Shown here one piece after another: positions 1-64,000 of a stretch of 64,000 bases of DNA. The position numbers and the translations under genes are program-made. The notes below the pieces were generated by a model, which was not told where the DNA came from, did not search any database, and saw only the letters and a program-made list of their open reading frames with translations. Position 1 is the stretch's first letter. Each line of letters starts with the position of its first letter. Source of the DNA: Parabacteroides massiliensis (GTDB taxonomy: Bacteria; Bacteroidota; Bacteroidia; Bacteroidales; Tannerellaceae); contig NZ_LT700191.1 of NCBI RefSeq assembly GCF_900155425.1, forward strand, positions 1,777,700-1,841,699, given 5' to 3'.

Positions 1-392
1 CACACGACATACACTTTGCTGATTTGGTAGTTCCAACGTTTGCGAATTACTTCATCCGGTTCTTTTTCAAGTTTTTCCTTTACGATCATTGACTGCTGCT
101 GGATCGCGAACGAGGCATAGTACAACACTCTGTCGGAGAAATATTTCTGCCGGCTTTTCTGCATCTCGACTATGAATATTTCTCCTTTTTCATTCTCACA
201 GAAGATATCGAAGACAGCCCGCCGCTGATCTTGTTTCAAACCGAGCATCTCGACGTTCCGAAACGTAATGTCAACGATTACTTCCTGTTGGATAACTTCA
301 TTGAGGAAACTGATGATAAGATCCTTGCTTACTTCGCTGCCGAAAATCTTTTTCCAGCCATAATCGGAAAAGGGGTTGACAAATTTGTTCAT
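1..392 (-). CDS. Rpn-family PD-(D/E)XK nuclease/transposase-like protein, N-terminal part (cut by window edge)
   Basis: The gene runs off the left edge, so only about the first 130 codons are present, starting at the ATG at 392. The visible protein begins MNKFVNPFSDYGWKKIFGSE and contains the nuclease core with FDIFCENEKGEIFIVEMQ, whose Asp and Glu-x-Gln are the expected PD-(D/E)XK metal ligands. It is an almost exact copy of the gene at 29951: by my base-by-base reading only seven mismatches occur over the 392 shared bases, and about 45 bp upstream, including the -7 box, is also conserved. The family (PDDEXK_2 / recombination-promoting nuclease) is multicopy in Bacteroidales. The role in this organism is unknown. 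Confidence 0.85.
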   Translation of the reverse strand, partial: MNKFVNPFSDYGWKKIFGSEVSKDLIISFLNEVIQQEVIVDITFRNVEMLGLKQDQRRAVFDIFCENEKGEIFIVEMQKSRQKYFSDRVLYYASFAIQQQSMIVKEKLEKEPDEVIRKRWNYQISKVYVV

Positions 393-431
393 AATTAAAT
401 GTTTTAGTCGCAACTGTTATTACTTCGATGA

Positions 432-439
432 CAAATATA
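432..439 (-). promoter_or_regulatory. -7 box of the Rpn-type gene at the left edge
   Basis: TATATTTG fits the Bacteroidetes -7 consensus TAnnTTTG. It lies about 40 bp before the ATG at 392, and the same box with the same downstream leader is found before the twin gene at 29951. No good TTG -33 element is visible. Confidence 0.5.
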
Positions 440-458
440 CATAAATAATTGAATTTAC

Positions 459-466
459 TATCTTTG
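459..466 (+). promoter_or_regulatory. -7 box of hflX
   Basis: TATCTTTG matches TAnnTTTG and ends only 4 bases before the hflX ATG at 471, so the transcript would have almost no leader. No -33 element stands out. Confidence 0.45.
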
Positions 467-470
467 CCGT

Positions 471-1682
471 ATGAAAGAATTTATTATATCTGAAGCACAG
501 ACAGAAAAAGCTGTTCTCGTAGGGTTGATTACTCCCGAGCAGAATGAACAGAAAGTAAAGGAATACCTGGATGAATTGGCCTTTCTGGCCGATACGGCAG
601 GCGTTGAAGCTGTGAAACGTTTTTATCAGAGGCTGGATTATCCGAACTCTGTGACCTTTGTCGGTTCCGGCAAGTTGCAGGAGATAAAGGAATATGTGGT
701 GGAAAATGAGATCGGGTTGGTGATATTCGATGACGAACTTTCCGCCAAGCAATTGCGTAATATCGAGAAAGAGTTGCAGGTGAAGATTCTGGACCGTACG
801 AATCTGATTCTGGATATCTTTGCCCGGCGTGCGCAGACAGCCCATGCGAAGACACAGGTGGAATTGGCCCAATATAAATATATGTTGCCTCGCCTGACAC
901 GTTTGTGGACCCACTTGGAACGTCAGCGTGGCGGTGTCGGTATGCGTGGTCCGGGTGAGACGCAGTTGGAAACGGATAAGCGTATCATCCTGGATAAGAT
1001 ATCCAAACTGAAACGGGACCTGGTCGAGATAGACAAGCAGAAAAGCGTGCAGCGGAAGAACCGCGGAAAGATGGTTCGTGTGGCTCTGGTTGGTTATACC
1101 AATGTCGGGAAGTCCACCTTGATGAACCAGCTTAGCAAAAGCGAAGTGTTTGCCGAAAACAAACTGTTTGCGACGCTTGATACGACTGTCCGCAAGGTGA
1201 TTGTCGACAATCTGCCATTCCTGCTTTCCGATACGGTCGGTTTTATCCGTAAGTTGCCGACCGAACTGGTCGAATCCTTCAAATCAACCTTGGATGAGGT
1301 GCGTGAGGCGGACCTGCTGGTGCATGTTGTCGATATCTCCCATCCGACATTCGAAGAACAGATCGAGGTGGTGAACCGCACCTTGTCTGAAATCGACAAG
1401 ACGGAGAAACCGATGATTATGGTGTTCAACAAGATTGATGCCTTCACTTTCGTCCCGAAGGATGAAGATGACCTGACTCCGCGTACACGCGAGAATATCG
1501 ACCTGGACGAACTGAAACGAACTTGGATGAACAAGATGCAGGATAATTGTATCTTTATTTCGGCTAAGGAACGGACGAATCTCGATGCACTCAAAGCCTT
1601 GTTGTACGAACGGGTGAAACAGATTCATATTACCCGTTTCCCTTATAACGATTTCCTTTTCCAACAATATGACGAAGAATGA
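471..1682 (+). CDS. hflX: Ribosome-associated GTPase HflX
   Basis: A 403-residue protein with the HflX layout. The N-terminal nucleotide-binding-like domain carries VGSGKLQEIK near residues 64-73. The linker has GPGETQLETDKR near 160-171. The G domain follows, with P-loop GYTNVGKST near 208-217, DTVGFIRKLP as switch II, and NKID. HflX binds the 50S subunit and splits stalled or stressed 70S ribosomes using GTP. It is divergent from the Rpn-type gene and convergent with xerD, with only 25 bp between the stop codons and no obvious terminator. The start at 471 fits the immediately preceding -7 box. The family assignment is secure. Confidence 0.96.
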   Translation: MKEFIISEAQTEKAVLVGLITPEQNEQKVKEYLDELAFLADTAGVEAVKRFYQRLDYPNSVTFVGSGKLQEIKEYVVENEIGLVIFDDELSAKQLRNIEKELQVKILDRTNLILDIFARRAQTAHAKTQVELAQYKYMLPRLTRLWTHLERQRGGVGMRGPGETQLETDKRIILDKISKLKRDLVEIDKQKSVQRKNRGKMVRVALVGYTNVGKSTLMNQLSKSEVFAENKLFATLDTTVRKVIVDNLPFLLSDTVGFIRKLPTELVESFKSTLDEVREADLLVHVVDISHPTFEEQIEVVNRTLSEIDKTEKPMIMVFNKIDAFTFVPKDEDDLTPRTRENIDLDELKRTWMNKMQDNCIFISAKERTNLDALKALLYERVKQIHITRFPYNDFLFQQYDEE

Positions 1683-1707
1683 ATGTTGGATATTTAAGGT
1701 TTTCTTG

Positions 1708-2613
1708 TTACGTATGCTTTTTGTTTCTCGGATGATGCTCCAGTATCTCCTTCCGTAGGAACTGGCGGTCGATATGCGTATAGATTTCGGTGGTGGTGAT
1801 CTTCTCATGTCCCAACATCTCCTGGATGGCAAGCAGGTTGGCGCCACCTTCCAATAGATGGGTGGCGAAGGAATGGCGGAACGTATGCGGGCTGACGTTC
1901 TTTTTGATGCCCGCCATTTCCGTCTGCTGCTTGATGATATGGAAAACCATGATCCGCGATAAAGCCGTTCCCCGCCGGCTCAGGAACAGGATGTCTTCGA
2001 ATCCCTTTTTCACCGGGACATGGTTGCGGTCATACAGGTAGTTCTTGATCTCCTTGATGGCAATTTCCGAGATGGGGACCAAGCGTTGCTTGCTCCCTTT
2101 CCCTTCCACCTTGATAAACCCTTCGTCGAAATAAATATCCGTGAAGCGCAGCGAGACCAGTTCCGAGACGCGCAGTCCGCAGCTATACAAGACTTCGAGC
2201 ATTGCCCGGTTCCGCTGTCCCTCCGGCTGTGTCAGGTCGATCGTGTCCAAAATGCTGTTTATCTCGTTGACGGTTAGAACTTCCGGAAGTTTCAGCCCGA
2301 TCTTGGGCGATTCTAACAATTCGGTCGGGTCAGTTGTTATATAATCGTCCAGGAACAGGAATCGGTAGAAAGATTTGATTCCGGAAATGATCCTTGCTTG
2401 CGAGCGTGGGTGGATGCCGATGTCGCGTAGGCGGGCGACAAACTGTTGCAGGTCGTCATACGTGACATCCTCATACTTCTTGCCCTCGCTTTCGACGAAG
2501 TTTGTCAGTTTGTCGATATCTGTCAGGTAAGCGTCGATGGAATTGGCCGAGAGCGCTTTTTCCAAACGGAGATAAATTTTGTATCGTTCTATTTTGTCGT
2601 TTTCTTGGTGCAT
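1708..2613 (-). CDS. xerD: Site-specific tyrosine recombinase XerD
   Basis: I start the protein at the ATG at 2613 (301 residues), because the sequence just upstream is a copy of the ATAAATC intergenic repeat rather than conserved coding sequence; an in-frame start at 2685 would add 24 unlikely residues. The N-terminal SAM-like core-binding domain is followed by the catalytic domain. The full catalytic set is visible: R148 in SCGLRVSELV, K172 in VEGKGSKQR, H243 and R246 in SPHTFRHSF, H269 in LGHE, and Y278 in TEIYTH. It resolves chromosome dimers at dif with a partner (XerC, not in this window). The length and motifs fit the housekeeping enzyme rather than a phage or phase-variation integrase. 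Confidence 0.94.
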   Translation of the reverse strand: MHQENDKIERYKIYLRLEKALSANSIDAYLTDIDKLTNFVESEGKKYEDVTYDDLQQFVARLRDIGIHPRSQARIISGIKSFYRFLFLDDYITTDPTELLESPKIGLKLPEVLTVNEINSILDTIDLTQPEGQRNRAMLEVLYSCGLRVSELVSLRFTDIYFDEGFIKVEGKGSKQRLVPISEIAIKEIKNYLYDRNHVPVKKGFEDILFLSRRGTALSRIMVFHIIKQQTEMAGIKKNVSPHTFRHSFATHLLEGGANLLAIQEMLGHEKITTTEIYTHIDRQFLRKEILEHHPRNKKHT

Positions 2614-2640
2614 GTTTTGATTTATGATTTTAGATTTATG
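2614..2640 (-). repeat. ATAAATC-type repeat arm at the xerD start
   Basis: Two to three copies of an AAATCATAAATC-like unit lie directly before the xerD start. This is the same 7-mer family that forms hairpins at 4949, 18608, 33346 and 48351, but only one arm is present here. Confidence 0.55.
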
Positions 2641-2700
2641 ATGCCGGAAGGCGTTCGTGAGGAACTTTTCAGAAAAAAGTTTCACGTGGCTTCCGGGTTT

Positions 2701-2806
2701 GAAACTAAAGTTTCAATTATTTCCCTTGGGTGGAACTAAAGTTTCATCCGGGGAAACTTTAGTTTCGTCCGATGAAACAAAATTTTCATGCCGATGAAAC
2801 TTCCGG
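2701..2806. repeat. 21-bp-period array of GAAAC-N4-GTTTC palindromes (array A)
   Basis: The xerD-aroQ divergent spacer holds near-palindromic 14-mers: GAAACTAAAGTTTC at 2701, GGAACTAAAGTTTC at 2732, GAAACTTTAGTTTC at 2753 and GAAACAAAATTTTC at 2774. They are joined by 7-8 base spacers (ATCCGGG, GTCCGAT, ATGCCGAT), and a half unit starts at 2796. The three units from 2732 are exactly 21 bp apart, two helical turns. The same design recurs at 51454. A run of direct operator sites or an iteron-like element would look like this. The function is unknown. Confidence 0.7.
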
Positions 2807-2855
2807 TAGACAGGGACGAAGGCTGAGCCATACTTCATAATTCATAAGTTTTTAC

Positions 2856-2863
2856 TATCTTTG
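2856..2863 (+). promoter_or_regulatory. aroQ: -7 box of aroQ
   Basis: TATCTTTG matches TAnnTTTG. It lies 54 bp before the ATG at 2918 and rules out the longer reading frame that would begin inside it at 2861. Confidence 0.5.
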
Positions 2864-2917
2864 TCGAATATTTCTGCCCGTTCAAAGGGTAATGCAAAGG
2901 TAATAAATTACGGGAAA

Positions 2918-3352
2918 ATGAAGAGAATTCAGATTATCAACGGCCCCAATCTTAATTTGTTAGGCAAGCGCGAACCTACAGTCTACGGAAATGCTTCGTT
3001 TGAAGGCTATCTGAGTGAATTGCGTGCCAAGTATCCGCAATGTGAAATTGCTTATTTCCAGAGTAATGTGGAAGGTGAGATGATAAACAAGATCCACGAG
3101 GTCGGTTTCGATTACGACGGGATCATCATGAATGCAGGTGCTTATACACATACATCCATAGCTCTCCACGATGCAATAAAAGCTGTAACTACTCCGGTAG
3201 TGGAGGTGCATATCTCAAACGTGCATGCCCGTGAACCTTTCCGCCATGTGTCCATGATTTCCGCCGCTTGCAAAGGGGTGATTTTAGGGTTCGGGCTGGA
3301 TTCGTACCGGTTGGCGGTAGAAGCGGTGCTTCAATTGTCAATGGATAATTGA
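2918..3352 (+). CDS. aroQ: Type II 3-dehydroquinate dehydratase
   Basis: A 144-residue enzyme starting MKRIQIINGPNLNLLG, the typical N terminus of type II dehydroquinases. It removes water from 3-dehydroquinate in the shikimate pathway. Catalytic Tyr23 in TVYG and His103 in HISNVHAREPFRH are present. The start at 2918 is preferred because the longer frame begins within the promoter. The last codons (QLSMDN and the stop) are encoded by an AATTGTC-type repeat, so the exact C terminus may have been set by repeat insertion; the conserved core ends before it. Confidence 0.95.
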   Translation: MKRIQIINGPNLNLLGKREPTVYGNASFEGYLSELRAKYPQCEIAYFQSNVEGEMINKIHEVGFDYDGIIMNAGAYTHTSIALHDAIKAVTTPVVEVHISNVHAREPFRHVSMISAACKGVILGFGLDSYRLAVEAVLQLSMDN

Positions 3353-3477
3353 CAATTGGCTATCAAAGAAAAAGAGAGATTTGTTTAGGTAAAAAGAAGT
3401 TTAATATAAGGTCTGGCACTTGGAGTTGAGGATTGGCTGTTTCTGAAATTGTCAATTGTCAATTATCAATTGTCAAT
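3332..3477. repeat. AATTGTC-type inverted repeat element between aroQ and pyk
   Basis: The left part (3332-3358) is itself a hairpin of CAATTGTCAAT and ATTGACAATTG. The right part (3447-3477) is a run of AATTGTC units. The reverse complement of the left part and the right part share the 15-mer CAATTGTCAATTATC, so the whole 146 bp can also fold as one large stem with a roughly 90-base loop. It overlaps the aroQ stop codon. The architecture resembles the ATAAATC and AACTTTC families elsewhere in the window. Confidence 0.6.
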
Positions 3478-3491
3478 AAAAAAAAGGTTAT

Positions 3492-4943
3492 ATGTTAAAG
3501 CATACGAAGATTGTAGCTACAGTTTCCGACCAGCGTTGCGAGGTCGAGTTCATCGACGCGTTGTACAAGGCGGGAATGAATGTCGTGCGCCTCAATACGG
3601 CTCACATGACAGAAGAAGGTTTGACCAGAGTCGTCAATAATGTCCGTACGGTTTCCAATCGTATCGGTATTCTGATGGATACCAAAGGACCGGAAGTGCG
3701 CACGACCACGGCACAGGCTCCGATCGAGTTCAAAACAGGTGAGATTGTCAAGATCATGGGAAACCTGGAAGGAGAGACTTCGCATGATTGTATTTGCGTC
3801 TCTTACCGGAATTTTGTCAATGACTTGGGTGTCGGCAGCGATATCCTGATCGACGACGGGGATCTGGAACTGAAAGTAATCGAAAAGAAAGACGATTATC
3901 TGGTTTGCGAAGTGGAGAACGACGCGACTTTGGGAAGCCGCAAGAGTGTGAACGTGCCGGGTGTACGTATCAACCTGCCTTCATTGACGGAAAAAGACCG
4001 TAAGAATATCCTCTGGGCGATCGAGAACGATCTGGATTTCATCGCTCACTCCTTCGTCCGTAACAAGCAAGACGTGATGGACATCCAACGTATCCTGGAC
4101 GAACATAACAGCCCGATCAAGATTATCGCCAAGATAGAAAACCAGGAAGGCGTAGACAAGATCGACGAGATACTCGAAGTCGCTTACGGGATCATGATCG
4201 CCCGCGGTGACCTGGGAATCGAAGTGCCTGCCGAAAAAATTCCGGGTATCCAGCGCGTGCTGATCCGCAAATGCGTGGAAGTAAAGAAACCGGTTATCGT
4301 GGCAACGCAGATGCTTCACTCCATGATCAACAACCCGCGTCCTACACGTGCCGAGGTGACGGATATCGCCAATGCAATCTACTACCGTACGGATGCCTTG
4401 ATGTTGAGTGGCGAAACAGCCTACGGGAAATATCCTGTCGAAGCCGTCCAGACGATGACGAAGGTGGCGCGTGAAGCGGAAAAGACGAAGCTTGCAGCCA
4501 ATGATATCCGTGTTCCGATCGAAGGAAACGACCTGGATGTGACATCTTTCCTGGCAAAGCAAGCCGTGAAATCGTCCTCCAAACTGCATGTGAAAGCCAT
4601 TATTACCGATAGTTATACCGGACGTACGGCCCGTTATCTGGCTGCATTCCGTGGCACTTCCACTGTGTTTGCCATTTGCTACAACCCCCGTGTCATGCGT
4701 ATGCTGTCTCTCTCTTACGGCGTATGGGCTGTTTACCAGCCTTATAACGATAGCCGGCGCGGCTATTTCTACGATGCGCTGAACGAACTGATCAAGAGCG
4801 GGCGTATCACCCGCAACGACATGGTGGCTTACCTGAGCGGCAGTTTCGGCGAAGGCGGCGGTACGAGCTTCCTGGAGATCAACAACGTCGGGAAGGTGCT
4901 GGACGCAGGAACCAAATATCAGTTGCCGACGTTTAAGGAATAA
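3492..4943 (+). CDS. pyk: Pyruvate kinase
   Basis: A 483-residue enzyme that makes pyruvate and ATP from phosphoenolpyruvate and ADP in glycolysis. The barrel begins KHTKIVATVSDQ and carries DTKGPEVRT, IIAKIENQEG and IMIARGDLGIEVP. The signature segment MLHSMINNPRPTRAEVTDIA holds the helix that covers the active site, followed by DALMLSGETAYGKYPVEAV. A C-terminal allosteric domain ends the protein. It sits in a co-directional run aroQ-pyk-O-methyltransferase-rbfA, each gene separated by short repeat-rich spacers. Confidence 0.97.
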   Translation: MLKHTKIVATVSDQRCEVEFIDALYKAGMNVVRLNTAHMTEEGLTRVVNNVRTVSNRIGILMDTKGPEVRTTTAQAPIEFKTGEIVKIMGNLEGETSHDCICVSYRNFVNDLGVGSDILIDDGDLELKVIEKKDDYLVCEVENDATLGSRKSVNVPGVRINLPSLTEKDRKNILWAIENDLDFIAHSFVRNKQDVMDIQRILDEHNSPIKIIAKIENQEGVDKIDEILEVAYGIMIARGDLGIEVPAEKIPGIQRVLIRKCVEVKKPVIVATQMLHSMINNPRPTRAEVTDIANAIYYRTDALMLSGETAYGKYPVEAVQTMTKVAREAEKTKLAANDIRVPIEGNDLDVTSFLAKQAVKSSSKLHVKAIITDSYTGRTARYLAAFRGTSTVFAICYNPRVMRMLSLSYGVWAVYQPYNDSRRGYFYDALNELIKSGRITRNDMVAYLSGSFGEGGGTSFLEINNVGKVLDAGTKYQLPTFKE

Positions 4944-4948
4944 ACAAC

Positions 4949-5009
4949 GATTTATAGTTTATGATTTATGCCCCAGCAGGTAAGCCATAAATCATATAAA
5001 TCATAAATC
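4949..5009. repeat. ATAAATC-type hairpin between pyk and the methyltransferase
   Basis: ATTTATG-type units on the left pair with CATAAATC units on the right around the loop GCCCCAGCAGGTAAGC. The right arm runs straight into the ATG at 5010. The loop differs from the GCRTCGAT loop shared by three other members of the family. Confidence 0.6.
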
Positions 5010-5639
5010 ATGAAGATGACAATAGACGAATATATCCTTTCCCATAGCGATGAAGAAGGTGCGTTGCTCTCGGCCCTGAACCGGGATGCGAATGTAAACC
5101 TGCTTCGTCCGCGTATGTTGTCGGGGCATCTGCAAGGGCGGATATTGAAGATGTTTTGCCGGATGCTTCGTCCCCGCCGCGTGCTTGAGATCGGCACTTA
5201 TACGGGGTATGCGACTCTTTGCATGGCGGAAGGGCTGGAAGAGGGTGCTTTGATCCATACGCTTGAGATCAACGACGAGATGGAAGACTTCATCATGAAA
5301 TACTTGAAACAGTCGCCCCATCAGGATAAGATACGGGTTCATTTCGGCGATGCCCTCGATATTATTCCGACACTGGATGAAACCTTCGACCTTGTTTTTA
5401 TCGATGCCGACAAACGGCTGTATTCGGAATACTTCGACCTTGTTTTTCCGATGGTGCGTGCCGGTGGGTTGATCCTTGCCGACAACACGTTGTGGGACGG
5501 TCATGTGGTGGAAGAGCATCCTACGGATAAACAAACACTCGGTATTCTTAGTTTTAATGATAAAATCAAAGAAGACCCGCGTATTGAAAAAGTTATCTTA
5601 CCTTTGCGTGACGGCCTCACGATGATCTGGAAAAAATAA
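5010..5639 (+). CDS. SAM-dependent O-methyltransferase (COMT/caffeoyl-CoA family)
   Basis: A 209-residue class I methyltransferase. The SAM-binding motif I is VLEIGTYTGYATLCMAEGL near residues 55-73, and the metal/catalytic segment is FDLVFIDADKRLYSEYF followed by GGLILADNTLWDGHV, typical of the divalent-cation dependent O-methyltransferase_3 family (YrrM/TrmR-like). The natural substrate cannot be told from sequence; relatives include the tRNA wobble-uridine methyltransferase TrmR as well as small-molecule enzymes. Its start is at the edge of the repeat, and a second ATG lies two codons later. It is 14 bp upstream of rbfA and probably co-transcribed with it. Confidence 0.88.
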   Translation: MKMTIDEYILSHSDEEGALLSALNRDANVNLLRPRMLSGHLQGRILKMFCRMLRPRRVLEIGTYTGYATLCMAEGLEEGALIHTLEINDEMEDFIMKYLKQSPHQDKIRVHFGDALDIIPTLDETFDLVFIDADKRLYSEYFDLVFPMVRAGGLILADNTLWDGHVVEEHPTDKQTLGILSFNDKIKEDPRIEKVILPLRDGLTMIWKK

Positions 5640-5653
5640 AAAAGCAAGAAATT

Positions 5654-5989
5654 ATGGAAAGTACAAGACTAAGTAAAATAGAGCGTCTCCTGCAAAAGGA
5701 GTTGAGTGATATCTTTCAGAAGCAGACACAGGCCATGCATGGCATCCTGATCTCTGTCAGCGTAGTACGTGTAAGCCCCGATTTGAGTGTGGCGCGTGCT
5801 TACCTAAGCATCTTCCCGTCCGACAAGTCGAAGGAAATGCTTGAAAACATCCGGGCGAATACGAAAGCCATCCGTTTTGATCTCGGACAGCGTATCCGGA
5901 AACAGGTCCGCAAGATTCCTGAATTGAGTTTCTTTATCGACGACTCTCTGGATTATATTGAGAACATAGATAATCTGTTGAAAAAATAA
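5654..5989 (+). CDS. rbfA: 30S ribosome-binding factor A
   Basis: A 111-residue KH-fold protein opening with MESTRLSKIERLLQKELSDI, the usual RbfA N terminus, with VSPDLSVARAYLSIFP in the middle and IPELSFFIDDSLDYIENIDNLL at the end, including the family hallmark of a D-D/E-S pair before the last helix. RbfA helps mature the 5' end of 16S rRNA in the 30S subunit. It is followed 13 bp later by the LolC/E-like permease, the usual neighbour in Bacteroidales. Confidence 0.94.
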   Translation: MESTRLSKIERLLQKELSDIFQKQTQAMHGILISVSVVRVSPDLSVARAYLSIFPSDKSKEMLENIRANTKAIRFDLGQRIRKQVRKIPELSFFIDDSLDYIENIDNLLKK

Positions 5990-6002
5990 AAAGATTACCA
6001 CG

Positions 6003-7238
6003 TTGAACTTCCCGTTTTATATAGCCCGGCGTTACCTTTTTTCAAAGAAATCCCACAACGCCATCAATATCATTTCGATGGTGTCTGTTTGTGGAGTGGT
6101 TGTCGCTACGATGGCTTTGGTCTGTGCGCTGTCTGTATTGAACGGGTTTGTCGCGCTGGTCTCTTCCATGCTCAGCAACTTCGATCCGGAGCTGAAGATC
6201 CAGCCTGTGCACGGAAAGGTTTTCGATCCGGCTCTTCCCGCTGTCCGTGAAGTGAAGGCGCTGCCTGAGGTCGCCTTGTTTTGCGAAGTGCTTCAAGACA
6301 ATGCGCAGGTACGCTATCGGGACCGCCAGATTACCGCGACGGTTAAAGGCGTAGACGATGCTTTCGGCCGTCTGACACGGATAGACAGTATTTTGGTCGA
6401 TAGCCGGGAGGGTAAGTTTGTCCTGTCTGACGAAGTGGCCAACTATGCCAACCTGGGTGTCGGAACGGCTTTCTCTTTGGGAGTACGTCCTAATTATGCC
6501 GATCCTTTGGAAATTTATGCTCCCAAAAGGAACGAGAAAGTCAACCTCGCCAACCCTGTCGCTTCCCTGAATTTGGAATATGCCTTTGTGGGCGGTGTAT
6601 ATGCCACTAACCAGCAGATGTATGACGAGAACTTCATCCTGCTGCCTTTGTCGATGGTCCGTTCTTTGTTCAGCTATGATAAGGAAGTCTCGGCGATAGA
6701 GTTGTCATTGGTTCCCGGTGCGGATATCAATTCGGTCAAAAGCCGTATCAAATCGCTCTTAGGCGATGATTTTTCGGTCAAGGACCGCTATGAACAGCAG
6801 GAAGCCTCTTTCCGGATGATGCAGGGAGAGAAATGGATGATCTTTCTGATCCTGTGTTTCATCCTGATCCTGGCTCTGTTCAACGTGATCGGCTCGCTCT
6901 CCATGCTGATGATAGAAAAGAAAGAGGATGTCCGCACTTTACGGAATATGGGTGCGGACGACCGTCTGATTCGTCGTATCTTCCTCTTCGAAGGTTGGAT
7001 GATTTCCGGGCTCGGCGCTTTGATCGGCATCGTTATCGGTTTGGCGCTATGTCTGTTGCAACAAGAATTGGGCATCATAAAATTAGGCCAGGCAGCCGGT
7101 TCCTTTATTATAGATGCTTATCCGGTTCGTGTCGAAGCCGGCGACATTCTCATTGTTTTCGTGACTGTCCTTTCCATCGGTTTCCTTGCTGCCTGGTATC
7201 CCGTCCACTATTTGGGTAAGAAGTGGCTTGTCCGATAA
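6003..7238 (+). CDS. LolC/LolE-like ABC transporter permease (FtsX family)
   Basis: A 411-residue inner-membrane protein starting at a TTG (MNFPFYIARRYLFSKKSHNAIN). One membrane segment lies near residues 20-50, followed by a large MacB-like periplasmic domain. Three C-terminal segments follow (around WMIFLILCFILILALFNVI, the MISGLGALIGIVIGLALCL region, and ILIVFVTVLSIGFLAAWYP). This is the topology of LolC/E, which pass lipoproteins from the inner membrane to LolA. No ATPase partner is encoded nearby, so the LolD-like subunit must lie elsewhere. It could instead be a general FtsX-type permease. Confidence 0.85.
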   Translation: MNFPFYIARRYLFSKKSHNAINIISMVSVCGVVVATMALVCALSVLNGFVALVSSMLSNFDPELKIQPVHGKVFDPALPAVREVKALPEVALFCEVLQDNAQVRYRDRQITATVKGVDDAFGRLTRIDSILVDSREGKFVLSDEVANYANLGVGTAFSLGVRPNYADPLEIYAPKRNEKVNLANPVASLNLEYAFVGGVYATNQQMYDENFILLPLSMVRSLFSYDKEVSAIELSLVPGADINSVKSRIKSLLGDDFSVKDRYEQQEASFRMMQGEKWMIFLILCFILILALFNVIGSLSMLMIEKKEDVRTLRNMGADDRLIRRIFLFEGWMISGLGALIGIVIGLALCLLQQELGIIKLGQAAGSFIIDAYPVRVEAGDILIVFVTVLSIGFLAAWYPVHYLGKKWLVR

Positions 7239-7255
7239 GCCGTTGGAAATTTCTC

Positions 7256-8248
7256 TTATAAAGACAAGATTGTTTCTTCACTTAAGCCTGTACACATGGC
7301 TATGGTGGCAATATCGACTCCCGTCTCTTTCATCTTGGAAGCGACTTGGCGCAAACTTTCGGCTTTTCCTTTCGCCTCACCTTCGGCAAGACCTTCTGCT
7401 TTACCTTCTGCGATTCCTTCAGCTTTTCCTTCAGCTTTTCCTTCAGCAAGGCCTTCTATTCTTCCTTCCAGTTTGGAGGTGTGGATCGCGTCGTTTTGGA
7501 TGTTGATGTCTTCGAGGTGGCGGATGTAGACAAGGCGTTCGCCGGGCGACATGGAGTAGTATTTCAACTTCTCGCGTGCTTCCTTCAGTCCGGGGACAGT
7601 CGTGTCGGGGCGGATCGTGCCGTCTTTCAGGTATTCGATCCATTCGTCCAGTGGCGTGAGGGCTGTTTTGTCGAACTCGTTCACGCGGATCAGGATGTAT
7701 TCAGGGAAGATTTCGGCGGGGAGGCGGGAGACGAGGACGTCGCGTTCGCACGTGTTGACCCGCAACTGGTCGCCCGTATGCACGCCGATGAACTGGTTCT
7801 GCCCGTGGTAGATGTAGTCCGTTCCCGTGCCGAGGTCGAAATAGAGGATGCTGATGGAGTAGACTTTCCTGATTTTTTCGTAGTCTTCTCCCAAGGAAAT
7901 ATGTTCGGTGATGGCTTTGGCTACGCCGTAGAGGATACGTTCGAGGTAGTGTATTTCGCGCGTGTTCTGTATCTCGACGAGGATGATTTCGCCTTTGCTG
8001 TTGAGCGCTTTGATGTCGACGCGGTTGAACTTGTCGTCGGCTCTTTCCTGGTTGCCTTCGCTTTCGAGTATCTCGACGATCTTGATCTTTTCGTTCAGCA
8101 TGACGGTCAGGAAGCCGTCGAGCACGTCGAAGTTGGCCTTCTGTCGCAGCAATCGCTTGATAGCCCAATCGAAGCGAATATACCGATCTTGTAATTCTTT
8201 TCTTTCCATTTCTTCCATAATTTTCAGATCCGACTTTTCTTTTTCCAT
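7256..8248 (-). CDS. Rpn-family PD-(D/E)XK nuclease/transposase-like protein with Glu-Gly repeat tail
   Basis: I start at the ATG at 8248 (330 residues): a longer frame from 8287 would overlap the -7 box at 8277-8284. The N-terminal half has the nuclease core, with FDWAIKRLLRQKANF, then RVDIKALNSKGEIILVEIQ supplying Asp and Glu-x-Gln, and LERILYGVAKAITEHI. Residues of about 255-300 are a run of EGKA/EGLA/EGIA tetrapeptides encoded by 12-bp repeats (roughly 7365-7468). It ends in VDIATIAMCTGLSEETILSL, a helix-turn-helix-like tail also seen in the paralogue at 29951. The two proteins are otherwise quite different, so this is a separate lineage. Its function is unknown; relatives are toxic DNases, some linked to phage defence. 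Confidence 0.85.
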   Translation of the reverse strand: MEKEKSDLKIMEEMERKELQDRYIRFDWAIKRLLRQKANFDVLDGFLTVMLNEKIKIVEILESEGNQERADDKFNRVDIKALNSKGEIILVEIQNTREIHYLERILYGVAKAITEHISLGEDYEKIRKVYSISILYFDLGTGTDYIYHGQNQFIGVHTGDQLRVNTCERDVLVSRLPAEIFPEYILIRVNEFDKTALTPLDEWIEYLKDGTIRPDTTVPGLKEAREKLKYYSMSPGERLVYIRHLEDINIQNDAIHTSKLEGRIEGLAEGKAEGKAEGIAEGKAEGLAEGEAKGKAESLRQVASKMKETGVDIATIAMCTGLSEETILSL

Positions 8249-8276
8249 AGTTATTGTTTTATTTGTTTGTAATTCA

Positions 8277-8307
8277 CAAATATACATGATTATTCGTGAA
8301 CGGGCAA
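8277..8307 (-). promoter_or_regulatory. Promoter of the Rpn-type gene 7256-8248
   Basis: On the minus strand TTG (8307-8305), a 20-bp spacer and TATATTTG (8284-8277) give a full Bacteroidetes -33/-7 promoter. The leader to the ATG at 8248 is about 25-30 nt. This placement decides the start codon. Confidence 0.7.
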
Positions 8308-8348
8308 CGGATCGGGAAGAATGTTTCGGGTATCGCCTTATATATTAT

Positions 8349-8592
8349 GTACGCGTATACATTATTCCTCATTCTTCTTGTGCAGGACTTTGTTGGTGCT
8401 CATCTGTGGATTTTATGGTTCGTCTCGTAAATAAGCGTTTTCGTACAGGATAGCTTATCTTGTTGATAAGAAAGAATATAGAAAAGGAAAAAATATTAAG
8501 GAAAAGGATTGTTGATTTAAAAGTTATGCGTATTTTTGCCAAAAGAAATTCGTACGCAATAGTATTTGATTATAAGATTTTTAAGACGTACG
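8349..8592. other. Spacer upstream of DUF6383 gene 1, with four CGTACG/ACGCGT-type sites around the promoter block
   Basis: Sites at 8349 (GTACGCGTA), 8442 (CGTACA), 8551 (CGTACG) and 8587 (CGTACGCGTT) bracket the promoter block shared with the locus at 54.7 kb. The site at 8584-8593 (AGACGTACGC) matches 9 of 10 bases of ARACGTWCGT. The outer pair shares only a 7-8 bp ACGCGT-centred core, so whether this block can still invert is unclear. No gene is seen in the 8249-8644 spacer. Confidence 0.4.
8509..8538 (+). promoter_or_regulatory. Promoter of DUF6383 gene 1, pointing at the gene (ON)
   Basis: TTG (8509-8511), 19 bp, TATTTTTG (8531-8538) is an excellent match to the consensus. The A-rich upstream block 8441-8538 aligns without gaps to 54716-54813 (about three quarters identical, with a 24-base exact run centred on AAGAAAGAATATAG). 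The leader is about 100 nt. Confidence 0.85.
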
Positions 8593-8644
8593 CGTTATTT
8601 GATTGATTTATTACACTTTAGTATTAATATTAAATTATTTGATT

Positions 8645-11600
8645 ATGAACAAAAAGTTTTCTACACTTTTGGCAGGGGTTGCATTGTTAGGTGCGATGTC
8701 TGCTAATGCAGGGGATCCTGTAACATCCTTGAAGAAGACGGGTAATGGCTTGTATCAATTGAAAGCTGCTGATGGAGTGTTGGCAATGACTCCGGAAGGA
8801 GCTTTGAGATTGGAAGGAAGTACTACGTCTGCAAATTTAGCAAGTACATTGTGGTGTGTTGAAGTAACTGAAGAAGGTTTCGGAAAAGCTCCTATCTTTG
8901 ATTTCACAAACAAAGCTACCGGTCAGCGTCTGGATATCCAGTATGCTGGAACTCTGTTGGAAGGTTTGGCTGGAAGTACAGCTACTTATACTGATACTGA
9001 TTCTACCCGTGTAGGTGGTGAAATTTCAGGTTGGGCATTCTTGAGTCAGTACACTTCTATTCCGTCTTCTGAACAAGCAGGTAAGACTTTGTATTCTTAT
9101 TTCAAAACTGACTCTGTTATCGGTTTGAAAGCTAATAACGCAAATATTCAGGTTGTGAAGGAAGCGGCGGCTAAAGTTTCTGCAGATGCTGTGGCAGGGT
9201 CTCTTTTGACAAAATTCGCTCTTGTAGAAGCCGACATGATTCGTTTGGCTGCTCCTGAAATCAATACGATTTTAGGTTTGCAGGATGCTGACAAGGGGGT
9301 TGCCTTAACATTTACGCCGGATGAAGAGGGTGCAAAGGTAAAAGTTGCCAACCCGTTCAACGGAAAGAATGCCGGCAAGTTCTTTGCTGAAGCAATTACA
9401 GGTGATAATGATTATGTGTATGTGTTAAATTCGGATTCTTCTTATCTGCGTGTGGATACAACTGTCGTAAACGCAAGTGGTGAAAGATTCCGTGCATTCT
9501 ATTGGGATAATTTGACTCATGCAAAACTTCAGGCAAGTAAAGCTGCAACGAAACCGACTTCTCCTGCTGACTCAATTGGCAAATCGACAATTAAAGAACA
9601 GTATAAGTTCGCTTTCTCTTACTATCCTTCAAAAGACAGCTTGGTAATCCAGGTTGAAGAAGCTAAAGCTTATGATCCGGCAAATGGCCAAAATGGTTCT
9701 AACTGGGTTGATGGTTCAACCACAACGCTTCCTACAGCTTCTGCTGCAGGTACAAACAACTTTGTAACCGTTCAGGACCTGATCAAAGATGCAGTTCGTA
9801 TTGTTACTGTTTATGACAAGAAGGAAACGAATATTTCCTTGGGTTATAAAGGTTGTGAAGCCGTTTACAACGGTCGTACTTCTGTTGAAGACGGTTTGTA
9901 TTTCATCATGAACCAGAAAGGTCAATATTTGGCTTCTCCGATCCATAAAAATGGTGACTTGGAATGGGTAACTGTTAAGGCAGACGAACAGCTTACAGCT
10001 CACATGCCTGCATACCAGTGGGTTGTATTGAAGAAGAATACAGCAGATAAGGTAAAAGATTATTCTCCTGTAATTGTAACAAACCGCGAATATGACACTA
10101 AAACAGCAACAGCTCAACTGATGTTGAACGAAGGTGCTAAATATATGTACACATCTGCAGTTGGAATTAATATCGCGACAACAGACTCTTTGATCTTTGT
10201 ACAGGTGAAAGATGCTGAAGGTGTTAAGGGCAATGCTGCTTTGATTGCTGAAGCTTATCAGGATTCATTGTTAGGCTATAAGAACATCAAAGATGCCAAG
10301 TTCTTCTTGGATGAATTCACATTCAAGTATCTGCATCCGTATGCAACCGGCGAAAACAGTAAGTATTTGGCTAAGGGTGCAGGTAAGGATTCTTTGCTGA
10401 ATGTATTGAACGGTAAAGATGCTTTCCGTCTGACTGAAGAAGCAATTGCCAATTATGGTTATACTGTAACGAATGATGTTGCAAAACGTATTGGTATCAA
10501 GCAGTTGCGTAGAACAGAATATGCAATCTCCTTGAAGAATGCTTATATGGACGAAGCTACTGAAAATAAATATGCAATGTCTGCTTCTGCTGATCCTATC
10601 GATTATTTCTTCTTCAAAGAAAATAACCATTACGAAGGTGAATGCTATTATGCAATCGTAAAGGCTGAGAATGATGAAATCTCAGACGTTAAGGCTGGTG
10701 TTACGGACGATATCCTGGATGCAACAGTTAAAGTTCAGCCGTTAAGTGAAACAAGAACTTCTGCATTCGCGATCAATCCGGATGAGACTCCGTTGTATCG
10801 TCGTTTCAACAATGCAAATCTTGGTGAAGCTGATGGTCGTGACACTTTGAGATTCTACGAAAACGTACGTCATGAATATCTGATGGACGAAAATAATAAG
10901 GCTGGTGGTCTGACAGACGAAAATGTTGACTATGTCGGTATGTGGACTGCGGACAAAGCAACAGGCTTGGCATTCCAGATCGATACGACTTGGGTTGTTC
11001 GTGGACGTGGTTATATCAAACCTCAGTACCTGATTTCAGTTGCTCACAATGATTTCGCCGGTATCGAAGGAACTCCTTGTACGGAAGACGGTCCGCATAT
11101 TACGGCCGACGGTAAGGTAACAGACGATCCTATGGCTTGTAAGCATGCTCGTCCTGCTATCCCTGGATTCGAAAGAGCTAAGTATATGGTTAGCTTCCAA
11201 GATTCTGTAGCAGTTTATGGTCAAGACAAACCGTATGCAGACGTAGCTGGTGGTTACACTCGCGTTGGTTTCGTTGAAGGTATCCGTATCGCTGATACAT
11301 TGTGGATTTTGCCGGCTCAATATAGAGGCGTGGCTAACGAGAAAGTAAACTTCGCAACTCTGCAAGCATACAACGATTCTGTTGTAGCCAAAGGCCAGCC
11401 TGCTATCAAGAATCTGTTGACTGAAGATGTTCATAAGAACTACGTATGGTCATTCCGTTATGTACATCCTGAAAAGGCGAACAACGTAACAGAAGAAGGA
11501 CAGGATAACTCATTCTTGTTCGAATCGAACATTTGGCCGAATTCTGCAACTACAGTCAATGCTTCCATCGCTCCTACAGACAAGGCTGCATGGTTGAAGA

Positions 11601-11941
11601 TCCAGAATGGTTGCATTGTTTTGACAGATGATAAATCTACATTCGCCAATGCTAAGACTGGTGGTGACGGAGCTTTGGTTTTCAACGTAGAGAACGAAGA
11701 AAACGATCAGTTGGCTACAGATAACGAAACTATCGCTACATCTGAAGTAACAGTGATTGCCGGTAACGGTAATATTAAGATCGTGGGTGCTCAAGGTAAG
11801 AAGGTTGTTATCTCTAACATCTTGGGCCAGACAGTTGCCAACACAGTTATCACTTCAAGCGACGCTACAATCGCTGCTCCTCAGGGTGTAGTCGTAGTAG
11901 CTGTTGAAGGCGAAGAAGCTGTTAAAGCAATCGTTAAATAA
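8645..11941 (+). CDS. Large secreted DUF6383-type protein (surface-layer-like), gene 1
   Basis: A 1098-residue protein whose real start is the ATG at 8645, giving signal peptide MNKKFSTLLAGVALLGAMSANA. I see no catalytic motif. The body is a long, mainly beta-rich sequence with repeated phrases such as LYFIMNQKGQYLASPI. The last 64 residues (VTVIAGNGNIKIVGAQGKKV ... AVEGEEAVKAIVK) are nearly identical to the end of the protein at 51880 and resemble a Por-type C-terminal beta-sandwich. Codon choice (GCT, GAA, AAC, CGT) looks like that of an abundant protein. From family knowledge it may belong to the phase-variable S-layer-like glycoproteins described in Parabacteroides distasonis; that is inference. 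A strong terminator follows. Confidence 0.85.
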   Translation: MNKKFSTLLAGVALLGAMSANAGDPVTSLKKTGNGLYQLKAADGVLAMTPEGALRLEGSTTSANLASTLWCVEVTEEGFGKAPIFDFTNKATGQRLDIQYAGTLLEGLAGSTATYTDTDSTRVGGEISGWAFLSQYTSIPSSEQAGKTLYSYFKTDSVIGLKANNANIQVVKEAAAKVSADAVAGSLLTKFALVEADMIRLAAPEINTILGLQDADKGVALTFTPDEEGAKVKVANPFNGKNAGKFFAEAITGDNDYVYVLNSDSSYLRVDTTVVNASGERFRAFYWDNLTHAKLQASKAATKPTSPADSIGKSTIKEQYKFAFSYYPSKDSLVIQVEEAKAYDPANGQNGSNWVDGSTTTLPTASAAGTNNFVTVQDLIKDAVRIVTVYDKKETNISLGYKGCEAVYNGRTSVEDGLYFIMNQKGQYLASPIHKNGDLEWVTVKADEQLTAHMPAYQWVVLKKNTADKVKDYSPVIVTNREYDTKTATAQLMLNEGAKYMYTSAVGINIATTDSLIFVQVKDAEGVKGNAALIAEAYQDSLLGYKNIKDAKFFLDEFTFKYLHPYATGENSKYLAKGAGKDSLLNVLNGKDAFRLTEEAIANYGYTVTNDVAKRIGIKQLRRTEYAISLKNAYMDEATENKYAMSASADPIDYFFFKENNHYEGECYYAIVKAENDEISDVKAGVTDDILDATVKVQPLSETRTSAFAINPDETPLYRRFNNANLGEADGRDTLRFYENVRHEYLMDENNKAGGLTDENVDYVGMWTADKATGLAFQIDTTWVVRGRGYIKPQYLISVAHNDFAGIEGTPCTEDGPHITADGKVTDDPMACKHARPAIPGFERAKYMVSFQDSVAVYGQDKPYADVAGGYTRVGFVEGIRIADTLWILPAQYRGVANEKVNFATLQAYNDSVVAKGQPAIKNLLTEDVHKNYVWSFRYVHPEKANNVTEEGQDNSFLFESNIWPNSATTVNASIAPTDKAAWLKIQNGCIVLTDDKSTFANAKTGGDGALVFNVENEENDQLATDNETIATSEVTVIAGNGNIKIVGAQGKKVVISNILGQTVANTVITSSDATIAAPQGVVVVAVEGEEAVKAIVK

Positions 11942-12011
11942 TTCGATGCATTTATAATTAAATAAATCGACTGCTTCTCTTCTCGTGAGAAAAGGGGACA
12001 GAAAACAAATG

Positions 12012-12047
12012 AGCCTCTCCGGTAGAAATATCGGAGAGGCTTTTTTT
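12012..12047 (+). terminator. Rho-independent terminator of DUF6383 gene 1
   Basis: Perfect 10-bp arms AGCCTCTCCG (12012-12021) and CGGAGAGGCT (12032-12041) are separated by a 10-base loop and followed by seven T. Confidence 0.93.
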
Positions 12048-12158
12048 GTGCATATATAAATCCTCCAAATACACGATTCTGACAGGGTTTAGGACTGTCG
12101 GAATAGGGGTGTCTGTCCGACCTGTTGAAAACTTTTTGTTACTTTTCCCTTATATTTC

Positions 12159-12190
12159 TTGGCGGTTAAATTAGGAAATGTGTACTTTTA
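12159..12190 (+). promoter_or_regulatory. Candidate promoter of the division/cell-wall cluster
   Basis: TTG (12159-12161), 21 bp, TACTTTTA (12183-12190) is the best match in the 227-bp spacer between the terminator and rsmH; the last base deviates from TAnnTTTG. The leader would be about 80 nt. No repeated GTG-type MraZ boxes are evident. Confidence 0.4.
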
Positions 12191-12274
12191 CCCTCCAGTA
12201 GGGTGATGTATGTGCTAATCAACCAACTACAGACCCTTATTTTAAGGAAAAGTTTAACATGAAGTAGCGAAGAA

Positions 12275-13210
12275 ATGGAAGAAAAAGAAGTCTGTTATCA
12301 TGTGCCGGTAATGCTTCATGAAAGTTTGGAAGGACTGGCTATTCGCCCCTCCGGAGTCTATGTCGATGTTACCTTTGGCGGTGGAGGACATTCGCGTGAA
12401 ATCCTGAACCGGTTGGATGACGATGGGAAACTTTATGGATTTGACCAGGATGCCGATGCAGAGAAAAACATTCCGGCAGATCCCCGTTTTGTTTTTGTCC
12501 GCAGCAATTTCCGTTACTTATATAACTTCATGCGCTATCATGGGGTAGCAGGCGAGGTCGATGGGCTGTTGGCAGACCTGGGCGTTTCTTCCCATCATTT
12601 TGATGACAAGGACCGCGGGTTTTCTTTCCGTTTCGACGGAGCGTTGGATATGAGGATGAATACCCGGGCCGGACAAACAGCAGCGGATATCGTTAATACA
12701 TATACGGAAGAGCAGTTGGCCGACCTGTTCTATCTTTACGGGGAGTTGAAGGTGGCACGTAAACTGGCCTCTGTCTTGGTGCGTAGCCGGGAAACGAAGA
12801 AGATAGAGACGATCGCTGACTTTTTGGATGTGATAAAACCCTTTACGGGAAAAGATAAGGAGAAGAAATTCCTGGCTCAGGTGTTTCAAGCCTTGCGTAT
12901 CGAGGTGAATGATGAAATGCGTGCCTTGCGCGAGATGTTGCAACAAACGCTGCAAGTGCTGAAACCCGGCGGACGCCTGGTCGTTATCACCTACCATTCT
13001 TTGGAAGACCGATTGGTGAAGAACTTCCTGAAGACAGGAAACTTCGAAGGAAAGGCGGAGCAGGACTTTTTTGGAAATGTCAAATCTCCGTTCCGTCTGG
13101 TAAACAACAAGGTGATTGTTCCATCGGACGAGGAGGTCGAACGGAATCCCCGTTCCCGGAGTGCAAAACTGAGAATAGCGGAGTTGAATAATGAACATAA
13201 AGTCCAATAA
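12275..13210 (+). CDS. rsmH: 16S rRNA (cytosine(1402)-N(4))-methyltransferase
   Basis: A 311-residue MraW/RsmH protein. It opens with YHVPVMLHESLEGLAIRPSG, has the SAM site VDVTFGGGGHSREIL, and continues with GLLADLGVSSHHFDD and DRGFSFRFDGALDMRMN. It ends in the conserved NPRSRSAKLRIAE. It methylates C1402 of 16S rRNA in the P site. It is the first gene of the dcw cluster here. The usual partner mraZ is not upstream; the giant DUF6383 gene is there instead. Confidence 0.96.
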   Translation: MEEKEVCYHVPVMLHESLEGLAIRPSGVYVDVTFGGGGHSREILNRLDDDGKLYGFDQDADAEKNIPADPRFVFVRSNFRYLYNFMRYHGVAGEVDGLLADLGVSSHHFDDKDRGFSFRFDGALDMRMNTRAGQTAADIVNTYTEEQLADLFYLYGELKVARKLASVLVRSRETKKIETIADFLDVIKPFTGKDKEKKFLAQVFQALRIEVNDEMRALREMLQQTLQVLKPGGRLVVITYHSLEDRLVKNFLKTGNFEGKAEQDFFGNVKSPFRLVNNKVIVPSDEEVERNPRSRSAKLRIAELNNEHKVQ

Positions 13211-13232
13211 CTTTCAACTTTTAACTTTCAAC
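13209..13232. repeat. AACTTTC-type repeat arm between rsmH and ftsL
   Basis: The units AACTTTCAAC, TTTTAACTTTC and AAC lie right after the rsmH stop. This is one arm of the family that forms full hairpins at 17260 and 39399. Confidence 0.55.
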
Positions 13233-13240
13233 TAAAAAGT

Positions 13241-13591
13241 ATGGCTGTGGAAACGAAACAGAAGAAAAAGAAGAAGGAGAATCGTTTTTCTCTTCTGTAC
13301 ATATTGGGAGGTGGAATCCTGAAGGAGGATTTTATTGTCAGGCATACGAAGATGATCGTGCTTGTCGTCGTGCTGATATTCATATTTATCGGTAACCGGT
13401 ATGTCTGTATGCAACGGTTGCGCGAAATCGACCGCCTGCAGCAGCAATTGCGTGATGTGCGGTTCGAGGCGCTGTCCATCTCTTCGGAATTGACGGGCAA
13501 CAGCCGCCAGTCGCAGATCGAACTATTGATAGAAGAACAGGGAATAGAATTGGAAGCGGCCAAGAACCCGCCGTATGAATTGTATAAGTAA
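13241..13591 (+). CDS. FtsL-like cell division protein
   Basis: A 116-residue single-pass membrane protein. A very basic N terminus (KQKKKKKENR) is followed by a membrane segment near residues 45-65 (MIVLVVVLIFIFIGNRYVCM). A coiled coil (RLREIDRLQQQLRDVRFEALSI) follows, as in FtsL/FtsB. Position between rsmH and the penicillin-binding protein is that of ftsL. Primary sequence similarity to proteobacterial FtsL is weak, so the call rests on topology and synteny. It would connect FtsQ with the FtsWI synthase in the divisome. Confidence 0.82.
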   Translation: MAVETKQKKKKKENRFSLLYILGGGILKEDFIVRHTKMIVLVVVLIFIFIGNRYVCMQRLREIDRLQQQLRDVRFEALSISSELTGNSRQSQIELLIEEQGIELEAAKNPPYELYK

Positions 13592-13593
13592 AG

Positions 13594-15789
13594 ATGGCTG
13601 AAGAGATCGAATCAAAAGAACAAGCTCCTAAGAGTAACCGGATTTTACTCTGTTACTTCTTCATTGTGCTGTTGCTCGGATTGGTAGCAATAGGCATCTT
13701 GCTGCGTGCCTGCGATACGGCTTTTGTGGAAAAGGAGACTTGGATGAAGGTGGCCGAGAGCCAGAAGCGCCCGAACCGCCTGATCTATCCCAGCCGTGGA
13801 AACATCTATTCTTCCGACGGCAAACTGATGGCGACCAGTGTGCCTTGCTTTTATCTGTATATCGATTTCAATGCAGACTGCTATACGCATCCGACCAAGA
13901 CGTGGAACAGCTTGGATACGCTTCTGAAAAGTAAACATAACGGGATCGATTCCCTTTCCGTTTATCTTTCCCGTAAGTTGAAGAACCGGACGCCTGCCGG
14001 ATATAAGAATTACCTGCTGAACGGCCTGAAGAAGAAAAACCGCCAGTTCCCTGTTTTCGACGGTAAAGTTTCCTATTCCGATTTGAAAGAAATAAAGAAA
14101 TTCCCCTTCTTCCGTTTAGGACGTTTCAAGAGCGGTTTCTATACGCGGGAGATGGTTGAACGGCAGAAACCGTTCGGCACATTGGCTTCCCGTACGATCG
14201 GCGACACGTTTCGCGATATCGACCCTAAAACAGGGCTGACCAAGGGAAAGAACGGCCTGGAATTGCAATACGACACTTTGCTCCACGGCGTTGCCGGCCT
14301 GAATTCCGTCCGCCGTCTCGGTGGAGGATGGACGAATGTCGTAGAAGTGGAGCCGGTGGAAGGAATGGATATCCGCACGACGATCGACATCAATATCCAG
14401 GATATAGCCGAGAAGTCGTTGCTCGACATGTTGAAGAAGATCGACGCCGCATCGGGTACGGCTGTCGTCATGGAGGTCGCGACAGGCGAGGTGAAAGCCA
14501 TTACCAACATGGGACGTATCCGTGAAGGCGTTTACGGCGAAGACACCAACCATGCCGTGGCGGACGAAACGGAACCCGGTTCGACCTTTAAGGTCGCATC
14601 CATCATGGTTGCCCTTGAAGACGGCGTTTGCCAGCCCGGGGATACGGTCGATGTCGGCAACGGTATCTATATGTACAAAGGAGCCCGCATGACGGACCAT
14701 AATAATAACAAAGGCGGTTACGGCCGTATCTCGGTGGAGCAGGCTATTTGGTACTCGTCCAATATCGGAGTCGCCAAGACGATCCTGAAAGGATACGAAA
14801 AGAACCCGGCCAAATATGTGGAAGGACTTTACCGTATTGGCCTGAACGAAGACCTGCATCTGGAAATTCCCGGGGCGGGCCGCGCTAAAATCCGCCGGCC
14901 GGATGACACGGTACGCTACTGGTCGAAGACTGCTCTTCCGTGGATGTCTTTCGGGTACGAGACCCAGATACCGCCGATCTATACGCTTGCTTTCTATAAT
15001 GCGATCGCCAACAACGGCAAGATGGTCCGCCCTCTCTTTACGAAAGAGATTATGCACAACGGCAGGACCGTACAGAGTTTCTCCACCGAAGTGGTGCGGG
15101 AATCCATCTGCTCGGAACGCACGCTGAATATCATCAAGGATATGTTGTTGGGCGTAGTGGAGAAAGGAACCGGAAAGGCGGTTCATTCCGACTTTGTCCG
15201 TATTGCCGGCAAAACGGGTACGGCCCAGATAGCATCGGGAGGCGTTTACCGCCAGGCAGGCCACCAGGTTGCTTTCTGTGGTTATTTCCCTGCCGACGAA
15301 CCGAAATACTCCTGTATCGTCGTGATCCGCCAACCGCGCAACGGCTATCCTTCGGGTGGAACGATGTCGGGGGGCGTGGTGAAGGCGATCGCCGAGAAGG
15401 TATATGCCAGCCACATGTCTTTCGATATCCACGACATGGCGAAAGACTCGTTGGCCGTGACATTGCCTCAGCCGAAAGCCGGCGAACGGGATGCACTGGA
15501 ATATGTTTTGAACAAACTCGATATAGAGGCCGATAACGACAGTACCGAAACCAAATGGGTGACGGCTAAGCGTGAAGACGGCAAGGAAGATGTGAAACTG
15601 AAAGATATCCCTATCCGGGAAGGATTGGTGCCGAATGTCGTCGGTATGGGAGCGAAAGACGCCGTCTACCTCCTGGAGAGTGCCGGACTGCGGGCTTCGT
15701 TGAATGGCATGGGGCGCGTGTCTTCTCAATCCATATCTCCCGGTTCGCGGGTTTCGAAAGGACAAACCGTTTCATTAACATTAAAATAG
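13594..15789 (+). CDS. ftsI: Division transpeptidase FtsI (PBP3) with PASTA domain
   Basis: A 731-residue class B penicillin-binding protein. One membrane anchor lies near residues 17-40, then the dimerisation domain, then the transpeptidase with S330-T-F-K333 (EPGSTFKVA), S388-S-N390 (WYSSNIGVAKT) and K540-T-G-T543. A single PASTA domain closes the protein (LVPNVVGMGAKDAVYLLESA ... SKGQTVSLTLK). It cross-links septal peptidoglycan with FtsW. It is 2 bp downstream of the FtsL-like gene and 3 bp upstream of murE, so the genes are probably translationally linked. Confidence 0.95.
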   Translation: MAEEIESKEQAPKSNRILLCYFFIVLLLGLVAIGILLRACDTAFVEKETWMKVAESQKRPNRLIYPSRGNIYSSDGKLMATSVPCFYLYIDFNADCYTHPTKTWNSLDTLLKSKHNGIDSLSVYLSRKLKNRTPAGYKNYLLNGLKKKNRQFPVFDGKVSYSDLKEIKKFPFFRLGRFKSGFYTREMVERQKPFGTLASRTIGDTFRDIDPKTGLTKGKNGLELQYDTLLHGVAGLNSVRRLGGGWTNVVEVEPVEGMDIRTTIDINIQDIAEKSLLDMLKKIDAASGTAVVMEVATGEVKAITNMGRIREGVYGEDTNHAVADETEPGSTFKVASIMVALEDGVCQPGDTVDVGNGIYMYKGARMTDHNNNKGGYGRISVEQAIWYSSNIGVAKTILKGYEKNPAKYVEGLYRIGLNEDLHLEIPGAGRAKIRRPDDTVRYWSKTALPWMSFGYETQIPPIYTLAFYNAIANNGKMVRPLFTKEIMHNGRTVQSFSTEVVRESICSERTLNIIKDMLLGVVEKGTGKAVHSDFVRIAGKTGTAQIASGGVYRQAGHQVAFCGYFPADEPKYSCIVVIRQPRNGYPSGGTMSGGVVKAIAEKVYASHMSFDIHDMAKDSLAVTLPQPKAGERDALEYVLNKLDIEADNDSTETKWVTAKREDGKEDVKLKDIPIREGLVPNVVGMGAKDAVYLLESAGLRASLNGMGRVSSQSISPGSRVSKGQTVSLTLK

Positions 15790-15792
15790 GCT

Positions 15793-17265
15793 ATGGAACT
15801 AAAAGAACTTATTCGTCCGTTGGATGTGCTTGAGGTCATCGGAAACACAGATGTGGAGATCTCAGGTGTTCAGTCTGATTCCCGTAAAGTGGAAAAAGGC
15901 TTTTTGTTTGTAGCGGTTCGGGGTACGGCCGTAGACGGTCATGCTTATATCCAAAGCGCGATCGAGAAAGGGGCTGCCGCAATCGTCTGCGAGGAAATCC
16001 CTGCCCGTTCGGATGAAAATGTAGGAGCTTCCGGAAACAAACCGGTGTTCATCAGGGTGAAAGATTCGGCGGATGCTTTAGGCAAATCGCTTTCTGCCTG
16101 GTATGAGAATCCTTCGGACAATCTGATACTGGTGGGTGTGACCGGCACAAACGGAAAGACAACGATCGCAACGCTCTTGTACGAGATGTTCCGGAAGATG
16201 GGACATAAGGTGGGGTTGCTCTCTACCGTTTGCAACTATATCGATGGCGAAGCGATCCCGACCGATCATACGACGCCTGACCCCGTCACCCTCCATCACC
16301 TGATGGCACGGATGGTGGAGGCCGGTTGCGAGTATGCCTTTATGGAGGTCAGTTCGCATTCGATCGACCAGAAGCGTATCAGCGGCCTGTCGTTCGACGG
16401 GGGGATATTTACCAACCTGACGCGCGACCATCTGGATTATCATAAGACGGTCGAGAATTACCTGAAGGCCAAGAAGAAATTTTTTGACGACCTGCCCGCT
16501 TCGGCCTTTGCGCTTACGAATGCGGACGATAAATCAGGCCTTGTCATGTTGCAGAACACGGCTGCCAAGAAACTGACTTATTCGCTCCGTACGCTGGCTG
16601 ATTTCAAAGGGAAGATATTGGAATCCCATTTCGAAGGGACCGAAATGCTGATTAACGGGCGTGAAGTGACGACGCGCTTTGTCGGCCGTTTCAATGCCTA
16701 CAACCTGTTGGCGGTGTATGGGGCTGCTGTCTCTTTGGGCAAAGACCCGGAAGAAGTGTTGGTCGTGTTAAGCGATCTGCATCCGGTTTCCGGCCGCTTT
16801 CAGACGATCCAGTCTCCGGCGGGATATACGGCGATTGTGGATTATGCTCATACGCCTGACGCCTTGACGAACGTGCTCAACAGTATCCATGAGGTGCTGG
16901 ACGGCAACGGCCGCGTGATCACGGTAGTAGGTTGTGGTGGCAACCGCGACAAAGGAAAGCGCCCGATCATGGCAAAGGAAGCAGCCCGGTTGAGCGACCA
17001 GCTGATCCTGACTTCCGACAATCCCCGTTTCGAGGAACCGGACGAGATCATTAAAGATATGGTTGCCGGCCTGAATACGGCAGATATGGAACATACGCTC
17101 TGCATTACGGACCGTGTGCAGGCGATCAAAACAGCCACCATGCTGGCAAAGAAAGGCGATGTGATCCTGGTTGCCGGCAAAGGCCATGAAGACTATCAGG
17201 AAGTAAAAGGCGTAAAGCACCATTTCGATGACAGGGAACAGTTAAAAGAAATATTTAAGAGTTGA
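15793..17265 (+). CDS. murE: UDP-MurNAc-L-Ala-D-Glu : meso-diaminopimelate ligase
   Basis: A 490-residue Mur ligase. The ATP site is [15 protein letters not shown]; the central domain has the carbamylated-lysine region around [16 protein letters not shown]. The substrate motif DNPR ([10 protein letters not shown]) indicates meso-diaminopimelate rather than lysine, as expected for a Gram-negative cell. The final Ser codon and the stop fall inside the AACTTTC-type repeat that follows, as also happens in aroQ and surE. Confidence 0.96.
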
Positions 17266-17326
17266 AAGTTGAAAGTTGAAAGTTATACTCAGCAGTATTG
17301 AACTTTCAACTCTCACCTTTCAACTG
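17260..17326. repeat. AACTTTC-type hairpin between murE and mraY
   Basis: Three GTTGAAA units on the left face AACTTTCAACTCTCACCTTTCAACTG on the right. The loop contains ATACTCAGCAGTAT; its TCAGCA..TTG core is shared, with a 3-base indel, with the loop at 39399. The murE stop (17263-17265) lies in the left arm. Confidence 0.65.
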
Positions 17327-17344
17327 AAAAAACAAAGTTTTTTT

Positions 17345-18604
17345 ATGTTGTATTATTTGTTTAATTATTTGGATCAGCTCGATTTTCCGGGGGCCGGCAT
17401 GTTCAAGTATGTATCGTTCCGTTCCGCCTTGGCCTTGATCCTCTCTTTGTTCATCTCGACGGCTATCGGACGCCGTATCATCGACAAGCTGCAAATGTTG
17501 CAGATCGGCGAGACGGTACGTAACCTCGGCCTGGAAGGGCAGATGAGTAAGAAAGGGACGCCGACGATGGGAGGTATCATCATTATCATTGCGATTGTGG
17601 TGCCGACCTTGCTTTGTGCGAAGCTGACCAATATCTATGTGATCCTGATGCTGGTGACGACCATTTGGTTAGGGGCGTTGGGATTTGCCGACGACTACAT
17701 CAAGGTGTTTCGGAAGAACAAGGAAGGCATGCACGGCAAGTTTAAGATTATCGGACAGATAGGTCTGGGGCTGATCGTCGGACTGGTTCTCTTTATGAGT
17801 CCGGACGTGGTGATCAAGGAGAATATGGAAGTACGACATGACAATGTGATCGAGGAAGTGCACTTTCATACGGTCGAAAAGAAGTCGACCAAGACGACGA
17901 TCCCGTTTGTGAAGAACAACAATTTCGATTATGCGCAGTTGGTTAGCTGGGCAGGCGAATATAAGGAAGAGGCGGCCTGGCTGGTCTTCGTCCTGATGGT
18001 GATCTTCGTGGTGACAGCCGTGTCGAACGGGGCGAACCTGACGGACGGCCTGGACGGTCTGGCGGCGGGAAGCTCGGCGATTATCGGGGTGGCGCTCGGA
18101 ATACTCGCCTATATGTCGTCTCACTTCGAGTTTGCCTCCTTCCTGAATATCATGTTCATCCCGGGAGCGGAAGAACTGGTGGTGTTTGCAGCGGCCTTTA
18201 TCGGGGCGACGGTCGGATTCCTGTGGTACAACGCCTATCCGGCACAGGTATTTATGGGTGATACGGGAAGTTTGACGTTAGGCGGTATCATCGCCGTGTT
18301 CGCGATCATTATCCGGAAAGAATTACTGATCCCGATCCTGTGCGGCATCTTCCTGGTAGAGAATCTTTCCGTTCTGATGCAGACGTTCTACTTCAAATAT
18401 ACGAAGAAGAAATACGGTGAGGGACGGCGCATCTTCAAGATGGCTCCCCTCCATCATCATTTTCAGAAACCCGGTAATGCGGGAATACAGGCTTTGATAC
18501 AGAAACCTTTTAACGTGGTGCCCGAATCGAAGATCGTGGTCCGGTTCTGGTTGATCGGTATCATCCTGGCAGTTATTACGATTGTGACATTAAAGATGAG
18601 ATAA
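17345..18604 (+). CDS. mraY: Phospho-MurNAc-pentapeptide transferase
   Basis: I start at the ATG at 17345 (419 residues, [20 protein letters not shown]), because the 23 residues upstream in frame are encoded by the repeat hairpin. A polytopic enzyme that joins phospho-MurNAc-pentapeptide to undecaprenyl phosphate, making lipid I. Visible motifs: [64 protein letters not shown] and the histidine loop APLHHHFQ. The insert near residues 155-205 after [12 protein letters not shown] is longer than in E. coli and usual for Bacteroidetes. Confidence 0.95.
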
Positions 18605-18607
18605 AGT

Positions 18608-18671
18608 GATTTATGATTTATAATTTGTGATTTATTATCGATGCATAAATCATAAATTATAAATCATAAAT
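18608..18671. repeat. ATAAATC-type hairpin between mraY and murD (inverted orientation)
   Basis: GATTTATGATTTAT units pair with ATAAATCATAAAT units. The centre (18629-18650) read on the minus strand is ATTTATGCATCGATAATA followed by AATC, the same asymmetric core found on the plus strand at 33368 and 48366. The element therefore occurs in both orientations relative to the flanking genes. Confidence 0.75.
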
Positions 18672-18693
18672 GAATAAAAAAATCATAAATCAA

Positions 18694-20031
18694 ATGAAGA
18701 AAAGGATTGTTATCTTAGGGGCCGGTGAAAGTGGCGCAGGTGCTGCCGTGCTGGCGAAGGCGAAAGGATTCGATGTGTTCGTTTCCGATTTCTCGTCTAT
18801 CAAACCCAAGTATAAGGATATGCTGGATGCCCACGGTATCTGTTGGGAAGAGGGCCGGCATACCGAAGCCGACATCCTGAATGCCGACGAAATCATCAAG
18901 AGTCCGGGAATACCCGACAAGGCTCCCATTATAAAGAAACTGAAGGAGAAGGGTACGCCCATCATCTCCGAAATAGAATTTGCCGGACGGTATACGGATG
19001 CTAAGATGATCTGTATCACCGGAAGCAACGGCAAGACGACGACGACCATGCTGACCTACCACATCCTCCGGCAGGCAGGAGTGGACGCAGGGCTTGCGGG
19101 GAACGTCGGGAACAGCCTCGCTCTTCAGGTGGCTGAAGATCCTCACGCCGTCTACGTGATCGAACTGAGTAGTTTCCAGCTCGACAACATGTATGACTTT
19201 AAGGCGGATATCGCCATCTTGTTGAATATAACGCCCGACCATCTGGATCGTTATAATTATGAGATGCAGAACTACGTGGATGCCAAATTCCGCATCATCC
19301 AGAACCAGACGGCCGAAGATGCTTTCATTTTCTGGAACGACGACCCCATTATTGCCCGCGAAATAGCCAAACGCCATCCGCAGGCAACTCTCTACCCGTT
19401 CGCCGAAACTCACGAAGCCGGCGTAAAGGGCTATACGGAAGATAAAAAGATAATAATTGAAACCTCAAACGGAATGTTTACAATGGAAGAAGATTTATTG
19501 GCATTATCGGGAACGCATAATCTGTATAATTCGTTGGCTTCAGGTATCGCATCCAAACTGGTGGATATCCATGATGAAAACCTGCGAGCTTCGCTGAGCG
19601 ACTTTACCGGGGTAGAACATCGCCTTGAGAAAGTGGCGCGTGTGCGCGGAGTCGATTATATCAACGACTCGAAAGCCACGAATGTAAACTCCTGCTGGTA
19701 CGCCTTGCAGAGCATGACCACTCCTTTGGTCCTGATACTCGGTGGTACGGATAAGGGGAATGACTATTCCGAAATTGAAGAGCTGGTGAAGAAAAAGGTG
19801 CACGCCCTCATATTCCTGGGTGTGGATAATGCCAAGTTGCACGGCTTCTTCGACGGGAAGGTCCCCGTTATCGAAGATGCCCGTTCGATGGAAGAAGCCG
19901 TTTCGAAAGCTTATAAACTGGCCGAAAAGGGAGACACTGTCCTGTTGTCGCCTTGCTGTGCCAGCTTCGACCTCTTCAAAAGCTATGAGGATCGTGGCGA
20001 CCAGTTCAAAGCTTGTGTGCGTAACCTGTAA
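18694..20031 (+). CDS. murD: UDP-MurNAc-L-alanine : D-glutamate ligase
   Basis: A 445-residue Mur ligase starting MKKRIVILGAGESGAGAAVL; an in-frame ATG at 18670 lies inside the repeat and is unlikely. It adds D-Glu to UDP-MurNAc-Ala in the cytoplasm. The ATP site is CITGSNGKTTTTMLTYHIL; further conserved blocks are ELSSFQLDNM, LNITPDHLDRY, VEHRLE and INDSKATN. LSPCCASFDLFKSYEDRGDQF closes the C-terminal domain. Confidence 0.95.
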   Translation: MKKRIVILGAGESGAGAAVLAKAKGFDVFVSDFSSIKPKYKDMLDAHGICWEEGRHTEADILNADEIIKSPGIPDKAPIIKKLKEKGTPIISEIEFAGRYTDAKMICITGSNGKTTTTMLTYHILRQAGVDAGLAGNVGNSLALQVAEDPHAVYVIELSSFQLDNMYDFKADIAILLNITPDHLDRYNYEMQNYVDAKFRIIQNQTAEDAFIFWNDDPIIAREIAKRHPQATLYPFAETHEAGVKGYTEDKKIIIETSNGMFTMEEDLLALSGTHNLYNSLASGIASKLVDIHDENLRASLSDFTGVEHRLEKVARVRGVDYINDSKATNVNSCWYALQSMTTPLVLILGGTDKGNDYSEIEELVKKKVHALIFLGVDNAKLHGFFDGKVPVIEDARSMEEAVSKAYKLAEKGDTVLLSPCCASFDLFKSYEDRGDQFKACVRNL

Positions 20032-20045
20032 AGAAAGACGAAGAA

Positions 20046-21401
20046 ATGGATTTAGCGAGTAAACTGTTCAAGGGTGACCGGGTGATATGGGTGATCTTCA
20101 TGTTCCTGTGTCTGGTCTCGGTGATCGAGGTGTTCAGTGCAACCAGCACGATTGCCTATAAGAACGCGAATCACTGGGCTCCTATTGTCCGTCATGCGAC
20201 TTTCCTGTTAGGGGGCTTTGTGCTCGTATTACTGATGCACAACGTCCCGTGCAGGTTCTATTCCTTGTTGAGTTTGCTTTTGCCGGTCTCGATGGTCTTG
20301 TTGGCCATAACGCCCTTTGTCGGTGTCGTGGTAAACGGAGAACCCCGCTGGCTGGAAATACTCGGAGTCCGTTTCCAGCCTTCGGAGATAGCCAAGATCG
20401 CTGCCATCGGCTATACGGCGTTTATCCTGAGCAAGCGAAACTGGTTCACGGACAGACAGATGTTCTGGTACATCTTAGGAGGTGTCGGGAGCGTTTGTTT
20501 TCTGATCTTCTTCAATAACGGGTCGACAGCCATCCTGTTGTTTGCCGTGACCTTTATGATGATGTTCATCGGGCAGATATCCTTCATCCGTTTGCTGAAA
20601 CTGAGCGGTGTGGGTCTCATTGGCCTTTTGATGTTGGTTGGGTTTATCCGGTTTGCCCCGGACAAGGTGATCGACCTGATGCCGGACCGTGTGCACACTT
20701 GGAAAGCACGTATCGAACGCTTCTCCGATCCGGAAGACGCTGTTAAGTTCGAGCCGGGGAGAGCGGTCAGCATCGACGGTGACGACTATCAGGTGGTGCA
20801 TGCCAAGATCGCACTGGCGCGAGGCGGGCTGTTGGGAAAGTTTCCCGGACACGGGCAACAACGAGATTTCCTGCCGCAGGCTTACTCGGACTTTATCTAT
20901 GCCATTATTATAGAAGAGATGGGGATCGTAGGAGGAGGTTTTGTCCTGCTCCTGTATATCATCCTGCTTGTCAGGGTGGGGATGATCGCCCGTAGATGCG
21001 ATAAACTATTTCCTAAATTCCTGGTGCTGGGCTGCGGGCTGTTGGTCGTCGTCCAGGCTCTGACGAATATGGCGGTGGCGGTAGACCTGATACCGGTGAC
21101 CGGGCAACCTTTGCCGTTGATCAGCCGGGGAGGTACGTCGACCGTCATCAGTTGTGCCTATATCGGCATCATTCTGAGCGTTAGCCGCTTCGGAGCGAAT
21201 ATGGGAAATGAGGAAGAAGCGCCGGATGAGGCTGTTGCCATAGGCGGTACGCCACCGGAAGGCGAGTCGATCGCAGATACAACGCTTGATACGGCTTCGG
21301 ACGAACCGTTCGAAGCGACCGCAGAAGCTCCCGTGAGAGAAGAAAACCCCTTGGAGGCTGTGCGGACAATAAAAGAAACAACAACAGAAACTGAAATATG
21401 A
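20046..21401 (+). CDS. ftsW: Septal peptidoglycan polymerase FtsW (SEDS family)
   Basis: A 451-residue polytopic SEDS protein with NGEPRWLEILGVRFQPSEIAK, an extracellular loop after residue 215, and IEEMGIVGGGFVLLLYI and PLISRGGTST near the end of the core. It polymerises lipid II at the septum with FtsI. An acidic cytoplasmic tail of about 65 residues (EEEAPDEAVAIGG ... TIKETTTETEI) follows the last membrane helix. The gene overlaps murG by 4 bp (ATGA). Confidence 0.95.
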   Translation: MDLASKLFKGDRVIWVIFMFLCLVSVIEVFSATSTIAYKNANHWAPIVRHATFLLGGFVLVLLMHNVPCRFYSLLSLLLPVSMVLLAITPFVGVVVNGEPRWLEILGVRFQPSEIAKIAAIGYTAFILSKRNWFTDRQMFWYILGGVGSVCFLIFFNNGSTAILLFAVTFMMMFIGQISFIRLLKLSGVGLIGLLMLVGFIRFAPDKVIDLMPDRVHTWKARIERFSDPEDAVKFEPGRAVSIDGDDYQVVHAKIALARGGLLGKFPGHGQQRDFLPQAYSDFIYAIIIEEMGIVGGGFVLLLYIILLVRVGMIARRCDKLFPKFLVLGCGLLVVVQALTNMAVAVDLIPVTGQPLPLISRGGTSTVISCAYIGIILSVSRFGANMGNEEEAPDEAVAIGGTPPEGESIADTTLDTASDEPFEATAEAPVREENPLEAVRTIKETTTETEI

Positions 21402-22504
21402 AACAGTACCGAATCATCATAAGCGGCGGAGGAACCGGAGGCCATATCTTCCCGGCTATCTCCATTGCCAATACCTTCAGGAAACGTTTTCCGGAGGCGG
21501 AAATACTGTTTGTGGGAGCCGAAGACCGGATGGAAATGGAAAAAGTGCCGGCCGCCGGTTACCGCATCGTGGGATTGCCGGTAAGCGGTTTCGACCGTGC
21601 CCACCTGGCAAATAACATCCGTGTCGTGGGACGCCTGCTCAAAAGCCTCCGGCTTGCCAAAAAGACGATACGCGAGTTCAAGCCTGATATTGCCGTAGGC
21701 GTAGGCGGTTATGCCAGCGGACCGACGCTTTGGATGGCTGCTTCCTTAGGAATCCCGACCTTGATACAGGAGCAGAATTCCTATGCCGGTGTCACGAATA
21801 AGCTCTTGGCAAAGAAAGCAGGCAAAATATGTGTCGCTTACGAGGGCATGGAAAAGTTTTTCCCGGCCGACCGTATCGTCGTGACCGGCAATCCGGTCCG
21901 TCAGGATTTGGAAGAGGCACTGGATAAGCGCGAAGAAGCATTGAGGTTTTTCGGTCTCTCTCCGGATAAGAAGACAATCTTGGTGGTCGGCGGCAGTCTG
22001 GGAGCCCGGACGATCAACCGTAGCATACAGGGCGATCTGGATAAACTCTTTGCTTCGGATGTCGACGTACAGGTGATCTGGCAAACCGGGCGCTACTACC
22101 ATGAAGAAGCTTTAAAGCATCTGAAGGCTTACAGGGGGATGCCGGTCTGGTGCTCGGACTTCATCACTCGCATGGACTATGCCTATGCTGCGGCCGATCT
22201 GATCATCTCCCGTGCAGGCGCCAGTTCCATTTCCGAACTCTGCCTGCTGAAAAAACCGGTGATCCTGGTCCCTTCTCCCAATGTGGCGGAAGACCATCAG
22301 ACGAAGAATGCCTTGGCCTTGGTCGATAAAGAGGCTGCTATCCTGGTGGCCGACAAAGATGCCGAACAGCAATTGGTGCCGAAGGCTCTCGAAGTCATCC
22401 ACGACGACGAACGCCTCCGTCTCTTGAGCCGCAACATCGCGACATTGGCCCAGCACCAGAGTGCGGAACGCATCGTAGACGAGATCGTCAAGATTATCGA
22501 ATGA
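21398..22504 (+). CDS. murG: Lipid II synthase MurG (GlcNAc transferase)
   Basis: A 368-residue GT28 glycosyltransferase that adds GlcNAc to lipid I at the inner face of the membrane. The N-terminal G loop is ISGGGTGGHIFPAISIA; further blocks are VGVGGYASGPTLWMA, QEQNSYAGVTNKLL, VVGGSLGARTINRSI, and the UDP-GlcNAc site ISRAGASSISELCLLKKPVI with PSPNVAEDHQTKNA. The ATG overlaps the ftsW stop. Confidence 0.96.
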   Translation: MKQYRIIISGGGTGGHIFPAISIANTFRKRFPEAEILFVGAEDRMEMEKVPAAGYRIVGLPVSGFDRAHLANNIRVVGRLLKSLRLAKKTIREFKPDIAVGVGGYASGPTLWMAASLGIPTLIQEQNSYAGVTNKLLAKKAGKICVAYEGMEKFFPADRIVVTGNPVRQDLEEALDKREEALRFFGLSPDKKTILVVGGSLGARTINRSIQGDLDKLFASDVDVQVIWQTGRYYHEEALKHLKAYRGMPVWCSDFITRMDYAYAAADLIISRAGASSISELCLLKKPVILVPSPNVAEDHQTKNALALVDKEAAILVADKDAEQQLVPKALEVIHDDERLRLLSRNIATLAQHQSAERIVDEIVKIIE

Positions 22505-22510
22505 ATGTAT

Positions 22511-22528
22511 TATCTTTGTAACAAAGAT
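22511..22528 (+). promoter_or_regulatory. Internal -7-like box and small palindrome before murC
   Basis: TATCTTTG (22511-22518) fits TAnnTTTG, and together with the following bases it forms the perfect palindrome ATCTTTGTAACAAAGAT. It could be an internal promoter for murC-ftsQAZ or a small hairpin. No TTG lies at the right distance, so support is limited. Confidence 0.35.
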
Positions 22529-22547
22529 TTGTAACGAGTAAGAAAAT

Positions 22548-23963
22548 ATGGATATAAACAACATAACGGCTGTCTATTTTGTTGGAGCCGGCGGGATAGG
22601 GATGAGTGCCCTGATCCGCTATTTCCTTTCGAAAGGAAAGATGGTGGCGGGTTACGACAAGACCCCTTCCGGCCTGACGGAACAGTTGAACTGTGAAGGA
22701 GCCGTCATTCACTATGAAGACAATGTGGACTTGATCCCCGACGGCTTTACCGATCCGGAAAAGACACTGGTCGTCTATACTCCTGCCGTTCCCGAAGACC
22801 ATTCGGAACTCAGCTATTTCCGGGAAAATGGTTTCGAGGTGATGAAACGTGCCCGTGTGCTGGGTGAGATCACCGGTTGCAGCCGCGGATTGTGTGTGGC
22901 CGGTACGCATGGCAAGACAACGACCTCCTCGATGGTCGCCCACCTGCTGAAACAGTCTCATGTGGATTGCAACGCTTTCTTAGGTGGTATACTGAAGAAC
23001 TACAACAGCAACCTGATGCTTTCCGATAAGAGCGACCTGACCGTGATAGAAGCGGACGAGTTCGACCGTTCTTTCCATTGGTTGAAACCCTATATGGCCG
23101 TTATCACGGCGGCCGATCCCGATCACCTGGATATCTACGGGACTCCGGAAGCTTACCGTGAAAGCTTCGAACATTTCACCTCGCTGATCCGCCCGGACGG
23201 TTGCCTGATCATGAAACAAGGCATCAACATCATCCCCCGCCTGCAAGAAGGCGTAAAGCTATACACCTATACCGGAGAACGTGCAGACAATTGTCAATTG
23301 ACGACTGTCCCCGACTTTTATGCCGAGAACGTCCGTATCGGAAACGGCGAGATATTCTTCGATTTTGTCGGTCCCGATATCCGTATTCCCGATATCCAGT
23401 TGGGCGTGCCCGTGAAAGTAAATATCGAGAACGGAGTCGCCGCTGTCGCCCTTGCCTGGCTGAACGGTGTGACACCGGAGGAAATCAAGCACGGCATGGC
23501 GACTTTTGCCGGTCCGCGCCGCCGCTTCGACTTCCATCTCAAGAAAGACAACATCGTCCTGATCGACGATTATGCCCATCATCCGGCCGAACTGAAGGCA
23601 AGCATTCTTTCCGTAAAGGAACTGTATGCCGGGCGCAAGGTGACCGGTATCTTCCAACCGCACCTCTACACCCGTACGCGTGATTTTGCCGCCGACTTTG
23701 CCGCCAGCCTCTCGCTTTTGGATGAACTGATACTGTTGGACATCTATCCGGCACGCGAGAAGCCGATACCGGGTGTCACTTCGCAGATCATTTTCGATGC
23801 CGTGACGATCGCCGACAAGCGGTTGATCCGCAAGGAAGAATTGTTGGATGTTATAGCGGCCGAAGCCGATAAGCTCGAAGTTGTCCTGATGGTCGGAGCC
23901 GGAAATATAGAACTGTTGGTTGACCCGGTAAAACAAATATTGGATAAAAAAAATAAATCGTGA
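22548..23963 (+). CDS. murC: UDP-N-acetylmuramate : L-alanine ligase
   Basis: A 471-residue Mur ligase catalysing the first amino-acid addition to UDP-MurNAc. The N-terminal Rossmann motif is FVGAGGIGMSALIRYFL; the ATP site is GTHGKTTTSSMVAHLL; further blocks are EADEFDRSFHWL, ITAADPDHLDIYG, DDYAHHPAELKAS and FQPHLYTRTRDF. At 23286-23302 the coding sequence contains the 7-mer string of the AATTGTC repeat family (encoding ADNCQLT), possibly chance. The stop overlaps the GTG of ftsQ. Confidence 0.95.
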   Translation: MDINNITAVYFVGAGGIGMSALIRYFLSKGKMVAGYDKTPSGLTEQLNCEGAVIHYEDNVDLIPDGFTDPEKTLVVYTPAVPEDHSELSYFRENGFEVMKRARVLGEITGCSRGLCVAGTHGKTTTSSMVAHLLKQSHVDCNAFLGGILKNYNSNLMLSDKSDLTVIEADEFDRSFHWLKPYMAVITAADPDHLDIYGTPEAYRESFEHFTSLIRPDGCLIMKQGINIIPRLQEGVKLYTYTGERADNCQLTTVPDFYAENVRIGNGEIFFDFVGPDIRIPDIQLGVPVKVNIENGVAAVALAWLNGVTPEEIKHGMATFAGPRRRFDFHLKKDNIVLIDDYAHHPAELKASILSVKELYAGRKVTGIFQPHLYTRTRDFAADFAASLSLLDELILLDIYPAREKPIPGVTSQIIFDAVTIADKRLIRKEELLDVIAAEADKLEVVLMVGAGNIELLVDPVKQILDKKNKS

Positions 23964-24688
23964 TCCGTATCGTATCCATAATCGTTGCAACACTGTTGTT
24001 CTGCTACATCGTGTTTGTCTCTTTCTTTTTCCGGGAAAGCAGGCAAAAGGAGTTGTGCCGTGACCTGCAGGTCGTGGTCGTGGACAGCCTTGACAAACAT
24101 TTTGTGAGCGAGGACGACTTGGTGTATATCCTCAAGAAGGCGGACTTGAACCCGATCAAGAAGCCGATGGACGAAATCAACACTGACCGGATTGAAAACG
24201 AACTGCTGAAAAACGAAATGATTGCCCGCGTGGAAGCCTATAAGACTCCTTCCGGCATGATCAAATTGGAAGTAGAGCAAAAAATTCCTATCTTGCGTGT
24301 GATAAGTTCGCAAGGCAATTATTATGTGGATAATTTGGGGAGCACGATGCCTGTCAGCCGCCATTATGTGGCGCATGTCCCGATTGTGAGCGGATATGTG
24401 GAAAAAGAACTGGCGGTAACCGACTTATATAAATTTGCATTATTTTTGCAGGAGAATGATTTCTGGAATAATCAGATAGAACAGATTTACGTTCATCCTG
24501 ACAACGAGGTGGAGCTGATCCCGCGGGTAGGCAACCACCGTATCGTGTTGGGCTCCTTTGTCGATTTCGAGGAGAAACTGGATAATCTCCGGCTCTTCTA
24601 CGAGAAAGCGATCCCGAAGGTGGGATGGGAGAAATACAGCATTATCAGTTTAAAATATAAGGATCAGATTGTTTGTACTAAAAGATAG
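23960..24688 (+). CDS. ftsQ: FtsQ-like cell division protein
   Basis: A 242-residue bitopic protein starting at GTG 23960, overlapping murC by 4 bp. A membrane anchor spans about residues 2-22 (IRIVSIIVATLLFCYIVFVSFF). A POTRA-like region follows (VVVDSLDKHFVSEDDLVYIL ... MIARVEAYKTPSGMIKLEVEQKIPILRVI), then a periplasmic beta domain (DNEVELIPRVGNHRIVLGSF). The name rests on these features plus its place between murC and ftsA; sequence identity to E. coli FtsQ is low, as is common in this phylum. Confidence 0.87.
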   Translation: MIRIVSIIVATLLFCYIVFVSFFFRESRQKELCRDLQVVVVDSLDKHFVSEDDLVYILKKADLNPIKKPMDEINTDRIENELLKNEMIARVEAYKTPSGMIKLEVEQKIPILRVISSQGNYYVDNLGSTMPVSRHYVAHVPIVSGYVEKELAVTDLYKFALFLQENDFWNNQIEQIYVHPDNEVELIPRVGNHRIVLGSFVDFEEKLDNLRLFYEKAIPKVGWEKYSIISLKYKDQIVCTKR

Positions 24689-24693
24689 AAAAT

Positions 24694-26121
24694 ATGGCAT
24701 ACACAGACTTTATAGCGGCCATCGACCTTGGCTCTTCTCACATGGTCGGTATGGTAGGTACGAAAGGCCCTTCGGGTTTCCTTTCCATTATTGCCTACGA
24801 AGTGGAGAACTCCGATACCAGTATACGAAGAGGATGTGTATATAATATAAAAGATGCAGCCGGCAAGATCGTGCGGTTGATCCGCAAACTGGAAAACAAG
24901 TTGGGCGGTTCTCGCATCGGCAAAGTCTATATCGGGGTGGGAGGCCAATCGCTTCGGTCGGTCAACCACGCTGTGTCGAGAGTGCTCGGTAGCGGAACGG
25001 TGACCGAGGAGGTGCTGAAGGAGTTGGATCGGGAATGCCGGCAGTATCGTCCCGATATGCTGGACGTGTTGGATGTGGCCACGCCTGTTTATTATCTCGA
25101 CAACCAGCCGGAAGCTCATCCGGTAGGTCTGGGTTGTTCGCGTATCGAAGCCCGCTATAAGTTGCTCGTCGGCCGTCCGTCTCTCCGCCATGCCGTAACC
25201 ACGAATATGTCGGAGCAGATCAAACTCGATGTGGCTGGAGCCATTGTCTCACCGCTGGCATTGGCAGACCTGATCCTGACGGAACAGGAAAAACAGAAGG
25301 GTTGTGCGCTGATCGACTTCGGAGCAGGCGTCACTTCTGTCACGATGTACAAGGACGGCAGTCTGGCCGGTTTGTATGTTATCCCGTTGGGCAGCCATCT
25401 GATCACTCGCGACCTGATGTCTTTAGGTATGCCGGAGAAGGAAGCGGAGCGTGTCAAACGTACGTATGGAAACGCTATCTGGGAAAAAGACAACGAACAG
25501 CAGATGGTCTCGGTAGACTTGGCCGACGGACAGCATTCGAGCGAGGTCAAACTTTCAGAGATCAATATGGTGGTGGAAGCCCGCAGCCGTGAAATCATCG
25601 AAAATATATACGCCCGCCTGGAGGATACGGGAGTGGCGAAAGAACCCGGTTACAGTATCGTGATTGCCGGCAATGGAGCAGCGCTGAAGAATATGCGTGA
25701 AGCTCTAAGCGAACGTTTTAAGATGGACGTCCGTTATGCCTCCGTCCGGAAGGACCTGATTGCCGACGGCGAGATGATAGCCAACAATCCCGAATATACG
25801 ACTGCAGTCGCCCTGTTGCTGAAAGGAACGGAGAACTGCGCCCTTTATATCGCTCCCGAACCGGAGAAACCGAAAGTGGTGGAAACGAGGTTTGAGCCGA
25901 AGGAAGAACCCTTAATTGCTGAAATAGAGGAGAAAACGGAAGAACAGCCTGTTGAAAAGCAGGCCGTGGCTTCGGCTACGGCGGCTAAGAACCGTAATTC
26001 AGGAACCAAGAAAGAGGATGAAAAGAAGAAAAATAAGAGCTGGGGACTCGGTGATCTCTTTAAAAATGCGGTGGATAAGATGGGAGAGGGTATTGACAAG
26101 GCCTTGAAAGATGAGCAATAA
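24694..26121 (+). CDS. ftsA: Cell division protein FtsA
   Basis: A 475-residue actin-like ATPase that tethers FtsZ to the membrane. Phosphate loops DFIAAIDLGSSHMVGMVG and GCALIDFGAGVTSVTMYKDG and the adenosine motif IVIAGNGAAL are visible. After the core an approximately 70-residue Glu/Lys/Ala linker ends in KNKSWGLGDLFKNAVDKMGEGIDKALKDEQ, a plausible amphipathic membrane-targeting helix. The ATPase core is normal; the linker is low complexity. Confidence 0.95.
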   Translation: MAYTDFIAAIDLGSSHMVGMVGTKGPSGFLSIIAYEVENSDTSIRRGCVYNIKDAAGKIVRLIRKLENKLGGSRIGKVYIGVGGQSLRSVNHAVSRVLGSGTVTEEVLKELDRECRQYRPDMLDVLDVATPVYYLDNQPEAHPVGLGCSRIEARYKLLVGRPSLRHAVTTNMSEQIKLDVAGAIVSPLALADLILTEQEKQKGCALIDFGAGVTSVTMYKDGSLAGLYVIPLGSHLITRDLMSLGMPEKEAERVKRTYGNAIWEKDNEQQMVSVDLADGQHSSEVKLSEINMVVEARSREIIENIYARLEDTGVAKEPGYSIVIAGNGAALKNMREALSERFKMDVRYASVRKDLIADGEMIANNPEYTTAVALLLKGTENCALYIAPEPEKPKVVETRFEPKEEPLIAEIEEKTEEQPVEKQAVASATAAKNRNSGTKKEDEKKKNKSWGLGDLFKNAVDKMGEGIDKALKDEQ

Positions 26122-26141
26122 TCGGTAACAATAAAAGACAG

Positions 26142-27491
26142 ATGAGAATGGACGATAATACATACGATTTTGATATGGCAAAAGCGCCTCAGACAATCAT
26201 CAAGGTGATCGGTGTCGGTGGCGGTGGTGGTAATGCGGTCAGCAACATGTACCGCGAAGGTATCCGGGATGTGTCTTTCGTGTTATGCAATACCGATAAT
26301 CAGGCGTTGCAGAAGTCGGAAGTTCCCGATAAGCTCCTGATAGGACGGAATACGACGAACGGGCTTGGTTCCGGCAATGTTCCGGAAAGAGGAGAAGCCG
26401 CAGCGATTGAAAGCGAAAAAGAAATCCACGATATGCTCGACGACGGTACCCGCATGGCTTTTGTTACGGCGGGGATGGGAGGAGGAACCGGTACGGGGGC
26501 CGGCCCGATCGTTGCCAAGATTTCCAAAGATATGGGAATCCTTACCGTCGGTATCGTTACGATCCCCTTCGTCTTTGAAGGACGTCCAAAGATCGTAAAA
26601 GCGTTGAAAGGCGTTAGGAAGATGGCGCAGAACGTAGACTCCTTGCTTGTCATCAACAACGAACGATTGAGGAATTTTGCCGATATGCCGGTTCCACAGG
26701 CCAACCGCAAGGCTGATGAGACATTGACGATTGCCGCCAAGAGCATTGCCGAGATCGTTACGACCAATCTTGAACAGAATGTCGATTTCGCCGATGTCGA
26801 CACGACGATGCGCAACAGCGGTGTCGCCCTGATCAGTATCGGTTTCGGAGAGGGCGAAGGACGTTTGCACCAAGCTATCAGCGAAGCGTTGGAAAACACG
26901 CTGGTGAACGATGTCAACAATATCTTCAATGCCCAACGTGTGGCGTTTGTCATCTACTATAGCCATGAAGACGAACTTCGTATCAGCGAGATGACAGACA
27001 TACATAATTTCATGTCCCAGTTCAAGACCGAATACGAGGTGAAGTGGGGACACGGCTATGACGACAGCCTGGGCCACAAGATCAAGATCACGATCCTGGT
27101 GACCGGTTTCGGCTTGGAAGACATCCTGTCGCAGAGCGAACAGCAGGAGCTTGCCACCGAAGAGGAAATACGTCAGGCAGCCGAACGGGAAGAAGCTGCA
27201 AGAAAAGCGAGAGAAGAAGAGGACAAATGGGTAAGGCAGTATTACGGCGACTATATCGATTCGCGTCCGAATGCCGAAATCGTTGTCTTTGCCGTCGACG
27301 AATTGGACGATGACGCTCTGATCTCTTTCGTGGAAGATAAACCTACTTATAAACGGACTGCCAAAGATGTGCAGCAGATACGTCGGAAGGGAGAAGAGCC
27401 TGTACGTACTCAAGGTCTGTCGTTTACCTCGTCAGCCGCTAACCCGGGTAAGAAGCCTAAATCCGGCGGAACGGTAATCAGTTTCAGATAA
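26142..27491 (+). CDS. ftsZ: Cell division GTPase FtsZ
   Basis: A 449-residue tubulin homologue that forms the Z ring. It contains GVGGGGGNAVSNMY, the tubulin signature GMGGGTGTGAGPIVAKI, FVFEGRPK, NNERLRNFADMP and a T7-like RVAFVIYYSHEDEL region. A charged linker (REEAARKAREEEDKWVRQYYGDYI) separates the GTPase core from a C-terminal tail ending KKPKSGGTVISFR, which would be the peptide that binds FtsA. A second possible start lies two codons downstream (26148). Confidence 0.97.
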   Translation: MRMDDNTYDFDMAKAPQTIIKVIGVGGGGGNAVSNMYREGIRDVSFVLCNTDNQALQKSEVPDKLLIGRNTTNGLGSGNVPERGEAAAIESEKEIHDMLDDGTRMAFVTAGMGGGTGTGAGPIVAKISKDMGILTVGIVTIPFVFEGRPKIVKALKGVRKMAQNVDSLLVINNERLRNFADMPVPQANRKADETLTIAAKSIAEIVTTNLEQNVDFADVDTTMRNSGVALISIGFGEGEGRLHQAISEALENTLVNDVNNIFNAQRVAFVIYYSHEDELRISEMTDIHNFMSQFKTEYEVKWGHGYDDSLGHKIKITILVTGFGLEDILSQSEQQELATEEEIRQAAEREEAARKAREEEDKWVRQYYGDYIDSRPNAEIVVFAVDELDDDALISFVEDKPTYKRTAKDVQQIRRKGEEPVRTQGLSFTSSAANPGKKPKSGGTVISFR

Positions 27492-27492
27492 T

Positions 27493-27523
27493 TCATAAAT
27501 CAAAAATCATAAATCAAAAATCA
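27493..27523. repeat. ATAAATC-type repeat arm between ftsZ and yqeY
   Basis: CATAAATCAAAAATCATAAATCAAAAATCAT is a single arm of the ATAAATC family, with no opposing arm. Confidence 0.5.
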
Positions 27524-27531
27524 TTACATAT

Positions 27532-27981
27532 ATGGATTTGTTCGAAAAAGTCAGCGAAGACATTAAAAACGCAATGAAGGCGAAAGATAAAGTAGCCCTT
27601 GAAACACTGAGAAACGTGAAGAAGTTTTTCCTCGAAGCGAAGACCGCTCCGGGGGCCAACGATACATTGACTGATGCCGATGCATTGAAGATCATGCAGA
27701 AACTTGTGAAACAGGGTAAAGATTCCGCCACTATCTATGTGCAGCAAGGACGTCAGGATTTGGCTGACGATGAACTGGCACAAGTTGCCGTTATTGAAAA
27801 ATACCTGCCTAAACAGATGTCTGCCGAGGAGCTGGAAGTTGAACTGAAGGCAATCATCGCACAGGTCGGAGCTGCCGGTCCGAAAGACATGGGTAAGGTA
27901 ATGGGCGTTGCTTCCAAGGCCTTAGCCGGAAAAGCCGAAGGACGTATGATCTCTGAAGTCGTTAAAAGACTGCTGAATTGA
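27532..27981 (+). CDS. GatB/YqeY domain protein
   Basis: A 149-residue all-helical protein of the YqeY family (MDLFEKVSEDIKNAMKAKDKVALETLRNVKK, later GPKDMGKVMGVASKALAGKAEGRMISEVVKRLL). The fold matches the C-terminal tail domain of GatB, which grips tRNA in the amidotransferase. The role of the free-standing version is not settled. It is commonly found after ftsZ in Bacteroidales. Confidence 0.9.
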   Translation: MDLFEKVSEDIKNAMKAKDKVALETLRNVKKFFLEAKTAPGANDTLTDADALKIMQKLVKQGKDSATIYVQQGRQDLADDELAQVAVIEKYLPKQMSAEELEVELKAIIAQVGAAGPKDMGKVMGVASKALAGKAEGRMISEVVKRLLN

Positions 27982-27994
27982 AAAAATTACAGAA

Positions 27995-29410
27995 ATGATT
28001 ACTTTTGTTTGTTGCCTTATTGCACTTATCGTGGGCTATTTTGTCTACGGTAAATTTATTGAACGTATTTTCGGCATAGATGCCAAACGGCAGACCCCTG
28101 CCTATACACACCAGGACGGTGTGGATTATATCCCGATGCCTACCTGGAAAGTCTTTATGATCCAGTTCCTGAACATTGCCGGACTGGGTCCGATCTTCGG
28201 TGCCATTATGGGAGCGAAGTTCGGAACCGCCTCTTTCCTGTGGATCGTGTTGGGAAGTATCTTTGCCGGTTCGGTACACGATTACCTGTCCGGGATGTTG
28301 TCTCTGCGCCATAATGGAGAGAGCTTGCCTGAGATTATCGGCCGTTACCTGGGCGTGAACTTCAAACAGTTTATGCGCGGTTTTACGGTGATCCTGATGG
28401 TACTGGTCGGTTCCGTGTTTGTGGCCGGACCGGCCGGATTGTTGGCCAAGTTGACACCGGAACATCTGGATGTCACTTTCTGGATCATCATCGTGTTCTT
28501 GTATTATATCTTGGCGACCTTGCTGCCGGTCGATAAGATAATAGGGAAAGTCTATCCTTTGTTTGCAGCCGCTTTGCTGTTTATGGCGATCGGTATTTTG
28601 GTGATGTTGTTCATCAATCATCCGCCGTTGCCGGAAATTACAGACGGGATGCCGAACACTTCTCCCGGTCATCTGCCTATCTTCCCGATCATGTTCGTCA
28701 GCATTGCCTGCGGTGCAATTTCCGGTTTCCATGCGACGCAAAGTCCGTTGATGGCCCGTTGCATCAAGAATGAGAAGTACGGACGTCCTATCTTTTTCGG
28801 GTCTATGATTACGGAAGGTATCGTTGCGCTGATCTGGGCGGCTGCCGCTACTTATTTCTATCATAACAATGGGATGGGGGAAAACAATGCCGCCGTTGTC
28901 GTCGACAGTATTACGAAAGAATGGCTCGGCACGGTAGGAGGTGTATTGGCCGTCTTAGGTGTGATCGCTGCTCCGATTACTTCCGGTGATACAGCGTTTC
29001 GTTCGGCTCGTCTGATCGTGGCTGATTTCCTGCATCTCGAACAGCGCAGTATCTCCAAGCGACTCATGATCTGTATTCCTTTGTTCTTAGTGGCTATCGC
29101 TCTTTTGCTTTACAGCCAGAAAGATAAGGATGGCTTCGATATGATCTGGCGTTATTTTGCTTGGAGTAACCAGACGCTCGCCGTGTTTACCTTATGGGCG
29201 TTGACCGTCTACCTGGTGATCTCGAAGAAACCCTATATCGTTACGCTGATCCCGGCTCTGTTCATGACAGCTGTCTGCTCGACATACATCTTTGTCGCTC
29301 CTGAAGGCTTAGGTCTGGAAACCGGCATCTCACAGATTATCGGCATTGCCGTAACAATCGTTGTTTTCGCATTCTTCCTGGTTTGGAAGAAGAAAAACAG
29401 TAAGATATAA
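27995..29410 (+). CDS. cstA: Carbon starvation protein CstA-type transporter
   Basis: A 471-residue membrane protein with the CstA signature LNIAGLGPIFGAIMGAKFG near residues 54-72 and FHATQSPLMARCIKNEKYGR in the middle. About a dozen hydrophobic segments are present. It is the short form typical of Bacteroidetes (the E. coli protein is about 700 residues). E. coli relatives import peptides or pyruvate; the substrate here is not known. The ATG is 13 bp after yqeY, so they probably share a transcript. Confidence 0.93.
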   Translation: MITFVCCLIALIVGYFVYGKFIERIFGIDAKRQTPAYTHQDGVDYIPMPTWKVFMIQFLNIAGLGPIFGAIMGAKFGTASFLWIVLGSIFAGSVHDYLSGMLSLRHNGESLPEIIGRYLGVNFKQFMRGFTVILMVLVGSVFVAGPAGLLAKLTPEHLDVTFWIIIVFLYYILATLLPVDKIIGKVYPLFAAALLFMAIGILVMLFINHPPLPEITDGMPNTSPGHLPIFPIMFVSIACGAISGFHATQSPLMARCIKNEKYGRPIFFGSMITEGIVALIWAAAATYFYHNNGMGENNAAVVVDSITKEWLGTVGGVLAVLGVIAAPITSGDTAFRSARLIVADFLHLEQRSISKRLMICIPLFLVAIALLLYSQKDKDGFDMIWRYFAWSNQTLAVFTLWALTVYLVISKKPYIVTLIPALFMTAVCSTYIFVAPEGLGLETGISQIIGIAVTIVVFAFFLVWKKKNSKI

Positions 29411-29506
29411 CGCCGGAGGATCAATCTTCTCCGGTGTCCAGCCCGGTAATTGTCGGTTTATCAGCAGGTCGAAACTGTAAACTGTAACTTATGGGAGTAA
29501 GATGAA

Positions 29507-29594
29507 ACAACTGTCATACTATCATGATTTGTTCTCAATTCATTAAAAATCAATGGATGCATAGAATGATTGATTGTATGACAGTTGTTTTTTT
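29507..29594 (+). terminator. Long stem-loop with T run after cstA
   Basis: Perfect 13-bp arms ACAACTGTCATAC (29507-29519) and GTATGACAGTTGT (29576-29588) enclose a 56-base loop and are followed by TTTTTT. The loop itself can pair (CAATTCATT with AATGATTG). It works as a terminator on paper, but the loop is large enough for a structured RNA. A smaller CCGGAG/CTCCGG hairpin lies just after the cstA stop. Confidence 0.6.
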
Positions 29595-29678
29595 CATCAT
29601 CATACTATCATAAAAACTGGTATATTTTACTTGAAAGCATATATCTTATTTTCAGCGAATTACCTATCTGTTTTCTTT

Positions 29679-29715
29679 GAGACCCGGATGTCGGAGCCTT
29701 TGACATCCGGGTCTC
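29679..29715. repeat. Perfect 14-bp inverted repeat in the cstA-Rpn spacer
   Basis: GAGACCCGGATGTC (29679-29692) and GACATCCGGGTCTC (29702-29715) flank a 9-base loop. No T run follows. Just downstream AAGACC (29715 onward) faces GGTCTT near 29760, so a longer nested structure is possible. The rest of 29411-29903 shows no reading frame I trust. Confidence 0.7.
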
Positions 29716-29903
29716 AAGACCGTGCAGACGGGGATCTGAATCAGGCTTAAACGGGGGTCTTAACGAAAAGTTCTGCCTACTTTATGTGTTTATCCCCCAT
29801 AATTATCGGGTGAACCCGGGACTTATTGATTGCAGGGGATTCGTTTTTTGTGAATATAGGAAAGATAGTTGAACATTCGCCTTTTAGGTAGGGAATATTT
29901 ACC

Positions 29904-29911
29904 TATATTTG
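29904..29911 (+). promoter_or_regulatory. -7 box of the Rpn-type gene at 29951
   Basis: TATATTTG followed by a 39-base leader that is almost identical to the leader of the copy at the left window edge. The homology between the two loci appears to begin near this box. Confidence 0.55.
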
Positions 29912-29950
29912 TCATCGAAGTAATAACTATTGCAACTAAAACATTTAATT

Positions 29951-30874
29951 ATGAACAAATTTATCAACCCCTTCTCCGATTACGGCTGGAAAAAGATTTT
30001 CGGCAGCGAAGTAAGCAAGGATCTTATCATCAGTTTCCTCAATGAAGTTATCCAGCAGGAAGTAATCGTTGACATTACGTTTCGGAACGTTGAGATGCTC
30101 GGTTTGAAACAAGATCAGCGGCGGGCTGTCTTCGATATCTTCTGTGAGAATGAAAAAGGAGAAATATTCATAGTCGAGATGCAGAAAAGCCGGCAGAAAT
30201 ATTTTTCCGACAGGGTGTTGTACTATGCCTCGTTCGCGATCCAGCAGCAGTCAATGATCGTAAAGGAAAAACTTGAAAAAGAACCGGATGAAGTAATTCG
30301 CAAACGTTGGAACTACCAAATCAGCAAAGTGTATGTCGTGTGCATCCTGAGCTACATCATGGACCTGTCCCGCCCGGAGAAATATCGTTGGGATGTCGTA
30401 CGCATGGACCGGGAGTTGAAGCTTCCCTTCAGCGAAACACTTAACGAAATCTATATCGAAATGCCGAAATTTGTGTTACCTTTGCATCAGTGTGATACAC
30501 TTTATAAGAAGTGGTTATATGTTTTAAACAACATCGAGATCATGGAACGATTACCCCAAGAGCTGAACAACCAGATATTCCGCAAGCTGAAAAGCATCGT
30601 GGAGGTAGAGCGCATGACCCCCGATCAACGCTTGGAATACGAACTGAGCCTTTCCGTTGAACGCGACCTTTCCGCCGCCCTCGATACCAGTTTCGAAGAT
30701 GGGATGGAGAAGGGAATTGAGAAAGGGATAAAAAAAGGAATAGAGAAGGGAATAGAAAAAGGGAAAGTCGAGGAACAACGTCTTATTGCAGCCAATTTTA
30801 AAAAGCAAGGAATTAATATCGAAACGATTGCACAATGTACCGGTTTATCAGTAAAAGAGGTGAGCGAATTATAA
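29951..30874 (+). CDS. Rpn-family PD-(D/E)XK nuclease/transposase-like protein with EKGI repeat tail
   Basis: A 307-residue protein starting MNKFINPFSDYGWKKIFGSE; an upstream in-frame start at 29930 is not supported. The nuclease core has AVFDIFCENEKGEIFIVEMQKS (Asp and Glu-x-Gln). Near residues 253-272 a five-unit 12-nt tandem repeat (30707-30766) encodes EKGI-EKGI-KKGI-EKGI-EKGK. The tail NIETIAQCTGLSVKEVSEL matches the tail of the 7256 gene. An in-frame ATG at 30704 (residue 252) could start a separate 56-residue C-terminal product, as published for E. coli RpnA, where the short product is an antitoxin; that is inference here. It is the complete twin of the gene cut at position 1. Confidence 0.88.
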   Translation: MNKFINPFSDYGWKKIFGSEVSKDLIISFLNEVIQQEVIVDITFRNVEMLGLKQDQRRAVFDIFCENEKGEIFIVEMQKSRQKYFSDRVLYYASFAIQQQSMIVKEKLEKEPDEVIRKRWNYQISKVYVVCILSYIMDLSRPEKYRWDVVRMDRELKLPFSETLNEIYIEMPKFVLPLHQCDTLYKKWLYVLNNIEIMERLPQELNNQIFRKLKSIVEVERMTPDQRLEYELSLSVERDLSAALDTSFEDGMEKGIEKGIKKGIEKGIEKGKVEEQRLIAANFKKQGINIETIAQCTGLSVKEVSEL

Positions 30875-30933
30875 CCTGTTAAAGCTTATCGATTGAATCT
30901 GGCGTGTTGTTTAAATACATGACAATCCGTGGC

Positions 30934-31632
30934 TTACAGCATATGATATTTTTTCAGCTCTTTCCTCAGTTCTAATGCTTTTCCGTCTGTGACCTTGTCC
31001 ATAAGTGCCCAAAAACGGTCGCTGTGGTTCATCTCTATGGTGTGGCAGAGTTCGTGGAGGAGGACGTAGTCGATCAGATGCCAAGGTAAGAGCATCAGGG
31101 AAAGAGAGAGATTGATGCTGCGGCGTGGCGTGCAACTTCCCCAATGGCTTTTACTGTTGAATATTTTTACTCCCGTGCAGGTGAAACCATGCCTGGAGGC
31201 CAGGCTGAGTAATCGTGAAGGCAATAGGCGACGAGCCTCGTGGCGGAGGGCCTGTTCGAGGAAATCTTTCAGAAGTTCTTGTATACGTTCGTCGGCAAAG
31301 TCGGTCTGTGCGGGGCAGGCGATGTGCAGAATGCCGTTGTCTAAATTCATATAGAAGTTTGTCCGGTCTGTACGAAAGATATGGAGGCGGAATGTGGCGG
31401 TTTGCATCTCCGTTTTGTCCGTCAGAAGTGGGCGGGCAGGATGTTTGGCCAAAGCAATGAGAAGTTTTTCCCTGTTCTCACGGATAAAGGCCAGCATACG
31501 TGCTTCGTCACCTCCCGGAGGTAGGGTTGCCGTGATCGTCCCTTTGGCGATTTTCAGCGTATAGCGGGTGGCGCGTGGACTGGTACGGAGGATGATGATC
31601 CCTAAGTCTTTGTCTTGTATCGTCTTTTGCAT
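30934..31632 (-). CDS. YgjP-like zinc metallopeptidase (M48/SprT-like, DUF45)
   Basis: A 232-residue protein with the zinc motif HELCHTIEMNHSDRFW near the C terminus: HExxH with a third His six residues later, as in YgjP. The N-terminal part is beta-rich (IIILRTSPRATRYTLKIAKG), and the family's KSHWGSCTPRRSINLSLSLMLLP block is present. Such proteins often accompany type I restriction systems or stand alone; none is nearby. The substrate is unknown. Confidence 0.88.
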   Translation of the reverse strand: MQKTIQDKDLGIIILRTSPRATRYTLKIAKGTITATLPPGGDEARMLAFIRENREKLLIALAKHPARPLLTDKTEMQTATFRLHIFRTDRTNFYMNLDNGILHIACPAQTDFADERIQELLKDFLEQALRHEARRLLPSRLLSLASRHGFTCTGVKIFNSKSHWGSCTPRRSINLSLSLMLLPWHLIDYVLLHELCHTIEMNHSDRFWALMDKVTDGKALELRKELKKYHML

Positions 31633-31640
31633 ATCGTTTG

Positions 31641-31648
31641 CAAAAGTA
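31641..31648 (-). promoter_or_regulatory. -7 box of the YgjP-like gene
   Basis: TACTTTTG on the minus strand (31648-31641), 8 bases before the ATG at 31632. The nearest TTG is spaced only 16 bp away, so the -33 element is poor. Confidence 0.4.
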
Positions 31649-31745
31649 ATGTTTTATACATAAACAATAGAGGCTTGGAATTGGTTATTTTAGCCATAAA
31701 GACGAAGATAAGCGGCTCCTCGGCATAAAAAATGAACAAGTTCGT

Positions 31746-31776
31746 TTTATTCTGCTCTCGGTTTGCATTATCTTTG
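31746..31776 (+). promoter_or_regulatory. gpmI: Promoter of gpmI
   Basis: TTT (31746-31748), 20 bp, TATCTTTG (31769-31776), with a leader of about 45 nt to the ATG at 31827. Confidence 0.55.
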
Positions 31777-31826
31777 TAGCCGGATAACGAAAAATGAGTA
31801 TAAACAATATAATAAATTAAGTAATC

Positions 31827-33344
31827 ATGAGCAAGAAAGCCCTTTTAATGATACTTGACGGCTGGGGTATCGGCGATCAAGGTAAAGACGATGTAATCTT
31901 TAACACTCCCACTCCTTATTGGGACAGCCTGCTGGCCACTTATCCTCATTCACAGTTACAGGCAAGCGGCGAAAACGTAGGGCTGCCTGACGGACAAATG
32001 GGTAATTCTGAAGTCGGCCACCTCAATATCGGAGCCGGACGTATCGTTTACCAGGATTTGGTGAAGATCAACCGTGCCTGTGCCGACAATAGCATCATGA
32101 AGAACCCTGAAATCGTTTCTGCCTTCTCTTATGCCAAGGAGCACGGCAAAAGCATCCATTTCATGGGATTGACCTCCAACGGTGGCGTGCACAGTTCTTT
32201 TGACCACCTGTTCAAACTTTGCGATATCTCCAAGGAGTACGGGATTGACAATACTTTCATCCACTGTTTTATGGACGGTCGCGACACAGACCCGAAGAGC
32301 GGTAAAGGATTTATCGAACAACTGACGGCCCACTGTGCACAGTCTGCCGGAAAGATCGCATCCATCGTCGGCCGTTTCTATGCAATGGACCGCGACAAAC
32401 GTTGGGAACGCGTGAAAGAAGCCTACGACCTGTTGGTCGAAGGCAAGGGTAAACAAGCAGCCGACATGGTCCAGGCTATGCAGGAGTCGTACGATGAAGG
32501 CGTGACCGACGAGTTTATCAAACCGATCAACAACGCTACCGTAGACGGTACGATCAAAGAAGGCGATGTCGTGATCTTCTTCAACTACCGTAACGACCGT
32601 GCAAAAGAATTGACCATCGTACTGACTCAGCAGGATATGCCGGAACAGGGTATGCACACGATCCCCGGCCTGCAGTATTATTGCATGACGCCCTACGATG
32701 CTTCTTTCAAAGGCGTTCATATTCTGTTCGACAAAGAAAATGTCCAAAACACATTGGGAGAATACCTGGCTAATAACGGGAAGACTCAACTTCATATCGC
32801 CGAAACGGAAAAGTATGCTCACGTGACTTTCTTCTTCAACGGCGGCCGTGAAACTCCGTACAAAAATGAAGAACGCATCCTGGTTCCGAGTCCGAAAGTC
32901 GCCACTTACGACCTGAAGCCGGAAATGAGCGCTTACGAAGTGAAAGACAAATTGGTTGAGGCTATCAATACGCAGAAGTTCGACTTCATCGTCGTGAACT
33001 ATGCCAACGGTGACATGGTGGGTCATACCGGTGTTTACAGCGCGATTGAAAAAGCCGTTGTCGCTATCGACAACTGTGTGAAAGACACTGTCGAAGCTGC
33101 TAAGGCTAACGGATATGAAGTAATCATCATCGCAGACCACGGTAATGCCGATCACGCGCTCAACGCAGACGGTACGCCCAATACGGCTCACTCCCTGAAC
33201 CCGGTACCTTTTGTATATGTAACAGAAAACAAGAATGCAAAAGTTGAAAACGGTGTCCTGGCCGACGTCGCTCCGTCTATCCTGCATATTTTGGGCATGG
33301 CACAGCCGGCTGATATGACAGGACATGACTTGATTAAAAACTAA
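31827..33344 (+). CDS. gpmI: 2,3-bisphosphoglycerate-independent phosphoglycerate mutase
   Basis: A 505-residue alkaline-phosphatase-superfamily enzyme that interconverts 3- and 2-phosphoglycerate using two manganese ions. The N terminus [11 protein letters not shown] supplies the metal-binding Asp11; catalytic Ser61 lies in [17 protein letters not shown]. Further conserved blocks are [36 protein letters not shown] and [12 protein letters not shown]. It stands alone, followed by the ATAAATC-type hairpin. Confidence 0.97.
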
Positions 33345-33345
33345 A

Positions 33346-33416
33346 GATTTATGATTTGTGATTCATGATTTATGCATCGATGATAAGTCATGAATCATGA
33401 ATCATGAATCATAAAT
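33346..33416. repeat. ATAAATC-type hairpin after gpmI
   Basis: GATTTATGATTTGTGATTC units face ATGAATCATGAATCATAAAT units. The core 33368-33389 reads ATTTATGCATCGATGATA then AGTC, matching 48366-48387 and, inverted, 18629-18650. Confidence 0.75.
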
Positions 33417-33425
33417 TCTTTCATC

Positions 33426-34010
33426 GTGATTCAAATAGACAATACATTGGTCAGTCTTGACGTTCTCGAACGCCAGTTTTTATGTGACCTGTCGCATTGT
33501 AAAGGTATTTGTTGTGTGGAAGGTGATTCCGGTGCGCCCCTGCTGGAAGAAGAGGTGGGCGAACTGGAAAAAGCCCTTCCTGTTATTTGGGACGATCTGG
33601 CACCGAAAGCCCGGGAGATCATCAAGAGACAAGGCGTTGCCTATATTGATGAAGAAGGAGACTTGGTGACCTCTATCGTAAACGGGAAGGACTGTGTTTT
33701 TACCTGCTACGATGCGGATGGAACTTGCAAGTGTGCGGTGGAGAAAGCCTTCCGCGAAGGCAGACTTTCTTTCTATAAACCGGTTTCCTGCCATCTTTAC
33801 CCGATCCGCGTGGAAAAATACGATACGTTCGAAGCTGTGAATTATAATCGCTGGAATATCTGTAAGGCAGCGGAGGTGTTGGGTGAGAAAGAAAAACTTC
33901 CGGTCTATAAGTTTCTGAAAGAACCGCTGATTCGTCGTTTCGGAAAGGAATGGTACGACGCGCTTGAAGAAATTGCCGGAGAGTGGGAGAAGCAGAAGAA
34001 TGAAGAGTAA
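33426..34010 (+). CDS. DUF3109 family protein (cysteine-rich)
   Basis: A 194-residue protein from a GTG start (MIQIDNTLVSLDVLERQFLC). Cysteines cluster in CDLSHCKGICCVEGDSGAPL near residues 20-39, with more in KDCVFTCYDADGTCKCAVEK and PVSCHLYPIRV. The layout resembles YkgJ-type metal or Fe-S cluster proteins. DUF3109 has no known function. It follows the repeat hairpin directly and ends at a strong bidirectional hairpin. Confidence 0.85.
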   Translation: MIQIDNTLVSLDVLERQFLCDLSHCKGICCVEGDSGAPLLEEEVGELEKALPVIWDDLAPKAREIIKRQGVAYIDEEGDLVTSIVNGKDCVFTCYDADGTCKCAVEKAFREGRLSFYKPVSCHLYPIRVEKYDTFEAVNYNRWNICKAAEVLGEKEKLPVYKFLKEPLIRRFGKEWYDALEEIAGEWEKQKNEE

Positions 34011-34026
34011 CTAAGGTTGATATTAA

Positions 34027-34093
34027 AAAGAACCGGAAATACAAATAACATGGATCTGGTGGAGATCCGCGTTATCTGCATTTCCGGTTCTTT
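34027..34093. terminator. Bidirectional terminator between the DUF3109 gene and glsB
   Basis: AAAGAACCGGAAAT (34027-34040) pairs perfectly with ATTTCCGGTTCTTT (34080-34093). Inside, ATAAC/GTTAT and GGATCT/AGATCC extend the stem. A/T tracts on both sides suit termination of the convergent genes. Confidence 0.85.
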
Positions 34094-34108
34094 GCTTTAT
34101 ATACCGTT

Positions 34109-35074
34109 TTAACTGTTGCGTATCAGGTCCGCCGATTTGCCTTCCTCGTTCAGGTAGGTCTCGATATGGCGTTTCTTTTTCTCTTCCAGGATTTCGTCGA
34201 TGGCGATCAGGATGCCGGTCTCTTCAACCTCTCCAAACTCATGGTTGATGGCTGTGCCGAAAACGCGCATCTTGGGGGAGAGGCTCATATAAGCATTGAC
34301 CAACGGCGGCACATTGATGCCGAACTTGCGAACCTCCTGGTTCAAGACCTTATAATTGTCTTTGAAGTTATCATATTTGAAAAGTTCCCGCATCTTTTCC
34401 AGGTCTGTGCCTGTTTCCAAAGGACAGACCGGAGTGATCAGCCTCTCCGGATCGGGGAAGTGCATGTTCAGGAAATACAGGATCATGTTGCGGGCTTCGG
34501 AGTTGTAGGTGTTGTACATCGTCACTTTTCCGAAATAATACTGCAAGCTGGGGTCAACCACGGAAAGAGCTCCCAGTCCGTCCCAAAGGTTATCCAGCAC
34601 AAACAGCCCCTTGGCGCTGCCGCTGCGGGTCGACTGGTATTCCAGTGTAACGAACGAACGGCCAAGTTCGACCGTGTATGGCAAATATTCTTTGTTGAAC
34701 TTATCGGAGAAATTAAACAGATGGGACGTTGCTAAAATGGGTTTGCCTGCTTTGTCGAATTTCACATCCGAACCGCAGAGGAAGCGGTAGCCGCCCAAAA
34801 TCTGTTTGTCTTCAGGGCTCCATACGATAAGCTGGCGGTAAGCATCGTCCATCGTGTCATACTCGTCGATATCGACCGGAAAGCCGGTTCCGCCTCCGTA
34901 ATACCGGAAAGCGATTTCCCTGAGTCGTCCGATCTCCTGCATCACATTTGGAGAATCATGAGCTGTGACAATGTATATCTCATTGCTGGATTTATTGGTC
35001 CTCCGCAGCAGCTTGTCCCCGGTCAGTTCAGCTTTCAGGAGAGCACGGTCAATCGGTTTGATAATGTCTTGCAT
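34109..35074 (-). CDS. glsB: GlsB-like N-acyltransferase (glycine lipid synthesis)
   Basis: A 321-residue GNAT-fold protein of the ornithine-lipid OlsB/hemolysin-like family (IVTAHDSPNVMQEIGRLREIAFRYYGGGTGFPVDIDEYD, later GGYRFLCG and VELGRSFVTLEYQ). In Bacteroides the homologous enzyme transfers a 3-hydroxy-acyl group to the amino group of glycine, the first step to glycine lipids. The gene directly upstream in the same operon (16 bp gap) is the matching O-acyltransferase, which supports this specific role over a generic acetyltransferase. Confidence 0.85.
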   Translation of the reverse strand: MQDIIKPIDRALLKAELTGDKLLRRTNKSSNEIYIVTAHDSPNVMQEIGRLREIAFRYYGGGTGFPVDIDEYDTMDDAYRQLIVWSPEDKQILGGYRFLCGSDVKFDKAGKPILATSHLFNFSDKFNKEYLPYTVELGRSFVTLEYQSTRSGSAKGLFVLDNLWDGLGALSVVDPSLQYYFGKVTMYNTYNSEARNMILYFLNMHFPDPERLITPVCPLETGTDLEKMRELFKYDNFKDNYKVLNQEVRKFGINVPPLVNAYMSLSPKMRVFGTAINHEFGEVEETGILIAIDEILEEKKKRHIETYLNEEGKSADLIRNS

Positions 35075-35090
35075 ATAATAAAATCTGTTA

Positions 35091-35912
35091 TTACTTTAGA
35101 TTATAGACTATTCCCTTCATCCATTCTGCCCATTCGGCCGGTTTGCGGCTGTTGTCGAAGGTTTGCCAGGGAATCGGTTTTCCGAAATGGATGCGGAATG
35201 TCTTGTGTTTGCTTTTGAACATCTCGTCGGGCAGGTAGATCATTTCGTAATTCATCTTTATGCCCAATGCTTTCCGCAGATTGGCGAGACGGTAGAAAAA
35301 GTTGGAGTTACGTCCTTCGAAAAACACCGGTACGATGTCCCGCTTGTGTTCTACGGCCTTTTGGATAAACGACTTTTTCCATTCAGTGTCCTGTATCTTC
35401 CCGTTTTGTTTGCGTGAGCATAAGCCGGCGGGGAAAGTGATGATCTGATTGTCCGAAGCGTAAGCTTCTTCGATCAGCTCGGCGTTCTTTTTCCCTTGTG
35501 CTCCATGTTTGTTAATGGGAACGAAGATCGATCTCAGGTTGGACAGGTAGAGCAGCAGATCATTCACCAGATATCGTATCTTCCCGTCGAAATGCCCTCC
35601 GATAATGGCCGAAAGGCAAATTCCGTCCAGCCCGCCCAACGGATGGTTGGAGGCGAATATGTATCGTCCGCCGGTAGGAATATTCTCTTCGTTTACCAAT
35701 TCCAGATTCAAATCGAAATATCCGATCAACTCCTGCATGAACGCTACCCCGTCTTTATCGTGATACCGGCGGAGGATGTCGTTCAGTTCATCCTGATGGA
35801 CAGTACGGATCAGATAGCGGACTACAAAGCCAGGGATCTTACGGGCGGCCGAAGGCGCCTTTTGTTGTAATACCTGTTTGATGTCTATCTGTGTAATACC
35901 TTCTTGTGTCAT
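35091..35912 (-). CDS. glsA: GlsA-like O-acyltransferase (PlsC family)
   Basis: A 273-residue acyltransferase starting at the ATG at 35912. The PlsC-type motif is FASNHPLGGLDGICLSAIIG (NHxxxxxD), followed by KIRYLVNDLL, VPINKHG, ITFPAGLCSRKQNG and VPVFFEGRNSNFFYRL. In glycine-lipid synthesis GlsA adds the second acyl chain to the hydroxyl of the N-acyl glycine made by GlsB. The promoter at 35936-35964 would drive glsA-glsB. It could in principle be a generic lysophosphatidate acyltransferase; the pairing favours glsA. Confidence 0.84.
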   Translation of the reverse strand: MTQEGITQIDIKQVLQQKAPSAARKIPGFVVRYLIRTVHQDELNDILRRYHDKDGVAFMQELIGYFDLNLELVNEENIPTGGRYIFASNHPLGGLDGICLSAIIGGHFDGKIRYLVNDLLLYLSNLRSIFVPINKHGAQGKKNAELIEEAYASDNQIITFPAGLCSRKQNGKIQDTEWKKSFIQKAVEHKRDIVPVFFEGRNSNFFYRLANLRKALGIKMNYEMIYLPDEMFKSKHKTFRIHFGKPIPWQTFDNSRKPAEWAEWMKGIVYNLK

Positions 35913-35935
35913 TTTCACATAACTCTTACGGATGG

Positions 35936-35964
35936 CAAAGATAGGGTTAATAATTAAAAGTCAA
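35936..35964 (-). promoter_or_regulatory. Promoter of glsA-glsB
   Basis: On the minus strand TTG (35964-35962), 18 bp, TATCTTTG (35943-35936); the leader to 35912 is about 20 nt. Confidence 0.65.
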
Positions 35965-36226
35965 TGCTTTCGGGAAAAGTTTTTAAGTACCGGCTACAAC
36001 AATTTGCGTTGCATTTCTGTTCTTATAAATTAGTATGGAAGTGTGGATTATGATGATACGGTCGTGAAGGGGTGTAAAACCTTAGTTTAAAAATAGATAT
36101 AAAAAAGATTAGAGCTCTCCGATAATACATTTTTAACATTTACGGTTCCTTGTTTTTACTTTTTTTGTGTAAATATTAAATTAAAAGACGCGTTATTTGT
36201 AACGTTAAAACGAGAGATTTATTGAT
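35965..36226. other. AT-rich spacer before rprX
   Basis: This is the rest of the divergent 314-bp spacer between glsA and rprX. It is very AT-rich, with T runs near 36150-36165, but I see no convincing -33/-7 pair for rprX, no hairpin with a T run and no reading frame. Confidence 0.4.
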
Positions 36227-37780
36227 ATGAGGAAGTCTACGATTTGGTTGCTTGCGGTGGTGATAGCTTTTGCCTTTGCCGGTTTACTCTTTTTGCAGGT
36301 AAAATATGTAAGCATCATACTCAAAAAAAGTAGCGAGCAGTTCAATGAAACTGTCAAACGATCGATGCACCAAGTCTCGAAAAACCTGGAGCTTGACGAA
36401 ACGGCCCGGTATCTGGAAGAAGATCTCAGCCGTGACGAGGCCAACAATTATCTATACCAGAACGAACAAAGCGGTCTTGGCGGTGGAATCATCACCGAGA
36501 AAAAGTATAAGATGCAGTTCACCAATGCCGATGGGACTGTAGAGCATATTGAGTTCCATAGCGACATCCGGACACGTAAATTCGAACCGCTTTCGTCGTT
36601 GGGCAGCAATAAGGCGCCTAACAGCATCGTGAGCACGTCAAAAGATTTGCAACAGACGTTGAAACGTCGTTATCAGTATCAGAGTGGGTTGTTTAACGAA
36701 GTGATTTTGAATATTTTACATACAGCAAGTCTGAAGCCGATCGAAGAACGGATCGATTTTAAAAAGCTGAATAATTACTTAAAATCAGAATTTGTTAACA
36801 ACGGATTGAACCTGCCGTTCGTTTTTGCTGTTATTAACAAAGACGGAAAGATCGTGTATCAGAACGGAGAGATTCCTCCTGTATCAGACGTGATTCAGCA
36901 GGTGTTATTCCCCAACGATCCACCTTCGAAGCAGAACTACCTGAAAGTGTATTTCCCGACGAAGGGCGATTACATTTCGAGTTCTGTAACATTTATCGTA
37001 CCGTCGATCATCTTCTCGCTGATACTTTTGGTGACGTTTATCTTTACCATTTATATCGTGTTCCGCCAGAAGAGACTTTCGGAAATGAAGAACGATTTTA
37101 TCAACAATATGACACACGAACTGAAGACACCGGTTTCGACCATCTCGCTTGCCGCGCAGATGCTGAAGGATTCGGACATCACGAAGAGCCCCGACGTGTT
37201 CAAGCATATATCGGGCGTGATCAACGACGAGACGAAACGATTGGGCTTCCTGGTGGAAAAAGTTCTGCAAATGTCGCTGTTTGAACGTCAGAAAGCAGCT
37301 CTCAAGCTGAAGGAAGTGGATGCAAACGATTTGCTGGCAAGCGTCGCCAACACATTCGCGCTGAAAGTCGAGAAGTATGACGGCACGATCGATATCGACC
37401 TGCAGGCCGAAGATTCGGATATCTACGTGGATGAGATGCACATCACGAACGTGTTGTTCAACCTGTTGGACAACGCCGTGAAGTATCGTCGCCTCGAAGT
37501 GCCGCTGACGCTGATGTGCCGTACCTGGAACGAGAACGGCAAGTTGTTGATATCGATCGAGGACAACGGTATCGGGATCAAGAAAGAATACCTCAAGAAA
37601 GTATTCGACCGCTTCTTCCGCGTACCGACAGGAAACGTGCACGACGTGAAAGGGTTCGGCCTCGGACTTGCTTACGTCCGTAAAATAGTGGAGGACCATA
37701 AGGGTACGATCCGTGCCGAAAGTGGATCCGGAAATGTAGGAACGAAATTTATTATTACTTTACCTCTTATAAAAAGTTAG
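36227..37780 (+). CDS. rprX: Sensor histidine kinase RprX
   Basis: A 517-residue membrane kinase. Two membrane helices (about residues 5-28 and 248-275) bracket a periplasmic sensor domain. HisKA has MTHELKTPVSTISLAAQML with the phospho-accepting His. The catalytic domain shows NVLFNLLDNAVKY, SIEDNGIGI and GFGLGLAYVRKIVEDHKG. It matches the RprX/RprY two-component system described in Bacteroides fragilis. It is 2 bp upstream of rprY, so the pair is co-transcribed. Confidence 0.9.
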   Translation: MRKSTIWLLAVVIAFAFAGLLFLQVKYVSIILKKSSEQFNETVKRSMHQVSKNLELDETARYLEEDLSRDEANNYLYQNEQSGLGGGIITEKKYKMQFTNADGTVEHIEFHSDIRTRKFEPLSSLGSNKAPNSIVSTSKDLQQTLKRRYQYQSGLFNEVILNILHTASLKPIEERIDFKKLNNYLKSEFVNNGLNLPFVFAVINKDGKIVYQNGEIPPVSDVIQQVLFPNDPPSKQNYLKVYFPTKGDYISSSVTFIVPSIIFSLILLVTFIFTIYIVFRQKRLSEMKNDFINNMTHELKTPVSTISLAAQMLKDSDITKSPDVFKHISGVINDETKRLGFLVEKVLQMSLFERQKAALKLKEVDANDLLASVANTFALKVEKYDGTIDIDLQAEDSDIYVDEMHITNVLFNLLDNAVKYRRLEVPLTLMCRTWNENGKLLISIEDNGIGIKKEYLKKVFDRFFRVPTGNVHDVKGFGLGLAYVRKIVEDHKGTIRAESGSGNVGTKFIITLPLIKS

Positions 37781-37782
37781 TT

Positions 37783-38514
37783 ATGGAAGAAAAACTAAAA
37801 ATCTTCTTTTGCGAAGACGACGAAAACCTGGGTATGCTATTAAGAGAATACTTGCAGGCAAAAGGTTATGTGACTGACCTCTTCTCCGATGGAGAAGCCG
37901 GTTACAAAGGTTTCACCAAAGGCAAATATGACCTTTGCGTACTTGACGTGATGATGCCGAAAAAAGACGGCTTCACACTGGCTCAGGAAATCCGTTCAAT
38001 CAACCCTGATATCCCTGTTATCTTCCTTACGGCCAAGACTATGAAGGAAGATATCCTGGAAGGTTTCAAAATCGGTGCAGACGATTATCTGACAAAACCT
38101 TTCAGCATGGAAGAACTCTTGCTTCGTATCGAAGCGATCCTTCGCCGCGTGAAAGGCAAGAAGATGAAAGATATTCCTTTCTACAAGTTAGGAAACTTCT
38201 TGTTCGATACCCAGAAACAGACATTGGCTATCGGCGACAAGGTTACGAAGCTGACAACGAAGGAATGTGAACTCCTGAGTCTCCTTTGCGCACATGCAAA
38301 TGAAATTCTGGAACGTAATTATGCACTGAAGACAATCTGGGTGGACGATAACTACTTCAATGCCCGCAGTATGGACGTATATATCACGAAACTTCGCAAG
38401 CTGTTGAAAGATGATCCGGGAATCGAAATCATCAACATTCACGGTAAGGGCTACAAGCTGATCACTCCTTCAGGAGAAGAAGCTGCCCGTGAAGAAGGCA
38501 TCCAGGTTCTTTAA
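37783..38514 (+). CDS. rprY: Response regulator RprY (OmpR family)
   Basis: A 243-residue regulator. The receiver domain has the acidic pair in FFCEDDEN, phospho-acceptor Asp55 in CVLDVMMPK and Lys104 in DDYLTKPF. The OmpR-type winged helix follows from about residue 135 (LTTKECELLSLLCAHANEIL, RSMDVYITKLRKLLKDDPGI, NIHGKGYKL). It should be phosphorylated by RprX. The target genes are unknown from this window. Confidence 0.92.
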   Translation: MEEKLKIFFCEDDENLGMLLREYLQAKGYVTDLFSDGEAGYKGFTKGKYDLCVLDVMMPKKDGFTLAQEIRSINPDIPVIFLTAKTMKEDILEGFKIGADDYLTKPFSMEELLLRIEAILRRVKGKKMKDIPFYKLGNFLFDTQKQTLAIGDKVTKLTTKECELLSLLCAHANEILERNYALKTIWVDDNYFNARSMDVYITKLRKLLKDDPGIEIINIHGKGYKLITPSGEEAAREEGIQVL

Positions 38515-38549
38515 AACCGGAGTTTAACCGGATACAAACAACACAGACG

Positions 38550-38612
38550 AGCGCAAAGTGATGCAGATGTTATTATCTATAAAAGGTAAGTCTGCGTTGC
38601 TTTGCGCTTTTT
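38550..38612 (+). terminator. Terminator after rprY
   Basis: AGCGCAAAG (38550-38558) pairs with CTTTGCGCT (38600-38608), with inner TGCAGA/TCTGCG pairing, followed by a T run. Confidence 0.75.
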
Positions 38613-38615
38613 GCT

Positions 38616-38623
38616 TATATTTG
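38616..38623 (+). promoter_or_regulatory. surE: -7 box of surE
   Basis: TATATTTG, 19 bases before the ATG at 38643. It sits directly after the rprY terminator, whose right arm occupies the -33 position. Confidence 0.5.
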
Positions 38624-38642
38624 TGTGTAATTAAATGAAGAT

Positions 38643-39419
38643 ATGATGAACGATAGACCGCTTATTCTGATTACAAATGATGACGGCGTAGGAGCCAAAG
38701 GAATAAAAGAATTGACCGAGTGCCTCCGGGATCTGGGGGATATTGTGGTTTTTGCTCCCGACGGGCCTCGTTCGGGAATGGCAAGCGCAATCACTTCGAT
38801 CGTGCCGATCAAGTACACATTGGTAAAGAAAGAAAAAGGGCTGACGATCTATAGCTGTACCGGAACTCCGGTCGATTGCGTGAAGCTGGCCATCAACGAA
38901 GTGCTGGAACACAAGCCCGACTTGTTGGTCTCCGGGATCAATCATGGAGGCAACCATGCTATTTGTGTCCACTATTCCGGAACGATGGGGGCAGCTGCCG
39001 AAGGATGCGTGTTCGGCATACCCTCGATGGGGGTGTCGCTTTTGGATCATCGTGCGGATGCGGATTTTACCGAGAGTTGCCGTTTAGGGCGCATGCTTGC
39101 AAGGCGGGTCATAAAAGAAGGATTGCCGCATGGTACTTATCTGAACCTGAATGTCCCCAATATCCCGAACGTAAAAGGTATGAAGGCATGCAGGCAGGCG
39201 GACGGACGTTGGACCAATGAATTCAAACGTTCGGAAAATGCGACGGGCGAACCTGTGTTCTGGCTTACCGGTGCATTCGAAAATGCCAAACCGATCCATG
39301 CCGACAACGACACATTGGCGCTCGACAGTGGCTACGCTTCGCTTGTTCCTTGCAAGATAGATGTGACGGACTATGATTTTTTAGCACAGCTAAAAAATCA
39401 GTTGAAAGTTGAGAGTTGA
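38643..39419 (+). CDS. surE: 5'/3'-nucleotidase SurE
   Basis: A 258-residue metal-dependent phosphatase. The Asp pair is in [18 protein letters not shown], the Ser/Asn ligands in RSGMASAIT and [11 protein letters not shown]. It dephosphorylates nucleoside monophosphates. Two adjacent ATGs (38643, 38646) are possible starts. The last codons, QLKVES and the stop, are encoded by the left arm of an AACTTTC-type hairpin, so the C terminus seems to have been set by the repeat. Confidence 0.93.
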
Positions 39420-39479
39420 AAGAGTATCAGCATTGTCGGCATTTCCAACTTTCAACTTTCAACTCTCAACTTTCAACTG
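39399..39479. repeat. AACTTTC-type hairpin with perfect 24-bp arms between surE and lpxB
   Basis: The left arm (39399-39422) and right arm (39456-39479) are perfect reverse complements made of GTTGAAA and AACTTTC 7-mers. An extra AACTTTC unit precedes the right arm. The loop contains TCAGCATTG, as at 17260. The surE stop is in the left arm, and lpxB begins 8 bases after the right arm. Confidence 0.75.
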
Positions 39480-39486
39480 AAAAAAT

Positions 39487-40620
39487 ATGAAATATTTTTT
39501 AATAGCGGGCGAAGCTTCCGGTGATCTGCATGCCTCCAACCTGATGGCAGCACTGAAGAAGCAGGATGCCGAAGCGGATTTTCGTTTCTTGGGCGGCGAT
39601 CTTATGCAGGCAGTCGGAGGGACGCTGGTGAAACATTACAGGGATATGGCTTTCATGGGCTTTATCCCCGTATTGCTCAATCTCCGTACGATCCTGAACA
39701 ATATGAAAGCCTGCCAGGAGGAAATCCGGAAGTACAGGCCCGATGTGGTGATCCTGATCGATTATCCGGGGTTCAATTTGAAAATAGCCAAATATGTGAA
39801 GACGCAGTTAGGGCTGCCGGTCTATTATTATATTTCTCCTAAAATATGGGCCTGGAAGCAGTATCGCATCAAGGATTTCCGTCGCTATGTAGACCGGATG
39901 TTCTGCATCCTGCCTTTCGAAGTGGAGTTTTTCCACAAGCTCGACTATCCGGTAGATTATGTGGGCAACCCTTCGGTCGATTCGGTTGCCGGCTATATGG
40001 AAAAACAGGCGGCTGTACCGGATACTTTCCGCGCGGACGAACAATTGGACGAACGCCCCGTACTGGCGCTGTTGGCTGGTAGCCGTCGGCAGGAGATCAA
40101 AGACAATCTGCCGACCATGCTGAAGGTGGCAGCCGCCTATCCGGACTACCAACCCGTGATTGCCGGTGCTCCCGGCCTGGAACCGGAATATTACAGGCAA
40201 TATATCGGCGATGCGGATGTCAGGATCGTTTTCGGTAAGACCTATCCTCTCCTCAGCCATAGTGATGCGGCACTGGTCACATCAGGGACAGCTACGCTCG
40301 AAACATCGCTTTTCCGTGTCCCGCAAGTCGTCTGCTATTATGTTGCGGCCGGCCGGTTGGCAAGTTTTATTTTCCGCCATTTCTTCCACACCAAATACAT
40401 CTCACTGGTCAACCTGATAGCCGGACGCGAAGTGGTGCAGGAGTTGTTCGGAGCCAGGTTCTCATACGGTCATATACACGATGAACTGGGGCGCGTTTTG
40501 AATGATCCGGCCTACCGTAACCGTATGCTCGACGGCTACGACGAGATGATCCGCCTGCTTGGAAAGCCTGGCGCTTCCCGCCGCACAGCGGAGCTTATCT
40601 ATCAATCACTGAAGTATTAA
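39487..40620 (+). CDS. lpxB: Lipid-A-disaccharide synthase
   Basis: A 377-residue GT19 glycosyltransferase that joins UDP-2,3-diacylglucosamine and lipid X to form the lipid A disaccharide at the inner membrane. Motifs: YFLIAGEASGDLHASNLMAAL at the N terminus, GFIPVLLNLRTIL, VILIDYPGFNLKIAKYVK, YYISPKIWAWKQYRIK, DYVGNPSVDSV, LLAGSRRQEIKDNLPTML, and the acceptor/donor region LVTSGTATLETSLFRVPQVVCYY. Confidence 0.96.
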   Translation: MKYFLIAGEASGDLHASNLMAALKKQDAEADFRFLGGDLMQAVGGTLVKHYRDMAFMGFIPVLLNLRTILNNMKACQEEIRKYRPDVVILIDYPGFNLKIAKYVKTQLGLPVYYYISPKIWAWKQYRIKDFRRYVDRMFCILPFEVEFFHKLDYPVDYVGNPSVDSVAGYMEKQAAVPDTFRADEQLDERPVLALLAGSRRQEIKDNLPTMLKVAAAYPDYQPVIAGAPGLEPEYYRQYIGDADVRIVFGKTYPLLSHSDAALVTSGTATLETSLFRVPQVVCYYVAAGRLASFIFRHFFHTKYISLVNLIAGREVVQELFGARFSYGHIHDELGRVLNDPAYRNRMLDGYDEMIRLLGKPGASRRTAELIYQSLKY

Positions 40621-40708
40621 CATCTTTTATCAACAATCTTTGCAGCATTTACAGTGTGTTTATCATCTCTTTTTTTAGAAAGAAAAATAAACAAATTAGA
40701 TACATGTT

Positions 40709-41443
40709 ATGAAGACGTTGAAAAGTTTTATGCTATTGATTGGAATCTTGTTGGGTTCCACAGCTTTTTATTCTTGTTTGGATAATGACGACGCTTACAG
40801 CGAGTTTTGGAAAAATAGTATCCAAGCGATTGTGACGGTAAAACCATTGAGTAATAATTCTTACTACATGCAGCTCGACGACAGTACGACGCTGTTCCCG
40901 ACAAATTCCTATATGCCTGAGAATTTGAAGGAAATCCGTGCAGCCATTATATATAAGAACGACGAGAAGAAGACCGAAGGTTATGATCAGTCTGTTCAGG
41001 TGCTAAGAATGGACACTCTTCTGACCAAACCGATCGCTCCTGATCTGGGATCGGAAAATGATTCTTATTACGGAACGGACATGCTGGCCTTGAATGGCGG
41101 CAGCATCTGGTCTAAAAGCGGTGTGTGGATCGAGGACGGATATATCACGTTCGATTTCTATATCCAAAGAGGATATGACGACAATGTCAAACATTTCATA
41201 AACCTGGTACAGGCTAACAGTGCTGATCCGTATGAACTGGAATTCCGCCATAACGCCTATGGCGATACTGACTCGTCCATCAGGCCTTCAGCCGGCTTGG
41301 TCTCCTTCAAATTGGATAAGTTGCCGAGCACGGAAGGTAAGACGGTGAAGCTGAAGATCAAATATAAGTCTTTCGTTTCGAACGATTATAAAACCATTGA
41401 GTTGGACTACAAATCAAAAGATACGGGAAATACAGAAGAATAA
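40709..41443 (+). CDS. NigD-like lipoprotein
   Basis: A 244-residue lipoprotein. The N terminus MKTLKSFMLLIGILLGSTAF is followed by the lipobox ending at Cys in FYSCLDNDD; the acidic residues after the Cys suggest surface export in Bacteroidetes. The body resembles the NigD family (N-terminal OB-like then beta-sandwich; IQAIVTVKPLSNNSYYMQLDDSTTLFPTN). NigD was named for a bacteriocin-linked operon in Prevotella, but the general function is unknown. It is a single gene with its own terminator. Confidence 0.82.
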   Translation: MKTLKSFMLLIGILLGSTAFYSCLDNDDAYSEFWKNSIQAIVTVKPLSNNSYYMQLDDSTTLFPTNSYMPENLKEIRAAIIYKNDEKKTEGYDQSVQVLRMDTLLTKPIAPDLGSENDSYYGTDMLALNGGSIWSKSGVWIEDGYITFDFYIQRGYDDNVKHFINLVQANSADPYELEFRHNAYGDTDSSIRPSAGLVSFKLDKLPSTEGKTVKLKIKYKSFVSNDYKTIELDYKSKDTGNTEE

Positions 41444-41486
41444 TAACCTTCCCACATAACTTTTATTTTTATCATTTAGTTCAGGG

Positions 41487-41521
41487 AGAGAGGCATCGGG
41501 ATGATGTCTCTCTTTTTTTTA
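41487..41521 (+). terminator. Terminator after the NigD-like gene
   Basis: AGAGAGGCATC (41487-41497) pairs with GATGTCTCTCT (41503-41513) with one G-T pair, followed by eight T. Confidence 0.88.
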
Positions 41522-41573
41522 TTTTTATCCGGATAAAAATGCAACGTTTCTCCGGTTGCTCTCGTTTATATAT

Positions 41574-42122
41574 ATGAAAATGGAAGAAACAAATACATAT
41601 CTGATCGAGGGGTGCCGGCGTGGTGACCGGACTGCGCAACTTGCCCTTTACAAGCAATTCGCGAGACGGTTGTATGTCGCCTGTCTGCGTATTGTCGGTA
41701 ACGCGCCGGAGGCGGAGGAGGCGATGCAGGATTCTTTTCTGAAGATTTTCACCCGCCTGGACCAGTATCAGGATGGACAAAGTTTCGAAGCATGGATGCA
41801 CCGCATAGCCGTCCATACAGCCATTGATTACGTGCGCCGGCAGGCGCCCGATTGGGAAGAACTTTCGGACAACTACACCGAGCCCGACGATGACGGGCCG
41901 GATGAAGAGGAAATCCGCTATTCGGTCGCCCAGGTGAAGGAAGCCTGCAAGAAACTGCCGGCCGGCTATCGCGTAATACTCTCGCTCTACCTCTTTGAGG
42001 GATATGATATGGAAGAGATAGCCTCCATCCTGAAGATTCAGCCGGCGAGCGTACGCAGCCAGTATCTCAGGGCAAAGCGCAAATTGTTGGATATAATAGC
42101 AGCAAATAAAGAAAATGGATAA
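41574..42122 (+). CDS. ECF-type RNA polymerase sigma factor
   Basis: A 182-residue sigma-70 family factor from the ATG at 41574; a longer frame starts at a TTG at 41556. Region 2 has LYKQFARRLYVACLRIVGNAPEAEEAMQDSFLKIFTRL; region 4 has LPAGYRVILSLYLFEGYDMEEIASILKIQPASVRSQYLRAKRKLLDII. The next gene overlaps it by 8 bp and encodes a membrane protein in the position of an anti-sigma factor. The target promoters are not known; the third gene of the operon is a likely member of its regulon. Confidence 0.92.
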   Translation: MKMEETNTYLIEGCRRGDRTAQLALYKQFARRLYVACLRIVGNAPEAEEAMQDSFLKIFTRLDQYQDGQSFEAWMHRIAVHTAIDYVRRQAPDWEELSDNYTEPDDDGPDEEEIRYSVAQVKEACKKLPAGYRVILSLYLFEGYDMEEIASILKIQPASVRSQYLRAKRKLLDIIAANKENG

Positions 42123-42684
42123 ACTGAAAAATTTCATAGACACGAACCGTGAAGCATTTGAAGACGACCTGTTACCTGAAGGCCACTTCGAGCGCTTCGA
42201 GCAGAAGCTGGCTGTTCCGCGCAAAAGCCGGGCTACGTTGTATGGCCTTTGGGCTTTTGCCGCGGCAGCTTGCATCGCTCTGCTGTTCCTCTTCAAACTG
42301 CCAGGTGGCACGTCTTTGCATACGCAGCCCGGACAGATGGCCACGGGGCAGCATGCTTGCGAGGTGAAAGAGGAGATTGAAGAGCTTCGTCTCTATTACA
42401 ACATGCAGATGAGCGACATCATTTCGCAGATGCAGGCGATGTATAAACTGCAACGGATTCCCGGAGCGGAGGATCTCTTGAAAGAGACAAAACGTGTCCT
42501 GACAGACAATTATATGTTCGAGGAAACGGTTCTTCCGATCCTGCCATGCTCCAATGCCGGGCTTTATGCCATGAACCTGCATTACAGCACCAGCCTGGAA
42601 AGTCTCAACATCATGCTGAAGCAGATGGAGAATATGAAGACAACGGATAATAATAATTTTAATAATAAACAGACAAACAAATGA
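42115..42684 (+). CDS. Single-pass membrane protein, candidate anti-sigma factor
   Basis: A 189-residue protein with no family I recognise. A cytoplasmic-like N-terminal stretch (MDKLKNFIDTNREAFEDDLLPEGHFERFEQKL) precedes one membrane helix near residues 42-62 (GLWAFAAAACIALLFLFKL). A mostly helical external part follows, ending in Asn-rich NNFNNKQTNK. Overlap with the sigma gene on one side and the exported protein on the other (4 bp, ATGA) fits an anti-sigma factor. This is inferred from context. Confidence 0.65.
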   Translation: MDKLKNFIDTNREAFEDDLLPEGHFERFEQKLAVPRKSRATLYGLWAFAAAACIALLFLFKLPGGTSLHTQPGQMATGQHACEVKEEIEELRLYYNMQMSDIISQMQAMYKLQRIPGAEDLLKETKRVLTDNYMFEETVLPILPCSNAGLYAMNLHYSTSLESLNIMLKQMENMKTTDNNNFNNKQTNK

Positions 42685-43820
42685 AAGCAACTCGTCAACA
42701 TTCAGTGGCCGGCAAGCAGTCCTTATTCAGACCTTGCCTGCTTATGCTCCTGGTTTTGTTTTGCAGCTTACCCGGTTGGGGCAGCAAACAGGAAAGCATC
42801 AAGAAAAAGGAATTCAACAAAAGTTTCAATGTCGATAAGAGCGACATCCTGCAAGTGGACAACCGCTACGGAAACATAACGGTCACGCATTGGAGCAAGA
42901 GCGAAGTTTCTATCCGTGTCGTAATCGAGGCGAAAGCCCGCAATGACGAAAGGGCGCAGGCCATCATCGACCGTGTCAATATCCGGATGGAAAAGATGGG
43001 CAATACGGTCTCGGCTGTCACCAGCTTGAAGTCGCAAAACGGAAACGGCGGCTCCAACGAATCCTTCACCATCAACTACTATGTCAGTATGCCGTCCGAA
43101 CTGACCTGCGACCTGACGCAGAAGTACGGTAATATCAGCATGCCGGAAAACAATAAAGGGAAATGCGACCTGCATGTCAAATACGGTAATCTCAATGGCG
43201 GTAATTTCACGGGACCTCTTAACATAGACGTGCAATATGGCAATATGGATATTTCCGATGTCGACAATGCGACTTTGGGGCTGGCCTATTGCGGCAAATC
43301 CTCTGTTCGCAATGCGTCACAACTGAATGTCGACAGCAAATACTCCAACCTCAATCTTGGAAAAATCCAGAAAATGAATGTCGAAGCCAAATACGGTGAC
43401 ATCCATATCGACAGGCTGGACAACGGCTATATGGAGCTGAAGTACGGGAATTGCAAGATAGACGAGTTGAGACAAGGCATCAATGTCGATGAATTGAGCT
43501 ACAGCACGCTTACCATCAAAGACCTTGCCAGCAATTTCGACAAAGTCAACGTGGATGCCCGCTACGGCAACCTGAATATTTATATCGATGTGAACGCTTC
43601 CTTCCGTGTCGTTGCCAACAACATGAAATATGGCAATTGCAAGATTCAAGGCGAATTCAATATCCAACGTCGTAACCAGGACGATAACTCGGTCGGATTC
43701 GATAGCCGCGACGACCAGAAGAACAAAAACAACTACACCCTCGATGTCAACAATGGCAAAAACGGCCGTATCAATTTCGAAGGAAACAGTTATAGCAATA
43801 TAAAGGTGATTGCGAAATAA
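42681..43820 (+). CDS. Exported YGN-repeat (DUF4097-like) beta-solenoid protein
   Basis: A 379-residue protein with an N-terminal export segment (PCLLMLLVLFCSLPGWGSKQ). The body contains about ten copies of a roughly 20-residue unit centred on KYGN (DNRYGNITV, QKYGNISM, VKYGNLNG, VQYGNMDI, SKYSNLNL, AKYGDIHI, LKYGNCKI, ARYGNLNI, MKYGNCKI). Regular spacing suggests a right-handed beta solenoid like DUF4097 proteins. These often sit with sigma/anti-sigma pairs and are thought to be envelope stress outputs. No enzyme motif is seen. Confidence 0.75.
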   Translation: MKATRQHSVAGKQSLFRPCLLMLLVLFCSLPGWGSKQESIKKKEFNKSFNVDKSDILQVDNRYGNITVTHWSKSEVSIRVVIEAKARNDERAQAIIDRVNIRMEKMGNTVSAVTSLKSQNGNGGSNESFTINYYVSMPSELTCDLTQKYGNISMPENNKGKCDLHVKYGNLNGGNFTGPLNIDVQYGNMDISDVDNATLGLAYCGKSSVRNASQLNVDSKYSNLNLGKIQKMNVEAKYGDIHIDRLDNGYMELKYGNCKIDELRQGINVDELSYSTLTIKDLASNFDKVNVDARYGNLNIYIDVNASFRVVANNMKYGNCKIQGEFNIQRRNQDDNSVGFDSRDDQKNKNNYTLDVNNGKNGRINFEGNSYSNIKVIAK

Positions 43821-43851
43821 GCCTTACCATCATGGTATCGGACAAATGAAA

Positions 43852-43884
43852 GAAGCCCCGGCATCCAAACGATACCGGGGCTTC
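43852..43884. terminator. Terminator between the YGN-repeat gene and the DUF1080 gene
   Basis: GAAGCCCCGG (43852-43861) and CCGGGGCTTC (43875-43884) form a perfect stem between the two convergent genes. Confidence 0.8.
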
Positions 43885-43909
43885 CTTATTTTGATTAAAG
43901 AACGACTGC

Positions 43910-44758
43910 TTAGTCGAGTTCTTTAATAGTGATGTTACGATACCAAACGTCGTCTCCGTGGTCCTGGAAACCGATGAAACCTTCTTTGTTTTCACCACCA
44001 CAGTTCAGCAACAGTTCGTAAGCCAACGGCCATTTGTCTTTGCTGAATTTGCTGTTATCCAACATTTCCTTCCACTGCTGTGTCCACAAATGATATTCGA
44101 CAACCGGTTCGTCGTTCTGATAGTGAACAACCGTACCTTTGTAGCACATGATCTTAGACTTGTTCCATTCGCCAAACGGTTTAGAGTTCTGCGGTTTAGC
44201 CGGAATCATGTCATACAGGGAGGCAGACATACGGTTACCGTCCTTGCCTAATTTGGCATCCGGATGGTTCGCATTGTCCAGAATCTGATATTCAGGGGCA
44301 GAAATATAAGAAGGCTGTCCTTCTACTTCCTGGATCATGATAAACACGCCGGAGTTAGAACCTTTACCAACTTTCCATTCCCATTCCAGTTCGAAATTTT
44401 TGAACTTGTGAGCGAAGATCAGGTCACCGCCATCTTTAGCGCCGGCTTCACCTGCACCCGAACCTTTGATATGGATCGTACCGTCTGTCACTTCCCAGGC
44501 AGCAGGCACATCCGTACGGTCGTAACCTCTCCAACCATTGAAAGATTTACCATCGAACAAAGTGACTTTGCCATCGGCATCTTTCGGGAAAGTAGACAAA
44601 TCAACAGTGGGCAGGTCGTTCATGAGTTTGTATTCAGGAACGGCAGCTTCAGTTGTAGCTTCTTCAGCAGGAGCTTCTTCTGTTTTCTTACCACCACCAC
44701 AAGATGTGAAATAACACATCATAATTGCAGCACTTGCTAATAATACTGACTTTTTCAT
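43910..44758 (-). CDS. DUF1080 (3-keto-disaccharide hydrolase) lipoprotein
   Basis: A 282-residue lipoprotein: signal MKKSVLLASAAIMMCYFTSC with Cys at residue 20, then a Glu/Ala-rich linker and one DUF1080 lectin-like domain (FDGKSFNGWRGYDRTDVPAAWEVTDGTI, GVFIMIQEVEGQPSYISAPEYQILDN). DUF1080 proteins in Bacteroides cleave 3-keto-glycosides made by partner dehydrogenases. The Gfo/Idh gene lies 23 bp upstream in the same operon, so a two-step oxidise-then-cleave route is likely. The actual substrate is not known. Confidence 0.87.
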   Translation of the reverse strand: MKKSVLLASAAIMMCYFTSCGGGKKTEEAPAEEATTEAAVPEYKLMNDLPTVDLSTFPKDADGKVTLFDGKSFNGWRGYDRTDVPAAWEVTDGTIHIKGSGAGEAGAKDGGDLIFAHKFKNFELEWEWKVGKGSNSGVFIMIQEVEGQPSYISAPEYQILDNANHPDAKLGKDGNRMSASLYDMIPAKPQNSKPFGEWNKSKIMCYKGTVVHYQNDEPVVEYHLWTQQWKEMLDNSKFSKDKWPLAYELLLNCGGENKEGFIGFQDHGDDVWYRNITIKELD

Positions 44759-44781
44759 TCTTTTTTATTGTTTAAAACTAA

Positions 44782-46269
44782 TTATCTCGGCATATCAGGC
44801 AACTTCCATCCTTCACGATAGTTATGCTTGATCAATTCGGCAGCGAATTCTTTAGCACTGACAGGATCTGTCCAGATCTTGTTGAATTTCGGGTCACCGT
44901 CGACAATCTTGAAGTCATCTTTCTTGATGATCTTGATTTCTTCGTTGTCGCCGATATTTGTAAACTTCATGTTGATACCATCCCACAACAGTTCTTTGTT
45001 CAATGTCTGCAGACGGATAGCCAATACACCCATTACAACCATTTCGTTCATAGGACCTGATACAGAGAAGTCGGATTTGGTCAGGACACGGCTGCTTGCG
45101 CTTTCTTTACAAGCACGGATCCAGTCTTGTTCGTGACCTCCACCCATAGCGTTTTCTACGCGGCGGCAAACTTGCGGAGCGTTAGGCACACGACCTGACA
45201 GCAACCAAGGCTTCTGGCCGTAGCAACCGCAAATCAAAGTATCTTTCGTACCGTGGAAGATACACAATCCACCACCAGGACCCATCAGTTCCTTTCCTTC
45301 AGGGAATCCTTCGGGACGGTCAGGCATCATACCACCATCATACCAATGAACTTCTACTTCAGGCAGAGCCACCTTCGGCATGTTGTCACGAGCCGGGAAT
45401 ATCATTCTTACGTGCTGTGCGTTAGGAGCGCAATCAGCCAGCAACAGTGTGGAAGAACCCTGTACTTTTGTAGGATAACCCAACTTCAAGGCTGTAAATA
45501 CAGGCTGCATGATGTGGCAAGCCATATCACCCAAAGCGCCGGTTCCGTAATCCCACCATCCGCGCCAGTTCCAAGGATGATAAATCTTGTTGTAAGGACG
45601 AACCTTTGCAGGACCAGTAAACAAATCCCAGTTCAAAGTAGAAGGAATCTTATCCGCCTTTTCCGGAGCGTTCAAGCCCTGCGGCCAGATAGGACGGTTT
45701 GTAGCACATTCTACTTTTGTCACTTCACCGATTTCACCGTTCCAGATCCATTCGCAAACCAAGTCTGTGTCTGTAGCGGAAGAACCCTGGTTACCCATCT
45801 GAGTGGCTACGTTATATTTCTTTGCCAGGTTGGTCAGCAAACGAGATTCGTAAACCGAGTGAGTCAACGGTTTCTGAGTATATACGTGTTTGCCCATTGT
45901 CATTGCATCTGCAGTGATGATGGCGTGAGTATGGTCGGCTGTTGCAACCAGTACGGCGTCGATGGATTTGCCCATTTCGTCATACATCTTACGATAATCC
46001 CAATACTTTTTAGCTTGCGGATGACGATCGAATACCGGTTTTGCATATTTCCAGTCGATATCGCAAAGTGCTACGATATTTTCTGTTTTTTCCATGTTCT
46101 TCAGGTTGGCATTACCCATACCGCCGATACCGACGGCTGCAATGTTCAACTTGTCGGATGGAGCAGTGTATCCGTGAGATTTTCCCAGGATGGAACCCGG
46201 AACAATAGAGAAAGCGGCAGCTGCGGCAGCTCCTCTCTGAAGAAATGATCTTCTTGAAATGTTCGACAT
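44782..46269 (-). CDS. Gfo/Idh/MocA family oxidoreductase with Tat-type signal
   Basis: A 495-residue dehydrogenase. The N terminus SRRSFLQRGAAAAAAFSIVPG is a twin-arginine signal. The Rossmann motif is NIAAVGIGGMGNANLKNM, then IVALCDIDWKYAKPVF, DAVLVATADHTHAIITADAM and HVYTQKPLTHSVYESRLL, the conserved EKP-like catalytic Lys being in QKPLTH. It is probably exported with NAD(P) bound and oxidises a sugar, perhaps the C3 hydroxyl of a glycoside. It is transcribed ahead of the DUF1080 gene. Confidence 0.9.
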   Translation of the reverse strand: MSNISRRSFLQRGAAAAAAFSIVPGSILGKSHGYTAPSDKLNIAAVGIGGMGNANLKNMEKTENIVALCDIDWKYAKPVFDRHPQAKKYWDYRKMYDEMGKSIDAVLVATADHTHAIITADAMTMGKHVYTQKPLTHSVYESRLLTNLAKKYNVATQMGNQGSSATDTDLVCEWIWNGEIGEVTKVECATNRPIWPQGLNAPEKADKIPSTLNWDLFTGPAKVRPYNKIYHPWNWRGWWDYGTGALGDMACHIMQPVFTALKLGYPTKVQGSSTLLLADCAPNAQHVRMIFPARDNMPKVALPEVEVHWYDGGMMPDRPEGFPEGKELMGPGGGLCIFHGTKDTLICGCYGQKPWLLSGRVPNAPQVCRRVENAMGGGHEQDWIRACKESASSRVLTKSDFSVSGPMNEMVVMGVLAIRLQTLNKELLWDGINMKFTNIGDNEEIKIIKKDDFKIVDGDPKFNKIWTDPVSAKEFAAELIKHNYREGWKLPDMPR

Positions 46270-46348
46270 AGTAATAATTTTTTATAGATTAGCACTTAAT
46301 TATAATATTTCGATGTAATTTTTTCGTTTATAAAAATACAAACTGACG

Positions 46349-46378
46349 CAAATATAGCCAAAGCGAGAATAACAGCAA
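46349..46378 (-). promoter_or_regulatory. Promoter of the Gfo/Idh-DUF1080 operon
   Basis: On the minus strand TTG (46378-46376), 19 bp, TATATTTG (46356-46349), a full consensus match; the leader is about 75 nt. Confidence 0.75.
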
Positions 46379-46496
46379 GGCTTCCTTATAGGCTTTCTTT
46401 GTTAAAATAGTTTTTTTTAACAGAAGTAATAGATAAGATCTATTTTTTCATAAATAATATCTATGCTTTTAGGGGAAACATTTTAGCGTATTCCTC

Positions 46497-46504
46497 TATC
46501 TTTG
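46497..46504 (+). promoter_or_regulatory. -7 box of the DUF4492-cydAB operon
   Basis: TATCTTTG, about 54 bases before the ATG at 46559. The expected -33 position holds only a T tract. Confidence 0.5.
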
Positions 46505-46558
46505 TAAAAGAAGAAAACCAATTCATCCGATCTCTTGTTATTTAAGTATGGTACAGAT

Positions 46559-46786
46559 ATGAAAAGGGAGCCTATATACATACGGATATGGAGTTTTTAT
46601 CTGGAAGGATTTCGCGAAATGCAACTGGGTAAAACGTTATGGCTGATTATATTGGTCAAACTTTTCATTATGTTTTTTATCTTAAAACTGTTTTTCTTTC
46701 CTAATTATTTAGGAAAGTTTGCTGGAGAGTCTGCGAAGGAAGAACACGTTTCGAATGAATTGACGGGCAGAGCAATTACTCCTTAA
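46559..46786 (+). CDS. DUF4492 small membrane protein
   Basis: A 75-residue protein (MKREPIYIRIWSFYLEGFRE) with one membrane helix near residues 25-46 (LWLIILVKLFIMFFILKLFFF). An upstream in-frame TTG at 46535 is less likely. DUF4492 proteins are found just before cydA in Bacteroidetes, so this may be a small accessory subunit or assembly factor of cytochrome bd, comparable to CydX in position but not in sequence. It is 11 bp before cydA. Confidence 0.8.
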   Translation: MKREPIYIRIWSFYLEGFREMQLGKTLWLIILVKLFIMFFILKLFFFPNYLGKFAGESAKEEHVSNELTGRAITP

Positions 46787-46797
46787 ATTATATAATT

Positions 46798-48348
46798 ATG
46801 ATCGCAAGCATTGACACATCTTTGATAGACTGGTCAAGAGCGCAATTCGCTCTCACAGCCATGTACCACTGGCTGTTCGTCCCTCTCACGTTGGGACTCG
46901 GCGTCATACAAGCCATCATGGAGACCATCTATTACAAAACGGGTGATGAATTTTGGAAAAAGACAGCGCAGTTCTGGATGAAACTGTTTGGCATTAATTT
47001 CGCCATCGGTGTTGCTACCGGGTTGATCCTCGAATTCGAATTCGGGACGAACTGGTCTAACTACAGTTGGTTTGTAGGTGACATCTTCGGCGCTCCTCTC
47101 GCTATCGAGGGTATATTGGCTTTCTTTATGGAAGCGACCTTTATTGCCGTGATGTTTTTCGGCTGGGACAAGGTCAGCAAGCGTTTCCACCTTGCTTCTA
47201 CCTGGCTGACGATCATAGGGGCCACTCTTTCTGCTCTCTGGATTTTGATTGCCAATGCCTGGATGCAACATCCGGTGGGGATGCGGTTTAATCCGGATAC
47301 CGTACGAAACGAGATGTTCGATTTCTGGGCGGTGGCCTTATCGCCTGTCGCCATCAACAAATTCTTCCATACCGTGCTCTCCGGGTGGATCGTGGGGGCC
47401 GTCTTCGTGATCGGTATCAGCAGTTGGTTCCTGTTGAAAAAGCGGGCGGCGAAGTTCGCGCTCGAAAGTATCAAGGTCGGTGCCGTTTTCGGACTTGCCG
47501 CATCCATACTTATCGTATGGACGGGTGACGGTTCCGCTTATCAGGTAGCCCAAAAGCAACCGATGAAGCTGGCCGCCATGGAAGGCTTGTACGAAGGGAG
47601 TAACGGGACGGGGTTGGTCGCCATCGGACTGTTGAACCCCGCCAAGACAAGCTATACGGATAATGTAAATCCTTTCCTTTTCAATGTCAAGATCCCGAAA
47701 TTGCTGTCCCTCCTTGCCGAGCGTGATGCGGATGCTTATGTTCCGGGTATCGCCAACCTGATCGAAGGTGGTTATAAAACTGGCAAAGGGACGGTTGCCC
47801 TTTCTGCAGCCGAGAAGATAGGGAAAGGGCGGATTGCCATCCAGGCTCTTGCCGACTATCGCAAGGCGGTAAAGGATAAAGACCGGGTGGCTGCGGAGCA
47901 AGCCCGTGCCCTGTTGGACGAGAACTTCGCTTATTTCGGTTACGGGTATATCAAAGATCCTGCCGACTTGATTCCGCCTGTCGGGCTCACTTTCTATTCG
48001 TTTCGCGTCATGGTGATCCTGGGCGGATATTTTATCCTGTTGTTCATCGTTGCTTTGGTCTGGTGCAAAAAGAACAAGTTTGCCGATGCCCGCTGGTTGC
48101 AATGGGCGAACCTGTGGACGATTCCTCTGGCCTACATAGCCGGACAGGCGGGGTGGATCGTCGCTGAAGTCGGACGTCAGCCTTGGGCCATCCAGGACAT
48201 CCTGCCGACAGGCGCATCCGTGTCCGATCTGGCTACTTCGTCGGTACAGACGACCTTCTTTCTCTTCCTGCTGCTCTTTACCGTCCTGCTCGTTGCCGAG
48301 ATAGGCATTATGGTGAAGGCCATCAAGAAAGGACCGGAGAGAGGGTGA
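46798..48348 (+). CDS. cydA: Cytochrome bd ubiquinol/menaquinol oxidase subunit I
   Basis: A 516-residue polytopic quinol oxidase subunit. DWSRAQFALTAMYHWLFVPLTLGLG provides the haem b595 His region; GTNWSNYSWFVGDIFGAPLAIEG and NAWMQHPVGMRFN follow. The Q loop contains GDGSAYQVAQKQPMKLAAMEG. The C-terminal part includes GQAGWIVAEVGRQPWAIQ. The complex reduces oxygen with menaquinol at very low oxygen, allowing nanoaerobic growth. Confidence 0.96.
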   Translation: MIASIDTSLIDWSRAQFALTAMYHWLFVPLTLGLGVIQAIMETIYYKTGDEFWKKTAQFWMKLFGINFAIGVATGLILEFEFGTNWSNYSWFVGDIFGAPLAIEGILAFFMEATFIAVMFFGWDKVSKRFHLASTWLTIIGATLSALWILIANAWMQHPVGMRFNPDTVRNEMFDFWAVALSPVAINKFFHTVLSGWIVGAVFVIGISSWFLLKKRAAKFALESIKVGAVFGLAASILIVWTGDGSAYQVAQKQPMKLAAMEGLYEGSNGTGLVAIGLLNPAKTSYTDNVNPFLFNVKIPKLLSLLAERDADAYVPGIANLIEGGYKTGKGTVALSAAEKIGKGRIAIQALADYRKAVKDKDRVAAEQARALLDENFAYFGYGYIKDPADLIPPVGLTFYSFRVMVILGGYFILLFIVALVWCKKNKFADARWLQWANLWTIPLAYIAGQAGWIVAEVGRQPWAIQDILPTGASVSDLATSSVQTTFFLFLLLFTVLLVAEIGIMVKAIKKGPERG

Positions 48349-48350
48349 AG

Positions 48351-48459
48351 GATTTATAATTTATGATTTATGCGTCGATAATAAATCATAAATCATAAAT
48401 TTCCTCCTTTCCTCTCTTAAATCATAAATCATAAATCATAAATCATAAATGATAATCAT
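48351..48459. repeat. ATAAATC-type hairpin plus extra arm between cydA and cydB
   Basis: A hairpin with core 48366-48387 (ATTTATGCGTCGATAATA then AATC) is followed by a pyrimidine-rich gap and a second run of four CATAAAT units reaching the cydB start. This is the longest member of the family in the window and interrupts an operon whose two products form one complex. Confidence 0.75.
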
Positions 48460-48460
48460 C

Positions 48461-49609
48461 ATGACCTACATATTCTTACAGCATTACTGGTGGTTCCTCG
48501 TTTCCTTGTTAGGAGCTCTGTTGGTTTTCCTGCTTTTCGTGCAAGGCGGGCAGTCCTTGCTCTTCACGATCGGCAAAACCGAATTGCAACAAAAGATGTT
48601 GCTGAATTCGACCGGACGTAAATGGGAGTTTACTTTTACGACCTTGGTTACTTTCGGAGGCGCGTTCTTTGCCTCTTTCCCGTTATTCTATTCGACCAGC
48701 TTCGGCGGAGCCTACTGGGTGTGGATGCTGATACTGGCATGCTTTGTCTTGCAGGCCGTGTCCTACGAGTACCAGTCGAAGAAAGGGAACCTGTTGGGTA
48801 AAAAGACATATCAGGTGTTTCTGCTGTTGAACGGTATCTTGGGGCCTATCCTGTTGGGGACGGCCGTCGGTACGTTCTTTAACGGAGCCGAGTTCATTGT
48901 CGACAAAGGGCAGCTGACCGATGTCGCAATGCCGGTGATTTCCTCTTGGGCGAACCCCTGGCACGGGCTTGAAGCCGCTTTGGTGTTCTGGAACGTATGC
49001 CTTGGGCTGGCCGTGTTTTTCCTGGCGCGTATCCAGGCTTTGCTTTATTTCATCAACAATATCGACGATGCCGAGATCGCGAAACGTAGCCGCAAGCATT
49101 TGGTGATCGAAACGGCGTTGTTCCTTGTTTTCTTCCTTGTCTTCCTAGTTCATCTGTTGCTTGCCGACGGGTTTGCCGTCGATCCGGCGACAAAAGAGGT
49201 CTATATGCAGCCCTATAAATACTTCATGAACCTGGTCGAGATGCCGGCCGTATCGGTTGTGTTGTCGGTGGGTGTGGCCGGTGTCCTGTATGGCATTGTC
49301 CGTACGGCCTTGTCGGGGACGTGGAGAAAGGGAATCTGGTTCTGTGGGACCGGTACGGTGCTCACAGTGTTGGCGCTGTTGCTTTGTGCCGGTTGGAACC
49401 ATACGGCTTATTATCCTTCGGTTGCCGACCTGCAAAGTTCGCTGACGATCGCGAACAGTTGCTCCAGCCCGTTCACCCTGGAAGTGATGAGCATTGTCTC
49501 CATCCTCGTTCCTTTCGTCTTAGGCTATATTTTCTATGCCTGGCGTGCGTTGGATCTAAGGAAGATAGATGCGGAAGAAATGAAAGAGAAAGGCACACAT
49601 GCGTATTAA
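48461..49609 (+). CDS. cydB: Cytochrome bd oxidase subunit II
   Basis: A 382-residue membrane protein; I start at the ATG at 48461 (MTYIFLQHYWWFLVSLLGAL), since the four residues of the longer frame come from the repeat. Blocks typical of CydB are visible: WEFTFTTLVTFGGAFFASFPLFYSTSFGGAYW, SYEYQSKKGN, and a C-terminal NHTAYYPSVADLQSSLTIANSCSSPFTLEVM. It pairs with CydA. Confidence 0.95.
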   Translation: MTYIFLQHYWWFLVSLLGALLVFLLFVQGGQSLLFTIGKTELQQKMLLNSTGRKWEFTFTTLVTFGGAFFASFPLFYSTSFGGAYWVWMLILACFVLQAVSYEYQSKKGNLLGKKTYQVFLLLNGILGPILLGTAVGTFFNGAEFIVDKGQLTDVAMPVISSWANPWHGLEAALVFWNVCLGLAVFFLARIQALLYFINNIDDAEIAKRSRKHLVIETALFLVFFLVFLVHLLLADGFAVDPATKEVYMQPYKYFMNLVEMPAVSVVLSVGVAGVLYGIVRTALSGTWRKGIWFCGTGTVLTVLALLLCAGWNHTAYYPSVADLQSSLTIANSCSSPFTLEVMSIVSILVPFVLGYIFYAWRALDLRKIDAEEMKEKGTHAY

Positions 49610-49617
49610 AAACAAAG

Positions 49618-49647
49618 GAAACGGCGAAGCTCACGCTTGGCCGTTTC
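49618..49647 (+). terminator. Terminator after cydB
   Basis: GAAACGGC and AAGC pair with GCTT and GCCGTTTC around a TCAC loop (49618-49647), followed by a short T-rich stretch. Confidence 0.65.
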
Positions 49648-49867
49648 TACATTTAACCGTTTTAAACAAAAAGAAAAAGTTAGTTAAGGCTTAGATGAAA
49701 ATATCTTAAGTCTTTTCTTCTGACTCTGAATAGCTACCATAAGGATAGCAAACAAATATATGGAATACCTGCCATCCGTGGAACAATCTTCCTGTTTTTT
49801 TTGTTATTTTTCACAGTACGCCAATGCTTTTGTATTATCTTTACACCCGAATTATCCGATGAACCTT

Positions 49868-50782
49868 ATGGCAGAATTTAACATAAACATATTGGGATGC
49901 GGTTCGGCGTTACCTACCACGCGGCATCTGGCGACTTCGCAGGTAGTGGATTTACGGGACAAATTATATATGATTGATTGTGGGGAAGGTACCCAGGTTC
50001 AGATGCGCAGGATGCGTGTCCGCTTCGGCCGTCTCGCCCATATTTTCATTTCGCATCTGCATGGCGATCATTGCTTCGGTTTGCCGGGGCTGATCTCCAC
50101 GCTCGGCATGTTGGGGCGTACCGGCGAGCTGGTCGTGCACGGTCCGAAAGAGGTCGAGAGCTACTTGCGCCCGGTGATGGATTTGTTTTGCCGGGGGATG
50201 GAGTTCGAGGTCCGTTTCAATCCTGTCGACACCCGCAGCCATTCGTTGGTGATGGAAGACCGGTCGTTGTCGGTCTATTCCATCCCGTTGAAACACCGGA
50301 TTCCTACTTGCGGCTACCTCTTTGCCGAAAAGCCGAAGGAGGCGCATATCATCCGCGAAATGACGGATTTCTATCAGGTTCCCGTCCGTTGCATGAAAGA
50401 CATCAAACAGGGGCTGGATTATGTTACGCCCGAAGGCGAGGTGGTCCCCAATTCCCGCCTGACGCGTCCTGCCGCCCCGCCCAAGCGCTATGCGTTCTGT
50501 TCCGATACGGCCTATAACCGTTCGATCATTCCGATCATCGAAGGGGTGGACCTGCTCTATCACGAAGCGACTTTTGCCGAGTGTGATCTCGCCCGTGCCA
50601 AAGAAACCTTCCATTCCACCGCCCGGCAGGCGGCGGAGATAGCTCGCGATGCCCGGGTGAAACGCCTTGTTATCGGTCATTATTCCGCCCGCTACGAAGA
50701 CCTGTCCGAACTTCACCGGGAAGCCGAAGCTGTATTTCCCGGCACGATATTGGGAAATGAGGGGATGGTGATAACGGTCTAA
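49868..50782 (+). CDS. rnz: Ribonuclease Z
   Basis: A 304-residue metallo-beta-lactamase nuclease that trims tRNA 3' ends. I use the ATG at 49868 (MAEFNINILGCGSALPTTRH); a longer frame from 49760 adds 36 unconserved residues. Zinc motif FISHLHGDHCFGLPGL, RHFAT-like RHLATSQVV and late His/Asp ligands YAFCSDTAY, LYHEATFAE and VIGHYSARY are all present. The exosite loop lies between residues 160 and 210. Confidence 0.95.
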   Translation: MAEFNINILGCGSALPTTRHLATSQVVDLRDKLYMIDCGEGTQVQMRRMRVRFGRLAHIFISHLHGDHCFGLPGLISTLGMLGRTGELVVHGPKEVESYLRPVMDLFCRGMEFEVRFNPVDTRSHSLVMEDRSLSVYSIPLKHRIPTCGYLFAEKPKEAHIIREMTDFYQVPVRCMKDIKQGLDYVTPEGEVVPNSRLTRPAAPPKRYAFCSDTAYNRSIIPIIEGVDLLYHEATFAECDLARAKETFHSTARQAAEIARDARVKRLVIGHYSARYEDLSELHREAEAVFPGTILGNEGMVITV

Positions 50783-51013
50783 TTGGTAAATCTTAACCCT
50801 ATGCTTTAGCACTCGTAACCCATAGCTTTAGGCCGGCTAAAGCATAGCTTTACGATTTGCCGGGTGCCTCTCGGCGATCTCCTCTGCGTCGCTGCCTTAT
50901 AAGGCCATTTATTTCACGCATGTCTGGGATTGCCGGCAAAGCACAAAGCGGCTTAAAAAACGATTTAATCATTAATAAAACAGAACTTTCTGCATTATCA
51001 AAAAAAATATTTC

Positions 51014-51021
51014 TACTTTTG
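51014..51021 (+). promoter_or_regulatory. -7 box of the small CTD protein gene
   Basis: TACTTTTG matches TAnnTTTG, 21 bases before the ATG at 51043; the upstream T tract could act as a weak -33 element. Confidence 0.5.
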
Positions 51022-51042
51022 TGCAATCTTAGGGTTTGGAAT

Positions 51043-51372
51043 ATGAAGGCATTGATTACATCTGTTTTGTTGCTGGCTGTATGGGCCGGTTGTCCGCTTG
51101 AGGTGATAGCACAGCAGGCGAATACGACTGTGTCCGGGACGGCCGTTGCCAAAGACAAAGAACCGGACTCTGTAGAGATCAGTGCCTACGACAACAAGAT
51201 CGTTGTTGAAAACGCTCCGATCGGCAGCAAACTCGAAATCTACAGCGTGGTAGGTATCCGGGTGAAAGAAATACCGATGAAGCAGCCCTCCGGCGAATAT
51301 GCAGTAGATATTGCCAAAGGATACTATATCGTCCGCATCGGCGAGACGGTCCGCAAGGTGTCCATCCGTTAA
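51043..51372 (+). CDS. Small secreted protein made of a C-terminal sorting-like beta domain
   Basis: A 109-residue product from the ATG at 51043; the 62-residue upstream extension in the same frame crosses the promoter and is rejected. A signal peptide (MKALITSVLLLAVWAGCPLEVIAQQ) is followed directly by a domain reading DNKIVVENAPIGSKLEIYSVVG and ending GYYIVRIGETVRKVSIR. The pattern matches the tail of the two giant DUF6383 proteins and Por-type sorting domains: a strand, a G-x-x-L-x-I-Y-S-x-x-G turn and a final K-x-x-I-R/K. A cargo-free sorting domain is unusual. The function is unknown. Confidence 0.7.
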   Translation: MKALITSVLLLAVWAGCPLEVIAQQANTTVSGTAVAKDKEPDSVEISAYDNKIVVENAPIGSKLEIYSVVGIRVKEIPMKQPSGEYAVDIAKGYYIVRIGETVRKVSIR

Positions 51373-51453
51373 TGCTCGTTTAAGCTCCCTCTCCATTAAA
51401 AGGCATCCTTATAATTCCCCCAACAAGGGAATCCTTTCTTATTTTCTCGTATC

Positions 51454-51536
51454 GAAACAAAAGTTTCCTCGGGTGAAACAAAAGTTTCCTCGGATGAAAC
51501 TTTAGTTTCAAGAAAAATTTTTGCTGAAACTTTTTT
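51454..51536. repeat. 21-bp-period array of GAAAC-N4-GTTTC palindromes (array B)
   Basis: GAAACAAAAGTTTC at 51454 and 51475 and GAAACTTTAGTTTC at 51496 are spaced exactly 21 bp, joined by CTCGGGT and CTCGGAT. A degraded unit starts at 51526. It is the same design as array A at 2701. A minus-strand reading frame through it (51396-51716) is a by-product of the repeat. Confidence 0.7.
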
Positions 51537-51657
51537 ACCGGTCGAAACTTTTATGGCGTTGCCGGAAGAGGCAATCGCCTTGTTATTATTATCATGAAAC
51601 AAGATAGGATCATGGTGTTTTCGCTCAGAGACGAACTCTCCCAAAAGGCTAAAACGA

Positions 51658-51693
51658 AATAAGGGAGAAAACGGCTTCGTTTTCTCCCTTATT
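51658..51693. terminator. Bidirectional hairpin terminator before DUF6383 gene 2
   Basis: Perfect 15-bp arms AATAAGGGAGAAAAC (51658-51672) and GTTTTCTCCCTTATT (51679-51693) enclose the loop GGCTTC. It lies between convergent genes. A separate palindrome TTGAATTT-T-AAATTCAA follows at 51731-51747. Confidence 0.75.
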
Positions 51694-51879
51694 GATTGTA
51701 TGCCTTCGTCCTTCACAGGAGAAAGGATACTTGAATTTTAAATTCAATATACTTTAGTATTATTAATATTAAACTTGGTTACTTGTTCGCCTGTCGCAGG
51801 GTAATTGGATGATTAGTCCGCGTAACCGAAGATTATTTGGTAATATCAAGTTTTTATCTACTTGTTATTAATAGAATTG

Positions 51880-54537
51880 TCATTTAACGATCGCTTTAAC
51901 AGCTTCTTCGCCTTCAACAGCTACAACGACTACACCGGCAGGAGCAGCGATTGTTGCGTTGTCTGAAGCGATAACTGTGTTAGCAACTGTCTGGCCTAAG
52001 ACGTTAGAGATAACAACCTTCTTGCCGGCAGCGCCTGCGATAGTCAACTGGCCTTTACCTGCTACTACAGTAACATTAGAAACTTTTACGTTTTCGTTAG
52101 AAGTCGGGATTGCAGAAGTTCTTGTTACTACTACAGGCAGAGCATCCTGGTCTGTTGAGATTACAACTACACCGTTGATCTGAGCCAAACGAGCTTTTCT
52201 GTTCTTAGCCGGGTGGATTGTGTACTGGTTTTCAACGTCAGTGAGCTTGAACAAGAATGTGTTGTCAGCAGCCTGAGCCTTAGCCATTGTGTCGTTGATC
52301 TTAGCTTTTCCAGTTACGAATACCAAGCTGTCGTTGTTAACTTTGTAAGAACCATCCTTAGTCAAGAAGTCACCTGCCAAAGAATCACCTTCAGCTACGA
52401 TAGCAGCATCCTTCATGATGTAGTAAGTCGGCAACAGACGCAGACCCGGTTCGTCAGATACACATGCAGAGTCGATCCACAATGAGAAGTTTTCTTCGAT
52501 TGCTTCAACGCTACCCAGATTGTCTCCGGTGCTTAAGAACTTAGCGTCCATGTTTTCTTTCTTAGTCAGGACTTCGTTTTCAGACAAGTCACCGCTGTCA
52601 ACTGTACCCTTGCTGTTGTCAACGATTACATAGTGACCGGCTTCCAGACGTGCATATTCTGCGTCGTCCAATGTGTAGTTGATAGTGAACAGAGAAACAT
52701 CATTGTTTGTAGTCTGTGTAGAAGTTGTCGTACCGCCGTTTTCGTGTACACGTACTGCCCAACCACCAGAAGTGTTGCTGCAATTGATTGTTTCAATGCC
52801 TTTTGTATTGAACAACATCTTGTATTCACCTTCGTTTTCAGCCTTGAAGTAGAAGCAACGGAGCTGCTGGTCTTCTTTTGTAGTCAACGTAATGTTGTTG
52901 TTGTTTTCAGTTGCGATAAGACCGATCCACAATGTGTCGGCATCAGCGTTCAGAGTGTAGAGGTGATACATTGCCAATGTGTCTGTAGCGAATGTCTTTT
53001 CACCATCTTCATTCAAGTTGAAGTTTCTTGAGTCTGCAAATTTAGCACGGAATTCCAACGGAGCGTCAGTCTTCAATACGTTCAAAGAAGAGTCTTCGTT
53101 CATAACCATGTATACGTCTTCAGCACCCAATTTGTTTACCAAACCTAAAGTGAAAGAAGAAGATTCCAGTTCGTCACCATCGAATACTTTGTAACCATAG
53201 TTAGCATCGATTGCTTTTACGGCAACAGTATCAGTTGAATTCAGAATGAAATAAGTATCATCGCAAGTAGTTACTTTCTTGATGTTATAGTTACCACCAT
53301 AGAAACGGTTTGTTGCTTTATAAGAATAGATACCGTCTTCGAAAGAAGAAGTGATCATCCACTGGTTTTCAGGAACGTATTCGTTTGTATAAGCAGCCTG
53401 TGCATTACCATTGTTTGCACTACCAACTGCACATACTGTACCGAACGGAACACCCCAAATCTTACCATCCTTAGCAGTCAGGATATACAAGCCATCGGCC
53501 AACGGCTGACCCGGTTCGATCTGTGCAGGAGCAGGAGTCCAATAAGGCATACCGTTTGTCGGGTTGTAAAGGCTGTCTACTGTGATATATTCAACTTCGT
53601 CGTTGATGAAACGGGCATTACCCAACCATGCAACAGCTTCGCCTTCATTTACTACATTCTCAGCCAATTTTTTGTTTACGACATCCCAACCCAAAACTGA
53701 ATCCATAACAGCGACAGCGATACTGTCGTTAACCGGGTTGAATAAGATACCGAAATGATCGAAAGCAGATTCTGCACCAAATGCTACGTTGAAACCAAAC
53801 ACTTTATTCTGGCGAGGATCGCCTACGTTTACAGTTGATTTCTCTGTTACATTGGTAGAATCTACAGCCAAGAATTTGTCGGAAGTCTTGGACTGGATTG
53901 TGAAGATTGTATCTGTGCTTTGAGCATCAGCTGCTGTTGATACGAATTCATAAGCAGCGTCTTCCAATTCGATACCTTCCATTTGTGCGAACAAAGGAAC
54001 CATGTATTTAGCACATTGGTTCAATTCTGCAACAGACATCCAGTGAGTCATGTCGTTCGGCAAAGCCAGAATCAAAGACAAGTCGTTGTCTGCATAGATC
54101 GTAGTGTCAGGAACGATAGTCTTCGGGAAAGTACCCCAGTTGTTGTCACGAGTAGCAATTGTGAATCCACCTTCTACAGTGAACAATTTTTTGAAATCAA
54201 CCGGAGTAGATACGTTTAATGTATCCATCTGATGTCTTACGGCATCTTTGTCACCAACGGCAAACCATTCTTCACCGTTTAATTTCAAAGTCGTGTTAGT
54301 AGCTTTGTTTGTAAATTTGTAAACAAAGTTACCTGAAGTCGCACGAGAATCCACATCCACTTTCCACAAAGAGGCAGCAGTCATTGTTGCTGGATCGTTT
54401 TGTGCAACAAGTACAGTGGAGTCACCTTTCTTTACCAATTCACCTCTACCAGTCTGAATCTTCAGATATTGTGCATTGGTAGAAAATGAAACTAAAGCAA
54501 ATGCTCCACACACAAGAGTAGAAACAATTTTGTTCAT
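51880..54537 (-). CDS. Large secreted DUF6383-type protein (surface-layer-like), gene 2
   Basis: An 885-residue protein with signal peptide MNKIVSTLVCGAFALVSFSTNA. The mature part starts QYLKIQTGRGELVKKGDSTV and contains FVYKFTNKATNTTLKLNGEE, similar in style to gene 1 (IFDFTNKATGQRLDI). The last 64 residues are nearly identical to those of gene 1 (GKKVVISNVLGQTVANTVI ... VEGEEAVKAIVK), while most of the body differs. Codon use again suggests an abundant protein. Its upstream promoter block is reversed (see 54649-54846), so in the genome as sequenced it is probably silent. A role as an alternative S-layer-like surface protein is inferred. Confidence 0.85.
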   Translation of the reverse strand: MNKIVSTLVCGAFALVSFSTNAQYLKIQTGRGELVKKGDSTVLVAQNDPATMTAASLWKVDVDSRATSGNFVYKFTNKATNTTLKLNGEEWFAVGDKDAVRHQMDTLNVSTPVDFKKLFTVEGGFTIATRDNNWGTFPKTIVPDTTIYADNDLSLILALPNDMTHWMSVAELNQCAKYMVPLFAQMEGIELEDAAYEFVSTAADAQSTDTIFTIQSKTSDKFLAVDSTNVTEKSTVNVGDPRQNKVFGFNVAFGAESAFDHFGILFNPVNDSIAVAVMDSVLGWDVVNKKLAENVVNEGEAVAWLGNARFINDEVEYITVDSLYNPTNGMPYWTPAPAQIEPGQPLADGLYILTAKDGKIWGVPFGTVCAVGSANNGNAQAAYTNEYVPENQWMITSSFEDGIYSYKATNRFYGGNYNIKKVTTCDDTYFILNSTDTVAVKAIDANYGYKVFDGDELESSSFTLGLVNKLGAEDVYMVMNEDSSLNVLKTDAPLEFRAKFADSRNFNLNEDGEKTFATDTLAMYHLYTLNADADTLWIGLIATENNNNITLTTKEDQQLRCFYFKAENEGEYKMLFNTKGIETINCSNTSGGWAVRVHENGGTTTSTQTTNNDVSLFTINYTLDDAEYARLEAGHYVIVDNSKGTVDSGDLSENEVLTKKENMDAKFLSTGDNLGSVEAIEENFSLWIDSACVSDEPGLRLLPTYYIMKDAAIVAEGDSLAGDFLTKDGSYKVNNDSLVFVTGKAKINDTMAKAQAADNTFLFKLTDVENQYTIHPAKNRKARLAQINGVVVISTDQDALPVVVTRTSAIPTSNENVKVSNVTVVAGKGQLTIAGAAGKKVVISNVLGQTVANTVIASDNATIAAPAGVVVVAVEGEEAVKAIVK

Positions 54538-54648
54538 AATTCTAAAATGTTTAATTAATAAATAGTATATCTATATGTTCATTGTCTTCTTTTTGGAGAA
54601 ACCCTTGTTTTACAAGCGTTAACCAAATACCTGTATAATGACGAGATA

Positions 54649-54846
54649 AAACGTACGTTTTTTTTAGTCATTTTCTTTCGAGGAATTAGGGGGTTTGTAT
54701 AGGAAAGGTGGTTTTTCGTACGGTTTAAGCTATCTAATTGATAAGAAAGAATATAGAAAAGAAAATTTTATTGGAAGAAAGGATTGCAGGTTTAAAAAGT
54801 AGTTGTATTTTTGTAGCTGAAAAATGGCGAATTTAAACGTACGTTT
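54649..54846. promoter_or_regulatory. Candidate invertible promoter segment (OFF orientation)
   Basis: Two copies of AAACGTACGTTT (54649-54660 and 54835-54846) bound 174 bp. The 13-mer AAAACGTACGTTT is a perfect inverted repeat between them. The core AAACGTACGT fits ARACGTWCGT, the crossover consensus I recall for serine-invertase-controlled capsule promoters of B. fragilis. Inside lies the only good promoter, and it points away from gene 2. The two sites also share a direct 26-base similarity (AAACGTACGTTTT, 4 bases, AGTCATTTT). Inversion would place the -7 box near 54682-54689 facing gene 2, with a roughly 140-nt leader. Confidence 0.75.
54784..54813 (+). promoter_or_regulatory. Promoter inside the invertible segment, facing parA
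   Basis: TTG (54784-54786), 19 bp, TATTTTTG (54806-54813). Same boxes, same spacing and an ungapped homologous upstream block as the promoter at 8509-8538. In the present orientation it would transcribe rightward into the 600-bp spacer before parA. Confidence 0.8.
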
Positions 54847-54941
54847 TCATCAGTCATTTTGAAGCGTATACCTATCTTTTTTATCTCCAATAACTTACAA
54901 ACAGAAAAATAATCGGACACAAGGCTGAATTCCGGATTTTT

Positions 54942-54969
54942 ATATTAAGGTACATGCGTACTTTAATAT
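54942..54969. repeat. Near-perfect palindrome in the spacer before parA
   Basis: ATATTAAGGTAC (54942-54953), loop ATGC, GTACTTTAATAT (54958-54969): 12-bp arms with one mismatch. No T run follows. It could weaken read-through from the reversed promoter or be a protein site. Confidence 0.5.
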
Positions 54970-55365
54970 GCACGTAAAGGAAAGTCAGTCAACTGTATAC
55001 ATGATATTTGCGCTCAACCCGTTTCTGTTGCCGAAATAGCCGAAATCGACCTGTTTGGGGGATAAACCCCACTGTTGAGTCTTCCCGTTGTTAACAAAAT
55101 GTAAATTATAAGCAGGTGAAAGTCCATTCTTACTCTACAGGCCCGATGAAGGGTTATTAACAAAAAAATAATATCCGGCCATTAGCTGAGGCAATTCCGG
55201 CTGGCTATGTCGTGCCGGACGACAAGGATTCGTTATCATTCCTAAAAAAGTACCATCCATCGCGCTCATTTGAAACAAGTTATTAAATATTCTGTTTATA
55301 TTTGCAAGTTATCAACAGATAAGGTGACTTTTCAACAAAACGGGCATTGTTTTGCTTAAACTGAT
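54970..55365. other. AT-rich spacer with four DnaA-box-like 9-mers upstream of parA
   Basis: TTGTTAACA (55088), TTATTAACA (55154), TTATCAACA (55309) and TTTTCAACA (55329) lie on the same strand within 250 bp. They differ from the classical TTATNCACA by A for C at position 7. No reading frame or tRNA is seen. Whether this is part of a replication origin cannot be decided here. Confidence 0.3.
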
Positions 55366-55394
55366 TTGTGTTAGGTTTTTAATGTTTAGTTTTG
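55366..55394 (+). promoter_or_regulatory. Promoter of parA-parB
   Basis: TTG (55366-55368), 18 bp, TAGTTTTG (55387-55394), with a leader of about 17 nt to the ATG at 55417. Confidence 0.65.
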
Positions 55395-55416
55395 CCTCCG
55401 AATAAATAGACAAAGT

Positions 55417-56181
55417 ATGGGAAAGATTATCGCTTTAGCAAATCAGAAAGGTGGGGTAGGCAAGACTACCACTACGATTAACCTGGCTGCGTCGTTGGCG
55501 GCACTTGAGAAGAAAGTGCTGGTGGTCGATGCGGATCCGCAGGCTAACGCTTCGTCGGGACTGGGCGTGGATATCCGCAGTGTGGAATTGTCCATCTATG
55601 AATGCCTGGTGAACGGCGACGACCCGAAAGGCGCGATTACCAATACGGAAGTGGAAGGGCTGGATATTATCCCTTCGCATATCGACCTGGTAGGAGCGGA
55701 GATTGAAATGCTGAACATGGAGAACCGGGAGCAGATATTGAAACAAGTGCTGGTCCCGTTGAAAGATCGATACGATTATATCCTGATCGACTGTTCTCCC
55801 TCTTTGGGACTGATCACGGTTAATGCCTTGACGGCGGCCGATTCGGTGATGATACCCGTGCAATGTGAGTATTTTGCGTTGGAAGGTATTAGTAAATTGT
55901 TGAATACGATAAAGATTATCAAATCGAAGCTGAATCCCGCATTGGAAATCGAAGGCTTCCTGCTGACCATGTACGACTCGCGTCTTCGTCTGGCCAACCA
56001 GATATACGAGGAGGTGAAACGTCCGTTCCGGGATTTGGTTTTCACAACCGTTATTCAGCGTAATGTCAAATTGAGCGAAGCTTCCAGCTACGGCAAACCT
56101 GTATTGCTTTACGATGCCGAGTCGAAAGGTGCTCTTAATCACATGCAGCTTGCACAGGAGCTGATAGATAAAAACAAATAG
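55417..56181 (+). CDS. parA: Chromosome partitioning ATPase ParA (Soj)
   Basis: A 254-residue Walker-type ATPase. The deviant P loop is NQKGGVGKTTTTINLA, followed by VLVVDADPQANASSGLG and YDYILIDCSPSLGLITVNAL. It binds DNA non-specifically as a dimer and helps move ParB-bound origins. The short N terminus without a helix-turn-helix fits chromosomal Soj rather than plasmid ParA. parB follows 11 bp later. Confidence 0.95.
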   Translation: MGKIIALANQKGGVGKTTTTINLAASLAALEKKVLVVDADPQANASSGLGVDIRSVELSIYECLVNGDDPKGAITNTEVEGLDIIPSHIDLVGAEIEMLNMENREQILKQVLVPLKDRYDYILIDCSPSLGLITVNALTAADSVMIPVQCEYFALEGISKLLNTIKIIKSKLNPALEIEGFLLTMYDSRLRLANQIYEEVKRPFRDLVFTTVIQRNVKLSEASSYGKPVLLYDAESKGALNHMQLAQELIDKNK

Positions 56182-56192
56182 ATTTAGGACTT

Positions 56193-57080
56193 ATGGTAAT
56201 GAAAAGATCGGCTCTTGGCCGCGGATTGGATGCTTTGATTACGATGGACGACCTGAAAACGGGCGGTTCGTCGTCTATTAGTGAAATAGAGCTGAGTAAG
56301 ATCCAGCCTAATCCGGATCAACCCCGTTCTGTTTTTGAGGAAGAGACGCTTGAAGAACTGGCTACCTCTATCCGTTCATTGGGCGTCATTCAGCCGATTA
56401 CGCTGAAAGAGACGGGAACGGACAAATATATGATTATCTCCGGCGAACGCCGGTATCGTGCCTCCCTGATGGCGGGATTGGAACGTATCCCCGCCTATAT
56501 CAAAACCGCGGCGGACGAGAATGTCGTCGAGATGGCTCTGATCGAGAACATCCAACGTGAAGACCTGAATTCGATAGAAATAGCATTGGCTTATCAGAAG
56601 CTGATCGACAGCTACGGCCTGACGCAGGAGAAGCTGAGCGAACGTGTCGGCAAGAAGCGGGCGACGATTGCCAATTACCTGCGCCTCTTGAAACTGCCGG
56701 CCGAGATACAGGTGGGACTGAAAGATAAGAAGATCGACATGGGGCACGCGCGTGCACTGCTTCCGGTCGAGGATCCGGAAGTGCAGTTGGCGCTTTACGA
56801 ACAAATCCTGGCGGAAGGCCTGTCCGTCCGTAACGTCGAAGAAATAGTACGTGGCGGAGTGGATGCGGCAACACTCGAACAGGCGAAAAAGGAAAAGCCC
56901 GCCCAGCGGAAACCGAGGCTTCCGGAGGAATTCAACTTGCTGAGGGATCATCTGTCCAGTTTCTTTAAAACCAAGGTGCAACTGGTATGCAACGAAAAAG
57001 GTAAAGGTAGAATAACGATCCCCTTCGCATCAGAAGATGAATTGGAGAAACTGATCGGCTTGTTGGATAAGTTGAAATGA
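56193..57080 (+). CDS. parB: Chromosome partitioning protein ParB (Spo0J)
   Basis: A 295-residue ParB. The N-terminal ParA-activating segment is MKRSALGRGLDALI. The CTPase domain has IQPNPDQPRSVFEEETLEELA and GERRYRASLMAGLERIP, with ENIQREDLNSIE. The helix-turn-helix region is LTQEKLSERVGKKRATIANYLRLLKLP. A C-terminal dimer domain follows. A second ATG at 56199 is an equally plausible start. No clear parS was found in the window. Confidence 0.95.
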   Translation: MVMKRSALGRGLDALITMDDLKTGGSSSISEIELSKIQPNPDQPRSVFEEETLEELATSIRSLGVIQPITLKETGTDKYMIISGERRYRASLMAGLERIPAYIKTAADENVVEMALIENIQREDLNSIEIALAYQKLIDSYGLTQEKLSERVGKKRATIANYLRLLKLPAEIQVGLKDKKIDMGHARALLPVEDPEVQLALYEQILAEGLSVRNVEEIVRGGVDAATLEQAKKEKPAQRKPRLPEEFNLLRDHLSSFFKTKVQLVCNEKGKGRITIPFASEDELEKLIGLLDKLK

Positions 57081-57790
57081 GAAACGGGAGAGCGATTTTA
57101 TGGATAATAGTCCTGCTGTGCGGCTCGGTATGGTCCGGCTATGCGCAGGGGGCGATGACGGCAAGGCAGGACACGGTGATGCCTCCCGATTCGGCCGTCA
57201 TGGCGGTGCTTTCGGCTGCCGACTCGCTTCCGCAGCCGAAAGTGAAGCTGAAGGAATTCAAACCCGATCCGAACAAAGCGCTGCTTTATGCGTTGGTGCC
57301 GGGTCTGGGACAGATATATAACAGAAAGTATTGGAAGCTCCCGCTGGTATACGGGGCCTTTATGGGCTGTATGTATGCCATCACCTGGAACAATAAGAAC
57401 TATAAGGACTATTCGACCGCCTACTTCGATATCATGGCAGACTATCAAAAGGTGCTGGTGGCAGAGAAAGAAGGACAAAAGTATGAAGGGCCCTGGCAGG
57501 AGAGTTGGACGATCTTTGTCAGGAACGGAGAAGAAAGTACTTATGTTTCGAACAGCCAGTTTCAGGAAAACCTGAAGCGCCGGAAAGACTACTTCCGCCG
57601 TTACAGGGATTTGAGTATTATCATTACGGTCGGGGTGTATGCGATCAGTATTATCGACGCGTATGTGGATGCCCAGCTGTTCGACTTCGACATTTCTCCG
57701 GACCTGAGTATGCACTGGTCGCCGGAGGTGACCCCGAAGACCCGCTATACGCCGGGTTCGTATGGATTGAATTGCAGTTTTAAGTTCTGA
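57077..57790 (+). CDS. DUF5683 membrane protein
   Basis: A 237-residue protein with a signal-like N terminus (ILWIIVLLCGSVWSGYAQG), then the DUF5683 domain: KALLYALVPGLGQIYNRKYWKLPLVYGAFMGCMYAITWNNKNYKDY, a charged middle, and a membrane segment around IIITVGVYAISIIDAYVDAQLFDFDIS. It overlaps parB by 4 bp and precedes mltD by 4 bp, an order typical of Bacteroidales. The function is unknown; the gene order hints at the cell envelope. Confidence 0.85.
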   Translation: MRNGRAILWIIVLLCGSVWSGYAQGAMTARQDTVMPPDSAVMAVLSAADSLPQPKVKLKEFKPDPNKALLYALVPGLGQIYNRKYWKLPLVYGAFMGCMYAITWNNKNYKDYSTAYFDIMADYQKVLVAEKEGQKYEGPWQESWTIFVRNGEESTYVSNSQFQENLKRRKDYFRRYRDLSIIITVGVYAISIIDAYVDAQLFDFDISPDLSMHWSPEVTPKTRYTPGSYGLNCSFKF

Positions 57791-57794
57791 CATC

Positions 57795-59336
57795 ATGAAT
57801 AAAAATCTACTTATCCTGTTCTGCCTGTTTTGCCTGATGCAGGTTTCCCGTGCACAGGAACCTATAGCGGGTGAACCGCAGTATTCGACATTATCGACAG
57901 ACTCGTTGTCTGACGTGGTGGGCTTGATACCTGAAAGCCTCGATGCAAACGTGGATAGTTTGCTCCATTCCTGGCATGTGCAATACTTCTCGAAGGTGGA
58001 TGAGTATTGCCACGATGATGTGGAGAATGTCTATTTCTCCGATTCTGTTTATGAAGAACGCTTGGAGCGTCTTCCGAGTGTGATCCATTTGCCTTATAAC
58101 GAGGTGGTGAGGGACTGCATCGACCTGTATGCAGGACGCAAGCGTGACCTGGTACGCTATATGTTGGGAATGGCGGATTTCTATTTTCCCATTATCGAAC
58201 AGGTGCTCGACAAACATAACCTGCCTTTGGAGTTGAAGTATCTGGCCGTTGTCGAAAGTGCCCTGAATCCGGTAGCCCTTTCCCGTGTGGGCGCTTGCGG
58301 GTTGTGGCAGTTCATGCTTCCGACCGGCAAGATATATGGTCTGGAGATCAACAGTCTGTTGGACGAGCGGCGTGATCCGGAAAAGGCGACCGAGGCCGCC
58401 TGTAAGTATTTCGAAGATATGTATGCCATCTATGGCGACTGGAACCTGGTGCTGGCTTCCTATAACTGCGGTCCGGGCAATGTGAACAAAGCGATACGCC
58501 GTTCAGGAGGAAAGACTGACTTCTGGGAGATCTTCCGCTACTTGCCCCGCGAAACCCGTTCGTATGTGCCGCTGTTTATCGCCGCCAATTACATCATGAA
58601 CTATTATTGTGAACATAATATCTGCCCGATGCAGACCAGTCTGCCGTTGGCGACCGATACGGTTATGGTGAAAAGCATGCTTCACTTGCAGCAGGTTTCC
58701 GATGTGCTGGGGATCGACATCGAACAGCTTCGCGCCCTCAACCCGCAATATAAACGCGACATCATTCCGGGGAATACGGAACCTTCCGTGTTGAAGCTTC
58801 CAGCCTCGCAGACCTATTCGTTTGTCGACAAGGAAGATTCGGTCTACACGCATCGTATAGAAGAGTTGCTGGCCGATTGCGTGCCGGTCAACGCCGCTGA
58901 CGGATCCAAGAATCTCACGCTTGAGAAAATAACCCATGTGGTAGCCTCCGGTGAGAATATCTATACCATCGCAAACCGCTATGGCGTTACTCCGAAGGAT
59001 ATCCGTAAATGGAACGGGCTCAGTTCCAACCGCGTTGCCAAAGGCCGCCGCCTGCATCTGCATGTCGATAACGGAGGTGTCGCTTTTGCTTCAACTAAGG
59101 CTAAGAAAGCGGAGACTGCTAAAACAGGGCAGAAGGCGACTCCTGTCGCTACCGGAAGCAACCAGACGGCTCGCGTTTCAGGCAAAAGCCAGACTTATAA
59201 AGTGCAGTCCGGTGATTCCCTTTACTCCATTGCCAAGAAGTATCCGGGTGTATCGACAGAAGACTTGCAGAAAGCCAACGGGCTGACAAATGCCGATATC
59301 CGGCCGGGACAAGTCCTGAAAATACCGGTCGTCTAA
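57795..59336 (+). CDS. mltD: MltD-like membrane-bound lytic transglycosylase with two LysM domains
   Basis: A 513-residue secreted enzyme: signal peptide LLILFCLFCLMQVSRAQ, an SLT domain near residues 130-280 (LAVVESALNPVALSRVGACGLWQFMLPTG with the catalytic Glu, and NLVLASYNCGPGNVNKAI). Two LysM domains follow: THVVASGENIYTIANRYGVT and QTYKVQSGDSLYSIAKKYPG to the end, joined by an Ala/Lys/Thr linker. It cuts the glycan strand of peptidoglycan to a 1,6-anhydro end. Confidence 0.93.
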   Translation: MNKNLLILFCLFCLMQVSRAQEPIAGEPQYSTLSTDSLSDVVGLIPESLDANVDSLLHSWHVQYFSKVDEYCHDDVENVYFSDSVYEERLERLPSVIHLPYNEVVRDCIDLYAGRKRDLVRYMLGMADFYFPIIEQVLDKHNLPLELKYLAVVESALNPVALSRVGACGLWQFMLPTGKIYGLEINSLLDERRDPEKATEAACKYFEDMYAIYGDWNLVLASYNCGPGNVNKAIRRSGGKTDFWEIFRYLPRETRSYVPLFIAANYIMNYYCEHNICPMQTSLPLATDTVMVKSMLHLQQVSDVLGIDIEQLRALNPQYKRDIIPGNTEPSVLKLPASQTYSFVDKEDSVYTHRIEELLADCVPVNAADGSKNLTLEKITHVVASGENIYTIANRYGVTPKDIRKWNGLSSNRVAKGRRLHLHVDNGGVAFASTKAKKAETAKTGQKATPVATGSNQTARVSGKSQTYKVQSGDSLYSIAKKYPGVSTEDLQKANGLTNADIRPGQVLKIPVV

Positions 59337-59378
59337 CTTTTTCTGTCGCTTTCGGGGATATATAAGCAAATATTTCCA

Positions 59379-59386
59379 TATATTTG
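59379..59386 (+). promoter_or_regulatory. -7 box before the relA/spoT gene
   Basis: TATATTTG, 38 bases upstream of the ATG at 59425, in the 88-bp gap after mltD. No matching -33 element is evident. Confidence 0.45.
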
Positions 59387-59424
59387 CCTACATACACGTT
59401 TTAAAATACGGGAGGGCATTCGAT

Positions 59425-61719
59425 ATGAGCGACATAAATGATACAAAAGACACAGCAGACACGCAGCCGGACCAGCAGGCGAAACCCGCTCTCTCGGCCG
59501 ACGAGCAGATGATTCAGGATGGCTTCAACGCGCTGCTGCAGGATTATCTTAATTCAAATCACCGGCGTAAGGTGGAGCGCATAACCAAAGCGTTTAACTT
59601 TGCCAACCAGGCACATGCCGGTGTGAAACGTCGTTCGGGCGAGCCTTACATCATGCACCCGATAGCCGTGGCACGTATTGTTTGCCGCGAGATGGGACTG
59701 GGGTCCACATCTATTTGTTCGGCTCTGTTGCACGATGTGGTGGAGGACACCGAGTACACGGTGGAAGATATAAAGGATATGTTCGGCGAGAAGATCGCCC
59801 AGATCGTGGACGGCCTGACGAAGATATCCGGCGGTATATTCGGTGAACAGGCATCGGCGCAGGCAGAGAATTTCCGTAAGTTGCTGCTGACGATGAGTGA
59901 TGATATTCGGGTAATCCTGATCAAGATTGCCGACCGTCTCCATAACATGCGCACGCTGGGCTCTATGTTGCCCGCAAAGCAATTCAAGATAGCCGGTGAG
60001 ACGCTTTACCTCTATGCCCCTCTGGCACACCGTCTGGGGCTTTTCTCCATCAAGACGGAATTGGAAGACCTGAGCTTCAAGTATGAACATCCGCAGGAAT
60101 ATGCCTTTATCAACCTGAAACTGAAATCTACGGAAGCAGCCCGTAACACCTTGTTCGAGCATTTTGCCGTGCCGGTAGACAAGAAGTTGAAGGAGATGGG
60201 GCTCCACTACGAAATGCGTGCCCGTGTGAAATCCGCCTATTCCATTTGGAACAAGATGGAGAGCAAAGGGGTCAGTTTTGAAGACATATACGATATATAC
60301 GCCGTCCGTATCATCTTCGACCCGCTGCCGGGGGTGGACGAGAAGAACCAGTGTTGGGATATCTATTCCGCCATCACGGATATCTACCGTATCCGTCCGG
60401 ACCGTATCCGCGACTGGGTGAGCCGTCCGAAAGCCAACGGGTACCAGGCGTTGCACCTGACCGTGATGGGACCTGACGGGCAATGGGTGGAGATACAGAT
60501 CCGCAGCCGCCGAATGGACGAGATCGCCGAGAAGGGCTTTGCTGCCCATTGGAAATATAAGGAGCATAACATAGAGGAGGATACGGAGCTCGACAAATGG
60601 TTGCAGACCATCACCGAGATACTGGAAAGCCCGGATCCGAATGCTTTGGACTTCCTCGACACGATCAAACTGAATCTTTTTACCTCCGAGATATTTGTCT
60701 TTACTCCGAAAGGCGATATCAAGACTTTGCCTCAAGGAGCTACGGCTCTGGATTTCGGATATGCCCTTCACTCGGACATCGGAAACAAATGTATCGGTGC
60801 GAAAGTCAACCATCGTTTGGTGCCGCTCAGCCATCAGTTGGCAAGTGGCGACCAGGTGGAGATCCTGACCTCCCGTTCGCAGAACCCGCAGCCGGAATGG
60901 TTGAATTTCGTCACGACGGCAAGGGCGCGTGCAAGAATCGATGCTTACCTGAAAAAGGTCCGTAAAGAGGCTGCCAAAGAAGGTGAGATTAAAGTGATCG
61001 ATGCTTTCAAGCGTAATAATTTGGAGGCCAACACATCCAATATCGACAAGTTGTGCATGTATTACGGTTTCTCCAAACGGGAAGAATTCTACTATGCGGT
61101 AGAGAAAGGAGATGTGATCCTGCCGGAAAATATCCATAAACTGTTGAAAGAGAAAACGGACAATGTCCTCTTTAAATATGTCAAGCAGGCGCTCCGCGTG
61201 GCAACGAAAGCAACATCCGGAAAGAGAGAAGAGGAAGAACAGCCGAAAGAGAAACCGAAATATGACAAGAAGAAACCTTATATCCTGAAAGAGGAGGCTT
61301 TTGAACGCAATTATGTCATTGCCGATTGCTGTAAACCGATTCCGGGTGACGAGTCGTTAGGCTTTATCAACGACGATGGCAACGTGGTAGTCCACAAACG
61401 TTCCTGCCCGATAGCCATGCGCTTGAAAAGCAGTTTTGGTGAACGTATCCTGAATACGGAATGGAGCAGCCATCATTCTTCGTTCGAGGCAACGCTTGAG
61501 ATTAAGGGTATTGACTCGATTGGGGTTTTGAATACGATTACCCGTACGATTTCCGACGATTTCAATGTCAATATCATCCGCCTGCTGATCGAGGCGAAAG
61601 ACGGTGTGTTCGAAGGAAAAGTGAAGATGAAAGTGCACGATGTGGAGGATATCCAGCGGATGTGCGTAGTCCTGTCCAAGATAAAGAATATCCAGTCTGT
61701 GGCCCGTGTGGCAGACTAA
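59425..61719 (+). CDS. Bifunctional (p)ppGpp synthetase/hydrolase (RelA/SpoT family)
   Basis: A 764-residue long RSH protein. The hydrolase HD domain shows HAGVKRRSGEPYIMHPIAVA, LLHDVVEDTEYT and IKIADRLHNMRTL. The synthetase domain shows DIYDIYAVRIIFDPLPG and PKANGYQALHLTVMGPDG, with VEIQIRSRRMDEIAEKGFAAHW. A TGS domain (IFVFTPKGDIKTLPQGATALDFGYALH), a zinc-finger-like region with ADCCKPIPGD and a C-terminal ACT domain complete it. Since the HD motif is intact, both making and breaking of the alarmone are expected. Confidence 0.95.
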   Translation: MSDINDTKDTADTQPDQQAKPALSADEQMIQDGFNALLQDYLNSNHRRKVERITKAFNFANQAHAGVKRRSGEPYIMHPIAVARIVCREMGLGSTSICSALLHDVVEDTEYTVEDIKDMFGEKIAQIVDGLTKISGGIFGEQASAQAENFRKLLLTMSDDIRVILIKIADRLHNMRTLGSMLPAKQFKIAGETLYLYAPLAHRLGLFSIKTELEDLSFKYEHPQEYAFINLKLKSTEAARNTLFEHFAVPVDKKLKEMGLHYEMRARVKSAYSIWNKMESKGVSFEDIYDIYAVRIIFDPLPGVDEKNQCWDIYSAITDIYRIRPDRIRDWVSRPKANGYQALHLTVMGPDGQWVEIQIRSRRMDEIAEKGFAAHWKYKEHNIEEDTELDKWLQTITEILESPDPNALDFLDTIKLNLFTSEIFVFTPKGDIKTLPQGATALDFGYALHSDIGNKCIGAKVNHRLVPLSHQLASGDQVEILTSRSQNPQPEWLNFVTTARARARIDAYLKKVRKEAAKEGEIKVIDAFKRNNLEANTSNIDKLCMYYGFSKREEFYYAVEKGDVILPENIHKLLKEKTDNVLFKYVKQALRVATKATSGKREEEEQPKEKPKYDKKKPYILKEEAFERNYVIADCCKPIPGDESLGFINDDGNVVVHKRSCPIAMRLKSSFGERILNTEWSSHHSSFEATLEIKGIDSIGVLNTITRTISDDFNVNIIRLLIEAKDGVFEGKVKMKVHDVEDIQRMCVVLSKIKNIQSVARVAD

Positions 61720-61727
61720 GCCGAAAA

Positions 61728-61774
61728 AGGTGGTGTGTGAAAAACGGCCTTGTCCCGTGCTTGACACACCACCT
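61728..61774. terminator. Bidirectional terminator between relA/spoT and the DUF3127 gene
   Basis: AGGTGGTGTGT (61728-61738) and ACACACCACCT (61764-61774) form a perfect 11-bp stem; a T-rich tract follows on the right. Confidence 0.8.
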
Positions 61775-61790
61775 CTTTCTTTATTAGATA

Positions 61791-62186
61791 TTAGAAAGGC
61801 AGATCGTCTATCGGATTGGCCGGGCCGAAATCCGGAACAGCGGATGCTGCAGGGGCGGATGCCGGTACTGCGTTTTCAGGAATCATGGCTCCCGGTGCTG
61901 ACTGGGGAGCGGCGGCCGTCGGACGTTCCACTTTCCAGGCGTTGATATTCGTAAACCAACGTCCTTGATATTCGCGGCTGTCTATGTCGAAATATACTGT
62001 AAGTTCTTCTCCGGGCTGTATGGCTGCCTGGTCGATGCGGTCTGCACCGAAAATCTGGAAGCATACTTTCTTCGGATATTGATCATGTGTTTCCAGGACA
62101 TATTCCTGCTTTTTCCACTCGTTTCCGTTTTTGCTGATACCGCCTTGAACCGGCAGTACTGCGATGATTCTTCCCGTAATTTCCAT
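61791..62186 (-). CDS. DUF3127 OB-fold-like protein with SSB-type C-terminal tip
   Basis: A 131-residue protein. The N-terminal 90 residues (MEITGRIIAVLPVQGGISKN, CFQIFGADRIDQAAIQPGEELTVYFDIDSREYQGRWFTNI) read as a DUF3127 OB-fold. An Ala/Pro-rich flexible linker leads to the ending ANPIDDLPF. This order of OB fold, linker and acidic tip ending in Pro-Phe is that of single-stranded-DNA-binding protein, whose DDIPF tip recruits repair proteins. DUF3127 has no established role. Confidence 0.85.
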   Translation of the reverse strand: MEITGRIIAVLPVQGGISKNGNEWKKQEYVLETHDQYPKKVCFQIFGADRIDQAAIQPGEELTVYFDIDSREYQGRWFTNINAWKVERPTAAAPQSAPGAMIPENAVPASAPAASAVPDFGPANPIDDLPF

Positions 62187-62272
62187 GTCTCTTGTTTTTA
62201 TAAATTGAGTGCGAAGGTACGATTTTCCGGCGTAACAAGCTAATTCTTTAAAGCCGTTTTTGTATGCAGAAG

Positions 62273-62629
62273 CTATTTGGACGCTTCTAAAGCATCGAAT
62301 GCATCTTTCATGGCGAGCAGTTCTTCCTTGATCTGCTTCAACCTGTTTACGATCTCTTCATGGCGTATCGTCGTTTCCGGATTCTCTTTCAGCTTTTGCC
62401 GGGCGCCAGCCAGTGTCATTCCCCTTTCTTTCACCAAGTGGTAGACCAGACGTATGGCGTCGATGTCTTCTTTCCGGTATGAGCGGGTCCCTTTGCCGGT
62501 CTTGCGTGGGTTGATCTGGTCGAATTCTTTCTCCCAGAAACGCAGGGTAGACTCGTTGACGTCGAACATTTGTGCCACCTCGCTGATGGAGAAATAGAGC
62601 TTTGGATTTTTATCTTTATTTAATGCCAT
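62273..62629 (-). CDS. MerR-family transcriptional regulator
   Basis: A 118-residue regulator; I use the ATG at 62629 (MALNKDKNPKLYFSISEVAQ), with 62641 as an alternative. The winged helix has FSISEVAQMFDVNESTLRFWEKEFDQINPRKTGKGTRSYRKEDIDAI. A coiled coil follows (LKQIKEELLAMKDAFDALEAS). There is no metal or drug-binding domain, so the inducer is unknown. It is 15 bp downstream of the M23 peptidase gene and probably co-transcribed with it. Confidence 0.9.
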   Translation of the reverse strand: MALNKDKNPKLYFSISEVAQMFDVNESTLRFWEKEFDQINPRKTGKGTRSYRKEDIDAIRLVYHLVKERGMTLAGARQKLKENPETTIRHEEIVNRLKQIKEELLAMKDAFDALEASK

Positions 62630-62644
62630 CGTATTAAACAATGT

Positions 62645-63628
62645 TTAATCCATAACCTGGCCGTGATTTTCCGCAATCTGTATCATACGGTCGTATTCTT
62701 CCGGAGTCAGGTCCATATAGTAGTATTTGGACGGGTTGTCGTACTTGCCACGGACAATCACCTCGTAGTGCAGGTGCGGGCCGGTGGATTTTCCGGTGTT
62801 GCCCACTTCCCCGATCACTTCTCCGCGCTTGACTTTCTGGCCGACGCGTGCGCGGTATTTGCTCATATGGCCGTAAAGTGTCTGGAAACCATGACCGTGG
62901 TCGATCATCAGACAGTTTCCGTATCCTTGTTTCCATGCGGCAAAAGTGACGACTCCGTCGCCGGTGGCATAGATTTCCGTACCCACTTTGGCGGAAAAGT
63001 CCATACCGGAGTGGAAGCGGGGAGTACGGTAGATCGGGTCGATACGTACGCCATAGCCGGATGCCGTGCGTTTCAGGTCCTTATTGGCAATCGGCTGTAT
63101 GGCGGGGATGCATTTGCTTCGTTCTTCTTGGTTCTTGCCCAAGGTGATGAGTTCGTCCAGCGAGTTGGATTGGATATAGAGCTGTTTGCTCAGCATATCC
63201 ATCTTGCGGGTGGTCGAAACGACCAGCTCCGAATTGGACAGGCTCATCAGATGTTCATACCGGTTGGTCCCGCCGAAGCCGGATTTGCGGACGGATTCGG
63301 GGATCGATTCCGCCTGGAAGATTGCCCGGTACAGGTTTTCATCGCGTTGCTGTATGTCATCCAGGACTTCCAGCGCAGTGTTCAGGCGCAACGAAAGCAC
63401 TTCGTATTGCGTCTGCAACAGCTTGTTCTCTTTCTTTAAAAGCGATTCGACAGGCGAGTCGAACGTGCGTGAGAAGATAAAGAAAATACCTGCTCCGACC
63501 ACAATCCCGATGCTCAGGTGGCGGAGCACACCGAAGAAGCGGTCCTTGACGGAAGGGTAAACACGTTCGTAACTGAGCGTGTTTGGGTTATATAAGTAAT
63601 ATGTTTTTCTGTTTTTAAATAGTTTCAT
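62645..63628 (-). CDS. M23 family peptidoglycan metallopeptidase
   Basis: A 327-residue inner-membrane-anchored protein starting at the ATG at 63628. A membrane helix lies near residues 33-52 (LSIGIVVGAGIFFIFSRTF), followed by a coiled coil. The C-terminal LytM domain has FHSGMDFSAKVGTEIYATGDG, the glycine-rich middle, and GPHLHYEVIVRG. All zinc ligands (HxxxD and HxH) are present, so it should be an active endopeptidase rather than an EnvC-type activator. Confidence 0.92.
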   Translation of the reverse strand: MKLFKNRKTYYLYNPNTLSYERVYPSVKDRFFGVLRHLSIGIVVGAGIFFIFSRTFDSPVESLLKKENKLLQTQYEVLSLRLNTALEVLDDIQQRDENLYRAIFQAESIPESVRKSGFGGTNRYEHLMSLSNSELVVSTTRKMDMLSKQLYIQSNSLDELITLGKNQEERSKCIPAIQPIANKDLKRTASGYGVRIDPIYRTPRFHSGMDFSAKVGTEIYATGDGVVTFAAWKQGYGNCLMIDHGHGFQTLYGHMSKYRARVGQKVKRGEVIGEVGNTGKSTGPHLHYEVIVRGKYDNPSKYYYMDLTPEEYDRMIQIAENHGQVMD

Positions 63629-63654
63629 CAAATATTTTTTTGCTTGAATACGTG

Positions 63655-63662
63655 CAAAAATA
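63655..63662 (-). promoter_or_regulatory. -7 box of the M23 peptidase-merR operon
   Basis: TATTTTTG on the minus strand (63662-63655), about 27 bases before the ATG at 63628. It is 12 bp from the divergent alaS box, so the two promoters are packed back to back. Confidence 0.5.
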
Positions 63663-63673
63663 ATAATTTGCTG

Positions 63674-63681
63674 TACTTTTG
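63674..63681 (+). promoter_or_regulatory. alaS: -7 box of alaS
   Basis: TACTTTTG, 45 bases before the ATG at 63726. Confidence 0.5.
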
Positions 63682-63725
63682 CAAATTGTTTTTCAGAATA
63701 TTAACGAGACTATATAGAATAGATT

Positions 63726-64000
63726 ATGTTGACAGCAAAAGAAATCCGTGAATCATTTAAAGACTTCTTCGCTTCCAAGCAGCACCAGATTGTGCCTTCT
63801 GCTCCAATGGTTGTGAAGGGCGACCCTACATTGATGTTTACCAATGCAGGTATGAACCAGTTCAAAGATATAATCCTGGGAAACGTACCCCGTAAATATC
63901 CACGTGTCGCGGATTCACAAAAGTGTCTTCGTGTGAGTGGCAAACATAACGACCTGGAAGAGGTAGGACACGACACGTACCACCACACCATGTTTGAGAT
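63726..64000 (+). CDS. alaS: Alanine--tRNA ligase, N-terminal part (cut by window edge)
   Basis: The first 91 codons are present. The class II core motif 1 region is visible ([66 protein letters not shown]). AlaRS charges tRNA-Ala; the rest of the gene lies beyond the right edge. Confidence 0.95.

Follow-up and report, generated by a model that had tools for sequence, protein, structure and literature searches.

A putative Mpi-type invertible promoter, stored OFF, upstream of a DUF6383 gene in Parabacteroides massiliensis

Introduction

How is a gene expressed when the promoter beside it points the other way? This question is raised by a 64,000-nucleotide stretch of Parabacteroides massiliensis DNA (G000:C3:1777700-1841699, G000 being the genome that carries it; hereafter the window), in which the promoter next to a DUF6383 gene lies between two copies of the sequence AAACGTACGTTT. 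An earlier note on this DNA had proposed an ON/OFF surface switch caught in its OFF state. Here we compare the segment with its relatives within the same genome and across the genus.

Results

A promoter between identical repeats faces away from the DUF6383 gene

The two 12-bp cores are identical, each is itself palindromic, and they stand 186 bp apart, start to start. The 174-bp segment that the earlier note had placed between them was recovered at exactly those coordinates (Table 1). Over 100 rounds of dinucleotide shuffling, the window gave a single exact copy of AAACGTACGTTT in total and no AAACGNNCGTTT pair spaced 100-300 bp. The repeats exceed 12 bp, with inverted arms that are 74% complementary over 38 nt. 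As the note had also held, the promoter, whose end lies 21 bp short of the right repeat, is directed away from the gene, and no TAnnTTTG box reads toward the gene between the segment and its ATG: the minus strand has none in 54538-55416, and none from repeat to ATG even with one mismatch. The note's description of this promoter as the only consensus one in the spacer holds for the segment itself, where its TAnnTTTG box is the sole one, but not for the spacer as a whole, as two further plus-strand boxes lie nearer parA (TATATTTG at 55297 and TAGTTTTG at 55387; parA begins at 55417).

Repeat-like sites with one or two mismatches also occur in the window at 10861, 25456, 25707, 44129 and 56017. 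The pair 25456/25707 was rejected as a switch (it sits within the ORF 24694-26121 and has no promoter box), as was the pair 56017/56257, which has no promoter box inside.

Table 1. Features of the switch, its target gene, the fixed-promoter sibling and the DUF6383 switches of the same genome (window coordinates, except where a locus is named).
Feature	Position	Strand	Remarks
Gene-proximal inverted-repeat core AAACGTACGTTT, centre TA	54649-54660	.	repeat and motif search
Gene-distal inverted-repeat core AAACGTACGTTT, centre TA	54835-54846	.	repeat and motif search
Putative extended left recombination site, GTCA-type arms around core	54637-54674	.	arm consensus over related switches
Putative extended right recombination site	54821-54858	.	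arm consensus over related switches
Predicted invertible interior, 174 bp	54661-54834	+	strand given is the promoter's, as stored (OFF); reversed interiors seen at related switches
Bacteroides-type promoter TTG-N19-TATTTTTG	54784-54813	+	-7 box 54806-54813
Shared element TTGATAAGAAAG	54738-54749	+	68 bp upstream of -7 box, start to start
Leader, repeat to ATG, 111 bp	54538-54648	-	no TAnnTTTG in gene direction
Target gene, 885 aa, C-terminal DUF6383	51880-54537	-	N-terminus signal-peptide-like (by eye)
DUF6383 (PF19910), residues 811-884, probable T9SS sorting domain	51886-52107	-	106.9 bits, cut-off 23.7
Fixed-promoter DUF6383 sibling, 1098 aa from its ATG	8645-11941	+	adjoins rsmH
Sibling promoter of the same type, directed into the gene	8509-8538	+	no repeat pair
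TTGATAAGAAAG of the sibling	8463-8474	+	
Window switch	54649-54846		OFF
Switch, same genome	L034:5056		ON
Switch, same genome	L034:11961 (unit to 19015)		OFF; two-gene unit
Switch, same genome	L035:6065		OFF; core AT
Switch, same genome	L036:9303		OFF

The DUF6383 protein behind the segment

The target gene begins 111 bp from the left repeat, and 'giant', the word used for its product in the earlier note, overstates a protein of 885 aa: among the seven strong PF19910 matches in this genome (at least 93 bits), five lie in longer proteins (950-1592 aa) and one in a shorter one (840 aa). Excerpts of PMC9722745 describe DUF6383 as a putative T9SS targeting domain. The protein has the DUF6383 C-terminus, and the genome the T9SS translocon (SprA, 2972 bits, cut-off 200), that mark a T9SS cargo with such a tail. 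When four DUF6383 proteins were scored against the T9SS type A sorting model TIGR04183 (cut-off 23 bits), neither the 885-aa protein nor the fixed-promoter sibling matched, and two paralogs scored 8.2 and 9.4 bits near the C-terminus, below the cut-off; because it falls below that cut-off, the 885-aa protein is not assigned to type A cargo. We infer that it reaches the surface through the T9SS and is displayed there as an S-layer-like protein. A protein search (7998 candidates scored) returned 16 matches: nine, counting the query itself, reach at least 58% identity, and seven cover only 9-17%. A search of solved structures gave two chance matches only (best E 0.42), and thus no solved relative by sequence.

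Interiors of related switches are found reversed

We compared switch interiors, as they stand and reversed, in six pairs of switches. At one locus shared by G013 (L193, OFF) and G037 (L211, ON), the upstream and gene-side flanks are 93.7% and 97.8% identical, and the interiors are 67.5% identical as stored and 95.4% when one is reversed. The same held for G012 (L122, OFF) and G014 (L132, ON), again at one locus, with flanks of 82.3% and 100% and an interior that rose from 53.4% as stored to 87.9% reversed. Within a single genome, G017, the ON switch L213 and the OFF switch L216 have flanks of 97% and 100% and interiors that are 58.7% identical as stored and 100% reversed. In their first 600 bases, the genes behind these three opposite-state pairs are more divergent (74.0, 73.3 and 63.3% identical, in the order G013/G037, G012/G014, G017). 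Two same-state pairs gave the opposite result, with interiors 86.8% and 89.1% identical as stored and 54.0% and 56.3% reversed, as did the window switch and its G019 counterpart, both OFF (77.0% as stored, 58.0% reversed).

The two G017 switches lie near contig ends, with identical reversed interiors, nearly identical flanks and different genes behind them. Like switches and flanks before unlike genes suggest that gene bodies have been swapped while the switch in front of them was conserved.

In Parabacteroides sp. RGIG4678, the target gene has an ortholog (L109; 71-73%, the 73% match being at G018:C40) that has no repeats, and a homologous promoter is directed into the gene. The target gene also has an ortholog in G019 (65%) with repeats present and the switch OFF. 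On the parA side, the locus can be followed into G012 and G014, where parA is 98-99% identical and a switch stands at the same place, OFF in both. The protein behind it in G014 is 70% identical to the window protein over a 90-aa tail and 21% identical over 430 aa elsewhere; the G012 protein is 32% identical over the C-terminal 576 aa.

The earlier note had proposed a comparison of the segment among strains; made here among related genomes, it cut both ways: it yielded reversed interiors at other same-locus switches, but an OFF orientation both at the parA-side locus of G012 and G014 and at the G019 ortholog. Both orientations are represented among paralogs in the window's genome and, in other species, among switches that share a locus, all of these loci being other than the window's own. 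Since the parA-side locus and the G019 ortholog are all OFF, a static outward promoter would fit them too. Such a promoter would serve the plus side, toward which it does point and where parA lies, and the palindromes would be relics or protein-binding sites; the syntenic loci of G012 and G014 have it in the same orientation. However, parA has two boxes nearer to it, the architecture recurs at other loci in both orientations, and the target-gene ortholog has the homologous promoter directly before the gene. We therefore consider a static promoter very unlikely.

Repeat cores are matched and inverted

Because the 12-mer is palindromic and the region also aligns as a direct repeat (79% over 47 nt), the window alone cannot tell inversion from deletion. 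We ran the pattern AAACGNNCGTTT-N148-178-AAACGNNCGTTT on 38 whole genomes of the genus and obtained 67 forward matches in 14 of them, compared with one forward match for the reversed-pattern control in the same 38 genomes. Four GC-rich pairs, three overlapping in G011 and one in G027, were set aside before the cores were counted; they look like tandem repeats, and their cores are direct, inverted and unmatched in G011 (one each) and unmatched in G027. The count was thus made on 64 exact pairs, 63 of the 67 and one wider-spaced pair in G018.

In all 64 exact pairs examined, the two central dinucleotides are each other's reverse complement. The dinucleotide is specific to the locus (TA, AT, TT/AA or AC/GT) and matched within each pair. 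Forty-five cores are palindromic; the other 19 are inverted without exception (19/19, none direct), and some of these 19 pairs are mutual orthologs, so that not all are independent. The inverted polarity of ARACGTWCGT-class repeats was resolved through these 19 non-palindromic relatives, the core of the window pair being palindromic. These data bear on the idea that the repeats mediate deletion or excision through direct-repeat recombination rather than inversion. The palindromic core would permit it, the direct alignment in the window (79% over 47 nt) is slightly better than the inverted one (74% over 38 nt), and one set-aside G011 pair has directly repeated cores. Nevertheless, every non-palindromic pair examined is inverted, and interiors are found reversed yet intact, which leaves deletion with almost no probability in our estimation.

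In G004, two matched repeat pairs (L204 and L205) have no scored TAnnTTTG box. One stands before a 633-aa gene and the other between two divergent genes of ~1140 aa, SusC-like by eye.

A candidate invertase is encoded elsewhere in the genome

Serine recombinases need a matched 2-bp centre. Of the eight Resolvase-family matches in the window's genome, one (G000:C4:12190-12777) scores above the cut-off of the NCBIfam model for the master DNA invertase Mpi (NF009949; 318 vs. 272 bits). Two elements of an Mpi-type system, a Bacteroides -33/-7 promoter inside the segment and an Mpi-family serine invertase in the genome, are present. Across the genus, Mpi over the cut-off was found in 12 of 12 genomes with exact pairs that were not set aside, compared with 19 of the 26 other genomes (Fisher P 0.052); as it occurs in 31 of 38 genomes, this distribution alone says little about a link to Mpi.

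It is also conceivable that the promoter is truly invertible and is flipped by another serine or tyrosine recombinase rather than by the Mpi equivalog. Two more of the Resolvase-family enzymes are Mpi-like at scores below the cut-off (194 and 169 bits), there are 26 tyrosine-recombinase matches in the genome, and the capsule loci of P. distasonis carry tyrosine-recombinase genes in the available text of PMC8400631. On the other hand, the repeats are of the class published for Mpi (excerpts of PMC8375218), the matched 2-bp centre suits a serine recombinase, and no recombinase is near, the closest match to the switch being at window position 1765, ~53 kb off. A different recombinase is, in our view, unlikely, and the Mpi equivalog is the most likely agent.

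Sister switches are mostly stored OFF

PF19910 matches occur in nine places in the window's genome. Five of these DUF6383 genes or operons lie behind a repeat pair (spacing 182-186 bp, start to start) and the same promoter, one ON and four OFF (Table 1); the stretches scanned at the other four contained no such repeat pair. In the two-gene unit at L034, the first gene encodes a 658-aa protein that ends in a T9SS type A tail, and the second a DUF6383 protein of 1592 aa. Several DUF6383 paralogs thus each appear, by their architecture, to stand behind a switch-type promoter, as in the phase-variable Dgp family of P. distasonis.

At a sixth pair of this genome (L040:8387-8570), a polysaccharide-type gene lies 663 bp off, and the promoter faces away from it. 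Mpi-type switches like this one, near a gene of ~640 aa, are found in six genomes (L040, L129, L200, L192, L199 and L209), and all are without TTGATAAGAAAG. The gene at L040 has a polysaccharide biosynthesis domain; the five others were judged by similar protein starts or ends.

Across 15 genomes, 65 of the 72 DUF6383-type switches examined are OFF and seven are ON, which are states of assemblies and not population frequencies. Seventy-two is a lower bound, many weaker matches in G009, G013, G037 and others lying outside the set. ON states were found in G000 (1/5), G014 (1/8), G018 (1/3), G037 (1/4), G017 (2/4) and G025 (1/4), and none in G012 (0/8), G019 (0/1), G020 (0/5), G001 (0/10), G006 (0/1), G009 (0/3), G013 (0/4), G003 (0/3) and G004 (0/9). 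An OFF segment had served as the query for part of the loci, and only some of the matches to that query were examined, so ascertainment may account for a share of the OFF bias; in the subset with exact repeats, found by the orientation-blind pattern save for one G018 locus, five of 46 are ON. Strict mutual exclusion, with one ON switch per genome, was rejected as a rule, as G017 has two ON; with only seven ON among 72, no power to show exclusion elsewhere is expected.

G004 has 14 PF19910 matches; of the 11 examined, nine have a switch-like segment upstream, all OFF, one of them with a decayed repeat. At this last locus (L247), the promoter is directed away from the DUF6383 gene and the gene-proximal repeat has decayed, so the switch is perhaps locked OFF. 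It provides the sole unmatched core among the 72, where the true proximal repeat had decayed and a wrong site was taken; the row was kept as OFF.

A shared element and a fixed-promoter sibling

All 72 DUF6383 switches examined carry the 12-bp element TTGATAAGAAAG (67 exact, five with one mismatch), and in all 72 it starts 66-68 bp before the -7 box. Among 87 distinct promoter-bearing pairs with any target, 72 carry it; the other 15 (3-5 mismatches) stand before polysaccharide-type and other genes. For one carrier (L221), the stretch examined held no gene. In the window's genome, TTGATAAGAAAG occurs eight times: five occurrences belong to the DUF6383 switches and one to the fixed sibling, and the other two have no box at that distance. 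In an order-wide survey of 393 genomes, drawn evenly from a larger group and including three of this genus, TTGATAAGAAAG with a box gave 26 matches in eight genomes. Twenty-two adjoin genes with a start typical of the DUF6383 family or its operon (20 in G000, G001 and G003, two in another genus of the family), and four adjoin other genes or none.

The sibling, in the same window as the switch, looks constitutively ON from its sequence. It is syntenic beside rsmH in G012 and G014 (43% and 86% identical), where the promoters are also gene-directed and one decayed repeat (AGACGTACGTGT) remains, but no pair. A further homolog with a fixed promoter and no repeat pair is found in G004 (L239, 40% identical). 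Since fixed promoters retain TTGATAAGAAAG, we think it more likely that the element acts in transcription than in recombination alone.

Discussion

Our results argue strongly that the segment at 54649-54846 is a site-specific invertible promoter of the DUF6383 gene, stored OFF and very probably flipped by a serine invertase, for which the Mpi equivalog is the likeliest candidate. Reversed interiors at related loci, the gene-directed promoter at an ortholog and the matched, inverted cores together point to serine-invertase inversion. The ON/OFF switch proposed in the earlier note is supported by the same comparisons, by paralogs of the same genome in both states and by the presence of an Mpi equivalog. 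In the mechanism that we propose, both AAACG-TA-CGTTT sites would be bound by the invertase, most likely G000:C4:12190-12777, which would cleave them at the central dinucleotide and join the ends again after rotation. Inversion of the 174-bp interior would bring the -7 box to ~145 bp upstream of the ATG, and transcription would run through the proximal repeat. We infer that inversion occurs in the window's strain and that Mpi is its agent.

On our best reading of the sequence, this is a known kind of system, an Mpi-type invertible promoter stored OFF. Beyond the known kind are TTGATAAGAAAG, the fixed-promoter sibling in the same window and the strong OFF bias, and what specialists might expect less are the family-wide presence of TTGATAAGAAAG, the matched locus-specific cores and, again, the sibling. 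A broader scheme, which we put forward tentatively and hold to be somewhat less probable than its negation, is that the DUF6383 genes form one co-controlled surface coat, with an always-on sibling, mostly OFF invertible alternatives and TTGATAAGAAAG common to all. In this scheme, TTGATAAGAAAG, which lies near the middle of the segment, would be the site of a dedicated coat regulator or a recombination enhancer, and unlike switches, having different core dinucleotides, would not recombine with one another.

These findings suggest that, in Parabacteroides, inverting promoters control not only capsules but also a broad family of DUF6383-tailed, probably T9SS-exported surface proteins. Where a reference genome stores the switch OFF, the gene behind it looks as though it had no promoter. 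The set of loci, with its matched cores and shared cis element, offers a handle on how a gut symbiont silences most of its alternative coats and leaves a single fixed-promoter sibling on.

The closest known systems resemble the switch in different respects. In B. fragilis, Mpi controls invertible promoters in 13 regions, among them seven polysaccharide promoters, according to excerpts of PMC4747536 and PMC5903667, and the repeat given for this serine recombinase in the available text of PMC8375218, ARACGTTCGTN, agrees with the class ARACGTWCGT given in the earlier note. As far as these excerpts go, the two systems share a master serine invertase acting on scattered sites, repeats of the ARACGTTCGTN type and a promoter inside the segment. 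They differ in target, which is a single gene for a DUF6383-tailed surface protein here and a capsule operon there; the core dinucleotide varies between loci here, the pairing of B. fragilis cores being outside our comparison. The capsule switches PVR7-11 of B. intestinalis are similar in size (183-186 bp vs. cores 186 bp apart here), their repeat overlaps the Mpi repeat (GTTCGTTTAA overlaps AAACGTTCGTTT), and their transcription starts within the proximal repeat; unlike the switches described here, they have capsule operons as targets and one repeat sequence completely conserved across loci (all from excerpts of PMC8375218). Finally, P. distasonis has the phase-variable S-layer-like glycoproteins DgpA and DgpC (excerpts of PMC2943079 and PMC8400631). 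With these, the DUF6383 switch has in common the genus and membership of a family that appears phase-variable, and a tie to the phase-variable glycoproteins of P. distasonis is likely.
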